Source: Bacteroidota bacterium (GTDB lineage Bacteria > Bacteroidota > Bacteroidia > 2-12-FULL-35-15). Taken from it: 64,000 nucleotides of DNA. This document shows positions 1 through 64,000 of this stretch, one piece after another. The stretch lies in assembly GCA_017303895.1 (NCBI GenBank), contig JAFLBF010000013.1, forward strand, positions 1-64,000, read 5' to 3'. Each line of letters starts with the position of its first letter. Position 1 is the first letter of the stretch. The position numbers and the translations under genes were made by a program. Under the pieces are notes generated by a model. That model was not told the DNA's origin and made no database searches. It was given only the letters and a program-made list of their open reading frames with translations.

Positions 1-2
1 CC

Positions 3-920
3 GGCTCCCTTTCTTTTTTATCGAATTTGCAATATGCCCCATTTTTATACACTACAGCCGCTTCTGTGGTGATCATTCCTACTGATTATGTGCTCGAAAA
101 ACCAGTAAACGCTACTTTGATCCGTGTACCGGAACCTAGAGCCAGTTTTGCTGTATTGCTCGAAGCTTACAATCAGATAAAAAATAATAAAAAAGGAATT
201 GAGCAACCTTCCTTTATTCCTGCATCGGCACAATTGGGTGAGGATGTTTACATTGGAGCATTTGTAAGTATTGGAGAGAATGCTGTGATCGGCAAGAATG
301 TAAAGATCTTTGCGAACTCTGTTATTGGCGACAATACAGTGATCGGTGATAATACCATCATTTATGCCGGTGTCCGTATTTATTCGGATTGCGTGATCGG
401 TAAGCATTGTACCATTCACTCCGGTGTGATCATCGGTGGTGATGGTTTTGGTTTTAATCCGAATAGTGAGAATAATTACAAGAAAGTACCACAGATTGGA
501 AATGTGATCATCGAGGATCATGTGGAAATCGGTTCTAATACTACTATCGACAGAGCCACATTAGGCTCTACGATCATCCGAAAAGGAGTGAAGCTGGATA
601 ATTTGATCCAGATCGCACACAATGTAGAGATCGGTGAGAATACAGTAATAGCTGCACAAACCGGGATCTCGGGTTCTACCAAAATTGGTAAGAACTGCAT
701 GATCGGTGGGCAGGTAGGTATTGTTGGGCATTTGCATATTGGAGATGGCGTTAAGATCGCAGCACAATCAGGCATTGGTCAGAACTTGAAAGATAATGAA
801 ATGGTGCAAGGTTCACCTGCATTTGCTGTAGGCGATTACAGACGTTCCTATGTTATGTTTAGAAGTTTACCTTCAAAGATCAAAGAATTAGAAAATACAA
901 TCAAGAATCAAAATAATTAA
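3..920 (+). CDS. lpxD: UDP-3-O-acylglucosamine N-acyltransferase (5' end cut by the window edge)
   Basis: Third acylation step of lipid A synthesis: transfers a 3-hydroxyacyl chain from ACP to the 2-amino group of UDP-3-O-acylglucosamine in the cytoplasm. The frame is open from base 3, so the TTG at 27 is not the start; about 35-40 N-terminal residues lie outside the window (305 codons visible, family about 340). The visible part begins in the uridine-binding domain, followed by many left-handed beta-helix hexapeptide repeats (I-G-x-N-x-x-I type) and the helical C-terminus ending at a run of Lys/Asn. The motif [10 protein letters not shown] carries the likely catalytic His (E. coli His239). 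It is followed after 4 bases by lpxC/fabZ, so it belongs to the lipid A operon. Confidence 0.96.
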
Positions 921-924
921 TAAA

Positions 925-2349
925 ATGAGCGTAAAGCAAAGAACACTAAAACAAGCAGTGAGTATTTCCGGTGTAGGTTTACATACCGGTAAGCAAGTAA
1001 ACCTGACATTTGTTCCTGCACCTGAAAATCATGGCTACAAATTTCAACGTGTAGATATGCCCGGCAATCCCATCATTGATGCGGATGTGGACAATGTGGT
1101 GGACACATCACGTGGGACTACACTTGAACAAAATGGTGCTCGTGTGCACACTACAGAGCATGTGCTTGCTGCGCTTGTTGGTATGGAAGTAGATAATTGT
1201 TTGATCCAGTTGGATGGTCCTGAAATGCCGATCATGGATGGCAGTTCCATGCCGTTCATTAAAGTAATTGAAGCTACCGGAATCGTAGAACAAAATGCGG
1301 AGAGAGAATATTTTGTGTTGACAGAGAATTTAACTTTTGAAGATCCTGTTAAAAAAGTTGAGATGCTGGCTGTGCCTCAAGATGCCTTCAGAACAACCGT
1401 AATGGTAGATTATAATTCGGATGTGTTAGGAACACAACATGCTTCGATGTACACTTTGAATGAATTTAAATCGGAGATCGCCATGTGCAGAACCTTTGTG
1501 TTCTTACATGAATTAGAAGCGCTGTTAGCACATAACCTGATCAAAGGTGGTGACATGAATAATGCCATCGTTTTAGTTGACAAAGAAGTAGCGCCTGAAA
1601 AGATCGCTCACTTAAAAAAGGTGTTCAATAAAGAGGATGTAGAAGTTAAAGGTCGTGGTGTATTGAATAATACGACCTTGCATTTTTTCAATGAGCCTGC
1701 CCGTCATAAACTACTTGATATTGTTGGCGATTTAGCATTAGTTGGTGTGCCTTTGAAAATGCATGTATTGGCTGCTCGTCCCGGACATGCCGGAAATGTT
1801 GCTTTTGCAAAAAAGATCAAGGAATTGATCAAATCAAAAAAGAAAAACAATCTTGTTCATTTCGATCTTACAAAGAAACCTTTGTACGATATCAATGATA
1901 TTACTAAAATGCTTCCTCACCGCTATCCATTTTTAATGGTTGACAAAGTGATGGAAATGGATGCCAACAGTATTGTGGGTGTAAAGAATATTACACTAAA
2001 CGAACCATTCTTCACCGGTCACTTTCCTGATAATCCTGTATTTCCGGGCGTAATGCAGATCGAAGCGATGGCTCAGGTGGGTGGAATATTTGCCCTGTCA
2101 CAAGTTCCTGATCCGGAATATTACAGCACTTATTTCATGAAAATTGATGGTGTGAAATTCAAACAAAAAGTAATTCCTGGAGATACGATCGTGTTTAGAC
2201 TTACATTGGAAAGTCCGATCAGAAGGGGGTTGGTAAACATGCGCGGAATTGGCTATGTAAATGGAAAAGAAGTAGTGGAAGCTGTTATGCTTGCACAAGT
2301 GATCAAAGATAAACTACCTAAAGAAGCCAATACGGCTGTAACAGCATGA
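925..2349 (+). CDS. lpxC/fabZ: Bifunctional UDP-3-O-acyl-N-acetylglucosamine deacetylase / 3-hydroxyacyl-ACP dehydratase
   Basis: A 474-residue fusion. Residues 1 to about 300 are LpxC, the zinc deacetylase committing to lipid A: TTEHVLAALVG gives a zinc His, ARHKLLDIVGD the HKxxD zinc ligands, and RPGHAGN the general acid His. Residues from about 315 are FabZ, the beta-hydroxyacyl-ACP dehydratase of fatty acid synthesis: MLPHRYPFLMVDKV has the catalytic His and PGVMQIEAMAQ the catalytic Glu. This fusion is characteristic of Bacteroidota and couples the two uses of 3-hydroxyacyl-ACP. It starts 4 bases after lpxD and its stop overlaps the lpxA start by 4 bases (ATGA), implying translational coupling. 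Confidence 0.97.
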   Translation: MSVKQRTLKQAVSISGVGLHTGKQVNLTFVPAPENHGYKFQRVDMPGNPIIDADVDNVVDTSRGTTLEQNGARVHTTEHVLAALVGMEVDNCLIQLDGPEMPIMDGSSMPFIKVIEATGIVEQNAEREYFVLTENLTFEDPVKKVEMLAVPQDAFRTTVMVDYNSDVLGTQHASMYTLNEFKSEIAMCRTFVFLHELEALLAHNLIKGGDMNNAIVLVDKEVAPEKIAHLKKVFNKEDVEVKGRGVLNNTTLHFFNEPARHKLLDIVGDLALVGVPLKMHVLAARPGHAGNVAFAKKIKELIKSKKKNNLVHFDLTKKPLYDINDITKMLPHRYPFLMVDKVMEMDANSIVGVKNITLNEPFFTGHFPDNPVFPGVMQIEAMAQVGGIFALSQVPDPEYYSTYFMKIDGVKFKQKVIPGDTIVFRLTLESPIRRGLVNMRGIGYVNGKEVVEAVMLAQVIKDKLPKEANTAVTA

Positions 2350-3119
2350 GTAATTTAAGCTATATACATCCTGATGCTAAGATCGGGAAAGACGTAACCA
2401 TTTCTCCTTTTGCTTCCATTTATGAAGATGTAGAGATTGGAGATGGTACCTGGATCGGACCGAATGTGACGATCTTTCCGAAAGCTCGTATAGGAAAAAA
2501 CTGTAAGATCTTTCCGGGTGCAGTGATCGCTGCTATTCCTCAAGATCTTAAATTTAAAGGAGAAGAGTCCATTGTTCAAATTGGTGATAACACAACCATT
2601 CGTGAATGTGTGACAGTGAATAGAGGTACAGCCGATAAAATGAAAACGGTTGTAGGAAGCAATTGTTTGATCATGGCGTATGCGCATATTGCACACGATT
2701 GTATTGTAGGCGATAATGTTATTATAGCAAACAGTGTGAATCTTGCAGGACATGTGGATATTGAGGATTGGGTGATCATTGAAGGTGGAACAGGAGTAGG
2801 GCAGTTCGTTCGTATTGGTGCACATTCATTTATCTCCGGATTAGCAGGTGTGCGTAAGAATGTTCCTCCATTTACGAAAGCTGCACGTGAACCATTGCAA
2901 TATGTGGGTGTCAACTCTGTTGGTTTAAGAAGAAGAGGCTTCAGCAATGAAACCATTTCTCAGATAGAAGATATTTATAGAACCTTATATGTTAAAGGAC
3001 ACAATGTAACCAATGCATTGGCCATTATCGAACAAGAAGCACCGGCTTCAGCAGAAAAACAACAGATCCTTGATTTTATCCGTAATTCAAAAGATGGGAT
3101 CATGCGTGGTATCTCCTAA
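2346..3119 (+). CDS. lpxA: UDP-N-acetylglucosamine O-acyltransferase
   Basis: First step of lipid A synthesis: O-acylation of UDP-GlcNAc from 3-hydroxyacyl-ACP. The 257 residues match the usual family length. The N-terminal two thirds are hexapeptide beta-helix repeats. AYAHIAHDCIVGD contains the catalytic His (E. coli His125), and the C-terminal third is the helical domain (GLRRRGFSNETI onwards). The start overlaps the lpxC/fabZ stop by 4 bases. The operon order lpxD, lpxC/fabZ, lpxA is the common Bacteroidota arrangement. Confidence 0.97.
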   Translation: MSNLSYIHPDAKIGKDVTISPFASIYEDVEIGDGTWIGPNVTIFPKARIGKNCKIFPGAVIAAIPQDLKFKGEESIVQIGDNTTIRECVTVNRGTADKMKTVVGSNCLIMAYAHIAHDCIVGDNVIIANSVNLAGHVDIEDWVIIEGGTGVGQFVRIGAHSFISGLAGVRKNVPPFTKAAREPLQYVGVNSVGLRRRGFSNETISQIEDIYRTLYVKGHNVTNALAIIEQEAPASAEKQQILDFIRNSKDGIMRGIS

Positions 3120-3130
3120 TTTATTTATAG

Positions 3131-3754
3131 GTGAATATTAAACTGGATAATATTGGCAAGCGTTACAATTTCGAATGGATATTCCGGAATGTAACGCTTG
3201 ATCTTTCTCCGGAGCATAACTATGTGATCCTGGGTGCCAATGGATCCGGTAAATCAACCCTTTTGCAGGTGATTGCCAGTAATCTGATCCATTCCGAAGG
3301 AACAATTGAACATAGCGTTACAGGAAAAAAACTAGATGTAGATCATGTGTATAAGTACATCAGCTATGCAGCTCCTTATCTTGATCTGTTTGAAGAATTT
3401 ACCTTGATCGAGTCCATCGAATTTCATTCAAAATTCAAATCCTTTCAAAAAGGATTAACAGTGAATGAGATCATGAAATTGACGGAGTTGGAAAAAGCAA
3501 AGAACAAGCAGTTGAAATATTATTCATCCGGTATGCGTCAGCGTGTCCGTTTAGCCTTAGCAGTATTAAGTGATACACCATTGTTGTTGTTAGATGAGCC
3601 CACATCCAATTTGGATAAGAAGGCCATCGACTGGTATCAGAAATTAGTAAATGATTTTTCAAACGATCGAATGATCATTGTAGCCTCGAATCAACAGGAA
3701 TATGAATATCCTTTTTGTGATCAGCAGATCAGTATAGAGGATTATAAAAAATAG
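3131..3754 (+). CDS. ABC transporter ATP-binding protein, no adjacent permease
   Basis: A 207-residue single nucleotide-binding domain starting at GTG. The Walker A motif GANGSGKS is at residues 35-42, the signature is YSSGMRQRV and the Walker B is LLLLDEPTSNLD. The short length resembles CcmA/heme-exporter-type or other small ATPases that pair with a separate permease. It sits 11 bases after lpxA and is probably co-transcribed with the lipid A genes, so a role in envelope export is possible but is inference. No permease gene follows; the ABC-2 permease at 4707-6044 is on the other strand. Confidence 0.88.
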   Translation: MNIKLDNIGKRYNFEWIFRNVTLDLSPEHNYVILGANGSGKSTLLQVIASNLIHSEGTIEHSVTGKKLDVDHVYKYISYAAPYLDLFEEFTLIESIEFHSKFKSFQKGLTVNEIMKLTELEKAKNKQLKYYSSGMRQRVRLALAVLSDTPLLLLDEPTSNLDKKAIDWYQKLVNDFSNDRMIIVASNQQEYEYPFCDQQISIEDYKK

Positions 3755-3763
3755 CAGAAATTT

Positions 3764-4696
3764 TTATTGGTTATTATTCATCACTTCCCACAACACTCCT
3801 TCTTTAAGTGAATAGGTGGATAATCTCATCTTTTTAGTTTCCAATTCACTTAATACAAAATGAACGAGTATGCTGGATATCACCATCATGTCAACACGCA
3901 TCAAAACCAAGCCTTTCATGGCTGTACGTTCCGCTTTGGTGGATTTAATGATAATGTCATAAATAGCAGAACAATCGTCTAATTTAAATTCGTATTCAGT
4001 AATGTTTTTTAGAATTTCAGGCGTGTAAAAGCGGTGCGCGATCATTTCGGCTAATGAGTCGAATGAGCCGGAAGAGCCTATCAATTCTGTGATAGGATAT
4101 TTTTTTACGGCATCCAATAAACTTTGCAATTCTTGTCGCAAATAATTCTTGATCGTTTCTATCTCTTTGTCTGTAATAGGATCGGAAGGGTTAAAGATCT
4201 CTAATAAGCGTGCTGCACCTAATAAGAAACTTTGTTTCCAAAAGATCTGATCTTTGTTGGCAATAATGAATTCCGTACTTCCACCACCAATATCAATGAT
4301 CAGAGAGGTATCATTGCTCATTTTTACGGCAGAACGTACACCATAATAAATAAGTTCAGCTTCTTTATCACCGGAAATAACTTGTACCTCTATACCTGTT
4401 TTTTCTTTTGCAATATTTACAAAGTCGATTCCATTATTGGCGCTTCGGATAGCAGATGTTGCAAAGGCGAATGTTTTATCGACACTATATTCTTCAATAA
4501 TGAGTTTATATTGTACCAGTGCATCAATTCCTCTTTGAAAAGGGATAGGAGCAATGAATCCTTTATTGATCCCTCCTTCACCCAACTTAACCGGGATCTT
4601 GGTTTGGAACAGTTGTTTAGTATCCCGGTTACCGTCAACTTCTACAATTAAAATGTTGAATGTATTTGTTCCCAGGTCAATGATCGCTATACGCAT
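3764..4696 (-). CDS. Ppx/GppA family phosphatase (exopolyphosphatase-like)
   Basis: A 310-residue protein of the actin-like ATPase superfamily that hydrolyses polyphosphate and/or pppGpp. Phosphate-binding motifs are IIDLGTNTFNILIVEV at the N-terminus and LIIDIGGGSTEFI near residue 130, with TSAIRSANNG between them. It lacks the C-terminal HD domain of E. coli Ppx/GppA, as is usual for the short form of about 300 residues. It is the last gene of the leftward run hutI-hutG-permease-ppx, starting 10 bases after the permease stop. It converges on the ABC ATPase gene with only 9 bases between stops. Substrate preference cannot be told from sequence. Confidence 0.92.
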   Translation of the reverse strand: MRIAIIDLGTNTFNILIVEVDGNRDTKQLFQTKIPVKLGEGGINKGFIAPIPFQRGIDALVQYKLIIEEYSVDKTFAFATSAIRSANNGIDFVNIAKEKTGIEVQVISGDKEAELIYYGVRSAVKMSNDTSLIIDIGGGSTEFIIANKDQIFWKQSFLLGAARLLEIFNPSDPITDKEIETIKNYLRQELQSLLDAVKKYPITELIGSSGSFDSLAEMIAHRFYTPEILKNITEYEFKLDDCSAIYDIIIKSTKAERTAMKGLVLMRVDMMVISSILVHFVLSELETKKMRLSTYSLKEGVLWEVMNNNQ

Positions 4697-4706
4697 AAAT
4701 GCTTTT

Positions 4707-6044
4707 TTATCCTTTATAAAACAACCATTTACCTAGTTCTTTCCAGGTAACTTTTTTACCATACATTAAAATTCCAGTACGGTAAATTCTTCCAGCCAGC
4801 CAAGTGGTAAAAATGAATCCAAGAACCAACAAGCCCATAGAAAGAGCCAATTCCCAGCCCGGAACACCAAATGGTAAACGTACCATCATCACGATGGGCG
4901 ATGTAAGCGGGATGATAGAAAACCAGAATGCCATTTGACTTTCCGGATTTTGAATGATCGTTTGTGCTACCACGAATGACAAAATAAGTGGGATGGTAAT
5001 GGGCATCATGAATTGCTGTGTGTCGGCCTCATTGTCAACAGCAGCACCAACTGCAGCAAATAAAGCGCTATACATCAGATATCCTCCTAAGAAATAAAAC
5101 AAGAAGCACAATACAATTGCCTTCATATCCACACTTTTAAAGTCATTCCAAATCTCGGTCACAATATTCGGTTTCTCGATCTTTTTCATGTTCATGTAAT
5201 CCAGATCGGCACCAACTTTTATAACTTCTTCTTTTTGCTGGATCTGCTTCATGTCAATATCTTTAAGGATAGTAGCGGATGCAATACTGTACAACGTGGT
5301 GGTAAGTATAACCCAGAGTAAGAATTGAGTTAATCCTACCAGTGCTACACCAACAATTTTTCCCATCATCAATTGGAATGGCTTAACAGATGAAAGGATC
5401 ACTTCCACAATACGATTCGTTTTTTCTTCCATAACGCCACGCATCACCTGAACACCATATAAGAAAATGAACATATAGATCAGGATCCCGGCACCAAGTC
5501 CAATAGCCATATACAAGCCTGTATTGGTCTTTTTTACATTGCCATCTTCTTCTACTTTCTCGGTGATCAATTTGAATTGCGAATTAACTTCCGCATCCTT
5601 GATAATGTTAAGATCTACTTTATTCTTTGCAAGAATAACATCATACATCATTTTACTGATCGTTCCAACAATGTATTGCTCTACACCAACGCTTAATTGT
5701 TTTTTGTAAAGGATCTTAATCGCATTTCCACCAGAAAGTATATTTCTTGGAATATATAGAATAGCATCATAATCGGTATCGTAAAATCCTTTCTCTGCAT
5801 CCTCAAACGAAACAGGCGGATAGTCGAAGCGGATAAAATCCTTTTGAGGGATAAGGTCAATGAACAATGTGCTTTCATCGATCACTTCGATCTTTTGCTG
5901 ATCCGATTTTTGCATGGATAGCCAGATCGGGACGATCATGATCCCGGCCATTAACAATGGACCAAGGATGGTCATGATGATAAATGATTTTTTCTTGACG
6001 CGTGATAAATATTCACGCTTAATGATCAAAAGAATTTTATTCAT
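4707..6044 (-). CDS. ABC-2 type transporter permease (NatB/YhaP-like)
   Basis: A 445-residue membrane protein. One N-terminal transmembrane helix (after KREYLSRVKKKSF, near residues 20-45) is followed by an extracytoplasmic domain of about 130 residues and then a cluster of helices from about residue 180 to the end. This is the layout of ABC-2 exporters such as sodium or drug efflux NatB. The start overlaps the hutG stop by 4 bases, so it is translationally coupled to the histidine genes. No ATPase is encoded beside it on the same strand. The substrate is unknown. Confidence 0.88.
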   Translation of the reverse strand: MNKILLIIKREYLSRVKKKSFIIMTILGPLLMAGIMIVPIWLSMQKSDQQKIEVIDESTLFIDLIPQKDFIRFDYPPVSFEDAEKGFYDTDYDAILYIPRNILSGGNAIKILYKKQLSVGVEQYIVGTISKMMYDVILAKNKVDLNIIKDAEVNSQFKLITEKVEEDGNVKKTNTGLYMAIGLGAGILIYMFIFLYGVQVMRGVMEEKTNRIVEVILSSVKPFQLMMGKIVGVALVGLTQFLLWVILTTTLYSIASATILKDIDMKQIQQKEEVIKVGADLDYMNMKKIEKPNIVTEIWNDFKSVDMKAIVLCFLFYFLGGYLMYSALFAAVGAAVDNEADTQQFMMPITIPLILSFVVAQTIIQNPESQMAFWFSIIPLTSPIVMMVRLPFGVPGWELALSMGLLVLGFIFTTWLAGRIYRTGILMYGKKVTWKELGKWLFYKG

Positions 6045-7078
6045 AGTGCTTCTTTTTTACAATTCTTAATAAAATCGCTTACCAAATATGCGATTAATTT
6101 TCCTGTTTTATTATCCGTCTTAATATGCGAAAGGACAGGGGCAGCTTCTGCAATGTGTAAATAGGCAGGAGTGGTGTTCTTTGCGCACCAGCTAATGTAT
6201 TGTCGTGCCTGGTTGGCACTAATACCACTGGAGGTTTTGGCACTGGATGGAATGTTTTGAACGGTATCCATATCCAGTTCAATTCCACAATAGGTATCAT
6301 CTGTAAAAGTAATAGCCTGCATAACAGCTTGCTTGAAACCTATTTCTTCATGTACAAAAATATCTTCAAAGAATGTATAATTAATGGTATGGATGTGCTT
6401 TTTTACTTCATCCAATACAGCTTGTGCATTGTAATTTTCGTGCAAACCTACAATTGCATAGTTTTTAAGAAAACCTTCACTATAAGCATAGCTAAAACCA
6501 TTTCCACTGTGCCGTCCTTCCAGTGATCGAAAGTCGGTATGTGCATCGGAATTAATACAATTGATCTTTGCGTGTTTGATCTTTCCGGAGGCTTGTAATC
6601 CTAATGCAGCCCCTTTTATATTTCCAAAGGAATTATTGTGTCCACCACCAATAACGATCGGAATTTTTCCGGAAGCAACGATCGTCTGAATCACTTCTAC
6701 TACACGCTGATCCACTTCTTCTACTAAGCTTCTCAATTTTTCGACCCCTGCTTTTTCAGATGTTTCCATTAGATCATCTACTTCAATATGTCCTAATACC
6801 AATAGCTCTGATCCATCAATGAACTCATTGCTTTGAATGTTGAGAATATTTGATAAAGCAGGTTGCCAGGCGGTGTGGGCACCACCACGTCCAAAATTGG
6901 CTCTAACACCAATATCTTCCGGAATGCCTAAGAGTACAAATCTGGCTTTTGAATTTTTTAGTGTTTGTTCAATATCTTTTGAGGAGATCGTTTCAACCTG
7001 TTCACCCAGTTTTGTTTCACCGGCACGTTTGCGGGTTAGTTTTTGAATATAGCTATGTTCGTAGATCTTCAGGTGCAT
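6041..7078 (-). CDS. hutG: Formimidoylglutamase (arginase/ureohydrolase family)
   Basis: Predicted to hydrolyse N-formimidoyl-L-glutamate to glutamate and formamide, the last step of one histidine-degradation route. The 345 residues carry the manganese motifs of ureohydrolases: IGGGHNNSFGN, NSDAHTDFR (DAHxD) and IELDMDTV (the DxD motif). The start lies 1 base after the hutI stop, which strongly supports the Hut assignment over agmatinase or arginase. The downstream permease overlaps its stop. hutH and hutU are not in the window. Confidence 0.9.
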   Translation of the reverse strand: MHLKIYEHSYIQKLTRKRAGETKLGEQVETISSKDIEQTLKNSKARFVLLGIPEDIGVRANFGRGGAHTAWQPALSNILNIQSNEFIDGSELLVLGHIEVDDLMETSEKAGVEKLRSLVEEVDQRVVEVIQTIVASGKIPIVIGGGHNNSFGNIKGAALGLQASGKIKHAKINCINSDAHTDFRSLEGRHSGNGFSYAYSEGFLKNYAIVGLHENYNAQAVLDEVKKHIHTINYTFFEDIFVHEEIGFKQAVMQAITFTDDTYCGIELDMDTVQNIPSSAKTSSGISANQARQYISWCAKNTTPAYLHIAEAAPVLSHIKTDNKTGKLIAYLVSDFIKNCKKEAL

Positions 7079-7079
7079 A

Positions 7080-8330
7080 CTATTTACTCATTACTTTACC
7101 GTTAATGATCACTGTTTCTATTAAATTACTGCCGAAAGAGTAGGGGATGAATGAGTAATTAGGTATTTCCTGCGTGATAAATACATTTGCTTTTTTACCA
7201 ATGGCAATACTTCCATGTGTATCGCTTAAATTCATGGCATAAGCCGAATTGATGGTTGCTGCATTGATCGCTTCTTCCGGTGTCATTTTATATTGCACAC
7301 AGCATAATGAAAGCATGAAGTTCATGTTGCCACTCGGACTGCTGCCCGGATTATAATCGCTTGCTACTGCCACTGCTAAGCCGGCATCGATCATTTTGCG
7401 TGCTGGAGGGAGGGGCAGACTTAAAAAGAATGCAGCACCTGGTAAGATTGTGGGCATGGTTACTGAACCTTTTAAGGCTTCTATTTCTTTATCGCCAACA
7501 AATTCAAGATGATCAACACTGATAGCACCTACTTCAACGCCTGCCAATACACCACCATAATTACTCAATTGCTCGGCATGAACCTTTGGGATCATGTTAT
7601 ATTTTTTGGCGGCAGAAAGTATCTCAATAGTTTCTTCTTTTGTAAAATAATTTTGTTCGCAAAATACATCGCAATAGTCAGCCAATTTTTCTTCCGCGAT
7701 CTTGGGCATCATTTCATTGATGATAATGTCGATGTATTTTTTACGATCCCCCTTTAAATTAGCAGGAACCGCATGTGCCCCCAAGAACGTTGATTTAATT
7801 GTAAGTGGCGAGCGTTCTTTTAATTTTTTGATCACTCGCAACATTTTTAGCTCTGTTTCTGTACTTAAACCATATCCACTTTTGATCTCTACTGCACCTG
7901 TACCTTGCCACATGATCTCATTTAGTCGTTTTAAAGCACTTTCTATCAACTCTTCTTCACTGGCATCGGCTAAGCGTTTGGCTGAATTAAGTATTCCGCC
8001 ACCACGTTCAAATATTTGTTCGTAGCTTAATCCATTGATCCGGTCAACAAATTCACCTTCTCTGCTTCCTGCATAAACAACGTGTGTATGACTATCACAA
8101 TAACAAGGCATTACTATTTTATCACTGGCATCAATGATGGTCAGATTACTCCAGTCGCTAATCCCTTCCCATTCTTCCATTTTACCGAAACCAACAATGG
8201 TATCGTTCTCAATAGCTAGCCAGGCATCGTTGATCGTATTGAGTTCTTTCATCTTAGATCCTTGTACTTTTACCTGTGGAATATCTTCTACTTGAACAAG
8301 GGATCTTATATTTTTTATCAGAATTCTCAT
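7080..8330 (-). CDS. hutI: Imidazolonepropionase
   Basis: Amidohydrolase that opens the ring of imidazolone-5-propionate to give formimidoylglutamate, directly upstream of hutG in the same transcript. Metal ligands and substrate motifs visible are DSHTHVVYAGSREGEF, KVHAEQLSNYGG, SVDHLEFV and ASDYNPGS. The start MRILIKNIR at 8330 gives 416 residues, the usual length. A longer frame from 8390 would begin inside the terminator hairpin of the upstream gene, so it is rejected. Product flow is HutI to HutG, which sit in reaction order. Confidence 0.95.
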   Translation of the reverse strand: MRILIKNIRSLVQVEDIPQVKVQGSKMKELNTINDAWLAIENDTIVGFGKMEEWEGISDWSNLTIIDASDKIVMPCYCDSHTHVVYAGSREGEFVDRINGLSYEQIFERGGGILNSAKRLADASEEELIESALKRLNEIMWQGTGAVEIKSGYGLSTETELKMLRVIKKLKERSPLTIKSTFLGAHAVPANLKGDRKKYIDIIINEMMPKIAEEKLADYCDVFCEQNYFTKEETIEILSAAKKYNMIPKVHAEQLSNYGGVLAGVEVGAISVDHLEFVGDKEIEALKGSVTMPTILPGAAFFLSLPLPPARKMIDAGLAVAVASDYNPGSSPSGNMNFMLSLCCVQYKMTPEEAINAATINSAYAMNLSDTHGSIAIGKKANVFITQEIPNYSFIPYSFGSNLIETVIINGKVMSK

Positions 8331-8390
8331 GCGCTGAATTTTGCTTACGAATTTAATAATTAAATGGCTTTTTGATCTGTTAATATTCAT

Positions 8391-8420
8391 AAAAAAATCC
8401 CCCGGTTTTTGCCGGGGGAT
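8391..8420 (-). terminator. Intrinsic terminator of the T9SS cargo gene
   Basis: Read leftward, ATCCCCCGG - loop CAAAAA - CCGGGGGAT is followed by a run of T. The stem is 9 perfect base pairs, GC-rich. It lies 3 bases beyond the stop of the 8424-9572 gene and 61 bases before the hutI start, separating the two transcripts. Confidence 0.9.
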
Positions 8421-8423
8421 CTT

Positions 8424-9572
8424 TTATTTATTCACAGTGAATAATCGTTTTTTGTTCATTTGTTTTTGATCAGAAATGCTCAAAACATACGTTCCATTGG
8501 AAAGTGTGGAAAGGTCGAGTTCAATTTTGTTTTCTCCCATGGTGAATGCAAAGCTTCTAGTAGTGATCATCCGTCCCATCATGTCGTTTATCTGAACTGT
8601 CACCGCATCTTGTGTTTTATTAGTATAAACAACAGTTAGATTAGAAGTACTCGGGTTAGGATATAAATTGGTGATGTCCAAACTTGTAGCATTTGTAATT
8701 TCATTGATACCCACCAATGCACAGTTGTTGCTGCAGGTGCAATAAGTAGTAGTTGCAGCTATCGTTCCGGAGTTCCCATCTATCCCGGTTACAGGATGTC
8801 CTGCATCACATATATCTACGTTGGTTGCAATTGAGCCGATCGTTCCAGAACTTAAAGAAACACCTGCAATATTGAATCCTCCACAACTTGGTCCTGCCGG
8901 ACCTGCAATGATGGCTGAATTATACCAGTCTCTGCCTACAGTGATCATACAATTCCCAACATTAAATGTCGCTCCGGTTGAGTTGTAAAAGTCGCGATTG
9001 ATTCTGGTATAAGCATTTGTTCCATTGGTATATGTACTGTTGTATGCATTCCCAATGTCGAAGTTGACAGTTACGTTCCCATTGTTATTGAAAACTCCAA
9101 TTGAATCATATAAATAATCAGATGTGATATTTCCTGTATTGGTTGTTGTTGCTCCATCAGCGGTTGTAAATCGCTGGTTGGTCAATGTTCCGCTGTTGTT
9201 AAATGTAGATGAATTATCAACTACTAATAAGCTATCAATAGAAGCAGTTCCATCGTTCATGAAATCCCCACTTTGTGAGATCATTAATTGATTGGTATTT
9301 ATTGTTCCATAATTATTGAATGTACCTCCGGCAACCCAAAGGTTGGGAGAGTTGACTGCGCCTTCATTACAAAGTATTCCACCATTTGCAATGGTGATCA
9401 ATCCTGAAACCGATCCGGTTGATGTGATACATAATTTTTGTCCGCTAACAATCGTGATGTTACTTGAGTTCGCAGTGCTAATGGTCGTTGTGCAACCGCT
9501 ACCGCATTGGGCATTGATCTTTGATCCAATTATCAGAAAACTGAGTAGTAGTAATGTGTAGTTTTTTTTCAT
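8424..9572 (-). CDS. Secreted repeat protein with T9SS C-terminal sorting domain
   Basis: A 382-residue exported protein. It has a Sec signal peptide at residues 1-21 (ending KINAQ). A long Asn/Thr/Gly/Ser-rich region with repeated N-N-x-G-T and NSSTFNNSGT-like units suggests a beta-helix or beta-solenoid. The C-terminal sorting domain covers about the last 75 residues (LYPNPSTSNLTV, then LSTLSNGTYVLSI and KKRLFTVNK). Such type A domains direct export by the type IX system and are cleaved at the surface. Its function beyond surface display is not recognisable. It is the last gene of the run with the 1110-residue protein 18 bases upstream. Confidence 0.88.
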   Translation of the reverse strand: MKKNYTLLLLSFLIIGSKINAQCGSGCTTTISTANSSNITIVSGQKLCITSTGSVSGLITIANGGILCNEGAVNSPNLWVAGGTFNNYGTINTNQLMISQSGDFMNDGTASIDSLLVVDNSSTFNNSGTLTNQRFTTADGATTTNTGNITSDYLYDSIGVFNNNGNVTVNFDIGNAYNSTYTNGTNAYTRINRDFYNSTGATFNVGNCMITVGRDWYNSAIIAGPAGPSCGGFNIAGVSLSSGTIGSIATNVDICDAGHPVTGIDGNSGTIAATTTYCTCSNNCALVGINEITNATSLDITNLYPNPSTSNLTVVYTNKTQDAVTVQINDMMGRMITTRSFAFTMGENKIELDLSTLSNGTYVLSISDQKQMNKKRLFTVNK

Positions 9573-9590
9573 GTGTTTTGTTGTTTGGTT

Positions 9591-12500
9591 TTATCTTAAT
9601 AGTGTAACAGAACCTTTCAGTTCAAAATATTCGCCTTTGGAATTTTTGAAGCGGACTAAATAAACATATACTCCAAATTCACTTTTATTTCCTTTGTATG
9701 TTCCGTCCCATCCTTCCATGATATCAGTAGTATTAAAAACCTTTAATCCCCAACGGTTGAACACGGTAAAATCATAGTCGGTAATATCTACGAATGTTGT
9801 TACTGGAATAAAAACATTATTGAAACCACCGGGCTTGAAAGCATTTGGAATAAATATTTTTGGATCCTGATATGCTTCCGCCACATTCGAGAACGCATTG
9901 TCGTTAAATCCATAGGTGTTTCCCATTCCTTCCAAGGCTTCTATATAATAATTGAACACACCTTGCCCGAACAATTGTCCTGAAATATCATCTACATAAA
10001 TATTGTTATCCGATCCGGTATAAGGAACATTGGCAATTGGATTGGGATCCAACACTCCATCAATTCCTCTATAGATATTGTATGACAATACATTTCCTTG
10101 CCATGTTTCATAATCACTCCAGTAGATCGTGTTGGTCATTGATTCACTATCACCTATAGCTCTTGTAAGGATCGTTTTCCCAATATTGGTCTCTATTCCA
10201 TCATATCCACAACTGTCAATACTGATCACCTTGTAATAATAACTAATGTCATCCACTCTTGCTGTTGCATCCAAATAAACGACTGGTGTTGTGGCGCTGG
10301 AAGGTGCTGTACCGACTTGTGTGAATGTAATGTTATCTAAGGAACGCATGATCTTGAATCCGAGTCCGCTTGTTGCGAGGTCAATATGGCAACTGACTTC
10401 CACCTTACTATCATCAATAACACTTGCTTTTCTTAGATAGATAAAGTTGGGTGGAATAGGAGTTGCTGAATAAAAATTGATCCTGTTACTGGATGTAGTT
10501 TTTGTACCGGAAGCATCAAATGCTTGTACTTTAAAATAATACATCATGCTGGGTACTAATCCGGAGAGTGTGTACGATGTTGTTCCAGCAGCGACTGTGG
10601 CTGCTAATGTGAACGGTCCTGTTAAACTCGTGGTTGATGAATAAATTCGATAACCGGCTAATCCTGTTCCCAATGAATTGGAATAAGCGGTCCAATTCAG
10701 AATAGCACTTCTGCTACAAATGTCGGGCGAAGCTGTAAGGTAAATCGTACTTAATGTTGTGCCTAATGGACTAATGTTTCCGCAGGTATCGAATGCTGCC
10801 AGTCGATACTCTTCCGATGCTGTTCCTGCGTTAGAAAGTAAATAGGTGTAATTGGTATTGTTTATTCCATAGATGGTGTCAATAGGAATCCAGGCTGTTC
10901 CATTGAACTGATATACCACATAGGCTTCCACATCTGCTGATGGATTCACATTCCAGCTCATGAGCGCATCGTTGTTATCATCCACACTTAGTGTATCAAA
11001 TGTTGGAATGGAAGGAACAATGATATTTTGAAACAATCCTCCTGAGATAGATGATACCGATGTACAGCCTGTTGTGTCTACTATTTCAACACGATAGTTG
11101 ATCGTGGCATTGCAGATATAAACAGTATCAACAAAATTCAGATTATTGGTGCTGCCTGTTGGTGTCCATACGCCTGCAGGATATTCCTGATAAATGGTGT
11201 ACGTGCCTGTTGATGAACTGATGTTAGGAGTAGCGATCGCATTCCAGGTGAGAATAGCTGTTCCGTTTGCAGGATTGGTCACATTCAATAACATAGAACG
11301 AACTGTGTCTATCGCAGGTGAATAGACATTACATCCTGAACGGGTTTTGATGCAATAATAACGGGAAGCCGTGTTTGCATTTGCTCCCACATGTGTGTAG
11401 GCGTTTTGTGTATAGGTGAAGATACTGTCCAATAAGGTATAAGGACCGGCTAATGCATTGGCCGTATAAATATGATAACTGTTGAAACCTCCATCCGGAT
11501 CGGGTGGTATCGACCAGGTAAGTGTTACATTTCCATTGGGAAGAACCGATACACATCGTGGTTGCGGACTTTGGACAATGGGTAATGACAACACTGTAAT
11601 AGAAACGGTTGTAATATTCTCTGCCGGTGCAGGACAAAAATCATCGGTTACTTTGAATACAAAATTATAAGTATTAGATGCGGCATTGCATGTGGATGTG
11701 GTGGCAATATGATCACAGCTGGTTTGCCAGTTAAAAGTTGTACTTGCACTTGGCTGTCCATTAATTGGAGGAGTAGCACTCAATGTAGCGCAAGGAGGAT
11801 TGGAACAGCCTGCTGAAGCATTTGTGAAATTTGTTCCGAACTGATTTCCGGATGCATTGATACTTACTGTTTGAGGTGTGATCCCATCGGGCAGCAAGCC
11901 ACTATCGTTTGCATTCAAAGTGAAATTTACAACATCGCCAGCTGTTACGGTATCCTGAAAACTGGTGTATGTTACTGCTGGAGGTAAGTTGGAGGAACAA
12001 GGTAATAATACTACTTGTATCTCACGATAGATCTCAGCTACCAATTGTCCGCACTTCCAGGCTTCTACACGTATCACAGTCACAAAATTTCCTTGCGTGA
12101 ATGAAGTAAAAGAGATCTCGCCTGTTTGTGGATCGATGCTAGCAGGAACATTTGCTGCATTTTGAGTGGTGCCGGGTAAGGGACTGTTCAAGCTGTAGCC
12201 ATTTGAAAAAGGAACTAATCCGGGATCTACCGGAGGATTAAAACTTGTGGTTGAAATAAAATCATCCAAAGGTGATGCAAATGAATAGGACAGTGAATCA
12301 AGATCGGGATCAAACGCATTGTGGTTATAGGTGAAAGGATAACCCAAACAAATAACGGTGCTTGGACTTTCTAAGAATATAGGAGAAGAATCAAAACAAG
12401 GATTAGCATTCTGTCCATTAAAAGCATACATCACAGAGCGTATGGTCATACCAAAAGCACTGGGCGTTTGAATGTTGCTCAATGAATTGTTTCTGCAACA

Positions 12501-12923
12501 GTCTTTATAAGCGAATATCCATCCGGCAGCAGGCGGCACACCCGGTAAGGCAACCGGAGCCGATTGGTAAACATATTCCATTACTGCACCCATAAGTGGA
12601 GTAGGGTTGTTGGGCCATCCCGGTTGTGCTTCAGCAGCAGCGCAAGATATACTCGGACCGGCTCCATTGCATTTTGGAGAAATGTCTTTTGATGATATTA
12701 AATTGATAGCAATCGAACTGACGCTTGGATGATTAAATACATTGATATTTAAGCCCGGAGCAGCTGTAGCTCCATTGCAATCGCGGTAGAGCTTCATGGT
12801 AAAGGTATACTGACCTGCTCCCAAACATTGCCAGGTGATCTCACCACCCATCAAATGGGAGGCGTGTGATCTTCCTGCAAATAAGGAAAGAAAGACAATG
12901 AATAGAAATACCCTTTTAAGCAT
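9591..12923 (-). CDS. Large surface protein with fibronectin III-like domains and gliding-type (type B) C-terminal domain
   Basis: 1110 residues. A signal peptide (residues 1-21) is followed by SHLMGGEITWQC, a start shared by many Bacteroidota surface proteins. An N-terminal cadherin/Ig-like portion runs to about residue 450, then several fibronectin type III-like modules (repeats of the type Y-x-I-Y/x-S-x-x-L-x-G-P) cover about 480-1000. The last 85 residues (FIPNAFKPGGFNNVF, FNRWGLKVF, WDGTYKG, GVYVYLV) are the gliding-motility-associated CHU_C/type B T9SS sorting domain. It is probably an adhesin or cell-surface filament component; the ligand is unknown. It is followed 18 bases later by a second T9SS cargo gene. 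Confidence 0.9.
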   Translation of the reverse strand: MLKRVFLFIVFLSLFAGRSHASHLMGGEITWQCLGAGQYTFTMKLYRDCNGATAAPGLNINVFNHPSVSSIAINLISSKDISPKCNGAGPSISCAAAEAQPGWPNNPTPLMGAVMEYVYQSAPVALPGVPPAAGWIFAYKDCCRNNSLSNIQTPSAFGMTIRSVMYAFNGQNANPCFDSSPIFLESPSTVICLGYPFTYNHNAFDPDLDSLSYSFASPLDDFISTTSFNPPVDPGLVPFSNGYSLNSPLPGTTQNAANVPASIDPQTGEISFTSFTQGNFVTVIRVEAWKCGQLVAEIYREIQVVLLPCSSNLPPAVTYTSFQDTVTAGDVVNFTLNANDSGLLPDGITPQTVSINASGNQFGTNFTNASAGCSNPPCATLSATPPINGQPSASTTFNWQTSCDHIATTSTCNAASNTYNFVFKVTDDFCPAPAENITTVSITVLSLPIVQSPQPRCVSVLPNGNVTLTWSIPPDPDGGFNSYHIYTANALAGPYTLLDSIFTYTQNAYTHVGANANTASRYYCIKTRSGCNVYSPAIDTVRSMLLNVTNPANGTAILTWNAIATPNISSSTGTYTIYQEYPAGVWTPTGSTNNLNFVDTVYICNATINYRVEIVDTTGCTSVSSISGGLFQNIIVPSIPTFDTLSVDDNNDALMSWNVNPSADVEAYVVYQFNGTAWIPIDTIYGINNTNYTYLLSNAGTASEEYRLAAFDTCGNISPLGTTLSTIYLTASPDICSRSAILNWTAYSNSLGTGLAGYRIYSSTTSLTGPFTLAATVAAGTTSYTLSGLVPSMMYYFKVQAFDASGTKTTSSNRINFYSATPIPPNFIYLRKASVIDDSKVEVSCHIDLATSGLGFKIMRSLDNITFTQVGTAPSSATTPVVYLDATARVDDISYYYKVISIDSCGYDGIETNIGKTILTRAIGDSESMTNTIYWSDYETWQGNVLSYNIYRGIDGVLDPNPIANVPYTGSDNNIYVDDISGQLFGQGVFNYYIEALEGMGNTYGFNDNAFSNVAEAYQDPKIFIPNAFKPGGFNNVFIPVTTFVDITDYDFTVFNRWGLKVFNTTDIMEGWDGTYKGNKSEFGVYVYLVRFKNSKGEYFELKGSVTLLR

Positions 12924-12943
12924 TGTGGTAATAGTATTGACAC

Positions 12944-14233
12944 TTATTTCTTACCGGCAACCAATTCGATCATGCTGCTCTTGTCGAAGTACTGATTCGC
13001 CAGATCTCTTATTTGAGATGCATTGATGCTTTTGATCGTTGCAATATATCTGTCAAAATAATCATATCCTAAATTATATTCCATGATGCCTCTGAAACGA
13101 TCTGCCATTGCAAATGGTCCGTCCACACTTCTCAGGAAAGTTCCAAGCAAATAATTTTTTACCAACTGTAATTCATCCTCACTCACGGGTTCTTCTCTTA
13201 AACGATCCATTTCAAAATAAATTTCATGGATAGCATTCTTGCAAACATCAACGCCCACCTCTGTTGAAATAAAGAAGTAACCTGAATTTTGTAAGGAGAC
13301 CAATCCTGATCCAATACCATAGGTATATCCTTTGTCCTCCCTTATGTTTGACATCAAGCGGGAACCAAAATAACCTCCGTAAATGGTGTTTAATATTTGT
13401 AGGGATTGATAGTCGGGATGTTTTTTATTAAACAAAACCTTTCCTATGCGAATAGCAGATTGAAGCGCATCTGCCTTTAAGATCACTTCTTCTTTTTGCT
13501 CGCTGCTTGTAATTGTGGTATTGATCGGTTTTAGATCAGCAACTGCTTTCCAATCATCTTTACCAAAATGATCCTCTAATAATGTATAAACATCGTCATG
13601 GATCTTACCAGCAAGAATGATCTTACAATTATTGGAAGTATAAGCTTTTCTGTAAAAATCGATCAAATGTTCTTTTTTGATGGCATCAAAATCGGCTTCC
13701 TTTACGTTGATCCCATACGGATGTTTTGATCCAAATAGGAGTTCTGTAAAACGTTTCCGGGCAATGTTGGCCACCTTTTGGTTGTTTACATGAAACTTTT
13801 GTTTTTTATTCTGAAGATGAATATCCAACTCTGTTTGAGGGAATGTGGCATCTTTGATGATCTGTTCAATTATTGGGAGTGTTGAGCGCAGGTGTTTGTT
13901 TAAGGTATATAAGGTAATGGTAGCCGAATCTTGTCCAACTCCCATTTCCAAAAATGCTCCGTAATAATCAATTGCATCAGCAATCTGTGCCGCATTCATT
14001 TTGGATGTACCTTCTTCTATCATTGCATTCACTGTAGCCGCTTGCAATGGCATCTGCTGAAAATACATGCCTGCCGAAAAAATGAATTCAATTTTGATGA
14101 GTTCCTGAGTGCCCGCATTTACTGCATAAACAGGAATATTGTTGGCCAGGCGTTTTTCGCTAGCATGGATCATTTCAATTTTTTCAACCGCATGGAATGC
14201 GGGTGCCGTTTTACGGTCAAGTATAACACTCAT
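12944..14233 (-). CDS. M16 (pitrilysin) family protein lacking the zinc motif
   Basis: 429 residues with the two-lobed M16 fold (typical internal motif LKADALQSAIRIGKV, and the C-terminal RSVDGPFAMADRFRG segment). At the place of the HxxEH zinc site (residues around 65-75) the sequence reads ATVNAMIEEGT, so the metal ligands are missing. Such proteins are usually the non-catalytic partner of a heterodimeric M16 protease, providing the Arg/Tyr substrate-binding pair in the C-terminal lobe. The expected active partner is not adjacent. It sits 20 bases upstream of the large T9SS protein gene. Confidence 0.86.
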   Translation of the reverse strand: MSVILDRKTAPAFHAVEKIEMIHASEKRLANNIPVYAVNAGTQELIKIEFIFSAGMYFQQMPLQAATVNAMIEEGTSKMNAAQIADAIDYYGAFLEMGVGQDSATITLYTLNKHLRSTLPIIEQIIKDATFPQTELDIHLQNKKQKFHVNNQKVANIARKRFTELLFGSKHPYGINVKEADFDAIKKEHLIDFYRKAYTSNNCKIILAGKIHDDVYTLLEDHFGKDDWKAVADLKPINTTITSSEQKEEVILKADALQSAIRIGKVLFNKKHPDYQSLQILNTIYGGYFGSRLMSNIREDKGYTYGIGSGLVSLQNSGYFFISTEVGVDVCKNAIHEIYFEMDRLREEPVSEDELQLVKNYLLGTFLRSVDGPFAMADRFRGIMEYNLGYDYFDRYIATIKSINASQIRDLANQYFDKSSMIELVAGKK

Positions 14234-14322
14234 AGATCTGTATTAATTAACGTGTAAATATACGTATTTAATAGTGTTTTCGGAAACCTCAAAAACTTAT
14301 TCACAATTTGAGCTTTTTTTCT

Positions 14323-14351
14323 TGTAGAGCATGTAAGTTTTTGTATTTTCG
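14323..14351 (+). promoter_or_regulatory. Candidate promoter of the deoxynucleoside kinase gene
   Basis: CTTG followed about 19 bases later by TATTTTCG (14344-14351), one mismatch from the Bacteroidota -7 box TAnnTTTG, 38 bases before the ATG at 14389. The surroundings are AT-rich, so a chance match is possible. Confidence 0.35.
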
Positions 14352-14388
14352 TTTTCGGTTTTTTAAATTATTAAATTATTTTAAAATT

Positions 14389-15015
14389 ATGCATGTAGCA
14401 ATAGCAGGAAACATTGGGTCGGGTAAAACCACACTTACTACTCTTTTAGCAAAGCACTATAAATGGCAGGCGCATTTTGAGGATGCAGATGATAATCCTT
14501 ACTTGAACGACTTTTATGAGGACATGCAACGTTGGTCTTTTAATCTTCAGGTGTATTTCTTGAACAGTCGTTTCAGTCAGGTACAACAAATAAAAACAAG
14601 CGGTAAAACAGTTATTCAGGATCGTACGATCTATGAGGATGCTTATATTTTTGCTCCTAACTTACATTCAATGGGATTGATGACCACCCGTGATTTTGAA
14701 AACTATTTTTCTTTATTCAAATTGATGGAGTCCTTCATTTCTCCACCAGATCTTCTTATTTACTTACGTGCATCTGTTCCAACATTGGTGAACCAGATCC
14801 AAAAACGCGGTCGTGATTACGAAAATGCTATTCGCTTAGATTATTTAAAGCGCTTGAATGAGCGTTACGAAGCTTTTATTACATCGTATGAACAGGAGCA
14901 TAAAAATGCCCGTTTGTTGATCATTGATGTTGACAATAATAATTTCCCTGAAAAATCAGAGGATCTTGGTGCTATTATCAATAAAATTGATGCCGAGATC
15001 AACGGATTGTTCTAA
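14389..15015 (+). CDS. Deoxynucleoside kinase (dNK family)
   Basis: A 208-residue cytoplasmic kinase of the deoxyadenosine/deoxyguanosine kinase family that phosphorylates salvaged deoxynucleosides. The P-loop GNIGSGKTTL is right at the N-terminus. QDRTIYEDAYIFA holds the ERS/DR-type base-binding region, and QKRGRDYENAI forms the lid with Arg residues. Starting at MHVAIAGNIGSGKT places the P-loop where the family has it, so the longer in-frame extension from 14308 is rejected. It is a single gene between two leftward units, followed by a strong terminator. Confidence 0.92.
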   Translation: MHVAIAGNIGSGKTTLTTLLAKHYKWQAHFEDADDNPYLNDFYEDMQRWSFNLQVYFLNSRFSQVQQIKTSGKTVIQDRTIYEDAYIFAPNLHSMGLMTTRDFENYFSLFKLMESFISPPDLLIYLRASVPTLVNQIQKRGRDYENAIRLDYLKRLNERYEAFITSYEQEHKNARLLIIDVDNNNFPEKSEDLGAIINKIDAEINGLF

Positions 15016-15037
15016 AATTTATTCTCTCTAATCTGCG

Positions 15038-15070
15038 AAAAAGCACTTCTTTTTTTAGAAGTGCTTTTTT
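15038..15070 (+). terminator. Intrinsic terminator of the deoxynucleoside kinase gene
   Basis: AAAAGCACTTCT - TTTTTT loop - AGAAGTGCTTTTTT: a 12-bp perfect stem with A-run and T-run, 22 bases after the stop. The symmetric A/T flanks could also end the leftward PhoD transcript. Confidence 0.88.
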
Positions 15071-15071
15071 G

Positions 15072-15099
15072 TTATAATTATAATTATAATTATAATTAT
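15072..15099. repeat. (TTATAA)n hexanucleotide repeat overlapping a stop codon
   Basis: Four full TTATAA units plus TTAT, lying at the 3' end of the PhoD-like gene and containing its TAA stop (15096-15098). It may slip in length, but length changes would not alter the encoded protein. Confidence 0.8.
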
Positions 15100-16946
15100 G
15101 ATTTTATGAATTTTTTCTGCACCCGTTCATTTCCATTTTCAATTTCTAATATGTAAACCCCACTATTCAATTCCGAAACATCAATTCGCCCAATAATGAC
15201 ACCATTGCTCATTGTTTCAGAAATACTAGGACGTACTTGTTTACCATTTATGTCCAATATTCTGAATGATGTTGTGCCGGAATTAGAAATGCTATACTGG
15301 AAGTTAATTTCATTGACAGCAGGATTAGGATATAAGCTCAATATAATATTGGAAGATGTGTAAGTTGATCCAGTCACAATAGATGGTCGTGGGCACGGTG
15401 GTGCCTGGATCTGATTAATAACTTCCGGTTTCCCCATCATTGCTGTTCCAGTGTTTCTTAAAAACCGTTCGTTGTGATTAACAAAGTATGATTTGGTAGT
15501 GGTAGCGATTGAAGATGGAAAATCGATCGTGTTAACGTAGTACCAATCTGCTTGTGCTTTGTTACTTGTTACTGTCAATAGAACAAAACCATGTTGTGCT
15601 AAGTCTGCATATTTTATATGACTGTTGCTTAATTGGATAGCGGTCGCTCCTCCTGGTATGGAGATTCCCGGTGAGGTAACGGATGGGGTAACAAATTCAA
15701 CTCCTGCAGAATTTGCTCCATTTAGGGCATTATATCCACTCAACGGAAGATCGTTAGCCCATGAAGAATGAATGTCGCCAGTAAGTACAACTATATTGTT
15801 TATGTTGTTATTAATAATATGGCTAAGAACTCTATCGCGTTCGGCCGGATAGCCATCCCATTGATCTTCGTTAATCGCATTTCCAAAAATTCTAAGAGGC
15901 GCCATCATTACTTGTTGTGCAATTATTTTCCATTGACAGGCGCTAGAATCAAGTCGGTTGCCAAGCCAGCTGAATTGATCTGTTCCTAACAATTGCCTGC
16001 TGTTTGATGTTACTACCGTTCCGGAAGTTCCACTTTGAACATCTCTTCCATGTAAACGGGTATCTAACATGATCAGATCTAATAAATTACCATATTGTAT
16101 TTTTCTGAATATCTGGTAGGGATCTGTGGTATTGGATTGACGTATTGGCAGCCATTCAAAATAGGCTTGTTTAGCTGCATTTTTTCTGTTACTCCAATTT
16201 CCTTCTGTTCCCGGGTCATGATTTTCTGCTCCGTTAACCCACGAATCATTTGCACTTTCATGATCGTCCCAAATTACAATAAAAGGATATTGTTGATGAC
16301 ATTTTCTTAGATCTTCGTCTAAGTGATAAGTTGAATATCGCATTCGATAATCATCAACCGTTAATATTTCATTAGATGGTTCCCAACTTCTGTTAGCTGT
16401 AGCATTAGGAGAATACCCACCTGTTTCATATTCATAGATATAATCCCCTAAACAAATAACAGCGTCAATATCATTTCTTTGAGTAATATTCTTGTAAACA
16501 TTAAAGAATCCTGCTTCAAAATTAGCGCATGATACAACAGCAAAACGGGCACTGTCCGTATTTCCTTGTGGTGCTGTTTTCGTTCTTCCTCTTACTGAGT
16601 ATTTTCCTGACGTTTCAAATTCGTAATAGTAATATGTATCTGCTTGTAAGTTGGTAACATCTATTTTAACTGTGTAGTCGCTATACGCATCTGTAATTGT
16701 ACTTCCACTTTGTACGACAGTTTGCATGGCTGTATCCAAGGCCATTTTCCAATTCACCAAAATACTTCCGGTTTGATTGACCGAGGGGGTCACTCGAGTC
16801 CAAATGATCACCCTGTCTGCAAGTGGATCACCAGAAGCGACTCCATGATAAAAAGGTTCCATGCAGGGCTCTAGAAATAGACGATTGCCTTGAGCGAATG
16901 TGAAAGTAGAAAAGAATAAAAGGAAGATCAGTAGTGTTTTTTTCAT
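15096..16946 (-). CDS. PhoD-like alkaline phosphatase/phosphodiesterase with T9SS sorting domain
   Basis: 616 residues from MKKTLLIFLLFF at 16946, which is a clear signal peptide (cleavage near FAQ). A longer frame would start inside the upstream gene. A PhoD N-terminal Fn3-like domain (FYHGVASGDPLADRVIIWTR) is followed by the metallophosphatase core: CLGDYIYEYE, WDDHESANDSWVNG, LDTRLHGRD, VLTGDIHSSWA. PhoD enzymes use Fe/Ca to release phosphate from mono- and diesters. The last 75 residues (LYPNPAVNEINF ... LNSGVYILEI) are a type A T9SS domain. It starts 1 base after the upstream metallophosphatase stop, so both form one transcript and both enzymes should act at the cell surface or outside. 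Confidence 0.93.
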   Translation of the reverse strand: MKKTLLIFLLFFSTFTFAQGNRLFLEPCMEPFYHGVASGDPLADRVIIWTRVTPSVNQTGSILVNWKMALDTAMQTVVQSGSTITDAYSDYTVKIDVTNLQADTYYYYEFETSGKYSVRGRTKTAPQGNTDSARFAVVSCANFEAGFFNVYKNITQRNDIDAVICLGDYIYEYETGGYSPNATANRSWEPSNEILTVDDYRMRYSTYHLDEDLRKCHQQYPFIVIWDDHESANDSWVNGAENHDPGTEGNWSNRKNAAKQAYFEWLPIRQSNTTDPYQIFRKIQYGNLLDLIMLDTRLHGRDVQSGTSGTVVTSNSRQLLGTDQFSWLGNRLDSSACQWKIIAQQVMMAPLRIFGNAINEDQWDGYPAERDRVLSHIINNNINNIVVLTGDIHSSWANDLPLSGYNALNGANSAGVEFVTPSVTSPGISIPGGATAIQLSNSHIKYADLAQHGFVLLTVTSNKAQADWYYVNTIDFPSSIATTTKSYFVNHNERFLRNTGTAMMGKPEVINQIQAPPCPRPSIVTGSTYTSSNIILSLYPNPAVNEINFQYSISNSGTTSFRILDINGKQVRPSISETMSNGVIIGRIDVSELNSGVYILEIENGNERVQKKFIKS

Positions 16947-16947
16947 T

Positions 16948-19266
16948 TTATTGATGTATAAAAATTCGTTTAATATTTCTTTTGTGTTCATTCTTGACTT
17001 CCAAAAAATAGATCCCACTTTTATAATTTGAAACATTAATGGAATAAGATGCGCTACCATTTATCGTTTGGATAGGCATGGTTTCTATTTGCTGTCCTAA
17101 TGCATTGTAAATAGCTAAGTCCATTAGTTCATTTTCATTATTCTTTATGTTTAGTTCTAATTGTTCGTTATTCTGGATCGTATTTACAGAAAAGTCTAAA
17201 TTGTTAGTGCTTATCCCTGTTAAATTGCATTGATTGGCGGGTAATAGTTGGATGTTGAATGTATCTGTAATACATCCATTGATATCATTGGCATAAACCG
17301 TTGTGTTATTCAATACAGAATAGTTAAGGGAATCGCCTGATGTATTAATTGGTTGCCATAATGCAGTTCCTGAAAAAGATGGTTTAAGTGTTATCTGATC
17401 ACCAGGACAGGCGTTGACTGTTTCATTTTTACTCATGTTTTTGAAAATGCTGAATGAGTCATAGATCGAACCATCTGTTTTTATGAATTTGGCATCTAAA
17501 CGATTATTGTTTATTTCTAATAGCATTGAACCAAGATCGGTGCTGCTATATTTATGCATCACAGGATGTGGCCAACTGCTTTCCGGTGAACCGGATTTGG
17601 CAGAGCATCCAACTACAGAATATACAGTGCCTTTGTGCGCTTCATTAATTGTCATGTGTTTTTCATAAGGACATGCTCCTGAATGATAATTTCCGGAAGT
17701 ATTGTCTAGTATCATGTTTGGCTGCAATGTGTTTGAATTGTCATAATGGCCATCTATTAGCATGGATCTTTCATAAACATGACTGTGACCACCTAATATT
17801 AGATCTACACCATGTGATTCTAGGATCGGTAAAATATTTTCACGCATATCTACCATCTCAAAATCATACAACAAAGGATTGTCGGAATCATGTGTTCCTT
17901 TTGTATAAGGAGGATGATGCCAGTAGGCGATTATCCATGGTAATGTATTTGCATTAAGATCATTTAAAAGCCATGTAGCCATTGGGGCATTTGTATTCCG
18001 GTTTTCATCATACGAATCCAATGAAATAAAGTGAATATTCCCAATGTTGTAAGAATAGTATTTCTCTGTACCCGAAGCTAATCCACCTGATTCCCCATTG
18101 GTAGGTAAACTAAAAATGTTGTAATAGGCAGGTGCTGGTGAAAATGGGATGTGATTGTTATAGTCGTGGTTTCCGGGAGATGGCCAGGTAACAGTGTTTT
18201 TCATAATGCCCTCATACTCATTACTAAAAACATGATCTTGGTATTCATCGTCTTTACCTCCTTCATATGCATTGTCTCCGAGCCATATCCATCCATCAAT
18301 ATGTTGACCGTTATTATAGTTGATGAATGCATCGCGCACTGCTCTTTGATCATTACTGCCTGTTCCTGCATCACCGATCACCCAAAAACGGTAAGGTTGA
18401 ATCGTTCCACTTGCAGGTAGGGTTACAAAGGAAAGATCGGGTGCTGCAGGTGCCAGAATGGAATTATAGTTCCCAACAGAATAAAAATATTTTGTGTATG
18501 GATTCAAGTTGATGATCTCAACTTCGTGTTCTGTTCCAAAGCCTGTATGAATGACAGTATTGTTTAAGTTTGAATAAGAATTTCCGTATAAAATTTTACT
18601 ATCACAGGCCACATCCGTTCTCCATTTAATTATAATACCAGTTGGAGTTGCTTTTTGAAGGTAAGGTCCTCGTGTGATGATGGCATTTATAGGTGTGCTG
18701 ATCCCATCTAATTTTAAATTGAAACTAATATCGGAGCTGGTTCTATCATCTTGATGGATCTCTACAGCTATTACATTGGTTCCAGCTACTAAATGCCCTG
18801 CACTAATTGTAGCGGCTTGCCAATCATCTTCGGTCGGCCAGGCAACTGTATTTGAGGCTTCGGTGTTATAATCAATACTTCCGGCTGGCATATTGCTCCG
18901 CCAAACTTCATTGCCATTGATATATATAACCGCTCCATCATCCCTTACGATCTCTAAATTGAGAGAGTTAAATGCAAGTGGGTTTGTTACATTAAATTGT
19001 TTTCTGAAATAGGTGGTAATGTGCTTATTATTGCCATCAACACCATAGCTGACAGTTGTAGCTTCATCACTATCGCCATAGCCCAATTCTGCATTTCCCA
19101 CAGCCCAATTTAAATCGTTAAATGCAGGTGTTTTCCAAGCAGATTGCTGATCACTTCCATCGTCTAAGTAGCGCCAAAGTGAGCCGGAGGGAATAATGTT
19201 AGTGGTTTGGGCATTGATTGTAAGGATGCCTGTAAATGCTAATAAGATAGTAGTTTTTAGTTTCAT
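16948..19266 (-). CDS. Purple-acid-phosphatase-like metallophosphoesterase with T9SS sorting domain
   Basis: 772 residues. A signal peptide (residues 1-19, ending INAQ) precedes an N-terminal beta-sandwich (about 20-170, LWRYLDDGS ... galactose-binding/jelly-roll type), then an Fn3-like purple-acid-phosphatase N-domain (GPYLQKATPTGIIIKW). The calcineurin-type core follows: WVIGDAGTG, WLGDNAYEGG, SPGNHDYNNH, AYWHHPPYTKG and LGGHSHVYERS, giving the full set of metal ligands. After an Ig-like PKD-type stretch comes a T9SS sorting domain (NALGQQIETM ... SGIYFLEVKN). It is the first gene of a two-gene run with the PhoD-like enzyme. Confidence 0.92.
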   Translation of the reverse strand: MKLKTTILLAFTGILTINAQTTNIIPSGSLWRYLDDGSDQQSAWKTPAFNDLNWAVGNAELGYGDSDEATTVSYGVDGNNKHITTYFRKQFNVTNPLAFNSLNLEIVRDDGAVIYINGNEVWRSNMPAGSIDYNTEASNTVAWPTEDDWQAATISAGHLVAGTNVIAVEIHQDDRTSSDISFNLKLDGISTPINAIITRGPYLQKATPTGIIIKWRTDVACDSKILYGNSYSNLNNTVIHTGFGTEHEVEIINLNPYTKYFYSVGNYNSILAPAAPDLSFVTLPASGTIQPYRFWVIGDAGTGSNDQRAVRDAFINYNNGQHIDGWIWLGDNAYEGGKDDEYQDHVFSNEYEGIMKNTVTWPSPGNHDYNNHIPFSPAPAYYNIFSLPTNGESGGLASGTEKYYSYNIGNIHFISLDSYDENRNTNAPMATWLLNDLNANTLPWIIAYWHHPPYTKGTHDSDNPLLYDFEMVDMRENILPILESHGVDLILGGHSHVYERSMLIDGHYDNSNTLQPNMILDNTSGNYHSGACPYEKHMTINEAHKGTVYSVVGCSAKSGSPESSWPHPVMHKYSSTDLGSMLLEINNNRLDAKFIKTDGSIYDSFSIFKNMSKNETVNACPGDQITLKPSFSGTALWQPINTSGDSLNYSVLNNTTVYANDINGCITDTFNIQLLPANQCNLTGISTNNLDFSVNTIQNNEQLELNIKNNENELMDLAIYNALGQQIETMPIQTINGSASYSINVSNYKSGIYFLEVKNEHKRNIKRIFIHQ

Positions 19267-19270
19267 GTTG

Positions 19271-19278
19271 CAAAACTA
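19271..19278 (-). promoter_or_regulatory. -7 box close to the metallophosphatase start codon
   Basis: Read leftward TAGTTTTG, a perfect TAnnTTTG, ending only 4 bases before the ATG at 19266. No convincing -33 TTTG is seen. If used, the mRNA would be leaderless or nearly so. Confidence 0.3.
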
Positions 19279-19471
19279 TCTTTAGGCATTTACTCCAGAG
19301 TTATAGAATTGCATTCTTTGTTTTATATGTCTGTAAATTAATTGATAGTGAATTAAATTTTATGTTAAGAATACCCAATATGGCATCTTATTTACATTTT
19401 TCAAATCTTATTAACAGTCAATAAAATAAGCCTGTTTAATGATTAAATTTACAGTCCATTAATTTAACTGC

Positions 19472-22400
19472 ATGAAATTTTCTCATTTACACGTACATAC
19501 TCAATTTTCACTATTAGATGGTGCTGCTGATGTTGCTTCTTTATATAAAAAAGCAGTGAACGATAATATGCCCGCTCTAGCGATCACCGACCATGGAAAC
19601 ATGTTCGGGGTGTTCAAATTTGTTGCTGAAGCCGGAAAACACAATACGCCCGATAATCCCAATAAAATTAAACCGATCGTTGGTTGCGAATTTTATGTGG
19701 TGGAGAACCGCCATAAACGTCAGTTTACTAAGGATGATAAGGATGTCCGTTATCATCAATTATTGCTGGCAAAAGATGCTGAAGGTTACAAAAACCTGGT
19801 AAAACTTTGCTCCTTGGGTTATATGGAAGGTTTGTACGGAAAGTATCCGCGTATCGATAAAGAACTCATTCTGCAATATCATAAAGGTTTGATCGCCACT
19901 ACTTGTTGTCTAGGAGCATCTGTGCCTCGTGCCATATTGAAAAAAGGAGAAGATGAAGGGGAAAAAGAATTCAAATGGTGGTTAGATATTTTTGGTGAAG
20001 ATTATTATGTGGAGCTTCAACGTCACAGCATTCCTGAACAAAACACAGTGAATGAAGTATTGTTGAAGTTTGCCAAGAAATACAATGTAAAGATCATTGC
20101 TTCCAACGATTCTCACTATGTGGATCAGGAAGATGCGAATGCACATGATATTTTATTGTGTATCAATACCGGTGAAAAGCAAAGTACACCAACCTTAAAA
20201 GAGTTTGACGATGAAGTTTCCATGAAAGGCAAACGTTTTGCTTTTTATAATGATCAGTTCTATTTCAAAACGACTCAGGAAATGAGTCAGTTGTTCAGCG
20301 ATATTCCTCAAGCCATCGATAATACGAATGAGATCGTAGATAAGATCACTCCATTAAAATTGAAGCAGGATATCATGCTTCCTAACTATCAGATCCCGGA
20401 AGGGTTTGCTACACAGGATGATTATTTACACCATTTAACCTATACAGGTGCAAAAGAACGTTATCGTGAATTGACTCCGGAAATTGAAGAACGATTGAAC
20501 TTTGAATTGTTCACCATCAAAACAATGGGTTTTGCGGGTTACTTCTTGATCGTTGCCGACTTTATCAGAGCCGGTCGTGATATTGGTGTGTTTGTGGGGC
20601 CGGGTCGTGGCTCCGCTGCCGGTTCTGCTGTTGCTTATTGTATTGGTATCACCAATATTGATCCTATTAAATACAATTTACTATTCGAGCGTTTCTTGAA
20701 TCCCGATCGTAAGTCGATGCCCGATATTGATACCGACTTCGATGATGAAGGTCGTCAAAAGGTGATTGATTATGTGGTGGATAAGTACGGCAAAAATCAG
20801 GTAGCACAAATTGTTACTTATGGTACCATGGCTGCTAAAATGAGTATCAAAGATGTGGCGCGTGTGCTGGATCTTGCCTTGCCTGACTCCAATGCATTGG
20901 CTAAGCTGGTGCCTGAAAAGCCGGGTATTGAATTGGAGCGCGTATTAACAGCGCCACTTACCGGTGAAAAAAGTTTAGAGGAAAAAGAAGGACTTGCAGG
21001 TGAAGATATAGAAAATGTAAAACGCTTGCGCGAGATCATGAATGGAAATGATCTGCAGGCTAAAGTGTTAAAAGAAGCATTGATCCTTGAAGGTTCCGTG
21101 CGAGGAACTGGTATCCATGCTGCTGGTATCATCATTGCTCCGAAAGATCTGACAGAGATCATTCCCGTTGCAACATCCAAAGAATCGGAATTGTTGATCA
21201 CACAGTATGATGGTAAAGTGATCGAAGATGCGGGTGTTATTAAGATGGACTTTTTAGGTCTTAAAACACTAACCATCCTACGTGATGCATTGCGTATGAT
21301 CAAACAAAATCATGGTGTTGACATTGTGATCGATGATATTCCTCTGGATGATCTTAAAACATTTGAACTTTACCAGCGTGGCGATACCAACGGTACTTTC
21401 CAGTTTGAAAGTGCCGGTATGCAAAAGTATCTGAAAGAATTGAAGCCCGATAAGTTTGCCGATCTGATCGCCATGAACGCCCTGTATCGTCCGGGTCCGA
21501 TCGAATACATTCCTAACTTCATTAAACGTAAACATGGTTTAGAACCTGTTGTGTATGACCTTCCGGAAATGGAAGAATACCTTTCCGATACTTATGGTAT
21601 TACTGTGTATCAGGAGCAGGTAATGTTGTTGTCGCAAAAGCTGGCAGGCTTTAGTAAAGGTGATGCCGATGTGTTGCGTAAAGCAATGGGTAAAAAAGAT
21701 AAAGCGACTCTTGATAAGATGAAGAGTAAGTTTATGGATGGTGCAACCGCCAAAGGCTTGCCTGCTGATAAATTGGAGAAGATCTGGACCGATTGGGAAA
21801 AGTTTGCACAGTACGCCTTCAATAAATCACATTCTACTTGCTATGCATTCGTTGCTTTCCAGACAGCTTATTTGAAAGCACATTATCCTGGAGAGTACAT
21901 GGCTTCTGTACTTACACACAACTTAAGTAATATCGATAAGATCACTTTCTTTATGGATGAGTGTAAGCGCATGGGCGTTTCTGTACTTGGACCGGATGTG
22001 AATGAAAGTTCATACCAGTTCAGTGTAAACAAAGCGGGACAGATACGTTTTGGAATGGGAGCGGTAAAAGGAGTAGGTGAGGCTGCTGTGATGTCTATCG
22101 TTGAAGAACGTGAAGCAAATGGGCCGTATAAAAGCATTTTTGACCTAGTAAGAAGAATAAACTTACGTGCAGCCAACAAAAAAACGTTTGAGAGTTTGGC
22201 CTATGCCGGTGGTTTCGATTCATTAGGTATTCCTCGTTCTACCTATTTCTATGCCGATGGAAATGATAATATTACTTTCCTTGAAAAAGCCATCCGTTAT
22301 GGAAATGGTCATCAGGATGGAGCAAATTCATCGCAAGTATCCTTGTTTGGTGAAGAGAGTGCTGTGGATATGCCCGAGCCGAACATTCCTGTTTGCGAAG

Positions 22401-23062
22401 CTTGGGGAAATCTGGAGCAATTGAAATATGAAAAAGATGTAGTAGGATTCTTTATTTCCGGACATCCTTTGGATTCTTACAAATTGGAGATCGACTTTTT
22501 CTGTTATCATACAGTGAGTGATCTGAAGAATATTGAAGAGAATAAAAATAAAGAATTGGTGGTTGGTGGTATTGTAACCAATGTTCATAATGGAATAACA
22601 AAGACCGGTAATCCATGGGGAAAGATCACCATCGAAGATTATAATGAATCCATCGATCTGGCTTTCTTTGGAGAGGATTACGTGAAATTCAAACAGTATA
22701 TGGTCAATGGACTATTCCTGTATGTAAAAGGAAAAGTGTCGGAGCGATTCCGTAATTCAGGCAACTGGGAATTTAAAGTATCGAGCATTCAGTTGCTTTC
22801 AGAGTTGAGAGATAAAATGGCGAGAAGCATAACGGTAAATGTTCCATTAAAAATGTTGAATGATGAATTCATTACCAAGTTCAATGAGATCATTACCGAG
22901 AATGAGAAGCTTCAGCCAAGAAATTGTTCACTGCGCTTTAAAGTGATCGATACCGATGAAAATGTGGCTATCGATCTGCCTTCCAAGCGGGTGAAGGTAA
23001 ATCCAACCAATGAATTTTTGGCGATGTTGAAGGAAAATAATCTGGATTTTAGATTGAATTAA
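19472..23062 (+). CDS. dnaE: DNA polymerase III alpha subunit
   Basis: 1196 residues, the usual DnaE length; main replicative polymerase catalytic subunit. The PHP domain starts at the N-terminus (HLHVHTQFSLLDGAAD, AITDHGNMFG). The palm catalytic aspartates are in PDIDTDFDDEG near residue 415. The helix-hairpin-helix region carries RFGMGAVKGVG, and an OB-fold (VGGIVTNVHNGITKTG) lies near residues 1030-1110. It is a single-copy core gene with its own 205-base upstream region, where no strong promoter could be fixed by eye. Confidence 0.98.
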   Translation: MKFSHLHVHTQFSLLDGAADVASLYKKAVNDNMPALAITDHGNMFGVFKFVAEAGKHNTPDNPNKIKPIVGCEFYVVENRHKRQFTKDDKDVRYHQLLLAKDAEGYKNLVKLCSLGYMEGLYGKYPRIDKELILQYHKGLIATTCCLGASVPRAILKKGEDEGEKEFKWWLDIFGEDYYVELQRHSIPEQNTVNEVLLKFAKKYNVKIIASNDSHYVDQEDANAHDILLCINTGEKQSTPTLKEFDDEVSMKGKRFAFYNDQFYFKTTQEMSQLFSDIPQAIDNTNEIVDKITPLKLKQDIMLPNYQIPEGFATQDDYLHHLTYTGAKERYRELTPEIEERLNFELFTIKTMGFAGYFLIVADFIRAGRDIGVFVGPGRGSAAGSAVAYCIGITNIDPIKYNLLFERFLNPDRKSMPDIDTDFDDEGRQKVIDYVVDKYGKNQVAQIVTYGTMAAKMSIKDVARVLDLALPDSNALAKLVPEKPGIELERVLTAPLTGEKSLEEKEGLAGEDIENVKRLREIMNGNDLQAKVLKEALILEGSVRGTGIHAAGIIIAPKDLTEIIPVATSKESELLITQYDGKVIEDAGVIKMDFLGLKTLTILRDALRMIKQNHGVDIVIDDIPLDDLKTFELYQRGDTNGTFQFESAGMQKYLKELKPDKFADLIAMNALYRPGPIEYIPNFIKRKHGLEPVVYDLPEMEEYLSDTYGITVYQEQVMLLSQKLAGFSKGDADVLRKAMGKKDKATLDKMKSKFMDGATAKGLPADKLEKIWTDWEKFAQYAFNKSHSTCYAFVAFQTAYLKAHYPGEYMASVLTHNLSNIDKITFFMDECKRMGVSVLGPDVNESSYQFSVNKAGQIRFGMGAVKGVGEAAVMSIVEEREANGPYKSIFDLVRRINLRAANKKTFESLAYAGGFDSLGIPRSTYFYADGNDNITFLEKAIRYGNGHQDGANSSQVSLFGEESAVDMPEPNIPVCEAWGNLEQLKYEKDVVGFFISGHPLDSYKLEIDFFCYHTVSDLKNIEENKNKELVVGGIVTNVHNGITKTGNPWGKITIEDYNESIDLAFFGEDYVKFKQYMVNGLFLYVKGKVSERFRNSGNWEFKVSSIQLLSELRDKMARSITVNVPLKMLNDEFITKFNEIITENEKLQPRNCSLRFKVIDTDENVAIDLPSKRVKVNPTNEFLAMLKENNLDFRLN

Positions 23063-23070
23063 GAACTGCA

Positions 23071-23979
23071 ATGATGATCCGATTCTTTTTCTTATGCTTA
23101 ATTATTTCACTCAGCTCCTGCAGCTTCAATAAAATGTTTTTGGTACCCTATAAAATGACGAATGAAACCAAGCAAGTTGAAATGCGAACAAAGCAAGGTG
23201 ATACCATCATTACTTATTTTACAGGGAACAATTACCAACCACTTATTACAAAAAATCGTATTCCTCTCGAAACCGACTATACCATTGAAAGTGTTGTTTT
23301 TACGAGTAAAAACGGAAATAAGCTAAATGGTTGGCTCATCAAACCAAAAAATGTAAAAGCCGATGTTACACTTTTACATTTTCATGGAAATGCTGCTAAC
23401 ATGCTCTACCAAGTTCAGGCAATAGCTCCATTAGCAAAAAAAGGATTTCAAATTTTTATGTTCGATTATAGTGGTTTTGGTTTTTCGGAAGGAAAAGCTA
23501 CCCGTGAAAATGTTCGTATAGATGCTAATTCAGCGCTTGATTACATTAAAAGTAGAGAAGATGCAAGAAATACCAAACTTGTAATTTATGGACAATCGTT
23601 GGGAGGACATTTATCAGCAGTTATAGCCAATGATAGACAGACAGAGATTGATGCATTGGTAATAGAAGGTGCGTTTTCATCTCATCATGATGTGGGTGCA
23701 TACATGGTTCGTAGAATGATGCTAATTGGTGGAATTGCACGCGTCTTTATGAAAGATGGTTATTCTGCAAAAAAATCAATAAAAAGCTATAAAAAGCCGT
23801 TGTTGGTGGTTCATAGTACAGAAGACGAAGTGATTCCTGAATACATGGGTAAACGTATTTTTAAAAAGGCAACAACCACTACTAAAGAGTTTTACGAGAT
23901 CAATAAATGCCATATTTGTGGCCCCATTTATTATACCGATGAGATAGCCGGTAAGATCAGAAAAATGCTGGGAACATAA
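23071..23979 (+). CDS. Alpha/beta hydrolase lipoprotein
   Basis: 302 residues starting 8 bases after dnaE. The N-terminus is a lipoprotein signal with lipobox LSSC (Cys near residue 17). The nucleophile elbow is GQSLGG, with the oxyanion region HFHGNAAN, the acid in HSTEDEVIPE, and the His probably in NKCHICGP near the C-terminus. The order matches the BAAT/Bem46-type serine hydrolases of unknown substrate. It is likely anchored in the inner or outer membrane, periplasmic side. Base usage is more AT-rich and ATA/ATT-rich than dnaE. Confidence 0.85.
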   Translation: MMIRFFFLCLIISLSSCSFNKMFLVPYKMTNETKQVEMRTKQGDTIITYFTGNNYQPLITKNRIPLETDYTIESVVFTSKNGNKLNGWLIKPKNVKADVTLLHFHGNAANMLYQVQAIAPLAKKGFQIFMFDYSGFGFSEGKATRENVRIDANSALDYIKSREDARNTKLVIYGQSLGGHLSAVIANDRQTEIDALVIEGAFSSHHDVGAYMVRRMMLIGGIARVFMKDGYSAKKSIKSYKKPLLVVHSTEDEVIPEYMGKRIFKKATTTTKEFYEINKCHICGPIYYTDEIAGKIRKMLGT

Positions 23980-23999
23980 GTCCATAAAATTTATTTCCT

Positions 24000-24033
24000 T
24001 TTGTCCTAACTACCTCCCAAAATACTATCTTTA
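24000..24033 (+). promoter_or_regulatory. Candidate promoter of the O-acylation operon
   Basis: TTTG (24000-24003), 22-base spacer, TATCTTTA (24026-24033), one mismatch from TAnnTTTG; 21 bases before the ATG at 24055. Confidence 0.4.
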
Positions 24034-24054
24034 TCGCCAATTTTAAATCTATTT

Positions 24055-25452
24055 ATGAATTCCCCTAACAAGCTGTCACAACCTTTTATAATGGTGCTGA
24101 GTGTTACCGTTATTTTGTTGCTTGTTTCATTGGTTCCAACCGAGTGGAATGTCATGGGAATTAAAACAAAAAAGGTGGAACCGCTGGCAGATATACTATC
24201 AAAAGCAGCACTCAAAAAAGCTCCTTTACCAAGTTTCATCGTAAACGATTCCATCATTGCAAAAGACAGTACAGCTGTAGCCAAACGTAAAGTAGATCCT
24301 GCCAATATCCTCGATTTTGAAAGTGATACAACATCAGCATTGGCTCATTTTTTTAATGCTTTGAATAAAACATTAAAAACAAAAAATAAAGCACGTATTG
24401 CTTATTTCGGAGATTCTATGATCGAAGGAGATCTCATCTCTCAGGATCTGCGCAGTAATATGCAAGATCATTTTGGTGGATATGGTGTTGGCTTTGTGCC
24501 GGTAACATCTATCGTTTCAGGTTTCAGAACAAGTGTGATTCATTCCTTTGGTGGTTGGACCACCTACAACCTTCTGGAGAATGCTCCCGCTAATCATACC
24601 TTGGGGATTTCCGGTTATTCTTTTGTGCCGGGTACTATGGGAAGTATTGATACAACGGATGTTAATAGTGGAAGCTGGGTAAAATATGTTGCAGCCAATA
24701 AAAAACACATCGATCAGTTTTATGAGATAAAGCTATTGTATGGAAAAAGTGCGGAAGGAAATGATGTGATCATTAATGGTAAACGCTATCCTTTGCATGG
24801 CACCAATTCTGTGAATCAGGTCTCTGTTCAAAGCACCAATCCGATGAAAGCCATTAATGCTAAATTTCAATGCAAAACCTCCATTGATGTTTTTGGGTTT
24901 AGCATGGAAAGTGATAGCGGTGTGTTTGTCGATAATTTTTCTTTCCGTGGAAATTCAGGTTTGCCGATTGCTAAAGTGACTCAGGCTGTTTACTCCGGAA
25001 CAAATGCGTGTTTGGACTACGATCTCATCATCCTTGAATATGGCTTGAATGCAGTTAGTCCGGAAGTAACCGATTTTTCATGGTATGAGCGTGGTATGAA
25101 TAATGTGATCAAACACATCAAAGCAAGTTTTCCGTATAGCAGTATCCTGTTAGTCAGTGTGGGCGATAAGAGTTATCGTAAAAATGGGGAATATATTACG
25201 GATCCGAGTGTTCCATTATTAGTGGCTGCACAAAAACGATTGGCAGAGAATAATAAGATCGCCTTTTGGAGTTTGTATGATGCCATGGGCGGTGAAGGTT
25301 CTATGGTAAAATGGGTGGAAGGCGATACAGCCTTTGCCAATAAAGATTATACGCACTTTAATTTTAAAGGAGCCCGTAAGGTGGGGAAGTTGATGTATGA
25401 TAAGTTGATGAGTGAATACAAGGATTATAATAAAGCACAAGCGAAGAAATGA
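24055..25452 (+). CDS. Membrane-anchored SGNH/GDSL-type protein (O-acylation cassette, first)
   Basis: 465 residues with one N-terminal transmembrane helix (about 12-30), then an extracytoplasmic domain. RIAYFGDSMIEGD is block I of SGNH hydrolases, and DYTHFNFKG near the C-terminus supplies the Asp-x-x-His pair, so the catalytic triad seems complete. Its stop overlaps the start of a second SGNH gene by 4 bases, with an MBOAT gene after that. By analogy with AlgJ/AlgX plus AlgI or PatB plus PatA, it probably transfers or removes acyl groups on a surface polysaccharide. Confidence 0.82.
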   Translation: MNSPNKLSQPFIMVLSVTVILLLVSLVPTEWNVMGIKTKKVEPLADILSKAALKKAPLPSFIVNDSIIAKDSTAVAKRKVDPANILDFESDTTSALAHFFNALNKTLKTKNKARIAYFGDSMIEGDLISQDLRSNMQDHFGGYGVGFVPVTSIVSGFRTSVIHSFGGWTTYNLLENAPANHTLGISGYSFVPGTMGSIDTTDVNSGSWVKYVAANKKHIDQFYEIKLLYGKSAEGNDVIINGKRYPLHGTNSVNQVSVQSTNPMKAINAKFQCKTSIDVFGFSMESDSGVFVDNFSFRGNSGLPIAKVTQAVYSGTNACLDYDLIILEYGLNAVSPEVTDFSWYERGMNNVIKHIKASFPYSSILLVSVGDKSYRKNGEYITDPSVPLLVAAQKRLAENNKIAFWSLYDAMGGEGSMVKWVEGDTAFANKDYTHFNFKGARKVGKLMYDKLMSEYKDYNKAQAKK

Positions 25453-26702
25453 TCAGATCAAGAACGATAGCATTTATTTTATTTTATACAGTTGTTGCTG
25501 CATTTGCTCAAACAGTGGATACCTCTGTTTATAAGCAATATGTTTTTATTAATAAGGAATTGAATCGCATTGAGAACGATAGTACTTCACTCAGTTCCTT
25601 GTATGAGAAGTTATATCAACTCGAACAAACGAAAAAGGGGAGAGTGAATATTGTTCACATTGGTGATTCACATATTCAAGCCGATCATTTTTCTGGAAGC
25701 ATCCGTCAGAAGATGCAACGTAAATTTGGTAATGCCGGTCGTGGTTTGATATTTCCTTATCGAGTAGCGAAGAGCAATGAACCTTCTTCTTATAAAACTA
25801 CCAGTCATTCTACCTGGGATTACAAGCGGAATGTATTTTATGATAAACCATTACCAATCGGTGTCAGTGGTTTTACAATTGAAAGCAGCGATTCTTTATC
25901 GGAGATCAATTTGTTGGTGAAGGATCAGCCGGGTTTGGGTTATGCATTTACCAAGTTCTCTTTGTTTCATGAAAAAGGCATCAATAATTATGATATCACC
26001 GTTTGTGATGATCTGAATTGTGAACTAAAGACCTTCCGCGCTAGCGATAGAACCAACAATCCATTTGTTTCTGTTGCATCATTTGACAAACCGATGCGTC
26101 AGATCATTTTGCGAAGCAAACGTACTGATACTGTCAATCAAAACGCAACACGTATCTATGGAATGTTATTGGAAAACGATTCATCCGGTGTGTTGTATAA
26201 CATGATCGGAGTGAATGGGGCAGAATATCGTCATTATAACATGTCGAAATATTTTAAGGATCAATTGAGCTATTTGAATTCCGATTTGGTGATCATTTCT
26301 ATGGGTACGAATGAAGCATTCTACGGTCGATTAGATAAAGATCTTTTCTATAAGAACATCGATTCATTGGTGATGAATATCAAAGCAGCCAATCCAAATA
26401 CTTCGGTATTGATCACCACTCCTGCTGATTCCTATAAAAGAGGCAGGAAGGGAAGAATCAAAAATCCGGATGTGAAAGTGGCAAAAGAAACGATCATTCA
26501 ATATTGCAAGGATCATAACATGGCGTATTGGGATCTGTACGAAGTAATGGGAGGCTACGGCTCCATGGGTAAATGGTATCTGGCTAAATTAACTGCAAAA
26601 GACAGGGTGCATTTTACCGGAAGAGGGTATCAGATCCATGGCGATTTGTTTTATTCTGCCTTTTTGAAAGGTTATGAAAACTATAAAAAGAACAGAAAAT
26701 AA
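25449..26702 (+). CDS. Exported SGNH/GDSL-type protein (O-acylation cassette, second)
   Basis: 417 residues with a signal peptide (residues 1-20, ending AFAQ). Block I is IVHIGDSHIQAD and the Asp-x-x-His is DRVHFTGRG. It is clearly related in layout to the preceding gene (same GDS and DxxH spacing, same MGG-GSM motif before the end), so the pair probably arose by duplication. Its start overlaps the previous stop (ATGA). It is followed 2 bases later by the MBOAT gene and is probably an acetyltransferase acting in the periplasm or at the surface. Confidence 0.84.
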   Translation: MIRSRTIAFILFYTVVAAFAQTVDTSVYKQYVFINKELNRIENDSTSLSSLYEKLYQLEQTKKGRVNIVHIGDSHIQADHFSGSIRQKMQRKFGNAGRGLIFPYRVAKSNEPSSYKTTSHSTWDYKRNVFYDKPLPIGVSGFTIESSDSLSEINLLVKDQPGLGYAFTKFSLFHEKGINNYDITVCDDLNCELKTFRASDRTNNPFVSVASFDKPMRQIILRSKRTDTVNQNATRIYGMLLENDSSGVLYNMIGVNGAEYRHYNMSKYFKDQLSYLNSDLVIISMGTNEAFYGRLDKDLFYKNIDSLVMNIKAANPNTSVLITTPADSYKRGRKGRIKNPDVKVAKETIIQYCKDHNMAYWDLYEVMGGYGSMGKWYLAKLTAKDRVHFTGRGYQIHGDLFYSAFLKGYENYKKNRK

Positions 26703-26704
26703 GA

Positions 26705-28192
26705 ATGTTTGATATAGATATAGATAAACTTCTGGGTCAGCTGACCTATAATGCAAAAGATCCTTTGCTGTTCAATAGCGGGTTCTTTCTGTTTTTCTTT
26801 TGTGTTTTTCTATTGGGGTATCAATTTCTGTATAAAAGAAAAGTAGCACGTGTTGTTTATTTTACACTGTTCTCTCTTTACTTCTTTTATAAAGCCTGTG
26901 GTTTTTATTTCTTATTTATTCTACTTTCTGCTGTGGTCGATTTTAACCTTTCCAATTGGTTATATAGAGCGCAGACTAAGAAGATGAAAAACTTTATACT
27001 GATCTTCAGTATTGTCATCAACCTGGGGTTGTTATTCTATTTTAAGTACACCAATTTTTTTATTGAGATCATCAACGACCTGAAATTAGGGGAGATCAAG
27101 CTTTTGAATTTGATCCTTCCTATCGGTATCTCTTTTTATACGTTCGAGAATTTAAGTTATACGATCGATGTGTATCGTGGGAAGTTCAAACCTGTTACCA
27201 GCTTTTTGGATTATTGTTTCTTTTTATCCTTTTTCCCGAAATTGGTGATGGGACCGATTGTTCGTGCTGCCGATTTTATTCCGCAGATCAGGAAAGATAT
27301 ATTCATCACCAATTCGGATATTTCACGCGGTTTGTACCTTATTTTGGGCGGTTTATTCAAAAAGGTGGTCATTTCCGATTATATCTATGTGAATTATGTG
27401 CAGTACATTTTTGATGATCCTTCGCGCCATTCAGGGATCGAATGTTTGATGGGCGTATATGGTTATGCCATGGTGATCTATTGCGACTTTTCCGGGTATT
27501 CCGATATGGCCATAGGGATGGCAAAATGGATGGGCTTCACCATCAATGATAATTTCGATTCTCCTTATCAATCATCCAGTATTACGGAGTTCTGGCGCAG
27601 ATGGCACATGTCGCTTTCGGCCTGGCTGAAAGATTACTTATACATTTCTTTGGGTGGCAACAGAGTAGGGAAGTTCCGCCAGTATCTAAACCTTATGATC
27701 ACTATGTTATTAGGTGGATTATGGCATGGTGCTTCCTTTAATTTTGTGGTATGGGGTGGAATGCATGGATTAGCTTTGGCGTTGGATAAGGTAAGAATGA
27801 GCATCTTCCCCGATGATCCTGCTTCTAAAGTGCGAAATTCCAAGCTGGCAAAAGTGATCGGGGTGATCATTACCTTTCATTTTGTTTGTTTTTGCTGGAT
27901 CTTCTTTAAAGCTTCCTCATTTGAAGATGCCGGAATTATCATTACTCAGATCTTCACCAATTTCAATGGAGCAGCTTGGCAACCAATGCTACAGGCTTAT
28001 GGAGTGGTATTTGCTGTGATGTTATTGGGATATATCATTCATTTTATTCCAAGATCCTATGAACATTTTTCGGAGATGATTTTGAGCAAGATCACTATTT
28101 TCGGACGAATTGCGGTTATTTTGGTGTTCATTTGGTTGGTGATACAGGTGAAACAATCCGATCAGGTAATGCCTATTTATCTTCAATTTTAG
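26705..28192 (+). CDS. MBOAT family O-acyltransferase (AlgI-like)
   Basis: 495 residues with about ten hydrophobic segments. MBOAT hallmarks are FYTFENLSYTIDVYRGK, MGPIVRAADFIPQI, TEFWRRWHMSLSAWLKDYLYI and LWHGASFNFVVWGGMHG, the last holding the invariant active-site His. AlgI-type MBOATs pass acetyl groups across the inner membrane to SGNH partners, here the two genes directly upstream. No polysaccharide synthase is in the window, so the acceptor is unknown. Confidence 0.93.
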   Translation: MFDIDIDKLLGQLTYNAKDPLLFNSGFFLFFFCVFLLGYQFLYKRKVARVVYFTLFSLYFFYKACGFYFLFILLSAVVDFNLSNWLYRAQTKKMKNFILIFSIVINLGLLFYFKYTNFFIEIINDLKLGEIKLLNLILPIGISFYTFENLSYTIDVYRGKFKPVTSFLDYCFFLSFFPKLVMGPIVRAADFIPQIRKDIFITNSDISRGLYLILGGLFKKVVISDYIYVNYVQYIFDDPSRHSGIECLMGVYGYAMVIYCDFSGYSDMAIGMAKWMGFTINDNFDSPYQSSSITEFWRRWHMSLSAWLKDYLYISLGGNRVGKFRQYLNLMITMLLGGLWHGASFNFVVWGGMHGLALALDKVRMSIFPDDPASKVRNSKLAKVIGVIITFHFVCFCWIFFKASSFEDAGIIITQIFTNFNGAAWQPMLQAYGVVFAVMLLGYIIHFIPRSYEHFSEMILSKITIFGRIAVILVFIWLVIQVKQSDQVMPIYLQF

Positions 28193-28208
28193 TTTTTTTT
28201 AGATATTT

Positions 28209-28240
28209 TTTGTCAGATCAAATAATTTTTCCGTTATTTG
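28209..28240 (+). promoter_or_regulatory. Candidate rpmB promoter
   Basis: TTTG (28209-28212), 20-base spacer, GTTATTTG (28233-28240). The -7 box lacks the leading TA, but the following CACTCCCAA closely matches the rpmG promoter start. Confidence 0.5.
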
Positions 28241-28283
28241 CACTCCCAAATTATAAAAAAGAACATTTTTAATACAGTATACG

Positions 28284-28523
28284 ATGTCAAAAGTTTGCGA
28301 AATCACAGGAAAAAAGGCTATTGTGGGTAACAATGTATCTCACTCTAACACTAAAACAAAACGTAAGTTCAACGTGAACTTAAAAGTTAAGAAATTCTAT
28401 TTACCTGAAGAAGATAAATGGATCACTTTGCGTATCTCTACTTCTGCATTACGTACGATCAATAAAAATGGTATCGCTGCAGTTGTGAAAGAAGCTCGCG
28501 AAAAAGGATTCTTGAAAAAATAA
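28284..28523 (+). CDS. rpmB: 50S ribosomal protein L28
   Basis: 79 residues. [21 protein letters not shown] and [15 protein letters not shown] are the standard L28 N-terminus, and it ends [11 protein letters not shown]. Length and sequence fit Bacteroidota L28. A hairpin terminator follows within 30 bases. rpmG and a DUF4295 gene, normally next to it in the phylum, follow after an intervening aminopeptidase gene. Confidence 0.97.
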
Positions 28524-28550
28524 TAGTATTTAATTATACTCTTTATAGAA

Positions 28551-28580
28551 AACGTTGCTACATTCGTAGTAACGTTTTTT
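28551..28580 (+). terminator. Intrinsic terminator after rpmB, 10 bases before pepP
   Basis: AACGTTGCTAC - loop ATTC - GTAGTAACGTT, 11 bp with one G-U pair, followed by TTTT. It ends 9 bases before the ATG of the next gene. Confidence 0.82.
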
Positions 28581-28589
28581 GTTTTTAAT

Positions 28590-29984
28590 ATGCGTCAATT
28601 TCTACTATATATTTTATTGTTCACTCATGCTTTGGGTAGTGCTCAAAGTTATGACAATGACCTGCTGACCAAGGATTTTCACAAAGGAAGACGTCAGGCT
28701 TTGCGTAAGTTGATGCCCGATAGCAGCTGTGTGGTGTTTTTTACCAATCCGGAGCGTCAGCGTGCCAATGATACAAAATACTTGTACCATCAGGATCCCG
28801 ATTTTTATTATTTAACAGGTTTAAAAGAGCCGAATGCGGTTCTGTTGATGTTTAAGGAGCCTCAAACATTTTATGATACCATTGTTACGGATGAAATAAT
28901 CTTTGTGCAGGATAGAAATCCAACGCAGGAAGCATGGACCGGAAAGATCCTTGGTAAAGATGGTGTGAAACTTCAATTGGGTTTTGATAAAGTTTTGTTA
29001 AACAGTCAGTTCGCTGATTTTAAAATTGATTTTTCCAAATTCCAGAAAGTATTTCATAAAGAGTTTTTTGACGATGTCCGTGATGATAAAGAAGACAGAG
29101 GCGACCTATATAGTTTGATCAAACATTTTCGTTTAAAGACCGAATACAAAAGAAAAAACCTCGATAATTTTAATCTGGAAGGTTGGATGTCAACACTCCG
29201 GGAGATCAAACAGCCCGAAGAAATGGTGTTAATGCGCAAAGCAATTGACATTACCTGTATGGCGCATGCCGAGATGATCCGTGCTTTGGAACCCGGCATG
29301 GCTGAATATCAGGCACAGGCGGTGGTGGAATACATGTTCAAGAACATGGGAGCTGAATACGAAGGATATAATTCCATTGTTGGCGGTGGGGAGAATTCTT
29401 GTATTCTGCACTATGAAACGAATCGCAAAAAGTTAGATGGAGGTGATCTGTTGGTGGTGGACGCTGGAGCAGAATACCACGGTTATACAGCCGATGTAAC
29501 ACGAACAATGCCAATGGACGGGAAATTCTCGGAAGAAGAAAAGGCGATCTATAATCTGGTGCTCGAGGCACAGGAAGCTGGCATAAAGGCATGTAAGTCG
29601 GGTGCGGAGTTTAGAGCTTCTCATAAAGCAGCTGTGGCAGTGATCCAAAAAGGATTAAAAGACTTGGGGATCATTAAGAATTCGAATGATTTTATGAAAT
29701 ATTTCTTTCATGGTACTTCTCATTATCTGGGCTTGGATGTGCATGATGCGGGTAATTACGGACGATTATTTCCGGGTAATGTGATCACGGTGGAGCCGGG
29801 AATCTATATTCCTTCGGGTTCCGATTGCGATCCGAAATGGTGGAACATCGGGGTGCGCATTGAAGATGACATTCTGATAACTAACGGAGAACCAGAGGTT
29901 TTGTCGGGTAAATTGCCTAAAAAAGTAGAAGAGATCGAAGCCTTAATGAAGGAGGAAAGTCTTTTTAATAAAATGACTAAATGA
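28590..29984 (+). CDS. pepP: Exported Xaa-Pro aminopeptidase (M24B)
   Basis: 464 residues. It removes N-terminal residues before proline, using two metal ions. A signal peptide MRQFLLYILLF...GSAQ (1-19) suggests a periplasmic location, unlike E. coli PepP. The N-terminal creatinase-like domain covers about 25-200. The catalytic domain shows VVDAGAEYHGYTADVTRT (two Asp ligands), HGTSHYLGLDVHDAG (His), TVEPGIYIP (Glu) and GVRIEDDI (Glu). The start codon lies immediately after the rpmB terminator and no clear ribosome binding site is seen. Confidence 0.93.
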   Translation: MRQFLLYILLFTHALGSAQSYDNDLLTKDFHKGRRQALRKLMPDSSCVVFFTNPERQRANDTKYLYHQDPDFYYLTGLKEPNAVLLMFKEPQTFYDTIVTDEIIFVQDRNPTQEAWTGKILGKDGVKLQLGFDKVLLNSQFADFKIDFSKFQKVFHKEFFDDVRDDKEDRGDLYSLIKHFRLKTEYKRKNLDNFNLEGWMSTLREIKQPEEMVLMRKAIDITCMAHAEMIRALEPGMAEYQAQAVVEYMFKNMGAEYEGYNSIVGGGENSCILHYETNRKKLDGGDLLVVDAGAEYHGYTADVTRTMPMDGKFSEEEKAIYNLVLEAQEAGIKACKSGAEFRASHKAAVAVIQKGLKDLGIIKNSNDFMKYFFHGTSHYLGLDVHDAGNYGRLFPGNVITVEPGIYIPSGSDCDPKWWNIGVRIEDDILITNGEPEVLSGKLPKKVEEIEALMKEESLFNKMTK

Positions 29985-29998
29985 TTTTTTGATATAAA

Positions 29999-30031
29999 TT
30001 TGTGAAATTCAATTAAAAATAATTACATTTG
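29999..30031 (+). promoter_or_regulatory. rpmG promoter
   Basis: TTTG (29999-30002), 21-base spacer, TACATTTG (30024-30031), a perfect match to the Bacteroidota consensus; 26 bases before the rpmG ATG. Confidence 0.75.
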
Positions 30032-30057
30032 CATCCCAATTTTGAAAATTAAAGACA

Positions 30058-30240
30058 ATGGCAAAGAAAGGTAACAGAATTCAAGTGATCATGGAGTGTA
30101 CTGAGCATAAAGACAGCGGTATGCCTGGAACATCTCGTTATATCACTACGAAAAACAAGAAAAACACTACTGAAAGATTAGAGTTGAAAAAATACAACCC
30201 GATCTTGAAAAAAGTAACTGTTCACAAAGAAATTAAATAA
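30058..30240 (+). CDS. rpmG: 50S ribosomal protein L33
   Basis: 60 residues. [18 protein letters not shown], then [12 protein letters not shown] and the [17 protein letters not shown] end are the usual Bacteroidota L33. It lacks the zinc Cys pairs (only one Cys), so it is the zinc-independent type. It has its own strong promoter and is followed by the DUF4295 gene. Confidence 0.97.
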
Positions 30241-30298
30241 TTTATTTAGAATTTCCGGTCAGTTTTGACCCTGTTCTAAATTTAAAACTTATAGAAAA

Positions 30299-30454
30299 AT
30301 GGCAAAGAAGGTAGTTGCGACACTTAAATCCGGTAAAGGAAAAGACTTTACAAAAGTGATTAAAATGGTAAAATCACCAAAAACTGGTGCTTACACTTTT
30401 AAAGAAGAGATCGTTCATAACGATCATATCAAAGATTTTTTAGGTTCTAAATAA
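30299..30454 (+). CDS. Small conserved DUF4295-type protein
   Basis: 51 residues, very basic: MAKKVVATLKSGKGKDFTKV, then MVKSPKTGAYTFKEEIV and HNDHIKDFLGSK. Proteins of this family (DUF4295) are found in Bacteroidota between rpmG and ftsY, exactly as here. The size, charge and position next to ribosomal genes suggest a ribosome-associated protein, but the function is not established to my knowledge. It begins 58 bases after rpmG and is followed by a hairpin terminator. Confidence 0.9.
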   Translation: MAKKVVATLKSGKGKDFTKVIKMVKSPKTGAYTFKEEIVHNDHIKDFLGSK

Positions 30455-30475
30455 TACTAGAATCTGTATCATTGT

Positions 30476-30510
30476 AAAGGCTTCCTCAATTTCAGGGGAA
30501 GCTTTTATTG
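30476..30510 (+). terminator. Hairpin terminator between DUF4295 and ftsY
   Basis: AAAGGCTTCCTC - loop AATTTCA - GGGGAAGCTTTT: 12 pairs including two G-U, followed by ATTG. It ends about 22 bases before the ftsY ATG. Confidence 0.75.
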
Positions 30511-30531
30511 TTTCAATATGTAACATCAGCT

Positions 30532-31485
30532 ATGGGTATTTTTAGTTTTTTTAGTAAAGAAAAAAAGGAAAGTCTGAACAAAGGACTTTTCGTTACCAAG
30601 CAGAGCTTTTTCAGCAAACTGGCCAATGCCATTATGGGAAAAGCTACGGTGGATGATGAGGTATTGGAAAATCTGGAAGAGATCCTGCTTACTTCTGATG
30701 TGGGTGTTGATACGTCCATGAAGATCATTGATCGTATAAAGGCTCGTGTTGCGAAAGAACGTAAGATCGAAACATCCAAATTGAACGAGATCCTTCGTGA
30801 TGAGATCGCAGAAATGCTGGTTTCAAACGGAATGGAAGATAAAGCCGATTTCTCGTTGCCTGAAGGCAAAAAGCCTTATGTTGTGATGGTGGTAGGGGTG
30901 AATGGAGTAGGTAAGACCACAACTATCGGGAAATTAGCACATCAATACAAACTGGCTGGAAAGCAGGTGGTACTTGGTGCTGCGGATACATTCCGTGCAG
31001 CTGCAGTTGATCAGATCAAAATTTGGAGTGAACGTACCGGTGCAACACTGGTTTCTCAAGGAATGAATGCCGATCCTGCTTCTGTAGCTTTTGATGCTTT
31101 GAGTTCGGCTGTTGCAAAAAATGCTGACATCGCCATTATCGATACTGCAGGTCGTTTACACAACAAAGTGAATTTAATGAATGAGCTTACCAAGATCAAA
31201 AATGTAATGCGAAAAGTTGTTCCCGATGCACCTCATGAGATCTTATTGGTATTGGATGCTTCTACCGGACAAAATGCGATCGAGCAATGCAAGCAATTTA
31301 CTGCTGCTACTGATGTGAATGCATTGGCACTTACCAAGCTTGATGGTACAGCGAAAGGTGGCGTTGTGATCGGTATCTCCGACACATTCAAAATTCCTGT
31401 TAAATACATTGGCGTTGGAGAAAAAGCAGAAGATCTGCAAGTATTCAATAAGCATGAATTCGTTGATAGCTTGTTTAAAGGTTGA
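30532..31485 (+). CDS. ftsY: Signal recognition particle receptor FtsY
   Basis: 317 residues. SRP receptor GTPase that docks ribosome-nascent-chain complexes at the inner membrane. The short basic N-terminus MGIFSFFSKEKKE replaces the long acidic A domain of E. coli. The N domain spans about 20-100. The G domain has GVNGVGKTTTIGKLA (G1), DTFRAAAVDQ, DTAGRLHNK (G3), TKLDGTAKGG (G4) and GVGEKAEDLQ. The start at 30532 is preferred over an upstream TTG because the hairpin occupies that region. Confidence 0.96.
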   Translation: MGIFSFFSKEKKESLNKGLFVTKQSFFSKLANAIMGKATVDDEVLENLEEILLTSDVGVDTSMKIIDRIKARVAKERKIETSKLNEILRDEIAEMLVSNGMEDKADFSLPEGKKPYVVMVVGVNGVGKTTTIGKLAHQYKLAGKQVVLGAADTFRAAAVDQIKIWSERTGATLVSQGMNADPASVAFDALSSAVAKNADIAIIDTAGRLHNKVNLMNELTKIKNVMRKVVPDAPHEILLVLDASTGQNAIEQCKQFTAATDVNALALTKLDGTAKGGVVIGISDTFKIPVKYIGVGEKAEDLQVFNKHEFVDSLFKG

Positions 31486-31500
31486 TTCATTTGATTATAG

Positions 31501-31922
31501 GATTACACAGATTGCAGACGAATGAGTGAAATAGTAAAAGACACATTAACCGAAAAAATAATTGCATGTGCTTTTAAAGTTCATTCTAGCTTAGGACCTG
31601 GATTTCGTGAAATAAATTATCATAATGCTCTAATAATTGCGTTGAATGATGCCGGTTTGAAATGTGATAGTGAAAAACGTTTTGAACTGCATTTTATGAA
31701 TAAACGGGTGGGCGTTTTTAAGTGTGACTTACTTGTTGAAGAACGCGTTATAGTTGAAGTAAAAGCAGTTACAGGAATAATGCCTATTTTGTTTAGAAAT
31801 CAGGTAATAGCCTATCTAAAAGCATCAAAAGCAAAAACGGGATTATTAATAAACTTTGGCAATAAAAGTTGCGATATAAAACGAATTTCAGTTTAAATGA
31901 TAAAGCACAAATCTGTGCAATC
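31501..31922. repeat. 13-bp inverted repeats flanking the GxxExxY gene
   Basis: GATTACACAGATT at 31501-31513 and AATCTGTGCAATC at 31910-31922, whose reverse complement is GATTGCACAGATT (12 of 13 identical). The right copy also forms its own small hairpin (GCACA-AATC-TGTGC, 31905-31918). The repeats bracket a single gene and lie 16 and 24 bases from the neighbouring core genes, which suggests the ends of a mobile unit. Confidence 0.7.
31522..31896 (+). CDS. GxxExxY family protein (PD-(D/E)XK nuclease-like)
   Basis: 124 residues. The naming motif is GFREINY near residues 28-34 (G-x-x-E-x-x-Y). Further on, FKCDLLVEERVIVEVKAV has the D...E-V-K arrangement of a PD-(D/E)XK nuclease core, followed by Q and LKAS. 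GxxExxY proteins are scattered in bacteria and often occur as lone inserted genes; their biochemical role is unproven. The gene interrupts the ftsY-rimO neighbourhood, contains no GATC, uses ATA for isoleucine far more than its neighbours, and is bracketed by inverted repeats. All of these point to acquisition by transfer. Confidence 0.85.
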   Translation: MSEIVKDTLTEKIIACAFKVHSSLGPGFREINYHNALIIALNDAGLKCDSEKRFELHFMNKRVGVFKCDLLVEERVIVEVKAVTGIMPILFRNQVIAYLKASKAKTGLLINFGNKSCDIKRISV

Positions 31923-31946
31923 ATTTAAATCATTTGAATCGGTGAT

Positions 31947-33260
31947 ATGAAAACAAAAACATTAAAAAAGAATAAAGTAAATGTTGTAACACTTGGCTGT
32001 TCCAAGAATATTGTGGATAGTGAGGTGTTAATGGGACAATTAAAAGCCAATAATTTCCAGGTTCAACATGAAAGTACTGATGATGATGCCAGTATTGTGA
32101 TCATCAATACCTGTGGATTTATTGATAATGCTAAGCAAGAAAGCATCGATACTATTCTTCGTTATTCTGAAGCTAAAGATGCCGGACTGGTTGATAAGGT
32201 ATATGTGACAGGTTGTTTAAGTGAACGCTATAAACCGGATCTGGAGAAAGAAATTCCCAATGTGGATGGTTACTTTGGAACACGCGAATTACCCCGTTTA
32301 TTAAAAACATTAAAAGCAGATTATAAACACGAATTGGTGGGAGAACGTTTATTGACCACTCCTCATCATTATTCTTATTTCAAAATATCGGAAGGATGTG
32401 ATCGTCCGTGTTCATTTTGCGCTATTCCTTTGATGCGCGGTGGGCATGTGTCTAAATCAATTGAGGATCTGGTAAAAGAAGCCAAGCATTTAGCAAAGAA
32501 CGGAACAAAAGAGCTGATGCTGATCGCTCAAGATCTTACCTATTACGGATTGGATCTGTATAAAAAAAGAAATTTAGCAGAGTTGTTAAGAAATCTTTCG
32601 GATGTTGAAGGAATTGAGTGGATACGATTGCATTATGCATTTCCAGCCGGTTTTCCGATGGAAGTGTTGGATGTGATGAATGAGCGCAGCAACATTTGTA
32701 AATATTTAGACATGCCTTTACAACATATCTCTGATAATATGTTGAAGAGCATGCGTAGAGGAACTACTAAACAAAAAACGATCGACCTGGTGAATCAGAT
32801 CCGTGATAAAGTGCCGGGCATAGCTATCCGCACAACCTTAATTGCAGGGTATCCGGGCGAGACTAAACAGGATCATCAGGAAATGCTGGAATGGGTGGAA
32901 CAAACCCGTTTCGAGCGTTTAGGAATATTTGCCTATTCACACGAAGAAAATACATTCGCCTACTCATTAAAGGATGATGTTCCTGCTAAAGTAAAGCAAG
33001 CTAGAACGGAAGCTGTTATGGCTTTACAGCAAGGGATATCATTTGATCTGAATCAAAAAAAGATCGGTAAAACATACAAAGTATTATTTGATAAAAAAGA
33101 AGGAGAACATTTTATCGGCCGTACCGAATTCGATTCTCCCGAAGTCGATAATGAAGTATTGGTAAAAGCCGATTCGAACTATGTACGTGTTGGCGATTTT
33201 GCCAATGTGAAGATCACTTCTGCCGAAGATTATGATCTTTATGGCGAAGTAGTTCAATAA
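31947..33260 (+). CDS. rimO: Ribosomal protein S12 methylthiotransferase
   Basis: 437 residues. Radical-SAM enzyme with two iron-sulfur clusters that methylthiolates an Asp of ribosomal protein S12. The N-terminal MTTase domain has LGCSKNIVDSEVLMGQL (the LGCxKN motif and the VDSE typical of RimO). The radical SAM motif CDRPCSFC gives CxxxCxxC. The C-terminal TRAM domain spans about 370-437 (FDKKEGEHFIGRTEFDSPEVD). The VDSE motif and length favour RimO over MiaB. Confidence 0.95.
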   Translation: MKTKTLKKNKVNVVTLGCSKNIVDSEVLMGQLKANNFQVQHESTDDDASIVIINTCGFIDNAKQESIDTILRYSEAKDAGLVDKVYVTGCLSERYKPDLEKEIPNVDGYFGTRELPRLLKTLKADYKHELVGERLLTTPHHYSYFKISEGCDRPCSFCAIPLMRGGHVSKSIEDLVKEAKHLAKNGTKELMLIAQDLTYYGLDLYKKRNLAELLRNLSDVEGIEWIRLHYAFPAGFPMEVLDVMNERSNICKYLDMPLQHISDNMLKSMRRGTTKQKTIDLVNQIRDKVPGIAIRTTLIAGYPGETKQDHQEMLEWVEQTRFERLGIFAYSHEENTFAYSLKDDVPAKVKQARTEAVMALQQGISFDLNQKKIGKTYKVLFDKKEGEHFIGRTEFDSPEVDNEVLVKADSNYVRVGDFANVKITSAEDYDLYGEVVQ

Positions 33261-33264
33261 AAAT

Positions 33265-33304
33265 TTTGAATCTCGAATAAAGGTTTTATTTTAGCTAAAC
33301 CTTT
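33265..33304 (+). promoter_or_regulatory. Candidate promoter of the SiaC-like gene inside an inverted repeat
   Basis: TTTG (33265-33268), 18-base spacer, TATTTTAG (33287-33294, one mismatch). The -7 box lies between the arms AAAGGTTT (33279-33286) and AAACCTTT (33297-33304), a perfect 8-bp inverted repeat whose right arm abuts the ATG at 33305. Confidence 0.5.
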
Positions 33305-33694
33305 ATGTCAACACTCATCAAAATAAATCGCTCTGATGTTTATCCGGATATTATTCTGGATAAAGAAAATGGCGTTTTTGAGATACGTGGCATTTCTCTT
33401 CCTCAAGATGCACGTGAGTTCTATCAGCCTGTTTTGGATTTCTTAACGGAATACGCACAAAAGCCCAATAAGGTGACCATTTTTGTATTTAATATGAAAT
33501 ACTTTAATGTGTCTTCTGCTAAAATGATCATGTTTGTTTTATACAAGCTAAAAGAGATCTATGAAAAAGGAAACACCGTATTAGTGACCTGGTGCTATGA
33601 TGATGAAGATATCAAAGAGGCCGGACAGGATTTTGAGCACATGATCAAGATCCCTTTTCAATTTAAGGAAGTATTTGAATTAGAACCTGCTTAA
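33305..33694 (+). CDS. SiaC-like regulatory phosphoprotein (DUF1987)
   Basis: 129 residues without signal peptide. DUF1987 proteins include Pseudomonas SiaC, which is phosphorylated by the SiaB kinase, dephosphorylated by the SpoIIE-type phosphatase SiaA, and then activates a partner. The DUF1987 pattern YPDIILDKENGVFEIRGISL, YFNVSSAK and the ending with IPFQFKEV is clear. At the position of the known phospho-threonine (Thr68 in SiaC, in the sequence N-T-S-S as I recall it) this protein has Val69 followed by Ser70-Ser71. Several SpoIIE phosphatases in the window are possible partners. Its stop overlaps the convergent NUDIX stop by 4 bases. Confidence 0.85.
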   Translation: MSTLIKINRSDVYPDIILDKENGVFEIRGISLPQDAREFYQPVLDFLTEYAQKPNKVTIFVFNMKYFNVSSAKMIMFVLYKLKEIYEKGNTVLVTWCYDDEDIKEAGQDFEHMIKIPFQFKEVFELEPA

Positions 33695-34254
33695 AGCGTT
33701 CCTTCCAACATCATTAATTTTGCTTTTAATACAATAGAAACTGTTAAACTGTCGGTGATCTCTCCATCGCATACCATTCTGTACAGCTCGTTAAAATGGA
33801 TCTTTCGAACCTCCAGCTGTTCATTATCTTCCGGTTGTGCTTCTCCAAAGCTGAGTTCTTGCGCTACATAAAGAATACAAAATTCATCACTGGCCGAATT
33901 ACTCAAATACATTTCCTGGATCTTTGTCCATTTATTGGCTGTAATGCCTGTTTCTTCTAATAATTCACGTTTAGCTGAATCCAGCGGTGGTACATCTCTT
34001 TTTCCTCCACCTTCCGGTATCTCCCATGAATATTGATCGATCGGATAGCGGTATTGTCCAACGATCCAGGTATTCATATCTTCATCCAATGGCAAAATAC
34101 CGATCGCTAAATTTTTAAAATGCACCACCGAGTAGGTGCCGGGATTTCCATTCGGGTTTAATATATCGTGTTTGGTTAATCCTATCCAGGGTGAATCGTA
34201 GATCTTTTCCGATTTTAATGTAGTCCAGGGATTTGTATATTCTTTATTATTCAT
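33691..34254 (-). CDS. NUDIX hydrolase
   Basis: 187 residues from MNNKEYTNPWTTLKSEKIY at 34254; a longer frame to 34299 has a less likely start. The Nudix box reads GGGKRDVPPLDSAKRELLEE TG, keeping the catalytic REL-x-EE-x-G core but with Val where the canonical G-x5-E has its Glu. Similarity in layout to ADP-ribose/GDP-mannose pyrophosphatases suggests hydrolysis of a nucleoside diphosphate sugar, but the substrate is uncertain. It is divergent from bshC, with 67 bases between the starts. Confidence 0.88.
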   Translation of the reverse strand: MNNKEYTNPWTTLKSEKIYDSPWIGLTKHDILNPNGNPGTYSVVHFKNLAIGILPLDEDMNTWIVGQYRYPIDQYSWEIPEGGGKRDVPPLDSAKRELLEETGITANKWTKIQEMYLSNSASDEFCILYVAQELSFGEAQPEDNEQLEVRKIHFNELYRMVCDGEITDSLTVSIVLKAKLMMLEGTL

Positions 34255-34305
34255 GTATGGGTTGATATTATAGCGCAAATGTAAGCAGAAGCGCAACAAA
34301 TTGAT

Positions 34306-34313
34306 TAAATTTG
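34306..34313 (+). promoter_or_regulatory. -7 box just before bshC
   Basis: TAAATTTG, a perfect TAnnTTTG, ending 8 bases before the ATG at 34322. No clear -33 TTTG. If used, the transcript starts at or within a few bases of the start codon. Confidence 0.35.
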
Positions 34314-34321
34314 CAGGAATT

Positions 34322-35920
34322 ATGAGTTTAAAAAAACAAACGATCGCTTTTTCTGAGACAGGACAGTTTTCGAAACTGTTTTTGGATTACATCAATGGGG
34401 AGCAACAGCTGAAACATTTTTATGCCTATGCTCCTACGATCAGTTCCTTTGAAACGATCATTCAAGATAGAGCTTCTCAAAATATTAATCGTCAGGTGTT
34501 AGTGGATGTTCTTTTGGAACAGCATAAAGGATTGCAATTAAGTAGCTGCCAAACCGCGAATATTTCAGCATTAAAAGAAAAGAATGCATTTACGGTTTGT
34601 ACCGGACATCAGTTGTGTTTATTCACCGGACCACTTTATTTTATTTTTAAGATCATTTCTACGATCAATTTAGCGGAAGCATTAAAGAAAAAATTCTCTG
34701 ATCATACGTTTGTTCCTGTTTATTGGATGGCTTCCGAAGACCATGATTTTGCTGAGATTAGTTCTGTGAATCTTTTTGGAAAAAAATTGACCTGGAACAA
34801 TGAGCAGGCAAAAGGAGCTGTGGGACGATTAACAACAACTTCACTCGATCCGGTTGTAGAAGAATTGAAACAGATCTTGGGCGAATCAGAGAATGCTAAT
34901 GAATTGATCACCTTGTTTACAGAAGCATATTTAAAACACCCGACCTTAGCTGATGCTACACGTTTTGTCGTGCATCAATTGTTTAAGGAATATGGTTTAC
35001 TGATCCTTGATGCCGATCAAAAAGAACTAAAACAGGAGTTCACCTTATTCATGAAGGATGATGTCTTGAATGCTACCAATCATCAGCTTGTTCAGCAGTC
35101 GATCGATCAGTTGGCAACACTTGGATATTCAGCACAAGTAAATCCACGTGAGATCAATTTCTTTTATTCAAAAGAGCATATTCGTGAACGCATAGAGAAT
35201 GATGGTGATGTTTTTCAAGTGTTGAATACAGATATCTGCTTTACCAAAGAACAGCTGATCACCGAAATAGAATTGCATCCGGAACATTTTAGTCCGAATG
35301 TGGTTTTACGTCCATTGTACCAACAATACATATTGCCGAATCTGGCTTACATTGGCGGACCGGGTGAGATTGCATATTGGTTGGAGTATTTAAATATGTT
35401 CAATCATCATCAGATCACGTTCCCTGTATTGATGCCAAGAAATTTTGCCTTGTTGAGCGATGAGCGCACCTCACAAACCATACAAAAGTTAGGCTTTACG
35501 ATCAGCGATTTTTTTGCGGATGCCGATGTGTTGAGCAAACGTTTTGTGACGGATCAGAGCGAAGGGAAATTAAGTCTGGAGCAGGAACAGGAAAAGATCG
35601 CGGCAGCTTTCGATGATGTTTTAGTGAAGGCCGTGGCTGTTGATCAAACCTTGAAAGGCACGGTAGAAGCGGAGATGCAAAAAGCATTGAACAGTTTAAA
35701 GAACATTGAAGCAAAAGTGGTTCGTGCCGAAAAACAAAAGCAGGAAACCAGCATCAATCAGATCAAAAAGATCAAGTCGAAATTCTTTCCGGAAGATTCA
35801 CTTCAGGAGCGTTACGAGAATTTTGCACCATATTACGTTAAACATGGAAAAGCATTCATTTCACAATTGAAAGATTCATTCTATCCTTTCGATCTGAAAA
35901 TGCTGATATTAGAATTATAA
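34322..35920 (+). CDS. bshC: Bacillithiol biosynthesis cysteine-adding enzyme BshC
   Basis: 532 residues. It joins cysteine to glucosaminyl-malate, the last step of bacillithiol synthesis, so the cell probably uses bacillithiol as its low-molecular-weight thiol. Features are VCTGHQLCLFTGPLYFIFK, PVYWMASEDHDFAEI, a central coiled coil, YIGGPGEIAYWLEY, and a C-terminal coiled coil ending in KHGKAFISQLKDSFYPFD. The ATG at 34322 is chosen over the upstream TTG because the -7 box overlaps that region. Confidence 0.95.
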   Translation: MSLKKQTIAFSETGQFSKLFLDYINGEQQLKHFYAYAPTISSFETIIQDRASQNINRQVLVDVLLEQHKGLQLSSCQTANISALKEKNAFTVCTGHQLCLFTGPLYFIFKIISTINLAEALKKKFSDHTFVPVYWMASEDHDFAEISSVNLFGKKLTWNNEQAKGAVGRLTTTSLDPVVEELKQILGESENANELITLFTEAYLKHPTLADATRFVVHQLFKEYGLLILDADQKELKQEFTLFMKDDVLNATNHQLVQQSIDQLATLGYSAQVNPREINFFYSKEHIRERIENDGDVFQVLNTDICFTKEQLITEIELHPEHFSPNVVLRPLYQQYILPNLAYIGGPGEIAYWLEYLNMFNHHQITFPVLMPRNFALLSDERTSQTIQKLGFTISDFFADADVLSKRFVTDQSEGKLSLEQEQEKIAAAFDDVLVKAVAVDQTLKGTVEAEMQKALNSLKNIEAKVVRAEKQKQETSINQIKKIKSKFFPEDSLQERYENFAPYYVKHGKAFISQLKDSFYPFDLKMLILEL

Positions 35921-35922
35921 AT

Positions 35923-36555
35923 TTGGGAACATTAAACGATAAACAATTAGAAGAAGGAAAGATCCTGCCCTTGATGGAAGAGTTTTATACCATTCAGGGC
36001 GAGGGATTTCATTCGGGGAAAGCTGCTTATTTCATTCGTATAGGAGGTTGTGATGTAGGCTGCCATTGGTGCGATGTGAAAGAAAGCTGGAATGCCGACT
36101 TGCATCCTGCCACTGATGTGGATATCATTGTGGAGAATGCTTCCAAATATCCTTCCAAAGCTGTAGTAGTAACAGGTGGAGAACCGAGCATCTATAATTT
36201 AAATTACATCACTCAGCAGTTAAAAGCCAAAGGCATACAAACATTTATTGAGACATCCGGTGCTTATCCATTAACCGGTGAATGGGACTGGGTATGTTTA
36301 TCGCCTAAGAAAACGAGTCCGCCATTGCAAGAGAATTTCCTTAAAGCCAATGAATTAAAGATCATCATTCATAATAAAAATGATTTTGAATGGGCTGAAA
36401 AAAATGCGCAGCATGTAGGCAAGGATTGTATCTTGTTTTTACAGCCCGAATGGAGCAAGGCAAAAGAAATGATGCCTTTGATCGTAGATTATATAATGGC
36501 GCATCCGCAATGGCATGCTTCGCTTCAAACACATAAATACATGAATATTCCGTAA
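35923..36555 (+). CDS. queE: 7-carboxy-7-deazaguanine synthase
   Basis: 210 residues. Radical-SAM enzyme of queuosine/7-deazaguanine synthesis that contracts carboxytetrahydropterin. EEFYTIQGEGFHSGKAAYFI is the family N-terminus, CDVGCHWC the cluster-binding CxxxCxxC, and VVTGGEPSIYNL the GGEP motif; it ends MNIP. The start is TTG, 2 bases after the bshC stop; the next internal Met would cut into the conserved N-terminus. No other que genes are in the window. Confidence 0.94.
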   Translation: MGTLNDKQLEEGKILPLMEEFYTIQGEGFHSGKAAYFIRIGGCDVGCHWCDVKESWNADLHPATDVDIIVENASKYPSKAVVVTGGEPSIYNLNYITQQLKAKGIQTFIETSGAYPLTGEWDWVCLSPKKTSPPLQENFLKANELKIIIHNKNDFEWAEKNAQHVGKDCILFLQPEWSKAKEMMPLIVDYIMAHPQWHASLQTHKYMNIP

Positions 36556-36573
36556 TTTGGAATAATAATTGAA
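36554..36573 (+). repeat. 20-base element upstream of the PorE-like gene (copy 1)
   Basis: AATTTGGAATAATAATTGAA, 19 of 20 identical to the copy at 39547-39566. It begins in the queE stop codon and ends 11 bases before the ATG at 36585. Confidence 0.6.
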
Positions 36574-36584
36574 CACATTTGCTC

Positions 36585-38534
36585 ATGAAAAAAATACTGA
36601 TCCTTTCTTTTGCTGTTTTTGCATTGTTCTCTTGTAAAGCACAATTACCTCCCGGTGAATATACCAGTACCAATAAAAAAGCGATCGCTGCTTTTGAAAA
36701 AGCATTGGAATTGTTCAACCAACGCAACGATGAAAAAGCAAAGCAGGAGCTGAAGAATGCTTGCGAGAAGGACCCTAATTTCATTGAACCGCATTTGCTT
36801 TTAGCGCAGATCTATTCGGAAGAAAAACAAACACAAAAAGCGATCGATGAATACATCAAAGCATTGGAGATCAACCCGAAGTTTGATAAGCGCACCTATT
36901 ACAACCTGGCTAATTTAGAGATCTCAATAGGTAAGTATGACGATGCTAAAAAAGATTATGAAGCGTTTTTGAAACATCAACACATTAATCCTGATTGGAA
37001 AGAAAAGGCAGAAATGAATTTATTGAATTGCAATTTTGCACTTGAAGCAATAAAGAATCCTGTTCCATTCGAACCTAAAAATATTGGCGATGGCATCAAT
37101 TCCAGTTTAGATGAGTATTTTCCTGCCATCACAGCCGATGATCAAACATTCCTGTTTACACGTAACAACAGAACAGAAGTGATCAATTTGCAGGAAGATT
37201 TCCTGATCGCTAAAAAAGTAAATGGTGTTTGGCAAAAGGCAACATTGATCGGTAGTGGTATTAATACTGCAGGTAATGAAGGAGCTCCGAGCTTATCGGC
37301 TGATGGGCAGATCCTTTTCTTTGCTGCTTGTCAGGAAATAGATGGTTCTTATGGTCCTAATAGAAAAGGTTTAGGAAGTTGTGATATTTTCTATGCTCAA
37401 AAAGTGGGTGAGAACTGGGGAAAATCATATAACATCGGTTCCCGTATCAATTCTCCTTCATTTGAATCGCAGCCTTCTTTTTCAGCAGATGGTAAGACCT
37501 TGTATTTTGTGAGTGGAAGAATGGGTGGATATGGTGAAACTGATATTTATAGTGCTTCTTTGAATCCGGATGGCAGTTGGGGCACACCAAAAAATTTAGG
37601 TGCGAAGATCAATACACCGGGGAAGGAAGAATCAGTTTTCATTCACCCCGATGGCAAGACCTTGTATTTTGGTTCTAACGGACATGTTGGAATGGGAGGA
37701 TTGGATATTTATGTATCACGCATGAACGATGCAGGAGAGTGGGGAACACCGGTTAATTTAGGATATCCGATCAATACCTATGCGGATGATCATAGTGTGA
37801 TCGTTTCGGCATCGGGTAATTTAGCTTATTTCGCGAGCAATAGAGCCGGTGGTTTGGGTGGTTTGGATATTTATCATTTCGATCTGTATGAAGCTGCCCG
37901 TCCGGGCAAGATCACCTATGCAAAAGGAAAAGTATATGATGTTCGAACAAAAGCCCCACTAGGAGCGCATTTTGAATTGATCGATCTGGAAACCGGAAAA
38001 TCGATGATCGAGTCGGATGCTAATTCCGGAAATGGTGAATTTTTGGTTTGTTTGCCGATCGATAAAAATTATGCCTTGAATGTATCACAGCCGGGTTATT
38101 TATTCTATTCAGAGAATTTTGCATTAAAAGAACTGGCCGATAAATCAAAGCCATTTTTGATGGATGTACCGATGCAGCCTATCGATACAGGCTCAGTGAT
38201 CGAGTTGAAGAATGTATTCTTTGAAACAGCTAAGTTTGATCTGAAGCCGGAATCAAAAGCTGAGCTTAACAAATTGGTAGCATTCCTTACTGCCAACAAA
38301 ACCATCAAAGGGGAGTTGAGCGGACATACCGATAATGTTGGTGACAAAAAAATGAATCAGGTATTATCTCAAAACCGTGCGAAAGCTGTGTATGATTATT
38401 TGGTGGCGAACGGAATAGATGCCAAGCGTTTAAGCTATAAAGGTTATGGTGATACCAAGCCTAAAGTGAAAAATGATTCAGATGCTAACAGAGCATTGAA
38501 CAGAAGAACGGAGTTTAAAGTAGTAGGGAAGTAA
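36585..38534 (+). CDS. porE: PorE-like T9SS lipoprotein (TPR, beta-propeller, carboxypeptidase-regulatory and OmpA domains)
   Basis: 649 residues. A lipoprotein signal (MKKILILSFAVFALFSC, Cys at 17) is followed by TPR helices (about 28-140), PD40/WD40-type propeller repeats (about 160-435; repeated SADGKTLYFVSGRMGG-like units), a carboxypeptidase regulatory-like domain (about 442-520, KGKVYDVRTKAPLGAHFELID) and a peptidoglycan-binding OmpA domain (about 536-649, LSGHTDNVGD ... NRRTEF). This exact domain order is that of PorE of Porphyromonas, an essential type IX secretion component tied to peptidoglycan. Other Bacteroidota OmpA/PD40 proteins share parts of this order, so paralogy is possible. 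Confidence 0.82.
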   Translation: MKKILILSFAVFALFSCKAQLPPGEYTSTNKKAIAAFEKALELFNQRNDEKAKQELKNACEKDPNFIEPHLLLAQIYSEEKQTQKAIDEYIKALEINPKFDKRTYYNLANLEISIGKYDDAKKDYEAFLKHQHINPDWKEKAEMNLLNCNFALEAIKNPVPFEPKNIGDGINSSLDEYFPAITADDQTFLFTRNNRTEVINLQEDFLIAKKVNGVWQKATLIGSGINTAGNEGAPSLSADGQILFFAACQEIDGSYGPNRKGLGSCDIFYAQKVGENWGKSYNIGSRINSPSFESQPSFSADGKTLYFVSGRMGGYGETDIYSASLNPDGSWGTPKNLGAKINTPGKEESVFIHPDGKTLYFGSNGHVGMGGLDIYVSRMNDAGEWGTPVNLGYPINTYADDHSVIVSASGNLAYFASNRAGGLGGLDIYHFDLYEAARPGKITYAKGKVYDVRTKAPLGAHFELIDLETGKSMIESDANSGNGEFLVCLPIDKNYALNVSQPGYLFYSENFALKELADKSKPFLMDVPMQPIDTGSVIELKNVFFETAKFDLKPESKAELNKLVAFLTANKTIKGELSGHTDNVGDKKMNQVLSQNRAKAVYDYLVANGIDAKRLSYKGYGDTKPKVKNDSDANRALNRRTEFKVVGK

Positions 38535-38549
38535 TCGTTTGCTCGGTAC

Positions 38550-39521
38550 TTAATAACTTGCCGTATCATTAATCTTATTCAGATCTAATTCGGGTAGTCC
38601 CACTTTTTTTCTGCGTTCATTCAACTGTGCTTTATCTTTGATCGGATAATAGGTTGTTGTAAAGTCCGTTTCATTGTACCGGAATTGAGTGCCATAGATC
38701 TGTCCTTCCTTTTTTGCTACTTTAACTTTATCCACAAAAAAAGCAACATCCGACCAATCGAGCTCTTTTTCATCAGCCGCTTTGATGATCTCATCATAAT
38801 ATTTCTCTTTGATCTTTTTGTTTCCTGCACTTATAATGGAGAATACAATGGCATAATCTTCTCCCACCAATGTTTTTCCCGGATAACCAAACGTTTGAAT
38901 GATCTTGTCGATATCGGTAAATATTTTTAGCGCATTTAAACTGTTTAGAGAAACATATCTTTCATACATCAAAGTGTTCTTTCCATATTTGTTTTCGGCC
39001 CATCTAAGGGAGTCTGAATACAAATAAAATAGGTCATTGATCCTTTTTACTTCTTTCACCAATGAATCGTTGATGCCTTTTTCTTTAACGAGGATCTGTT
39101 CACCTATTTTTATTCCGTCTTTATAGGTCAGCTTTTTTACCAACACGCCTGCTGTGTCATACACATTCCAATTGCCATAATAAAAATAGTGGGTCATGGT
39201 ATCATTGATCACAATTTTGGCTTTTCCTTTTCTTTTGATCTTTCCATTTTCATGGTAGTGTGTGGTATAGATCTTTCTGAAAACATATTTTTCTTTTTTG
39301 ATGAGACGGGCATTACGGTCGTAATAGCGCCAGGTGCCTTTCGGTACTCCTAAGCGGTAACGTCCGGTATTGTCTATTAGAGTGTCTGAATCATGGTAAT
39401 GGATCACCCATTTTCCATGACGTTGCTTCTTTTTATATTTATTAATACTCTGAGCATCAGACTTTTTTAGTCCACTTAGAAGTAGGAATACAAGTAGAAA
39501 GAAGATTTTTACTAATTTCAT
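38550..39521 (-). CDS. Exported protein with MORN/YwqK-type repeats
   Basis: 323 residues with a signal peptide (1-23, ending SDAQ). Residues about 30-140 consist of MORN-like repeats (HGKWVIHYHDSD, KGTWRYYDRNARLI, ENGKIKRKGKA, YYGNWNVYDTAGVL). The C-terminal half is Lys-rich, helical and without a recognised domain, containing conserved-looking FGYPGKTLVG. MORN variants of this type (toxin-antitoxin YwqK-like annotation) are common in Bacteroidota with unknown function. It is divergent from the rhodanese gene. Confidence 0.75.
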   Translation of the reverse strand: MKLVKIFFLLVFLLLSGLKKSDAQSINKYKKKQRHGKWVIHYHDSDTLIDNTGRYRLGVPKGTWRYYDRNARLIKKEKYVFRKIYTTHYHENGKIKRKGKAKIVINDTMTHYFYYGNWNVYDTAGVLVKKLTYKDGIKIGEQILVKEKGINDSLVKEVKRINDLFYLYSDSLRWAENKYGKNTLMYERYVSLNSLNALKIFTDIDKIIQTFGYPGKTLVGEDYAIVFSIISAGNKKIKEKYYDEIIKAADEKELDWSDVAFFVDKVKVAKKEGQIYGTQFRYNETDFTTTYYPIKDKAQLNERRKKVGLPELDLNKINDTASY

Positions 39522-39546
39522 GATGCAAAATTATTACAAAACGTAG

Positions 39547-39566
39547 AATTTGGAATAATATTTGAA
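39547..39566 (+). repeat. 20-base element upstream of the rhodanese gene (copy 2)
   Basis: AATTTGGAATAATATTTGAA, 19 of 20 identical to the copy at 36554-36573, in the divergent region between the MORN-type gene and the rhodanese gene; 32 bases before the ATG at 39599. Confidence 0.6.
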
Positions 39567-39598
39567 GTGTTTAATCACAAATTCTAAACAAAATCATT

Positions 39599-40021
39599 AT
39601 GAAAAGAGCCGTTTTATTTTTTATCCCAATTGTTGTGATCATGTTTGCTTTTATGCAACAAGAGCCTATCAAAAAAGAACAATCCATTTCTACTGCTGAG
39701 TTAGCAAAAAAAATTACCGATCCGAAGGCTGTTAAACCCGTTATTTTTAATGTAGGTCCTGTTGATCAGATCAAAGGTGCTATTAAAGTAGGTGCGGTAA
39801 GCACTGAAGAATATTTCGTGAAGTTCAAGAATGAAGTAGCAAAAGTTGGAAAAGATAAAGAAGTAGTGGTGTATTGTGGATGCTGCAGCTCTCAAAATTG
39901 TCCGAATATCCGTCCGGCAATTAAATACTTAACCGACTCAGGTTATAAAAAAGCAAAAGTGTTGGATATCCCAACAGGAATCAAAGAAGACTGGGTACAA
40001 AAAGATTATCCGGTAGAATAG
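39599..40021 (+). CDS. Exported rhodanese-like protein with a cysteine cluster
   Basis: 140 residues with an N-terminal hydrophobic segment (MKRAVLFFIPIVVIMFAF) that may be a signal or anchor. The body has the rhodanese order: STAELAKKI, PVIFNVGP, IKGAIKVGAV, then VVVYCGCCSSQNCPNIRPA, where the active-site Cys lies in a loop with three Cys and a fourth four residues later, then KVLDIPTGIKEDW. It probably handles sulfur or a thiol/disulfide in the periplasm. The CGCC...CPN cluster could bind metal. It is a single gene with its own terminator. Confidence 0.8.
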   Translation: MKRAVLFFIPIVVIMFAFMQQEPIKKEQSISTAELAKKITDPKAVKPVIFNVGPVDQIKGAIKVGAVSTEEYFVKFKNEVAKVGKDKEVVVYCGCCSSQNCPNIRPAIKYLTDSGYKKAKVLDIPTGIKEDWVQKDYPVE

Positions 40022-40040
40022 AGGCTAACGTATCATTGTT

Positions 40041-40077
40041 AAAATCCCAAGATGTAAGATTCTTGGGATTTTTTATT
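40041..40077 (+). terminator. Terminator of the rhodanese gene
   Basis: AAAATCCCAAGA - loop TGTAAGAT - TCTTGGGATTTTTT, a 12-bp stem with T-run, 19 bases after the stop. Confidence 0.88.
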
Positions 40078-40098
40078 TGCAAACGGATAATTTGATAT

Positions 40099-40123
40099 TG
40101 TTAAGTTTTTTTATATCTTAACA
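40099..40123. promoter_or_regulatory. Inverted repeat upstream of the TPR-GAF-SpoIIE gene
   Basis: TGTTAAG (40099-40105) and CTTAACA (40117-40123), perfect 7-bp arms separated by 11 bases; 41 bases before the ATG at 40165. It could be an operator or an RNA hairpin. Confidence 0.35.
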
Positions 40124-40164
40124 TTCCTATTTAAAGGATAGACACAAAAAAACTACTAATTTTT

Positions 40165-43131
40165 ATGACTACCACTCAAGTTAATCAACTTGCGCTTGAA
40201 TCAAAGGATATTTGCAGGAATAATCCTCAGCGAGGAATTGAACTTGCCAATCAAATTATTGCTGCAGTTCAAAAGGATGATCTTCAATCTGAATTGGCCA
40301 AAGGATTTGCTTGTAAAGGAGCTTGTTTGGTTTGGTTGGGCGACTATGAGCAAGCATTAAAAAATCTTTTTGAAGCACTTCCTATTCTTCAGGAAAACAA
40401 TGATTCCGTATTTGAAGCACATGTACTTTACCATATTTTCTGTTCGTATTATTTTATTGCGGATTATGATAATGCACTGAAATATGCTTACGAAATGCTT
40501 GAAAGAGCAAAAAAGGATAATAATATCAATGCACAAGCCAATGCCTTAAATGGGATAGGGTCGATCCATTATACATCAGGAGATAATAAAAAAGCAATAG
40601 CTGCTTTAACAGAAGGCTTGAACTTAGCAGAAAAACAAGAAGATAAGCATCTATTGGCGCGAATTCTGGATGGATTAGGTACTGCTTATTTTAATATTAA
40701 TGATCTTGAAAGGTCGTTGGACTATAAGCAACGTAGTTTGGAAACGGCAAAGTCAATAGGCTTAAGAAATGTGGAGTCGTATGCAATTGATGGACTAGCT
40801 AAAGTGTATTTGAATATCAAAGATTATGTAAATGCAGAAAAGTTATTTTCGGAATGTTTAGCCATCCGGGAAGAGTTAAATTTTAAATCAGGTATTGCAG
40901 AAACAAATTATCATTTGGGGGACTTGTATCTAAAAATGGATCTATTAGAGTTGGCCTTGGCCCACTTTACTGTTTCACTTGATGTTGCAACGGAAACAAA
41001 TACAAAAGAATTTATCTACAAATCACATGAAGGACTTTCTCAAATTTATGAGCGTAAGGGCAATAATCAAAAATTTATAGAACACTTTAAAAAATATTTC
41101 ACCTATAAAGAAGATTATTTTAGTGAGAAGAATAAGCAAAAATTAAAAGGGGTAGAGTTGCAATTCAGTATTTCTCAGATGGAGAAAGAAAAGGAGTTGT
41201 TGAATGAGAAAAATAAGCAACTGGAGTTGTTGTCAAATGATTTAGTTAAGTTAAGTGATTTGGGAAAAACCATTACTTCTCTTTTATCCATTGAAACAAT
41301 TAACCGAACGGTATATGATATTATCAATAATATGATGGATGCACCGGGATTCGGTATTGGTATTGTTAATGAAGATCAAACGAAATTATTTTTCCCGGGT
41401 TATATTGAGAATGGAGTCGTGTTAAGTTCTTCCGGATACGACCTGGCTGATAATAACCGCCTGGCCTCTGTATGCTTTAATAAAGAATTGGATATTGTTA
41501 TTAACGATTATGAAGCAGAAGCCGGATTATACATCGAAAAACGACTAAAACCTATTGTTGGACAGTCGGTTCAATCGCTTATTTACCTGCCACTGAAAAT
41601 ATCAGGTAAAAAAAACGGTGTTATCACTGTACAAAGCTTTAATAAAAATGCATTCAATGAGTATCAGGTGAACTTGGTTAAAAATTTGGCCGTTTACTGC
41701 GCTATTGCAATAGAAAATGCCCGTTTGTACGAGAAGATGGAAGAAACGGTAAGAGCGCGCACTCAAGAGGTTATCATGCAAAAGGAAGAAATAGAACGGT
41801 CATACGAAAACATGCGTGTTTTAAGTGTTATCGGACAGCAAATTACTTCCAGTGTGAACTTTGATTCTATCTTCAAAAAACTGCATGAAAATGTTTCGCA
41901 GTTGATGAATGCGGATTGTTTTGGTGTTCGAATTTACCATCCTGATCTGAATGAGATCGAATATCGATATGAAATTGAGAAAGGCGAATTTTATCCACCC
42001 ATTAGTGTTTCAATGGATAATGATGATAATTATTCTGTTTGGTGTGTAAAGAATAAAAAAGAGATTTTCATCAATGATAATTTGACAGAATACCATAAGT
42101 ACACCAAAAAGATTGTTGTACCAAGTGGAGATATGCCTGATTCACTTTTGTTTTGTCCGATGACCATTGGTGAGCGAATTATTGGTGTGATCACCGTTCA
42201 AAGCTTTAAGAAAAATGCCTATGTTCCTTTGCATATTGATATTCTAAAAACCTTAGGTACATATACCGCCATTGCTCTAGAGAATGCAAACTTGGTCGAG
42301 AATCTGGAGGTAAAGGTGATTGAAAGAACAAAAGAGGTTGTAAAACAAAAAGAGATCATCGAAGAGAGTAATAAGCACATTACAGATAGTATCAAGTATG
42401 CCAAAAGGATTCAAGATGCATTTATTCCGGGGGAGGAAAGTATAAAGGAGCATTTAAAAAATGCATTTGTGATCTACAAACCCAAAGATATTGTGAGTGG
42501 CGACTTTTACTGGATCGAAAAGAAAGGAAATAAAATATTGTTTGCTGTAGTTGATTGTACGGGGCATGGAGTGCCTGGTGCTTTCATGAGTTTGATTGGA
42601 TTTAATGGTTTAAATCAGCTGGTGAATGAGTATAACTATACCAATCCTGCTGTTATTCTTACTCAGCTTAATAAAATAATAACCAATACCTTGAAGCAGC
42701 ATGTGGAAGATTCCAAAATAAGAGATGGGATGGATATTGCTATTTGTTGTATTGATCTGGAATCCAATACGCTTGAATTTTCAGGTGCATTAAGTCCTTT
42801 ATTCATTGTTCGAAACGAAGAAATAATAAAAATCAAAGGAGACAAGCATCCGATCGGCAACTTTATGGACGCAGATGAATATGTATTTACCAATAATGTA
42901 ATTGATCTGTTTCCCGAAGATAGATTGTATTTATTCTCAGATGGCTTTGTTGATCAATTCGGTGGACCTAATGGTAAAAAATTGAAATATAATTACTTCC
43001 GTAAATTGTTATTAGACAATTATAAGAAGCCAATGGAACAGCAAAAAGAACATATTAATTCCTTTTTTGAAGATTGGAAAGGAAATTTTGAGCAGATTGA
43101 CGATGTTTGTATGATAGGCGTTGCTATTTAA
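40165..43131 (+). CDS. TPR - GAF - GAF - SpoIIE protein phosphatase
   Basis: 988 residues, cytoplasmic (no signal or membrane helix). TPR repeats occupy about 1-330, then a coiled coil. GAF1 is at about 363-515, then a coiled coil; GAF2 is at about 549-715, then a coiled coil. The linker DSIKYAKRIQ is near residue 740 and the PP2C-type SpoIIE domain covers about 755-988 (SGDFYWIE, VVDCTGHGVPGAFMS, DGMDIAIC, FSDGFVDQFGG, with the metal-binding Asp residues). It probably senses a small ligand or partner protein and dephosphorylates a regulatory phosphoprotein on Ser/Thr. Its stop overlaps the convergent oxyR stop by 8 bases. Confidence 0.92.
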   Translation: MTTTQVNQLALESKDICRNNPQRGIELANQIIAAVQKDDLQSELAKGFACKGACLVWLGDYEQALKNLFEALPILQENNDSVFEAHVLYHIFCSYYFIADYDNALKYAYEMLERAKKDNNINAQANALNGIGSIHYTSGDNKKAIAALTEGLNLAEKQEDKHLLARILDGLGTAYFNINDLERSLDYKQRSLETAKSIGLRNVESYAIDGLAKVYLNIKDYVNAEKLFSECLAIREELNFKSGIAETNYHLGDLYLKMDLLELALAHFTVSLDVATETNTKEFIYKSHEGLSQIYERKGNNQKFIEHFKKYFTYKEDYFSEKNKQKLKGVELQFSISQMEKEKELLNEKNKQLELLSNDLVKLSDLGKTITSLLSIETINRTVYDIINNMMDAPGFGIGIVNEDQTKLFFPGYIENGVVLSSSGYDLADNNRLASVCFNKELDIVINDYEAEAGLYIEKRLKPIVGQSVQSLIYLPLKISGKKNGVITVQSFNKNAFNEYQVNLVKNLAVYCAIAIENARLYEKMEETVRARTQEVIMQKEEIERSYENMRVLSVIGQQITSSVNFDSIFKKLHENVSQLMNADCFGVRIYHPDLNEIEYRYEIEKGEFYPPISVSMDNDDNYSVWCVKNKKEIFINDNLTEYHKYTKKIVVPSGDMPDSLLFCPMTIGERIIGVITVQSFKKNAYVPLHIDILKTLGTYTAIALENANLVENLEVKVIERTKEVVKQKEIIEESNKHITDSIKYAKRIQDAFIPGEESIKEHLKNAFVIYKPKDIVSGDFYWIEKKGNKILFAVVDCTGHGVPGAFMSLIGFNGLNQLVNEYNYTNPAVILTQLNKIITNTLKQHVEDSKIRDGMDIAICCIDLESNTLEFSGALSPLFIVRNEEIIKIKGDKHPIGNFMDADEYVFTNNVIDLFPEDRLYLFSDGFVDQFGGPNGKKLKYNYFRKLLLDNYKKPMEQQKEHINSFFEDWKGNFEQIDDVCMIGVAI

Positions 43132-44056
43132 TAATCGGGAAAATTTTCTTGTTTTTAGCAGACTGATACTTGGACGGGATCCGTTCAAGTATTGTTTTTT
43201 TTAGGGCTTCCAATAATCGTTTTTTAGTAAAACTCCTGTGCGTTAAAATACTGATCTCCCTTACCGGTTCGGGGGATCTGAAATAGCGGACCTGATCGAT
43301 CTTTGATTTTGGGATATCGTAGATGCTCAACTCCGGTAAAAAGGTCATTCCTCCGTTGATGTCCACCATTTTCTTAAGTGTTTCAATACTCCCTGATTCA
43401 TAGATAAAATTGCTTTGATTGTTTTGTTCATTGCAAAGCATAGCCGTTTGATTGCGCATGCAATGTCCTTCCTGCATCAGATAAACATTTACATCTTTCA
43501 GGTCTTTTTCACTTAATGCTTTTATGCTTTTCAATGGATGCTTCTTCCCCAGGTAAGCAACAAAGGGTTCATAAAAGAGCGGATCTTCATTTAATGTAGA
43601 TTGATTCAAAGGAGTCGCCAATATTCCCGCATCCAATTCATCATTTTTAAGTTTCTCAATAATATTCGCAGTGGTCACTTCCTCTATCTTTAAGATGATC
43701 TTCGGATATCTTTTAATGAAGTCGGTGATGAAAAAGGGTAGGAGATAGGGTGCCAGTGTGGGAATGATACCAATCGTAAGAACTCCTTCCAAACTACCTT
43801 TTTGCTCGGAGATGATCTCCTTCATTTGTTCGGCTTCATACATGATCTTTTGAGCCTGCTCAATGATCTTTTTCCCTTCTGTTGTTAAGGCGATGGGCTG
43901 TTTTGTTCTGTCAAATATGATCAAGCCTAATTCTTCCTCAAGCTTTTGTATTTGCATACTTAAGGTAGGTTGTGTGACAAAACATTTTTCGGCTGCTGTA
44001 ACAAAATGTTTGTATTTGTTGACGGCCAGAATGTATTGCAATTGTGTTAGTGTCAT
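43124..44056 (-). CDS. oxyR: Hydrogen peroxide-responsive LysR regulator OxyR
   Basis: 310 residues from MTLTQLQYILAVNKYKHF at 44056, where the HTH starts at once as in LysR proteins. The region upstream of 44056 holds the operator, so the longer frame is rejected. The redox pair is visible in EGHCMRNQTAMLC: Cys199 and Cys208, the same numbers and spacing as in E. coli OxyR. It is divergent from dps, with ahpC and ahpD beyond. A well-formed OxyR half site lies 6 bases from its start codon, so autorepression is likely. Confidence 0.95.
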   Translation of the reverse strand: MTLTQLQYILAVNKYKHFVTAAEKCFVTQPTLSMQIQKLEEELGLIIFDRTKQPIALTTEGKKIIEQAQKIMYEAEQMKEIISEQKGSLEGVLTIGIIPTLAPYLLPFFITDFIKRYPKIILKIEEVTTANIIEKLKNDELDAGILATPLNQSTLNEDPLFYEPFVAYLGKKHPLKSIKALSEKDLKDVNVYLMQEGHCMRNQTAMLCNEQNNQSNFIYESGSIETLKKMVDINGGMTFLPELSIYDIPKSKIDQVRYFRSPEPVREISILTHRSFTKKRLLEALKKTILERIPSKYQSAKNKKIFPIIK

Positions 44057-44061
44057 ATTAT

Positions 44062-44097
44062 ATAGATAAAATCTATACAAATATATATAATATCAAT
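44062..44097. promoter_or_regulatory. OxyR operator between oxyR and dps
   Basis: ATAGATAAAATCTAT at 44062-44076 matches all ten defined bases of the E. coli OxyR half motif ATAGntnnnanCTAT. A second weaker copy, ATATATAATATCAAT at 44083-44097, matches 8 of 10, with centres 21 bases apart. The site lies just upstream of the dps promoter -33 box and next to the oxyR start. Confidence 0.7.
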
Positions 44098-44128
44098 TTG
44101 ATTTATGTATAAAAGTGTGAGAATTTTG
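44097..44128 (+). promoter_or_regulatory. dps promoter
   Basis: TTTG (44097-44100), 20-base spacer, GAATTTTG (44121-44128), one mismatch from TAnnTTTG; 31 bases before the dps ATG. Confidence 0.55.
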
Positions 44129-44158
44129 TGTCGTAATAACAACTAAAAACTATTTCAA

Positions 44159-44611
44159 ATGAAAACAACAAAAACAAATAAAGAATTAGCAGGTGAGCTA
44201 AACGTATTCCTGGCTAGTTTACAACTATTTTATTCCAATGTAAGAGGTTTTCACTGGAACATTAAAGGCGAGAAGTTCTTTGAATTGCATGTAAAGTTCG
44301 AAGAGTTGTATAACGATACTCTATTAAAGATAGATGAAGTAGCAGAACGGATCCTTACGCTTTCGGAAACACCGGAGCACCGCTTCTCCAATTATTTAAA
44401 AATAAGTGCCATTAAAGAAACGTCAAAAGTGTCAACAGCGAATGATACAGTAAAAAATGTGGTGGAGAGTTTGCAAACCCTTATCAAATTGGAGAAAAAG
44501 ATCTTAAAATCGGCTCAAAAAGCAGATGACGAGGTTACCAATTCATTAATGAGCGATTATTTAAAAGAGCATGAAAAATTAACCTGGATGTATTCCAGTT
44601 TTTTAGGATAA
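44159..44611 (+). CDS. dps: Dps ferritin-like DNA-protection protein
   Basis: 150 residues. It forms dodecameric cages that oxidise and store iron with peroxide. The ferroxidase ligands are all present: His32 and His44 (GFHWNIKGEKFFELH), Glu48, Asp59 and Glu63 (DEVAERI), in the spacing of E. coli His51/His63/Asp67/Asp78/Glu82. The C-terminal helix ends in KLTWMYSSFLG. The long DNA-binding Lys tail is absent; the N-terminus MKTTKTNKE is short and basic. First gene of the presumed OxyR-controlled run. Confidence 0.96.
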   Translation: MKTTKTNKELAGELNVFLASLQLFYSNVRGFHWNIKGEKFFELHVKFEELYNDTLLKIDEVAERILTLSETPEHRFSNYLKISAIKETSKVSTANDTVKNVVESLQTLIKLEKKILKSAQKADDEVTNSLMSDYLKEHEKLTWMYSSFLG

Positions 44612-44663
44612 TTCACAATAGTATCAATCGTCTGCAATGCAGGCATAAAACAAAAAAAATAAT

Positions 44664-45215
44664 ATGAACAGAATTTTATCAGTAGGCAGCGCATTTCCTG
44701 CCTTCAAAAAAACAGCAGTAGTTAGTTTAGAAAAAGGAAAAGAATTTTCAGACCTGAGTTCTGAATCTTTGTTTAACAATGAAAAATGGACCGTTATGTT
44801 CTGGTGGCCAAAAGATTTTACGTTTGTTTGTCCGACAGAGATAGCTGAATTCAATAAGCATTACAAAGATTTTAAAGATCGTGATACACAGCTGGTAGGT
44901 GCATCAACCGATACGGAGTTTGTACACCTTGCCTGGAGAAACAATCACGATGACCTGAGAGGATTGCGTTTCCCGATGTTGGCCGACACTTCTAAATCAT
45001 TGGCTGAAGAATTAGGAATTTTAAGTGCTGATGATAAAACAGCATACAGGGTAACTTATATCGTAGATCCACAAGGCATTATCCGTTGGGTGAGTGTCAA
45101 CGACATGAGTGTTGGGCGTAATGTAGATGAAGTATTGCGTGTGTTGGATGCTTTGCAAACTGATGAATTATGCCCATGCAACTGGGAAAAAGGACAAGAA
45201 ACGATCAAATTATAA
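44664..45215 (+). CDS. ahpC: Alkyl hydroperoxide reductase AhpC, mycobacterial type
   Basis: 183 residues. 2-Cys peroxiredoxin: peroxidatic Cys56 in FTFVCPTE, and C-terminal Cys170 and Cys172 in DELCPCNW. The motif WPKDFTFVCPTEIA, SVGRNVDEVLRVLDALQ and the C-x-C-N-W end resemble M. tuberculosis AhpC, which has three Cys and is reduced by AhpD instead of AhpF. An AhpD gene follows 16 bases downstream, in agreement. It probably reduces organic peroxides and peroxynitrite. Confidence 0.95.
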   Translation: MNRILSVGSAFPAFKKTAVVSLEKGKEFSDLSSESLFNNEKWTVMFWWPKDFTFVCPTEIAEFNKHYKDFKDRDTQLVGASTDTEFVHLAWRNNHDDLRGLRFPMLADTSKSLAEELGILSADDKTAYRVTYIVDPQGIIRWVSVNDMSVGRNVDEVLRVLDALQTDELCPCNWEKGQETIKL

Positions 45216-45231
45216 TCTTAAAAAAAAGAAC

Positions 45232-45816
45232 ATGACTGCAATAGAAAACGAAACCCGTCAGGATCTCTTAGCCGCATTTGGCATTGAAGCAGAGCAATTA
45301 TTTCCGAAATTGGATGAGATCGCGAATGTGGACTATAAATATATACGCGACCTGAAGATAAATACACTGAATGCCTTTAAGTTTCAAAACCTTACTGAGA
45401 AGGAATCGACATTGATATTCTTATCGGTTGCGATCAATCAAAATAATGCTCTTTTGATCACTAAGCTTACTGAAAAAGCAAAAGCACTTGGTGTGAACGA
45501 ACAGGAGATCGCTGAAGTATTTTCATTGGTCTCTCTGCTCAATATCAACAATGTGTATTATCGCTTCCGTCATTTTATAGAAAAGGAATATTATAATTTG
45601 GCGAATCCCGGAATAAAAATGACCATTATGCTTAATCCGCTTTTAGGGAAAGAGCTTTTTGAATTATTGAGTTTGTGCGTGTCGGCTCTGAACGGCTGTG
45701 AGATGTGTGTAAAATCGCATGAGCAAAGTGTGATTCAGCATGGTGCAACACAAGAAAAGATACATGATGCCATCCGTGCAACATCCATTGCAAAAGGTTT
45801 CATGGTATTGGTTTAA
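45232..45816 (+). CDS. ahpD: AhpD-like alkylhydroperoxidase / carboxymuconolactone decarboxylase-fold thiol protein
   Basis: 194 residues from MTAIENETRQDLL at 45232; the frame extends further upstream, but that part overlaps ahpC. The active site is NGCEMCVKSHEQ, giving the Cys-x-x-Cys-x-x-x-His of AhpD (M. tuberculosis Cys130, Cys133, His137). AhpD regenerates AhpC using electrons from lipoylated proteins and dihydrolipoamide dehydrogenase. Directly after ahpC, and followed by a strong terminator, so dps-ahpC-ahpD may be one transcript. Confidence 0.93.
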   Translation: MTAIENETRQDLLAAFGIEAEQLFPKLDEIANVDYKYIRDLKINTLNAFKFQNLTEKESTLIFLSVAINQNNALLITKLTEKAKALGVNEQEIAEVFSLVSLLNINNVYYRFRHFIEKEYYNLANPGIKMTIMLNPLLGKELFELLSLCVSALNGCEMCVKSHEQSVIQHGATQEKIHDAIRATSIAKGFMVLV

Positions 45817-45820
45817 CAGA

Positions 45821-45859
45821 AGAAGCCTCTCTGTTTTTTACTGGAGAGGCTTCTTTTTA
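45821..45859 (+). terminator. Terminator of the ahpC-ahpD unit
   Basis: AGAAGCCTCTC - 12-base loop - GAGAGGCTTCT, 11-bp perfect stem followed by TTTTTATT, immediately after the ahpD stop. It lies against the stop of the convergent HTH gene. Confidence 0.88.
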
Positions 45860-46870
45860 TTCATTTTCTATTTTAGCAATGAGCTTTTCGAGCATATCGT
45901 CTATACGTTTAAAATAGCGATAGCGCTGTTTTTCTGCTACTCCACTAATTAAATTGGATTTTCTGATCAAATTCTTTAACCAGATATCGGTTTCTTCCGA
46001 GAAGAAACTGTTGGTGGTGGTCATTGCATTGAATGTATGGTAGGAAAGGTAGCTCACTTTTACCGGTCCCATTTGAACTAGGATACAATTATTGCCGATC
46101 ATCACATCACTATGGTAAAGCGTATAATTGTTTTCCCCAACAGGCTGATCATTCAGATCGAATTTGGTGTTGGCTTCGGCTTGTTTCTTAATCCTGTCGA
46201 GCATCAACTTAACTTCCTTGCAGATCAACAAGGCATCTTCTTTTGATTTGAAGATCCCTGAATCCCAATAAAATTCGATCTGCTTTAAAGTACTGTTCAC
46301 TGTATCATCGCTCCAGATTTCTATGGATGGGATCTTTGAATAGCGTTCAATGACCTGGTTTGCTACCTCGATCAATTCAGGTGCGATCAAACTCTTGTCA
46401 TATTTCTGATTCTCAAATTCTTTTACATTCAATATGGATTTGTTCCAATAGAATATTTTGAAGGCGGTGAGCTCGTTATGAGCAAAATGGTGAAAAAGAG
46501 GTACATCCTCAGCAGCATAAATGATCTGTTTATCCGGAAAGCTGCCGATCTTTAAAAGATCATTGCTAATGTTCTGAAGATATTGCTGATAGCTATTGAT
46601 GTCATTACTTAACTGCTTATACGAAAAAGTAACCATTCCATTGTCGCTCCCATTGATAAAGGCATCAAAGGAGATCTTGAATCGTTTGCAAATAGCCGCT
46701 ATCTCCTCAATACTTAAGGCGGTTTCCCCACGCATCCTTCTGTAGGCACTATCATTACTTACCTGTAAAAGATCGGCCAATTCATCAACCAGGGACATGT
46801 TTGCAGGAAGAGCGTCTTTCAGACGTTGCATCAGTACCATTTGAGCATTTTCCTTTTCTTTTTTTGCCAT
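45857..46870 (-). CDS. HTH (XRE-like) regulator with a large uncharacterised C-terminal domain
   Basis: 337 residues. The N-terminal helix-turn-helix is at about 25-75 (LADLLQVSNDSAYRRMRGETALSIEEIAAICKRFKIS). The remaining 260 residues are mostly helical, with no recognised domain, ending in a short coiled coil (RIDDMLEKLIAKIENE). Such HTH plus long helical C-terminus proteins recur in Bacteroidota with unknown signals. Divergent from the small-protein operon at 47093-49292, with a 222-base shared upstream region containing a TTTGCA/TGCAAA inverted repeat, so it may regulate itself and that operon. Confidence 0.8.
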   Translation of the reverse strand: MAKKEKENAQMVLMQRLKDALPANMSLVDELADLLQVSNDSAYRRMRGETALSIEEIAAICKRFKISFDAFINGSDNGMVTFSYKQLSNDINSYQQYLQNISNDLLKIGSFPDKQIIYAAEDVPLFHHFAHNELTAFKIFYWNKSILNVKEFENQKYDKSLIAPELIEVANQVIERYSKIPSIEIWSDDTVNSTLKQIEFYWDSGIFKSKEDALLICKEVKLMLDRIKKQAEANTKFDLNDQPVGENNYTLYHSDVMIGNNCILVQMGPVKVSYLSYHTFNAMTTTNSFFSEETDIWLKNLIRKSNLISGVAEKQRYRYFKRIDDMLEKLIAKIENE

Positions 46871-46939
46871 TTTTCTATTGCAGTTTGTACTTATTGATTT
46901 TGCAATTTTTAGTAATTAATGGTAAATATAGTAAAACGA

Positions 46940-46956
46940 TTTGCAAAAAATGCAAA
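46940..46956. promoter_or_regulatory. TTTGCA-AAAAA-TGCAAA inverted repeat in the divergent region
   Basis: Perfect 6-bp arms around five A, 70 bases upstream of the HTH gene start. More TTGCA copies occur nearby (around 46877 and 46899). It is a candidate operator for the HTH regulator. Confidence 0.4.
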
Positions 46957-47059
46957 TTCCGATCTTCTTTTTTGTTTCCTGTTATACCCTTTTGTAATAA
47001 GTGCTTTGAGTCAGCGGTTAGGGCTTACGTTTCCGTTTCTTCTCCTTTTCGACTTGGAA

Positions 47060-47067
47060 TAGTTTTG
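47060..47067 (+). promoter_or_regulatory. -7 box of the orphan operon
   Basis: TAGTTTTG, a perfect TAnnTTTG, 25 bases before the small ATG at 47093. The -33 region is weak, so an activator may be needed. Confidence 0.35.
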
Positions 47068-47092
47068 CTCCAGAAACTTAAACCAAATCATC

Positions 47093-47254
47093 ATGAAAAC
47101 ATTAATTACTGAAACGTATCGTTCATCATCCCGTCTGCAAGGGATCCTTGCTTCTTGTTGTGTAGCATTATTGATCGCATTGCTGATCTCTTTGTTGAGC
47201 ACAGTTAATTTGAATGAGTTCATTCAAAACATATCCGAATGGCAAACCCTTTAA
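47093..47254 (+). CDS. Small single-span membrane protein
   Basis: 53 residues: MKTLITETYRSSSRLQG, a hydrophobic helix ILASCCVALLIALLISLL (about 18-35), then a polar tail NEFIQNISEWQTL. It starts 25 bases after a -7 box and ends 11 bases before the next gene, so it looks like the first gene of the 47093-49292 operon. The family is not recognised. Confidence 0.6.
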   Translation: MKTLITETYRSSSRLQGILASCCVALLIALLISLLSTVNLNEFIQNISEWQTL

Positions 47255-47265
47255 TCTAAAAAAAC

Positions 47266-47997
47266 ATGAGAACACTTAAACAAACTATTAAGCCGGTGAT
47301 CTATCTCCTTTTGATCTTATTTATGATCCTATGGAATATCAACTGCTTTGGGCAGGACTCTATCTGCTCATTTGAAAAAACATGCTATTACGGAAAAGTA
47401 ATGGAGATCTCGGATATGGAGATCAAGTATAAAAAGGCTGATTTTTTAGAAGGCCCATCTTATGTACTTGATAAATATGAAATATCCCACATCAGATATG
47501 CCAATGGTAAATGTGATTCTTTCCCGGAAGTGAAGCCTTGGTTTCGCCCTGCTAAGAAGGTTTATTATGATACGATTAAAGTGGCTCCAGCTAAATCCAT
47601 GACGGATATTTCGAACAGCTATTCGCTACGATCGATCTCTTCCAATGATCTTTCGCCACTTAAAATACATGATCTGGGCTCAAATGATTATTTATTGAAT
47701 AAACATTTATACACTCCCAAAACATTATGCAATTATTTGATCGAGCATTCAAAGGATAATAAGATTAAACAATTGGCAATCCAGTCGGAGAACAACCGCA
47801 AATTAAAATCGATCGGTTTTTTAGCTTTCCCATTTGGTGTAGCCGGTTTGGCGGCTGCTATCTCTGAAAATGATGCCAGCTATTTTATAGCAGGTGCTAT
47901 GGCTGCAGGTGTGAGTATAGGAATAGCTGGGAGTAACCATAATGCACAAAAAAGGAATTTAAAAGAAGCTGTCAAATTATATAATCAAAAATACTAA
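47266..47997 (+). CDS. Exported protein of unknown function, glycine/alanine-rich C-terminal segment
   Basis: 243 residues. A hydrophobic N-terminus (about 10-30, ending NCFGQD) is probably a signal peptide. A short beta-rich part follows (CYYGKVMEISDMEIKYKKAD ... ISHIRYANG), which resembles small SH3-like domains found in Bacteroidota secreted proteins. Near the C-terminus is FGVAGLAAAISENDASYFIAG with AAGVSIGIAG, one or two short membrane-like segments, then a basic tail. It is the second gene of a three-gene run and no homologue is recalled. Confidence 0.65.
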   Translation: MRTLKQTIKPVIYLLLILFMILWNINCFGQDSICSFEKTCYYGKVMEISDMEIKYKKADFLEGPSYVLDKYEISHIRYANGKCDSFPEVKPWFRPAKKVYYDTIKVAPAKSMTDISNSYSLRSISSNDLSPLKIHDLGSNDYLLNKHLYTPKTLCNYLIEHSKDNKIKQLAIQSENNRKLKSIGFLAFPFGVAGLAAAISENDASYFIAGAMAAGVSIGIAGSNHNAQKRNLKEAVKLYNQKY

Positions 47998-48014
47998 TCT
48001 CAAAACTTAAAACC

Positions 48015-49292
48015 ATGAAAACAAACTTAAGTCCAACAACCTTGAATTCTAATATGAGTTCAAAAGAAAAGCAAACGACATCAACAGAAAATTTGTTGTT
48101 ATTCCTGAATCTGAACATGCTTGAAAAATACACCAGCAAAACCTATGATCTGTATGCCCGTTTATTTGATGTGAAAAAATGGTCATTATTGACCTTGTTC
48201 ATTGCATTAAGTTCTATTGGATGGTCACAGGATTCAATCCTCAATAAAACCTCAGGTAAAACCATTGTTACCGTATTGAATATTGATACAAAAGGTATAG
48301 AGGCGAAGCCTGATCAAATGGGAAGTATGGTGCGTATTGAATTAGAAAAACTGAATATGTTTCAGGTGATGGATGCTTACGATGTAAATTATGTGATCGA
48401 GAAGAATAAGATCAACATCGCCAATTGTTATGGTAAAATGTGTTTGGTAGAAGTCGGAAAGATCATCAAGTCGGATAAAATGTTTACCGGTAGTGTGGAG
48501 AAAATAGGAAAGAACATTGTTGTAACGTTCCGTTTGATCGATGTAGCAAGCGGCACCATCGAAAAGTCGCAAGTAGGTGAGTACCTCGACTTGCAGGATG
48601 ATATTCAAAGCATGATCAAGATCACGATGCAGAAAATGTTTGGAAAAGAACCACTGCCGGAACCTGTTCAAACTGCTTTAACTGAAAAGAATTCGTTTGA
48701 AAATGCTACCAATAATCCGGATCAAACAAAAGTGAATCTTTCCGGACCACGTATGGGATTTGCTTATTTTACAGGTGAAGTAGGAGAAGTGTTTCAAATG
48801 CCAAAGAATAAAGGCGGTTTTGATGCCTATCCTGTTCATTTTCAATTTGGATATCAGTTTGAAGTTCAGTATTTGAACGAAGGAAACAATCAAGCTTTAT
48901 TTGAATTCTTGCCAATGGTTACCGGCTTTAATCAAAACATATTTATTCCCAGCTTAACGATCATGAATGGTTTTAGAAATAACAAATACGGCTGGGAAAT
49001 TGCCTTTGGTCCAACCTTCAATGTTACACGTAAAGCAGATGGGTATTACGATGGAGCTGGTGAATGGCATTTGAAAAATGACTGGACAGATCCTTACTCA
49101 TCAAATCCATATTCAATTGAAAAGCGAGTAGATAGTAGAGGAGAGTTGGAATTTCAGGCAGGATTTATCATTGCTGCTGGTAAAACATTTAAGTCGGGTA
49201 AGTTGAACATACCTGTGAATATTTACGCTGTTCCCAATAAAGATGGTTTGAGGTTGGGACTTTCTTTTGGATTTAATGCCAAGAGAAGATAA
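48015..49292 (+). CDS. Envelope protein with CsgG/TolB-N-like domain and outer-membrane beta-barrel-like C-terminus
   Basis: 425 residues. An unusual N-terminal part of about 55 polar residues precedes a hydrophobic segment WSLLTLFIALSSIGWSQ, which looks like a signal peptide placed about 55 residues in; a second Met (MNMLEKYTS) or later start is possible. Residues about 75-210 (TIVTVLNIDTKGIEA, RIELEKLNMFQVMD, GKIIKSDKMFTGSVEKIG) resemble the CsgG/TolB N-terminal fold. From about 235 on, alternating strands (GFAYFTGEVGEVF, HFQFGYQFEVQYL, LRLGLSFGFNAKRR) look like a beta-barrel. It ends at a strong terminator. Confidence 0.65.
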   Translation: MKTNLSPTTLNSNMSSKEKQTTSTENLLLFLNLNMLEKYTSKTYDLYARLFDVKKWSLLTLFIALSSIGWSQDSILNKTSGKTIVTVLNIDTKGIEAKPDQMGSMVRIELEKLNMFQVMDAYDVNYVIEKNKINIANCYGKMCLVEVGKIIKSDKMFTGSVEKIGKNIVVTFRLIDVASGTIEKSQVGEYLDLQDDIQSMIKITMQKMFGKEPLPEPVQTALTEKNSFENATNNPDQTKVNLSGPRMGFAYFTGEVGEVFQMPKNKGGFDAYPVHFQFGYQFEVQYLNEGNNQALFEFLPMVTGFNQNIFIPSLTIMNGFRNNKYGWEIAFGPTFNVTRKADGYYDGAGEWHLKNDWTDPYSSNPYSIEKRVDSRGELEFQAGFIIAAGKTFKSGKLNIPVNIYAVPNKDGLRLGLSFGFNAKRR

Positions 49293-49311
49293 AAAAGCCT
49301 TAGTGCTTTTT

Positions 49312-49345
49312 AAGCCCCTGCATGAATGTGTCAGGGGCTTTTTTT
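49312..49345 (+). terminator. Terminator of the orphan operon
   Basis: AAGCCCCTG - 11-base loop - CAGGGGCTT with T-run, 20 bases after the stop at 49292. Confidence 0.9.
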
Positions 49346-49377
49346 GTTTTTGAAAATGCTGTCATCAAAAAAAAAAG

Positions 49378-49407
49378 TTTGATATTTAAAAATTAACGAT
49401 ACATTTG
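49378..49407 (+). promoter_or_regulatory. Strong promoter upstream of a 38-residue frame and the PAS-SpoIIE gene
   Basis: TTTG (49378-49381), 18-base spacer, TACATTTG (49400-49407): a full match to the Bacteroidota consensus and one of the two best promoters in the window. The predicted start is near 49414, 10 bases before the small ATG. Confidence 0.7.
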
Positions 49408-49423
49408 TGCCATCAAAAATAGA

Positions 49424-49540
49424 ATGGCTAAGAAATTACATATCTCAAATTCTACATTTAATTCGTTCGGTTATTGGGGCCGAATTAGCTATTCTATGCC
49501 CATTATGCGCGTCAATCGCATTACGATCATTCGTAAGTAA
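49424..49540 (+). CDS. 38-residue basic peptide (possible leader peptide)
   Basis: Sequence begins MAKKLHISNSTFNSFGYWG and ends MRVNRITIIRK. It is basic, with no signal or membrane segment. It begins 17 bases after a near-consensus promoter and ends 86 bases before the PAS-SpoIIE start. Either a small protein or a leader peptide; codon use is unremarkable. Nothing else explains this 333-base interval. Confidence 0.45.
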   Translation: MAKKLHISNSTFNSFGYWGRISYSMPIMRVNRITIIRK

Positions 49541-49598
49541 TCACCGGCAGATCGCCTTTTAGGCACACACAATCAATTTTTTACTGAAATCAATTTAA

Positions 49599-49612
49599 TG
49601 GTCATTTGACCA
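49599..49612. promoter_or_regulatory. TGGTCA-TT-TGACCA inverted repeat
   Basis: Perfect 6-bp arms with a 2-base centre, ending 13 bases before the ATG of the PAS-SpoIIE gene. It is a candidate operator or translation-control element. A related TTGGTCATCCAA lies in the leader of the TPR array (63762-63775). Confidence 0.4.
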
Positions 49613-49625
49613 ATTACTATTTGTT

Positions 49626-50786
49626 ATGTCACTCGTTACAGATGCTATACTCGAAAAACTCAATAGTTTGATCGTAGTTGTTAATAAACTAGGAGAGGTT
49701 GAATATGTTAGTCCTTCCGCAAAGCGGATCCTAGGCTTTGAGCCCGAACAATTGATGGGACAAGGCTGGTGGGAGCTGACCCGTGATGATGCGGATGAAC
49801 GTGCCGACATCAAAGCATTGGCTTTGCAGCAATTGAAACAGGATTCTTTGCTTGCTGCTGTTCCGTATGAACGTTTGTTAAAAACTGCTACGGGGAATGA
49901 TCGGTGGATCTTGTGGAATACATCGAAAGGACCGGAGAATACATTGGTGGGGATAGGTCATGATATCACCGACAGAAAAAAAGCGGAGCAACAACTGGTA
50001 GAAAAGAACAAAGAGCTGGTACAACATAACAAAGATATGTTGGACAGTATCCAGTATGCCAGCAGGATACAGGAAGCGATATTGCCCGATGTGCAGAAGA
50101 TACGCGCTGCATTTAAAGATGCCTTTGTGTTGTTTCAGCCGAAAGATGTAGTGAGTGGCGATTATTATTTCTTTTATCAAAGAGGAAATAAAGCATTCAT
50201 AGCAGCGGTTGATTGTACAGGACATGGTGTGCCGGGCGCTTTGATGAGCATTATTGCAAATGGGATCTTAAAAGAAGTGATCGTAAAAAAGGGGATAGAA
50301 GAACCTTCGGAGATCTTGTATGCGCTGGATGAAGAGTTATTTGTGGCTTTGAATAAAAAAGGGGATGGCTCTGTTACGAATGATGGGATGGATGTCGCAT
50401 TGGGTGTATTCGATTTTGTAGAAAACACATTTTCGTATGCAGGCGCCTTCCGTCCTATGTTGATGGTGAGAGATGGTGATTTTATAGAATTTGAAGGAAA
50501 CCGTTTTCCTATCGGGTTTTATGGAGATGCTGAGAAAGTATTTACAACAACTACTGTTGAAGTAAAGCAAGGAGATAGTTTTTATTTTTTTACGGATGGC
50601 TATTGCGATCAGTTTGGTGGAGAGCAAAAAAAGAAGTTCAACCGGAAAAGGTTTAAAGAACTGTTGCTATCTGCACAATCGATGGAGATGGAAGAGCAGG
50701 AGTCGTTTTTGCAATATGCACATCTAAACTGGAGACAGGATGAGCCACAGGTGGATGATCTGCTGGTAATAGGGTTGCAGTTATAA
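49626..50786 (+). CDS. PAS - SpoIIE protein phosphatase
   Basis: 386 residues, cytoplasmic. The PAS domain is at about 8-125 (LIVVVNKLGEVEYVSPSAKRI ... GHDITDRKKAEQQL), then a coiled coil with linker DSIQYASRIQEAILP. The SpoIIE/PP2C domain covers about 155-386 (PKDVVSGDYYFF, VDCTGHGVPGALMS, DGMDVALG, FTDGYCDQFGG). It is the shortest of the three phosphatases here and the only one with a PAS sensor. It has its own terminator, converging on the DUF6580 gene. Confidence 0.92.
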   Translation: MSLVTDAILEKLNSLIVVVNKLGEVEYVSPSAKRILGFEPEQLMGQGWWELTRDDADERADIKALALQQLKQDSLLAAVPYERLLKTATGNDRWILWNTSKGPENTLVGIGHDITDRKKAEQQLVEKNKELVQHNKDMLDSIQYASRIQEAILPDVQKIRAAFKDAFVLFQPKDVVSGDYYFFYQRGNKAFIAAVDCTGHGVPGALMSIIANGILKEVIVKKGIEEPSEILYALDEELFVALNKKGDGSVTNDGMDVALGVFDFVENTFSYAGAFRPMLMVRDGDFIEFEGNRFPIGFYGDAEKVFTTTTVEVKQGDSFYFFTDGYCDQFGGEQKKKFNRKRFKELLLSAQSMEMEEQESFLQYAHLNWRQDEPQVDDLLVIGLQL

Positions 50787-50788
50787 AC

Positions 50789-50822
50789 AAAAAAGGCGAA
50801 ACAAATTGTTTCGCCTTTTTTT
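50789..50822. terminator. Bidirectional terminator
   Basis: AAAAAAGGCGAAACAA with TTTCGCCTTTTTT, at least 9 GC-containing pairs with A-run before and T-run after, between two convergent genes. Confidence 0.85.
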
Positions 50823-50838
50823 ATGTTGTAATAACTAA

Positions 50839-51378
50839 TTACGCTTTGATCAAAGCTGGTTTTTTGATCTGAACTAAGTAGAACAAACCAAATAAGATAG
50901 CATTGAAAAAAATATCACCAACCAATGTAGGGGCAAAGAAAGGAATACCCATGATGTAAGTGGTATTCAATCCTGCTAATCCACCTGCAAAATTATTAGC
51001 AGCCCATACACCAAAGTTAGTGATGATGAAGAAAATAACAGAGGATGCTAATGAACCAACAGCAACTGATTTGAATGTTACATTTTTCTTAACCATGAAT
51101 CCGATCATTGTAGTAAGAACAAAACTAGCATATACATAGATCATAGTGTTGTGAAAGCCCCAACCTGTTGTTAGTTCTAATAATACATCACTTACCAGCA
51201 TCGCTAACAATGGCATTATAAAAGCCATTGTTTTGTTGTTGTAATACACTCCACCAAATAATGCCATTGCAGCAATAGGCGTGAAGTTAGGAATGTGCGG
51301 AAACAAACGGGTGATAGCAGCTACCAAAAGAACCGTTGTAATAAATAAAAATCGAGGTGTTATAATTTTGTTTGTCAT
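50839..51378 (-). CDS. DUF6580-type integral membrane protein (ECF-substrate-component-like)
   Basis: 179 residues with five or six hydrophobic helices and the N-terminal RLFPHIPNFTPIAAMALFGGVYY motif typical of this family. The size and helix count resemble S components of energy-coupling-factor vitamin transporters, but no ECF ATPase or T subunit is nearby. The substrate is unknown. It is a single leftward gene. Confidence 0.78.
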   Translation of the reverse strand: MTNKIITPRFLFITTVLLVAAITRLFPHIPNFTPIAAMALFGGVYYNNKTMAFIMPLLAMLVSDVLLELTTGWGFHNTMIYVYASFVLTTMIGFMVKKNVTFKSVAVGSLASSVIFFIITNFGVWAANNFAGGLAGLNTTYIMGIPFFAPTLVGDIFFNAILFGLFYLVQIKKPALIKA

Positions 51379-51429
51379 AATTGTTTGATTGATGTAGCAA
51401 AAATAAGTTTTTTTTCTTTAAAAATCGAA

Positions 51430-53058
51430 TTAGGTTTGAATCACGCCTACATTATATTGTTTGGTGATAGGAGCGTGGTTAGCTGCCTCAATTCCCATGG
51501 AGATCCATTTGCGTGTATCCAATGGATTAATGATCGCATCCATCCACAAGCGGGCTGCTGCATAATAAGGTGTGGTCTGACTGTCGTAACGGTCTTTTGT
51601 TTTGTTGAACAATTCAGCCTCTTTCTCAGGAGTGATCTCTTCGCCTTTTGCTTTTAAAGATGCTACTTCGATCTGTACCAATACTTTTGCAGCCTGTGCA
51701 CCACCCATTACTGCCATTTGTGCTGTTGGCCATCCAACGATCAAACGTGGATCATAGGCTTTTCCGCACATGGCATAATTCCCTGCTCCGTAACTGTTTC
51801 CTATAACAATGGTGAATTTTGGTACCACCGAGTTACTCATGGCATTTACCAGTTTTGCTCCGTCTTTGATGATACCACCATGTTCGGATTTAGAACCTAC
51901 CATAAAGCCGGTTACATCCTGCAAAAATACCAATGGAATTTTCTTCTGATTGCAATTCATGATGAAGCGTGCTGCTTTGTCGGCACTGTCGCTATAGATA
52001 ACGCCACCAAATTGCATTTCACCCTTTTTAGTTTTTACCACTTTACGCTGGTTGGCAACAATACCAACAGCCCAACCATCAATACGTGCCAAGCCGCATA
52101 AAATACTTTGTCCGTATCCTTCTTTGTATTCTTCAAAATCAGAGTTATCGATCAAACGGTCGATGATCTCCTGCATATCATATTGTTTATCGCGTGTATC
52201 GGGAATGATACCAACGATCTCTTTCGGATTCTTTTTTGGTTCAGCAGGTTTTTCGCGGTTGAATCCCGCTTTTTCAAAATCACCAACTTTGCTCATGATG
52301 TTGCGGATGCGTGTCAAGCAATCTTTATCATCCACACATTTATAGTCGGTAACACCTGATATTTCGCAATGTGTGGTGGCACCACCCAATGTTTCATTAT
52401 CAATGTTCTCACCAATAGCAGCTTTAACAAGGTATGATCCGGCAAGGAAGATACTTCCTGTTTTATCAACGATCATTGCTTCATCGCTCATGATCGGTAA
52501 GTAAGCACCACCGGCAACACAGCTTCCCATCACAGCAGCAATTTGTAGAATGCCCATGCTACTCATGATCGCATTATTGCGGAAAATACGTCCGAAATTC
52601 TCTTTATCAGGGAAGATCTCATCTTGCATTGGAAGATACACACCGGCACTGTCCACCAGATAAATGATCGGTAAACGGTTTTCCATGGCTATTTCCTGTG
52701 CACGCAAATTCTTTTTACCTGTTATTGGAAACCAGGCACCTGCTTTAACAGTAGCATCATTTGCAACGATGATACATTGTTTGCCACTAACATATCCGAT
52801 AACCACTACAACACCACCGGCAGGACAACCACCATGTTCCTTGTACATATCATCGCCTGCAAAAGCACCGATCTCAATTGTTTTGGAATCTTTATCGATC
52901 AAGAATTCGATACGTTCACGGGCTGTTAATTTGCCTTGTTCGTGTTGTTTATCAATTCTTGCTTTTCCTCCGCCTAAATATACTTTTGCTAATTTCTGCT
53001 CCATGGCAGAGATCAGCAGATTCATTTTGTCTTCGTTCTTGTTAAATTCTAGATCCAT
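51430..53058 (-). CDS. Acyl-CoA carboxylase carboxyltransferase (beta) subunit, methylcrotonyl/propionyl type
   Basis: 542 residues of the biotin-dependent carboxyltransferase (crotonase-like) family. The N-half has LTARERIEFLIDKDS and the acyl-CoA pocket GAWFPITGKKNLRAQEIA, LVDSAGVYLPMQDEIFPDKENFGRIF. The C-half has LQDVTGFMVGSKSEHGGIIKDGAK and the GNSYGAGNYAMCGKAYDPR motif. The FPDKENFGRIF motif and the HCEISGVTDY segment favour the methylcrotonyl-CoA carboxylase beta type (leucine breakdown) over PccB. No biotin-carrying alpha subunit is in the window. Confidence 0.88.
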   Translation of the reverse strand: MDLEFNKNEDKMNLLISAMEQKLAKVYLGGGKARIDKQHEQGKLTARERIEFLIDKDSKTIEIGAFAGDDMYKEHGGCPAGGVVVVIGYVSGKQCIIVANDATVKAGAWFPITGKKNLRAQEIAMENRLPIIYLVDSAGVYLPMQDEIFPDKENFGRIFRNNAIMSSMGILQIAAVMGSCVAGGAYLPIMSDEAMIVDKTGSIFLAGSYLVKAAIGENIDNETLGGATTHCEISGVTDYKCVDDKDCLTRIRNIMSKVGDFEKAGFNREKPAEPKKNPKEIVGIIPDTRDKQYDMQEIIDRLIDNSDFEEYKEGYGQSILCGLARIDGWAVGIVANQRKVVKTKKGEMQFGGVIYSDSADKAARFIMNCNQKKIPLVFLQDVTGFMVGSKSEHGGIIKDGAKLVNAMSNSVVPKFTIVIGNSYGAGNYAMCGKAYDPRLIVGWPTAQMAVMGGAQAAKVLVQIEVASLKAKGEEITPEKEAELFNKTKDRYDSQTTPYYAAARLWMDAIINPLDTRKWISMGIEAANHAPITKQYNVGVIQT

Positions 53059-53188
53059 AGTGTAAGTCTTATTTGTTTATTTTGACTTTTGTTGGGACAC
53101 AAATATAACAACAAAAAGCTATTTTTTGTTTAAATAATTGAATGTTGGAATAATGCTTTTTTATTGATAATCAGTGTGTTGATTCTTT

Positions 53189-54460
53189 TTATTGTGATTG
53201 CTTATCAAAATAAAAAGCCGTTGCCAGACAGGCAAAAAAGAAAAGACTCAATTTCAATAGATAAGGAAGAATATCGCTTAATGTTCCTGCATTCAAAAAC
53301 AGTTTATGAAAACCACTTAAGCTCCAGTATAATGGAGAAAATTCGGACATGATGCGCACTGCTTCGGGCATTACATATACAGGCACCCAAATACCTCCAA
53401 GGGCAGCTAATATAACAACACTCACAGCTCCAAAGGTAGAAGCCTGCTGATGTGTTTTAAAGATGCTTCCAACCATTACTCCAAATCCTGTTGCTGCCAG
53501 TCCGGTGAAAACGATCATTAAAAACATGGCCAAAACATTGGAACCAATACTTAGTTTTGGTAAACCCAATAATGGAAGAAGGTATAAGCCCACCAACAAC
53601 ATCAATACAGCTTGTATGATGGTAATGAATAAATAGCTGATGATCTTTCCTGATAGCACTGTAATAAAAGAGCCGGGCATTGTTCTAATTCTTAAATAAC
53701 TTCCATCATCACGTTCTTTGATGATACTTCCTGCCATAGAGATAACAATAAAGAAAATACCGAAAATGGTCCATGCAGGAACATTGTGTTGAACTGAATT
53801 GAGTTGAAGTGCTTCCTGCGGTGTTTCAACAGTGCTGATCTCATTGAATTGCACAAAGTCTTTCATTTGTTCTTTATCATTCATCTGTTCACCATCCTTA
53901 TTGAGTTCTTTGCTGAAGAAGTTCAATAAGGTTTGTGTTTCAATCTTTGAGGTGGATTGTTTCAACGAATTGATAATACTTATACGGAACGATTTTTTAG
54001 TATCAGGAGCGAAATAGATACTTAGGTTTAGTGGTTCGGTGTTTTGATTTTCAGCAACAACAGAATCGCCCAGTCCTGCTTCTGATAATTTTTTGGTAAC
54101 AAATAGATCTACATTCTGATCCAGTTGTTGTGTTGCATTTTCGGGGATTAGGATGCCGATCTCAAAATCACCTTTTTTAACGGTTTGCTTTACTTCTGTA
54201 TCATTGAGAGTTTGTTTGTTGATCTCAAACATTTTTGATTCATTCAATCCTTTTTCGATGGCTTTACCCAATGAGCCGGTATCTTTATTTACAAGTAAGA
54301 GCGGAATTTTCATCTCCTGATAATCTTTAAACGGAGCATCTTGTATGAGTGCCATGATGGTGATCATTGCGATGGGCATAAGGAACATGATCGCCAGTCC
54401 GCCTTTGTCGCGCAGCAATATCAAGAGTTCTTTTCGTATGGTAGATATGAGGCGTAGCAT
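53189..54460 (-). CDS. ABC-2 type permease of the dialkylresorcinol cluster
   Basis: 423 residues. One N-terminal membrane helix (about 20-40, GGLAIMFLMPIAMITIMAL), an extracytoplasmic domain of about 180 residues, then about five helices. It starts 1 base after the stop of the ATPase gene, so the two form one exporter. The position at the end of the dar genes suggests export of a resorcinol lipid or envelope placement of it, which is inference. Confidence 0.88.
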   Translation of the reverse strand: MLRLISTIRKELLILLRDKGGLAIMFLMPIAMITIMALIQDAPFKDYQEMKIPLLLVNKDTGSLGKAIEKGLNESKMFEINKQTLNDTEVKQTVKKGDFEIGILIPENATQQLDQNVDLFVTKKLSEAGLGDSVVAENQNTEPLNLSIYFAPDTKKSFRISIINSLKQSTSKIETQTLLNFFSKELNKDGEQMNDKEQMKDFVQFNEISTVETPQEALQLNSVQHNVPAWTIFGIFFIVISMAGSIIKERDDGSYLRIRTMPGSFITVLSGKIISYLFITIIQAVLMLLVGLYLLPLLGLPKLSIGSNVLAMFLMIVFTGLAATGFGVMVGSIFKTHQQASTFGAVSVVILAALGGIWVPVYVMPEAVRIMSEFSPLYWSLSGFHKLFLNAGTLSDILPYLLKLSLFFFACLATAFYFDKQSQ

Positions 54461-54461
54461 G

Positions 54462-55214
54462 TTAATGATCTCTCAATTTTTTACCAGTTAGTTTTAAGAA
54501 CAATTGCTCCAGATTTTCAGTATGATGCTGTTGTATCAACTCTTTTGGTTTTCCTTGTGTGATGATCTTTCCATGATCGATGATGGCAATGTCGGTACAA
54601 AGATTTTCTGCTTCTTCCATCAAATGTGATGTGTAAATGATGGTCATTCCATTTTTGTTCAAGAAATGCAAATGCTCGGTGATCACATTTCTGGATTGCA
54701 CATCCACACCAACAGTGGGTTCATCTAGAAACAATATTTTAGGATCGTGTAGAATGCCTGCGATCAGATTTATTCTGCGTTTCATTCCTCCGGAAAATGT
54801 GTCGATCTTTTTATGTTGTACTTGATCCAAGCCAAAGGTGATCAGATTGTTTTGAATCTTTTGTTTCAGCGCATCTCCTTTGAGTCCATACATGTTGCCG
54901 ATGTATTGCAAGTTTTCAAAGGCAGTAAGAGTAGGGTAGAGAGCAATTTCCTGAGGAACCACTCCGATGATCTTTTTAACTTCTTCCTTTTGTTTTTGAA
55001 CACTGAATTGTTCTACTTGAATGTGTCCGCTGCTTGGGGCGATCAATCCACACATCATGCTGATAGTGGTTGTTTTTCCTGCACCATTCGGACCGAGTAA
55101 GCCGAAGATGATTCCTTTTGGAATATGAAGTGTGATGTTGTTTACAGCAGGAATGGCTGCACCTTTATAAATCTTTATCAGATCTTTTAATTCAATGGCA
55201 GCGTTAGGATCCAT
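54462..55214 (-). CDS. ABC transporter ATP-binding protein of the dialkylresorcinol cluster
   Basis: 250 residues. Walker A GPNGAGKTTT, Q-loop VVPQEIALYPTLTAFENL, signature FSGGMKRRI and Walker B ILFLDEPTVGVD. The DrrA/NatA-like daunorubicin-resistance type pairs with ABC-2 permeases, here the gene 1 base downstream. The upstream hotdog gene ends 10 bases before its start. Confidence 0.93.
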   Translation of the reverse strand: MDPNAAIELKDLIKIYKGAAIPAVNNITLHIPKGIIFGLLGPNGAGKTTTISMMCGLIAPSSGHIQVEQFSVQKQKEEVKKIIGVVPQEIALYPTLTAFENLQYIGNMYGLKGDALKQKIQNNLITFGLDQVQHKKIDTFSGGMKRRINLIAGILHDPKILFLDEPTVGVDVQSRNVITEHLHFLNKNGMTIIYTSHLMEEAENLCTDIAIIDHGKIITQGKPKELIQQHHTENLEQLFLKLTGKKLRDH

Positions 55215-55224
55215 GAAAAAGATT

Positions 55225-55680
55225 TTAGTCTTTCTTTAAAAAGATCTTCATTTCACAATCAGCAACAGGTTCACCATTTACGGTTGATCTGCCGGTGATG
55301 AGTGTAACATCAAAAATGATCTGTTGAATGATCACTTCCGTTTTAAGTTCAGCACCTACTTTTGGAAGTTGATGAATATTTAAGCGTTTGATAGCACCGA
55401 TGTATCCAACTGGGGGATTTACTTTTTCTCCATTCTTTTCGAGAAGAGAAACCATATAACCAACGCGTAATGCAGCTGTTTGAGCAATGTTCTCAACGAT
55501 TCCCGGTTCAGTGAACTCGCCATTCTCACAAAAGATATTATCTGCTTTGATGGTAAATCCGGAGATGGTGGTTGTTTCATCGTTGAACCACAATTTATCC
55601 ACCATTTCGATCGGTGGTTTTTGAGGGATGAGTGCCGAAACAGCAGCTCCTTCTATGATCGGTTTTTCCATTGTTTCCAT
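55225..55680 (-). CDS. Hotdog-fold 3-hydroxyacyl-ACP dehydratase-like protein
   Basis: 151 residues of the FabZ-like hotdog fold. Conserved regions are ALIPQKPPIEMVDKL, EFTEPGIVENIAQTAALRVGYM and a C-terminal strand with VADCEMKIFLKK. At the position of the FabZ catalytic His (PHRxPF) it has Gln-Lys (PQKPP), while the Glu in VENIAQ is kept. It lies 2 bases after darB and before the ABC exporter, so it probably acts on the acyl chain in dialkylresorcinol synthesis. Confidence 0.82.
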   Translation of the reverse strand: METMEKPIIEGAAVSALIPQKPPIEMVDKLWFNDETTTISGFTIKADNIFCENGEFTEPGIVENIAQTAALRVGYMVSLLEKNGEKVNPPVGYIGAIKRLNIHQLPKVGAELKTEVIIQQIIFDVTLITGRSTVNGEPVADCEMKIFLKKD

Positions 55681-55682
55681 GA

Positions 55683-56831
55683 TTACACAACAGTTAACAA
55701 TGCGTTAGCGTAAGAGAAACGGGCACTTTCCGGAACGGTTAATGCGATCTTTTGTCCTTTCTGCAATTTACATGAATTCATTAATTCTTCAACAGCAAGG
55801 AAAATAGAGGCAGCGCCTATGTTTCCGACTTTTGTAAGGTTAACGAACCATTTTTCCTGAGGAAGTTCCACACCATATTTTTTCATTTCATCATCCACTT
55901 TAGAGCGGAAATATTCAGAAGAGATATGTGGTAAGAACCAGTCGATGCTCTTCGGATCAACGTTGTGTTTCTGGAACATTTCCACATAACGTTTGGTGCC
56001 CAATTGAGCAATGTATTGATCAAGTAAGCGTGTATCCTGTTTCATGGCGAAGATCGATTTCTCCAACCATTCTTTTGGTTTGTATTCACTCCAGCCGTGT
56101 AAGTTTCCTTCTGCATCTTTGTCGGATCCAACATACATACATGCTTCTACTTCACTTGCAAAGGAACAGATCTCTATCCATTCTATCTTTAGAGAAATAC
56201 CATCCGGATTCGGTTTGTTAGAAAGAAGAGCCGCAGCAGCACCATCGGAAAGCATCCATCGAAGGAAATCTTTTTCGAATGCCAGCATTGGATTTTCTTC
56301 CAATTCACTTAATTTATTTGCTTCCTCTTCGAATGTTTGAGCACTCATCCAGGTAGATAATTTTTCAGATCCTGTTGTTACTGCATTGTTTGAATTTCCT
56401 GTTAAAACCGACATGTATGCATATTTCAATGCATTCATACCGGAGCAGCAAGAACCTGAAAAAGTAATCGTTTCAATCGGTTTTGATTTTAACAGACCGT
56501 GTACCATAACACCATGAGCAGGAAGTATCTGATCAGGAGAAGTAGTTCCACTGGTAAGTAATTCGATATCATCCAACTTGAATCCATTGGTGCAAAGCGC
56601 ACGGATGGCTTCGGCAGTTAATTCTGCATTGGTATGTGTGCTATTTCCTTGTTTGTCGCGGGAATAATAACGGGTAGTGATTTTGTTGTTTCTTAGAACG
56701 ATCGATTTCGAACGGGATTTTTTACCACCAACAAAGCCCAGGTACTCTTCCATTTCATCATTACTCACAGGTGCACCGGGTAAAAATTTTGCTATTCTAT
56801 TGATATATACTGCTTTATCCATATTCATCAT
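55683..56831 (-). CDS. darB: Beta-ketoacyl-ACP synthase III-like enzyme DarB
   Basis: 382 residues from the double Met at 56829-56831 (a third Met follows two codons later). KAS III fold with active-site Cys near residue 127 (FSGSCCSGMNALKYAY), His in PHISSEYFRSK and Asn in VGNIGAASIFLA. DarB-type enzymes of dialkylresorcinol/flexirubin pathways make the beta-ketoacyl partner condensed by DarA, whose gene lies directly upstream. The darA neighbour is the main reason to prefer DarB over FabH. Confidence 0.88.
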   Translation of the reverse strand: MMNMDKAVYINRIAKFLPGAPVSNDEMEEYLGFVGGKKSRSKSIVLRNNKITTRYYSRDKQGNSTHTNAELTAEAIRALCTNGFKLDDIELLTSGTTSPDQILPAHGVMVHGLLKSKPIETITFSGSCCSGMNALKYAYMSVLTGNSNNAVTTGSEKLSTWMSAQTFEEEANKLSELEENPMLAFEKDFLRWMLSDGAAAALLSNKPNPDGISLKIEWIEICSFASEVEACMYVGSDKDAEGNLHGWSEYKPKEWLEKSIFAMKQDTRLLDQYIAQLGTKRYVEMFQKHNVDPKSIDWFLPHISSEYFRSKVDDEMKKYGVELPQEKWFVNLTKVGNIGAASIFLAVEELMNSCKLQKGQKIALTVPESARFSYANALLTVV

Positions 56832-56875
56832 AACGGGATCATTGCTGATCCAAGTTCGGGGTTTAGTTAAGAAAA

Positions 56876-56883
56876 CAAAAATA
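56876..56883 (-). promoter_or_regulatory. -7 box before darB
   Basis: Read leftward TATTTTTG, a perfect TAnnTTTG, 45 bases before the darB start in the 123-base darA-darB gap. The -33 region is poor. Confidence 0.35.
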
Positions 56884-56954
56884 ATAGAATAAATCAATTT
56901 ATTGGAAACGAAAACTGATTATTTTCAAAAAACTTACTAATTACTTCTTTTCTT

Positions 56955-57875
56955 TTATCGAAGGGAGTTTTGAGAGTAGTATTCGATCTCTTTTTGGAAC
57001 TTTTTCCGAAATAAGATCGGAGCTAATCGTGATAGGATCGTGATGATAGGAGAGAGGATCAAAATGCCTGTAGGTAGTACAATTCCGAAGATACGTACAC
57101 GTGTTTTGCGTTCTTCGCTTCCTTTTCCACCTTTTTTAGTGATGTAGCGGGCATAGAGTGGGAACAAGGCTCTTCCACGGCCTTCCATGAGTAAGAGGTT
57201 TCCACGGATATTCGTGGCACCCAGTGTATTCAACTCAGCTTGTTGTCCTTCGTAACTACCGGCATTTAAGTGTTTTTTGATAACTTCACCAAAGAGATGT
57301 GCTTCGCTCAGGTCTTTATCGGATACTCCGTATTTAGGGAAAATACCCATGAATTTTTCTTTAACACCTTTCAGCACGAATGCTAAAACGGTTACTAAAC
57401 TTACCAGATTGGCAGATTTGTCAACGAAGGTAATATTGCCCACTAAGTTTGCTTGTAATCGCAAGAGGTGTGCTTTCATTTTCTCTTGTCCGCCCAGCCA
57501 CATATTGCGGCAGGCAATAAGTGTGATCACATTTTTGTTTTTCAATAATACTGCCACTTCCGGAGTTTGAAGGAAAGAGTTGATTGGAATGCATATACTT
57601 AAGAACCAGGGTTGATAAGCAATGAACACTAGATCAAAATGTTCGGATGGATCAAGATCAAAAGGTGCTAATTCAGTAGGAACACCTTGCACTGTTTCGG
57701 GAAAAGCATCGAAAAATTCGGTATAGCTCCATGGGTAAGGATAAGCGACTTTAGGCTCCACCTTCAGGTATTTGATAGAATAATTACTGTCATTTTCAAA
57801 CGGTTTCAACGTAGCATCGATCGCACTTTTCAATTGACCCGTTTGTGTGTAATAAATGACCAGTATCTTTTTCAT
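56955..57875 (-). CDS. darA: Dialkylresorcinol condensing enzyme DarA-like
   Basis: 306 residues from MKKILVIYYTQTGQLKSAI at 57875; 14 extra upstream codons would run into the terminator region. The N-terminus is a flavodoxin-like fold (VIYYTQTGQ phosphate loop). The C-terminal third has hydrophobic stretches (GIVLPTGILILSPIITILSRLAPIL), so membrane association is likely. DarA joins a beta-ketoacyl and an unsaturated acyl thioester to form the cyclohexanedione that becomes the resorcinol ring. The darB-hotdog-exporter context supports the call. Confidence 0.82.
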   Translation of the reverse strand: MKKILVIYYTQTGQLKSAIDATLKPFENDSNYSIKYLKVEPKVAYPYPWSYTEFFDAFPETVQGVPTELAPFDLDPSEHFDLVFIAYQPWFLSICIPINSFLQTPEVAVLLKNKNVITLIACRNMWLGGQEKMKAHLLRLQANLVGNITFVDKSANLVSLVTVLAFVLKGVKEKFMGIFPKYGVSDKDLSEAHLFGEVIKKHLNAGSYEGQQAELNTLGATNIRGNLLLMEGRGRALFPLYARYITKKGGKGSEERKTRVRIFGIVLPTGILILSPIITILSRLAPILFRKKFQKEIEYYSQNSLR

Positions 57876-57892
57876 CAAGGGTAAAAGTAATA

Positions 57893-57925
57893 AAAAAACG
57901 CTTTGCTGATAGTGCAAAGCGTTTT
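57893..57925 (-). terminator. Terminator of the unknown exported gene, 18 bases before darA
   Basis: Read leftward AAAACGCTTTGC - loop ACTATCA - GCAAAGCGTTTT followed by T-run: a 12-bp perfect stem. Confidence 0.88.
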
Positions 57926-57948
57926 GGTAATAGAATTTTAAGACTTTA

Positions 57949-58758
57949 TTATTTTCCTTTTAGTTCAGAAGTTTCTTTATCGAATAGAATCGTGAAATTT
58001 TGTGATTTCATTTTGTCAGGTGTTACTTCTTTAAAGGCATCTCTCCAAAGGATGGTCATTTCATCTTTTTGCATATCGCCTGATGTTGTAGGAATATCTT
58101 TCCAAGCTACCGTAAAGCTATCTTCTTTTCCTTTTTCAAATACTTCCGGTTTTCTGTCCGAATGGTAGTTTGCATATTCTTTGCCATCAGGCATTTTCAT
58201 GGCAATTTTATTGGGCTCAAAGATCCCGATCTTATCACCATTGTATGTTGCTTTAAAACCCGCATCTGTTCTAGCGGTGGTCTTTTTTACTTTTACAACA
58301 TTCACTGTAAAATTTCCCGCTTTAAAGTCATTTACTGATGCAGGTAATTTAAAGTCAGGTGTAGCAATACCACCTGTATTAGTGTTCACACGATACAAAC
58401 CATCCAACACAAAATCATAATCAGCAGCCACTAAAAATTCTGTTCCGGGAATGTTAAGTACACTTGACCCATCGTCATTCGGACGGATGATCACCCACTT
58501 TTCAGTAGGGTTGTAGGATTTTCCACCAATTTTGAAGGTGCTTTCTGCCGGTTTGTAGATCAAATAATCGTTGGTTTTGTTGATCAATTTGATCTTGAAT
58601 TTGGTTTCGCGTGCGGTAGCAACAGCTCCATCAATGGTTACTTTTACATCGTTTGTTTCAACTGTTTGTGTTTTAAAGAATACCTTCTTGTATTCTTGCG
58701 CTGAAGTGCTTGAAGTAGCAGCTACTGCTACAAAAAGAGCAAAGATTAATTTTTTCAT
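57949..58758 (-). CDS. Exported protein of unknown function
   Basis: 269 residues with a signal peptide (1-20, ending TSAQE). The rest is a beta-rich domain without recognised family: KFKIKLINKTNDYLIYKP, STFKIGGKSYNPTEKWVIIRP, FTVNVVKVKKT, and a strongly charged C-terminus. No lipobox and no T9SS tail, so probably periplasmic. It has its own promoter and terminator, so it is a single-gene unit. Confidence 0.7.
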   Translation of the reverse strand: MKKLIFALFVAVAATSSTSAQEYKKVFFKTQTVETNDVKVTIDGAVATARETKFKIKLINKTNDYLIYKPAESTFKIGGKSYNPTEKWVIIRPNDDGSSVLNIPGTEFLVAADYDFVLDGLYRVNTNTGGIATPDFKLPASVNDFKAGNFTVNVVKVKKTTARTDAGFKATYNGDKIGIFEPNKIAMKMPDGKEYANYHSDRKPEVFEKGKEDSFTVAWKDIPTTSGDMQKDEMTILWRDAFKEVTPDKMKSQNFTILFDKETSELKGK

Positions 58759-58807
58759 ACAGATTAGATTTAAATTTTTTCGGTTGCTAGAATTACAAAT
58801 TCAGGGT

Positions 58808-58839
58808 CAAAAGTATAAAATTTAAAACCGGATTCCAAT
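58808..58839 (-). promoter_or_regulatory. Promoter of the unknown exported gene
   Basis: Read leftward ATTG (58839-58836), 20-base spacer, TACTTTTG (58815-58808), a perfect -7 box. The -33 box lies inside the end of the upstream SpoIIE gene. Confidence 0.6.
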
Positions 58840-60765
58840 GATACAAACATCATCTATTTGTTCCAGGTTTCCCTGCCAGTTAATGAATGTTGTTTCCAAT
58901 TCCTCTCTTTGCTTGTTTAATGAGTCGGAGGAGATCGTTCGGAATAATTCCTCTAATTGTTTGTATTTGAATTTTTTACCATGCTCTCCACCAAATTGAT
59001 CGGCATAACCATCCGTAAAAAGATAGAGCATATCGCCTTTTTGGGCAGAGATCGTATATAATCCGAATGGTTCATTCTTTTCACCTTTTCCGATCGGCAT
59101 TTTATCGGCAGGCAGTTCAATTAGTTCTGTTCCTTTAATCAGGATCGGTTTATTATGAGCTGCAGCATAGCTGATCGAATTATTTTTTCTGTCAAAACAG
59201 ATCAAGATGCCATCCATACCATCCTGTGCACCTTCTTGTGAAATGTTCTTGATCAATCGTTTGCGTACATGCTCTAAAATACGGTTGGGTTCCTCCATGT
59301 TTTTTTCGTTGATCGCTTCGTTCAAAAAGCTAATGTTCAACAAACTCATGAAAGCACCCGGAACACCGTGACCGGTACTATCACAAACAGCCAGATAGAA
59401 TTTATCCTCTTTTTGTGTTGCCCAATAAAAGTCGCCACTTACAATGTCTTTTGGTTTAAAGAGAACGAAATGATCGGGTAGATTCGTTTTGAGCAATTCG
59501 TCATGGGCGAGGAGTGCGTATTGTATCCGTTTCGCATAGTTGATGGAAGCGGAGATCTCTTTTTGTTTTTCTTCGATAATGTTCTTTTGTTTTTGTGTGA
59601 TCTTGAAACGATTATACATGAAGAATCCAAAAATGATCAAGAGAATAACCCCACCTGCTAAGGCCCATTTTTGTGTTTTGTCCTGTTCTATTTGAGCATT
59701 CTTTGCAAAGATGAGTGCGTCTTTTACACGTTTTTCTTCTTCGTTTCTTACGCTGTCGGCAGCTGCTTTTTTCTCATACTCATACTCCAATTCTTTTTGT
59801 GCGATCTCCCGTTGATTATCTTCTTTAAATAAGCTGTCTTTTAAAACAATGAAGCGTTCGTAGTTTTCAAGTGCTTTGCTGTGATTGTTGGTTGCTTTGT
59901 AAATGTCATATAGTGTAGCAGTGGCTTCCTTTTCAGCCGATATATCTTCGGCAGCAATTGCAAGTTGCTTGGCTTTCGTAGCAAATTCAATGGCCTGATT
60001 ATATTTTTTTTGTTTTAGATAAGTGCGGGCGATGATCGACATGGTGATAGATTCCACTTGTTTGTCGCCACTTTCAACAGCATATTTCAAACTTTGCATT
60101 TGGTATTCCAAGGCGATTAAATAGTCGCCTGTGCTATAATGCGTATTTCCCAGATTACTCATGGAAGCAGCAACTCCTTGTTTGTCGCCCAACTCTTCGA
60201 ACAATTTTAAACCCTTGGTAGTGTATTCTATGGATTGATCGTAATGTCCAAGGTTATTATGAATAAGTCCGATGTTATTATATGCACTTGCCATTCCTTG
60301 CTTGTTATTCATGAGTTCGAAAATCTTCAAACTTCTTAGCTGGTAGGTCAGTGCTTTTTCAAACTCACCTATGTTGATGTAGATACTTCCAATATTTGCC
60401 ACCGAAGCAGATATCCCTTTTGTATCTTTTAATTTTTCCCTGATCTTTAAACTTTGCTGGTAAAAATCGATGGCTTTTGCGTAATTGCCTTTTAATTGAT
60501 AGGATGCACCAATGGTGTTGAGTGCTTTTGCTTCCCATGTTGGAAGTTTTTTCTCTCGGGCCATTTCCAACTCCTGATGTCCAAGCAGGTAGGCAGAGTC
60601 GGTATTTGTAAACAAGCAACCCCAGGCAATATCATTAAATGCTTCGAAGCGGACGCTGTCTGGATTTTTGGTGTTTCTGAAAATACTCCATAAGGAGTCA
60701 ACATTTTGAGCATGAAGGCTCAGCATGGAAATGAGCAATGAAAACAGGAGTAGCTTTTTTTTCAT
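58822..60765 (-). CDS. TPR - transmembrane - SpoIIE protein phosphatase
   Basis: 647 residues. A signal peptide (1-19) and an extracytoplasmic TPR domain (about 40-300; repeats such as GNYAKAIDFYQQSLKIREKL) precede a coiled coil, one membrane helix at about 365-386 (WALAGGVILLIIFGFFMY), a cytoplasmic coiled coil with linker SINYAKRIQYALLA, and a SpoIIE/PP2C domain at about 432-647 (PKDIVSGDFYWA, VCDSTGHGVPGAFMS, DGMDGILI, FTDGYADQFGG). It probably transmits a periplasmic signal to phosphatase activity. It is the last gene of the tandem array, starting 4 bases after the preceding paralogue. Confidence 0.93.
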   Translation of the reverse strand: MKKKLLLFSLLISMLSLHAQNVDSLWSIFRNTKNPDSVRFEAFNDIAWGCLFTNTDSAYLLGHQELEMAREKKLPTWEAKALNTIGASYQLKGNYAKAIDFYQQSLKIREKLKDTKGISASVANIGSIYINIGEFEKALTYQLRSLKIFELMNNKQGMASAYNNIGLIHNNLGHYDQSIEYTTKGLKLFEELGDKQGVAASMSNLGNTHYSTGDYLIALEYQMQSLKYAVESGDKQVESITMSIIARTYLKQKKYNQAIEFATKAKQLAIAAEDISAEKEATATLYDIYKATNNHSKALENYERFIVLKDSLFKEDNQREIAQKELEYEYEKKAAADSVRNEEEKRVKDALIFAKNAQIEQDKTQKWALAGGVILLIIFGFFMYNRFKITQKQKNIIEEKQKEISASINYAKRIQYALLAHDELLKTNLPDHFVLFKPKDIVSGDFYWATQKEDKFYLAVCDSTGHGVPGAFMSLLNISFLNEAINEKNMEEPNRILEHVRKRLIKNISQEGAQDGMDGILICFDRKNNSISYAAAHNKPILIKGTELIELPADKMPIGKGEKNEPFGLYTISAQKGDMLYLFTDGYADQFGGEHGKKFKYKQLEELFRTISSDSLNKQREELETTFINWQGNLEQIDDVCIIGIRF

Positions 60766-60769
60766 AGGA

Positions 60770-62257
60770 TCATTTTTTATTCAATCGGTTCAATGTTTTT
60801 TCGATATACACTTCAGTTGGAAGCAAAGAGGTCTGAATTCGTTTGGCATATTCAATACTGTCAATGATCTCGGTGTTTTTTGCTTCGATCACATCCTTTT
60901 GCAATTCAACTTCTTTCTTTTGCTCGGAGATGATCCGGTTGGCTTTTTGTTTATCCTTATACCCTTTAAAAATAAATCCCGCAAGCGTAAGAGCGAGCAC
61001 CAGGCCTAACAAGGAGAAGATGGTGAAACGTTTTTGTGTCTCCGTTTTTTCTTTTTCTTTTTCCAATTCCTGTTTTTGGATCTGAGCTAAAAGGTTCTGA
61101 CTAAGTGAGTCGGCATACTTCTTTTTGTCGTATTCATATAAGATCTCTGCTTTGAACTGTTCTTTTTTACTTTCTTCGGTATAGATGGAGTCGCGTGCCT
61201 TGATGTATTCCTGATAGTGATGATAGGCAAGAGGAATGTTATTCGTTTTCTCATAGGCATTTTTCAGGGCTTCGTGTGCTTGTTGCTGATGCGGTAAACT
61301 CTCTATTTTTTTCGCCATATCCAGCGATCGTTTGGCATATTCCAGTGAGCGTTTGTAATCTTTTAAATAAAGGTAAGAAGTAGCCAGGTTAAAGAACATA
61401 TCGGCCTGATTGGGTTGCATTTGCATCTCTTCAAAGATCTTCTCCGCTTTTTCAAACAGTTCGATGGCTTTTTTATTTTGATCTTTGATTTGATAATAAC
61501 TTCCCAGGTTACCATAAGCGATTGCTTCACCGGAAATATCTTCTATTTTTTTGCAGAGTTCTAATGCTTTTTCAAAATGGATCTTGGCGCTGTCGTATTT
61601 TTTCATTTCATAGAATACACTGCCGATATTCCCATTTAAAAGACTTTGTCCGTATTCGTGTTTAATCAGTAATGCATACTGAAGTGCCGTTTTGTAATGC
61701 TTCATGGCTTTATCGTACTGTTTTAACTGGAAAAAAGTATTCGCCAGATTGTTATTTGCCAATGCCATGGACATGGTATCATTATCGATCTCCATTTCAT
61801 GGAGTGTTTTAAAGCCATATTCAATCCCGGCCGTGTAATTGCCTTGTTCGGTATAGGCTAAATTGAGTGAGGAGTAAACCCGTTTGTAATAGCCTCTTTT
61901 CAGCTTTTTATCAGAAATGATCTTTAGTGCCTTGTGTAGGCCTTCTAATGCTTTGTTAAACTCTCCGCGCTCACGGTAAATGATACCCAGTGTGACATAG
62001 GCATCTATTTCGTAGCCTGGAATGTTCAGTTTTTTTGCGAGAGCTAAGGAGCGATTGGCATACAGAATTCCAGAATCAGGTTGAACGGACGAATATTCCT
62101 TTGCAAGTACATCATACCAATAGCACCGTGCGCTGTCGGTTGTTTGCTGATATACAACCTGCTTAAGTGAATCGATAACTTGATTCTCTTTTGCATGAAC
62201 GGCATTGGTTGCGCATAACAACACGATGATCAGGAAGATGGAATATCCGTATTTCAT
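60770..62257 (-). CDS. TPR - transmembrane - coiled-coil protein ending at the SpoIIE linker
   Basis: 495 residues with the same layout as the 647-residue phosphatase: signal peptide (1-23), TPR repeats (about 40-330), coiled coil, membrane helix about 409-432, cytoplasmic coiled coil. It ends with DSIEYAKRIQTSLLPTEVYIEKTLNRLNKK and has no phosphatase domain. The following gene begins 4 bases later with its own signal peptide, so this is not a simple frameshift of a longer gene. It probably senses the same kind of signal and may pair with the phosphatase through the linker helix; that is inference. Confidence 0.9.
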   Translation of the reverse strand: MKYGYSIFLIIVLLCATNAVHAKENQVIDSLKQVVYQQTTDSARCYWYDVLAKEYSSVQPDSGILYANRSLALAKKLNIPGYEIDAYVTLGIIYRERGEFNKALEGLHKALKIISDKKLKRGYYKRVYSSLNLAYTEQGNYTAGIEYGFKTLHEMEIDNDTMSMALANNNLANTFFQLKQYDKAMKHYKTALQYALLIKHEYGQSLLNGNIGSVFYEMKKYDSAKIHFEKALELCKKIEDISGEAIAYGNLGSYYQIKDQNKKAIELFEKAEKIFEEMQMQPNQADMFFNLATSYLYLKDYKRSLEYAKRSLDMAKKIESLPHQQQAHEALKNAYEKTNNIPLAYHHYQEYIKARDSIYTEESKKEQFKAEILYEYDKKKYADSLSQNLLAQIQKQELEKEKEKTETQKRFTIFSLLGLVLALTLAGFIFKGYKDKQKANRIISEQKKEVELQKDVIEAKNTEIIDSIEYAKRIQTSLLPTEVYIEKTLNRLNKK

Positions 62258-62266
62258 TTTTTTAGT

Positions 62267-63757
62267 TTAACTCTTTTTCTTTCTATTATTTAATACCTTT
62301 TCAATATACTTTTCTGTAGGTAATAACGATTGTTGGATCCTTTTTGAATAATGGATGGAATCAATGATCTCTTTTTGTTTTTGTTCTATAATATCCTTTT
62401 GTTTTTGTATTTCTTCATTCGTAGCAGCAAGCTTTTCATTGGCTCTTTGTTTAATTCTGTTTCTGTTTATGAGTAAAAATGCTGTCACAAAAAGTAATAT
62501 CAATATAGCAATAATAGAAATTATTATGAATGTTTGTTTCTGAAGTCGGCTTTCTTTTTCTGATAATTCCAATTGATTTATTTGATTATCTCTTTGCAGA
62601 AGCTCTATCTCTCTTTGTTTTTTCTCACTTTTATACTTGGCATCGGCTTCGGCCACTTGTTTATTTATATCAAAGGTAAGTGTAGAATCCTTGAAGTGGA
62701 TATATTTATCTTTATAGGTACATGCTTCTTTAAAGTTGCCTATCAGTTGAAAGTATTCTGCTTTTAATTTGTAATAATCTTCGATCAGGTCAGCATTCTT
62801 TATTTCAACAGCAATAGGGTATATAGAGTCAATGTATGAAATAGCGTTTTTAGGTTTTTTATCGTGAATATAAGCCGATGCAATATTCCGGTAAGAGTTT
62901 CCAAATGTTTCCGGTTCTAATTTTTTGTCACGGTTGATCGCTAATGCCGATTGGAAGCTTTTAAGTGCTTCCTCCGGTTTATTCTCCTTCATAAAGATCA
63001 TTCCAATGTTGTTGATTGAAAATACTGCGCCATAATAGTCTTCGGCTTCTAATTTCATTTGAAGCGATTCATTGTACAAGGCGACCGCTCTTTTACGTTC
63101 TCCTATTTTATCCAATGAATTGGCCAGATTGTTCAAAGCCCATGAAAGATAAGGGCTATTGTTTTTTTTGTAAAGATCAACAGAGCGTTCATAATATTCA
63201 ATTGCTTTTTTATAGTTATTCATGGATTGAAAAACATTCCCAATTCCTAAACAAGCGGAAGCTGCTCCTGTTTCCAGTTTGATCGAGTCGAATATCCTTA
63301 GTGCCTGTAAGTAATTGTCGAGTGCATTTTTAGAATCACTTTGTTTGTCGTAATAAGTTCCTATTCCAATTAATGTGGATGCTAATCCTTTTGCATCTTT
63401 CAGCTTTTTTTTGATCTTTTTCGCTTTCTCTAGAAAGAAGAGGGAGGAGTCTGCATTGTTGAAATCGTATAGATTCCCTAGTATGTGATAGGCATTTCCT
63501 AATCCTTTTTCATACTTTATTTTTTGAGCTCTTTCAATGGCTTCAAAAGCATATTTAAAGCTTTGTGTATAATCTTCATGCATCAGCTGCTGAGCGATCT
63601 CATTCAAGGCATTTACTTTTGAAGTATCGGGAATGTTTTGTTGAAGCGTCTTTTGCAATGAATCCAACTTTGCATTTCCAATGCTACTCATCACCAATGG
63701 AGAAAGCAGGAATGCGAGAAGACAAAACCATAAGAATCTATTTAAACGGATCGACAT
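62267..63757 (-). CDS. TPR - transmembrane - coiled-coil protein ending at the SpoIIE linker (second tandem copy)
   Basis: 496 residues from MSIRLNRFLWFCLLAF at 63757, which is a signal peptide start; an upstream TTG is less likely because a promoter-like box lies there. TPRs cover about 50-340, then coiled coil, membrane helix about 406-430 (FIIISIIAILILLFVTAFLL), coiled coil, and the end DSIHYSKRIQQSLLPTEKYIEKVLNNRKKKS. No phosphatase domain. It is 9 bases upstream of the 495-residue paralogue. Confidence 0.9.
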   Translation of the reverse strand: MSIRLNRFLWFCLLAFLLSPLVMSSIGNAKLDSLQKTLQQNIPDTSKVNALNEIAQQLMHEDYTQSFKYAFEAIERAQKIKYEKGLGNAYHILGNLYDFNNADSSLFFLEKAKKIKKKLKDAKGLASTLIGIGTYYDKQSDSKNALDNYLQALRIFDSIKLETGAASACLGIGNVFQSMNNYKKAIEYYERSVDLYKKNNSPYLSWALNNLANSLDKIGERKRAVALYNESLQMKLEAEDYYGAVFSINNIGMIFMKENKPEEALKSFQSALAINRDKKLEPETFGNSYRNIASAYIHDKKPKNAISYIDSIYPIAVEIKNADLIEDYYKLKAEYFQLIGNFKEACTYKDKYIHFKDSTLTFDINKQVAEADAKYKSEKKQREIELLQRDNQINQLELSEKESRLQKQTFIIISIIAILILLFVTAFLLINRNRIKQRANEKLAATNEEIQKQKDIIEQKQKEIIDSIHYSKRIQQSLLPTEKYIEKVLNNRKKKS

Positions 63758-63761
63758 GTTT

Positions 63762-63775
63762 GTTGGATGACCAAC
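63762..63775. promoter_or_regulatory. GTTGG-ATGA-CCAAC inverted repeat in the leader of the TPR array
   Basis: Perfect 5-bp arms, 4 bases upstream of the ATG at 63757 and adjacent to the -7 box. It could form a hairpin over the ribosome binding region or be an operator. Confidence 0.35.
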
Positions 63776-63808
63776 TAAATATACGAAAAAATTAGAATCG
63801 GATGCCAA
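63776..63808 (-). promoter_or_regulatory. Candidate promoter within the TPR array
   Basis: Read leftward TTG (63808-63806), 22-base spacer, TATATTTA (63783-63776), one mismatch from TAnnTTTG. Confidence 0.35.
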
Positions 63809-63897
63809 TGAATATCAATGTCTTTATAGGAAGGGAGTGAGAAATGAAAGTAGGGGAATAAAAATGAATAGGAATAATGGTTGTAGGTAGAAAGTTT

Positions 63898-64000
63898 TTA
63901 TTTTTTTATGTTTTTAAGAACCTTTTCAATGTATTTCTCTTTAGGAAGTAAGGACTGTTGGATCCTTTTTGAATATTGGATAGAGTCGATGATCTCTTTT
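63898..64000 (-). CDS. C-terminus of a third tandem TPR-coiled-coil paralogue (cut by the window edge)
   Basis: Only the last 34 codons are visible: KEIIDSIQYSKRIQQSLLPK, then EKYIEKVLKNIKK and a TAA stop. They align without gaps to the ends of the two following genes, and like them stop at the point where the SpoIIE domain would begin. 140 bases separate this stop from the next paralogue start; apart from the promoter and inverted repeat noted, nothing else is seen there. Confidence 0.85.
   Translation of the reverse strand, partial: KEIIDSIQYSKRIQQSLLPKEKYIEKVLKNIKK

Follow-up and report, generated by a model that had tools for sequence, protein, structure and literature searches.

Leader-peptide transcription attenuation is the means by which amino-acid operons of the trpL, hisL, pheL and ilvL type are controlled, and the attenuators that have been characterised mostly sense a single amino acid or pathway and control the genes of that pathway. 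The leader described here has the same parts as these systems: a promoter, a short leader peptide, nested hairpins and a gene that would be regulated, with the putative regulatory codons likewise placed toward the end of the peptide. It differs from them in that its family mixes many kinds of residue and has no codon run for a single amino acid, in that the gene concerned is a signalling phosphatase and not a biosynthetic operon, and in that the leader has no clear intrinsic terminator in the window (the whole stretch of 64,000 nucleotides that was analysed).

Attenuation by leader peptides has been reported for the amino-acid operons of F. psychrophilum (PMC9723704). The toiL and whiB7 upstream open reading frames (uORFs) offer a second comparison, made by description and not by homology, because in these cases one uORF answers several kinds of ribosome stall (PMC12121999). 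toiL differs in controlling a toxin-antitoxin operon, and it is not known to have a 'one of each amino acid' composition (PMC12121999). According to the same authors, most characterised regulatory uORFs have been proposed to answer a single stress (PMC12121999). Among the matches listed in a search of the open-access literature, we found no description of a Bacteroidota SpoIIE leader peptide of this kind and none of a leader peptide kept for its amino-acid variety.

Our best explanation of the interval is that it forms the 5' leader of the phosphatase mRNA and works as a leader-peptide attenuator that responds when many amino acids are in short supply and that stands before a signalling phosphatase; we give this reading not quite an even chance of being correct.

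Organisation of the locus

The phosphatase gene and the features around it are as follows.

49378–49407, + strand: leader promoter of the Bacteroidota type (TTTG, 18 bases, TACATTTG), read from the sequence
49424–49540, + strand: leader uORF of 38 codons, MAKKLHISNSTFNSFGYWGRISYSMPIMRVNRITIIRK, read directly, with a uORF at the same place in orthologues
49626–50786, + strand: main ORF, a PAS-SpoIIE (PP2C) phosphatase with a SiaA-like catalytic domain, from Pfam, NCBIfam and PDB matches
50789–50821, + strand: strong terminator-like hairpin 3' of the phosphatase gene, from an inverted-repeat scan

The original prediction placed a near-perfect promoter, a 38-codon frame and 85 bases with a TGGTCA-TT-TGACCA repeat ahead of the phosphatase, and direct reading agrees with this layout in all but one detail. 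The promoter has TTTG at 49378-49381, N18, and TACATTTG at 49400-49407; the uORF begins with ATG at 49424, so that the spacing from box to ATG measures 16 bases and not the 17 first given. The frame ends with TAA at 49538-49540, from which 85 bases lead to the phosphatase ATG at 49626, and the repeat is found at 49599-49612. To call the promoter near-perfect is apt for the -7 box, which is identical in 10 of 10 aligned leaders, and too generous for the -33 TTTG, which is less well conserved in the same leaders. The motif of the primary sigma factor in F. psychrophilum is TAnnTTTG (PMC9723704).

The gene upstream of the leader ends at 49292. On its 3' side, within 49305-49350, GCCCCTG...CAGGGGC is followed by a T run and is likely to be a terminator; the inverted-repeat scan omitted this hairpin, probably since its loop is longer than 8. 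Given its own promoter, its leader and the terminator-like hairpins on either flank, the phosphatase unit is probably a one-gene transcript carrying its own leader.

The phosphatase matches SpoIIE (1.2e-20) and PAS_9 (1.1e-10) in Pfam and a 'putative serine phosphatase', 6k4e_A, in the PDB (5e-38). The NCBIfam SiaA model matches the phosphatase domain only (1.5e-55), and its 189 bits miss the equivalog cut-off of 700 bits; judged by these matches, the domain appears closest to the SiaA-type PP2C enzymes while falling under the cut-off for SiaA proper. Its catalytic domain is thus related to that of SiaA of Pseudomonas, and unlike SiaA the protein carries an N-terminal PAS domain before the phosphatase domain. 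RsbP, a phosphatase of the PAS-PP2C type, is another comparison. Because the genome has five SiaC-family genes, a SiaC-like protein is a candidate substrate; none of the five adjoins the phosphatase gene, the nearest being about 16 kb off. A SiaC-family (PF09345) gene lies inside the window at 33326-33670, and at least one was present in 32 of 37 genomes searched. SpoIIE-domain phosphatases are abundant, with 32 matches at E<=1e-30 in this genome and counts per genome that reach at least 53 in relatives. The leaders examined below are the upstream regions of orthologues of the window phosphatase alone.

Conservation of the uORF in orthologous leaders

A peptide search of 36 genomes of the genus (35 congeners and the organism's own) matched nothing but the query itself at E<0.05. 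This search was set aside as a conservation test because the peptide evolves too fast, and the uORF was followed through the orthologues of its neighbouring gene. The phosphatase has one orthologue each, at 76-82% identity, in ten of the 35 congeners, and it has matches at E<=1e-100 in 22 of 295 genomes drawn from the class, including its own and three congeners. A relative's phosphatase used as the query found matches in 39 of the 87 genomes of one family, and the window's phosphatase did so in 9 of the 46 genomes of another; further named orthologue records came from the GTDB scan. The leader set consists of complete upstream regions, nine matches of the search that yielded 39 being left out, and repeated records and truncated regions were removed before leaders were counted.

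Of the 68 orthologous leaders from across the class that could be read, 67 have a uORF of 20-45 codons, which ends 38-145 bases ahead of the phosphatase. The exception is leader L044, in which the open frame continues up to the gene. The statistics were drawn from 66 of the leaders. Their uORFs start with ATG (48), GTG (14) or TTG (4); 58 start at most 30 bases from a TAnn[TC]TTG box, two start 31-60 bases from one and six have no box. The starts in L041, L049 and 23 later-added leaders were placed by hand. A mechanical rule that takes the first ATG 3-30 bases downstream of a TAnn[TC]TTG box finds a uORF in 41 of the 66 leaders, each time in the same frame as the curated call. Applied to a 464 kb sample of the genome (the window plus 400 kb), the rule picks out 7 of 270 ORFs of at least 200 aa, and one of these is the phosphatase itself.

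These counts bear on the simplest alternative, that the frame arose by chance and has no function. Its case is the peptide search of the 36 genus genomes, with its lone self-match below E 0.05. Against it stand the presence of a uORF in 67 of 68 leaders, the yield of the mechanical rule (41 of 66 orthologous leaders versus 6 of the 269 remaining long ORFs in the genome sample), and the covariation and composition described below, and we consider a chance frame barely credible. It is conservation in relatives, and not the sequence alone, that places the frame beyond chance; as a class-wide feature of these leaders the uORF is almost certainly real. The original prediction named a lack of conservation as its refutation, and this did not occur: the frame is kept. 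The peptide sequence is another matter, with no relative at E<0.05 in the 35 congeners. The window peptide belongs to a recognisable group: its YW.R and MPI recur in, for instance, MATQLNIKNLFIGSYHYWNRMCHFMPIIWNNQFTIIYR (L076) and MKTQLNIANLSIFSPIYWGRMCHYMPIISIFHPWTINR (L040), and its TII motif also occurs in L076.

Constraint on the peptide

In an alignment of ten leaders there are four gap sites within the uORF, every one of them 3 bases in length, an indirect sign of translation; the gaps before its start and after its stop vary in length. The comparison of synonymous with nonsynonymous change that had been proposed as a check was made as dN/dS for pairs of uORFs with an identity of 67% or more. 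Group C shows clear purifying selection (0.17-0.40, below 1 in 5 of the 5 pairs listed), the picture in group B is mixed (0.28-1.25, below 1 in 9 of the 10 pairs listed), and no such selection is evident among the window's relatives of the same group (0.67-1.60, from the five pairs for which a value was obtained), so that the exact peptide matters little there; the window's own uORF has no relative close enough for an estimate. Over the family, constraint on the exact peptide is weak and that on its composition, described below, is strong.

Three roles had been suggested for the interval: a regulatory leader, a small protein partner or a small RNA. The first is well supported by its conserved place, its promoter, its uORF and the covarying RNA, all ahead of orthologous genes. 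That the frame encodes a functional small protein, for instance a phosphatase partner or a membrane peptide, is very improbable in our estimation. Its position is conserved, and to the eye several group B peptides resemble a hydrophobic stretch bearing a basic tail, but their lengths range over 20-45 codons, sequence turnover is high with near-free amino-acid variation in the window's group, and searches of Pfam and NCBIfam with the window's peptide matched no family. The membrane-peptide reading drawn from group B was dropped, as the other groups, the window's included, are not hydrophobic-looking by eye. A free small RNA is not favoured: the window has no Rfam match at the gathering score, hence none to a known leader or riboswitch, the sub-threshold matches in the leader having E values of 0.16-4.3; and in every case found, in a search made upstream of orthologous genes, the element sits on the coding strand ahead of the gene.

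Amino-acid composition of the uORF family

Composition was compared with dinucleotide-preserving shuffles in the 51 uORFs that remained of the 66 after thinning. Trp (z +8.4), Met (+8.6), Arg (+5.2), Asn (+5.2), Cys (+4.6) and Thr (+3.7) are in excess, and Leu (-8.6), Ala (-7.3), Asp (-5.4) and Val (-4.5) are depleted. The 51 peptides hold no Glu and two Asp residues, and few of Ala, Gly, Val and Leu. His, Tyr, Phe and Pro show no excess over the shuffles, although each stands above its share in the phosphatase. Enrichment over the shuffles is inversely related to abundance in the phosphatase (Spearman -0.58, p=0.007). The bias belongs to the frame, with W/C/H/M making up a fraction of 0.215 in the frame of the uORF and about 0.10 in the other two frames (35 peptides), and it is concentrated near the stop, W/C/M accounting for 21-31% of residues in the 18 positions nearest the stop and 2-9% of those farther away.

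Variety within each peptide was assessed by permuting residues among peptides 5000 times, with lengths and overall composition kept. The peptides contain 14.22 amino-acid types on average, against 13.16±0.16 after permutation (maximum 13.82 in 5000). All six of W, C, M, Y, F and R are present in 34 of the 51 peptides, where permutation gives 14.1±2.7 (maximum 25). Unlike the type count, this set was chosen with the data already in view. Taken one at a time, W, C, Y, F, M, P and R are each over-present (p<=0.031), which does not hold for H, L, Q, S, I, N, T, K, A or G. These permutation p values are optimistic even after thinning, as the peptides share descent. The excess in type count survives eleven samplings of 30-51 peptides, in which Met, Pro and Arg are often non-significant singly, and it is also found for sets of 34 and 23 ATG uORFs called purely by rule. 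As a control, 69 promoter-proximal ORFs of the same genome deviate in the opposite direction (12.78 types versus 13.43 permuted), and they contain 92 acidic residues among 1835.

The window's own peptide is without Cys. With a composition score of 7.8 it ranks third among the 136 candidate ORFs from the genome sample, slightly short of the 99th percentile, and 15 of the 51 family members score at or below this value. The idea that leaders of this type precede many genes was rejected, only two candidates in the 464 kb outscoring the window's: one is a frame at 7.9 with nine amino-acid types, and the other is the MMCCMMC leader. The latter lies at about 288084 on the minus strand of the organism's genome (about 8084 in locus L186), where the leader peptide MNNNFTYTLSTINRPMMCCMMCI is followed by a terminator-like hairpin, then by an aldo/keto-reductase-like frame and, farther on, by a frame resembling sulphite reductase (names assigned by eye). 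It looks like an ordinary Met/Cys attenuator, and its presence in the same genome makes leader-peptide attenuation plausible in this organism.

Such a leader ahead of reductase-like genes also lends some weight to the idea that our uORF serves an attenuator of narrower range, such as one for sulphur or aromatic amino acids, with the rest of its composition incidental. So does the near-universal presence of Cys (50 of 51 peptides), internal Met (49 of 51) and, to a lesser extent, Trp (41 of 51). We hold this to be improbable: no single-codon run is conserved, Tyr, Phe, Arg and Pro are over-present and evenly spread as well (Pro and Arg more weakly in some thinnings), and the lack of Cys in the window's peptide fits it poorly.

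A somewhat different possibility is that the uORF senses general ribosome stress, such as that caused by ribosome-targeting compounds, or arrests ribosomes through its nascent chain, and does not report a shortage of charged tRNA. Arrest peptides usually retain a fixed motif; in this family the sequence drifts and amino-acid variety is what stays. A basic peptide with almost no Asp or Glu and an excess of Arg would suit the exit tunnel, yet charge does not explain the excess of Trp, Met and Cys. The toiL-like uORFs respond to stalls at many positions, and the whiB7 uORF is cited as responsive to antibiotics and to amino-acid starvation (PMC12121999), precedents that keep a general stress sensor in contention as an unlikely, but not negligible, explanation.

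RNA structure of the leader

The elements found between the promoter and the phosphatase gene are these.

49419–49430, + strand: 5' arm of P1, a long-range stem over the uORF start codon, AUAGAAUGGCUA; predicted fold and cognate pairing test
49486–49497, + strand: 3' arm of P1, inside the uORF, UAGCUAUUCUAU; predicted fold and cognate pairing test
49465–49485, + strand: hairpin P2, inside the uORF; predicted fold and covariation
49505–49521, + strand: hairpin P3 (ATGCG...CGCAT); read from the letters, and helix 2 of the covariation analysis
49521–49536, + strand: second inverted repeat, immediately ahead of the uORF stop, TTACGATCATTCGTAA; read from the letters, with 5 of 6 pairs in the fold
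49554–49564, + strand: small inverted repeat P5, 3' of the uORF stop, GCCTTTTAGGC; read from the letters
49599–49612, + strand: hairpin P6, TGGTCATTTGACCA, 13 bases before the phosphatase start codon; inverted-repeat scan

Most of the leaders listed are more stable than their shuffles, the window's with a z of -2.7; that of L012 is +0.1. In the window P1 is a predicted stem of 12 pairs that joins the start codon region to codons 21-25. In the 14 thinned leaders of the window's type, the start region pairs with its cognate region at +52..+77 at -11.3 kcal/mol, against -7.6±0.7 kcal/mol for permuted partners (p<1/3000). In the other 37 leaders the element that pairs with the start sits beyond the uORF stop (p=0.0097 for the stretch +8..+33 from that stop and 0.004 for -50..-25 from the gene, as the best of 31 segments scanned). 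Across all 51, pairing of the start region exceeds permutation for the final 30 bases ahead of the gene (p=0.0018); for the last 12 uORF codons and for the stop region it does not (p 0.87 and 0.92).

Covariation in P2 and P3 was assessed in an alignment of the window with nine group B leaders. There are 14 double-change cells, against 4.9±2.0 in shuffled alignments, and 85% of cells are paired, against 34-45% in slid versions. In P2 (helix 1), 5 of the 8 pairs have changed on both sides; the window's own P2 lies in a shifted register in its best fold. In P3 (helix 2), 83.3% of cells are paired, and only the inner three pairs appear in the window's minimum-energy fold. RNAalifold over the whole leader returned P2 and P3 only. 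P5 is absent from the window's minimum-energy fold, and equivalents such as GCTTCTAAGAAGC occur in relatives.

Folding of 18 leaders of the window's type gave, in all 18, a hairpin within the 42 bases that precede the gene. The stems at the position of P6 differ in sequence yet remain complementary (GGTC/GACC, GGTT/AACC, GACT/AGTC, GGCA/TGCC); their single z values are modest, running from -2.7 to +0.2 with a mean excess of -2.1 kcal/mol, and they are weak in L011, L012 and L041. In the window no U-tract follows P6. Among the 37 leaders of the other groups, 19 close a start-region stem with an energy of -6 kcal/mol or better, and in 9 of the 19 at least five T occur within the next 8 bases, an example being AATAAGC...GCTTATTG and then TTCTTTTTTT; T content after the closing stem is only slightly higher than in the region at large (mean 4.21 of 8 versus 3.63). 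In some relatives the closed stem thus resembles an intrinsic terminator. In L082, L083, L085, L087 and L088, AATAAGC at the uORF start is complementary to GCTTATTG, which lies after the uORF stop and is followed by TTCTTTTTT; this long-range, terminator-like stem encloses the uORF.

The evidence of pairing in P1 and of covariation in P2 and P3 and the recurrence of a P6 hairpin, together with the weak constraint on the peptide in the window's group, could be taken to mean that the leader is a structured RNA in which the overlapping frame merely fine-tunes translation, by coupling or by sequestration of the start site, with no sensing of codons. This seems to us quite improbable, as RNA structure alone explains neither the evenness of amino-acid types nor the in-frame gaps and the frame-specific W/C/H/M composition.

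Switching was modelled by equilibrium folding with a ribosome footprint in five leaders, every fourth codon being tried in the window. There the accessibility of the phosphatase start stayed at 0.39-0.50 throughout (0.42 when free), with no clear switch. In L076 it rose from 0.31 to 0.43-0.53 with the ribosome on codons 0-8, and not with the ribosome placed from codon 12 onwards. A ribosome on roughly the first nine codons abolished the closing stem of L088 (group C), with little effect beyond, and this is not the part in which most Trp, Cys and Met codons lie. As footprint folding gave no clean switch, the switching step in the mechanism that follows is one that we infer.

A possible mechanism and its implications

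Like the classical attenuators, these leaders have a conserved short ORF between promoter and gene (67 of 68) and conserved pairing that involves the uORF, as seen in the P1 cognate test and the P2/P3 covariation. Putative regulatory codons are present in an unusual mixed form. We propose that a short uORF is translated whose initiation region is complementary to a downstream element of the leader, so that ribosome traffic on the uORF and folding of the leader would be mutually exclusive: since the start region is complementary to a later element, the closed fold should form only when no ribosome occupies that region. The uORF would serve as a check list that avoids the usually plentiful Glu, Asp, Ala, Gly, Val and Leu. 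In the family as a whole, Trp, Cys, Met, Tyr, Phe, Arg and Pro each tend to occur at least once in a peptide, the last 18 codons being the place of Trp, Cys and Met. Being built of scarce residues, the uORF would make ribosome traffic depend on the charging of many tRNAs. Were any of several charged tRNAs to run short, the ribosome would be slowed on the uORF, the leader would refold and expression of the phosphatase would be altered, most likely upwards by analogy with amino-acid attenuators. The output could be transcription termination, as the U-tracts after the stem in some relatives suggest, or translation initiation; given the lack of a U-tract after P6, control of initiation is at least as likely in the window.

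Stated in its fullest form, the proposal is that of a pan-amino-acid attenuator, in which one check-list peptide of scarce or costly residues reports how well tRNAs in general are charged and governs the amount of a PAS-PP2C phosphatase. We advance this tentatively, as a reading with rather less than an even chance. The case carries a warning that ordinary peptide searches can miss uORFs of this kind, the window's having been exposed by the orthologues of its neighbouring gene. If the proposal is true, a leader kept for its variety ahead of a signalling enzyme would represent a new sensing principle and would offer a direct entry to the coupling of starvation and protein phosphorylation in these mostly uncultured Bacteroidota, which would gain, beside (p)ppGpp, a cis-acting starvation input to a protein-phosphorylation switch.
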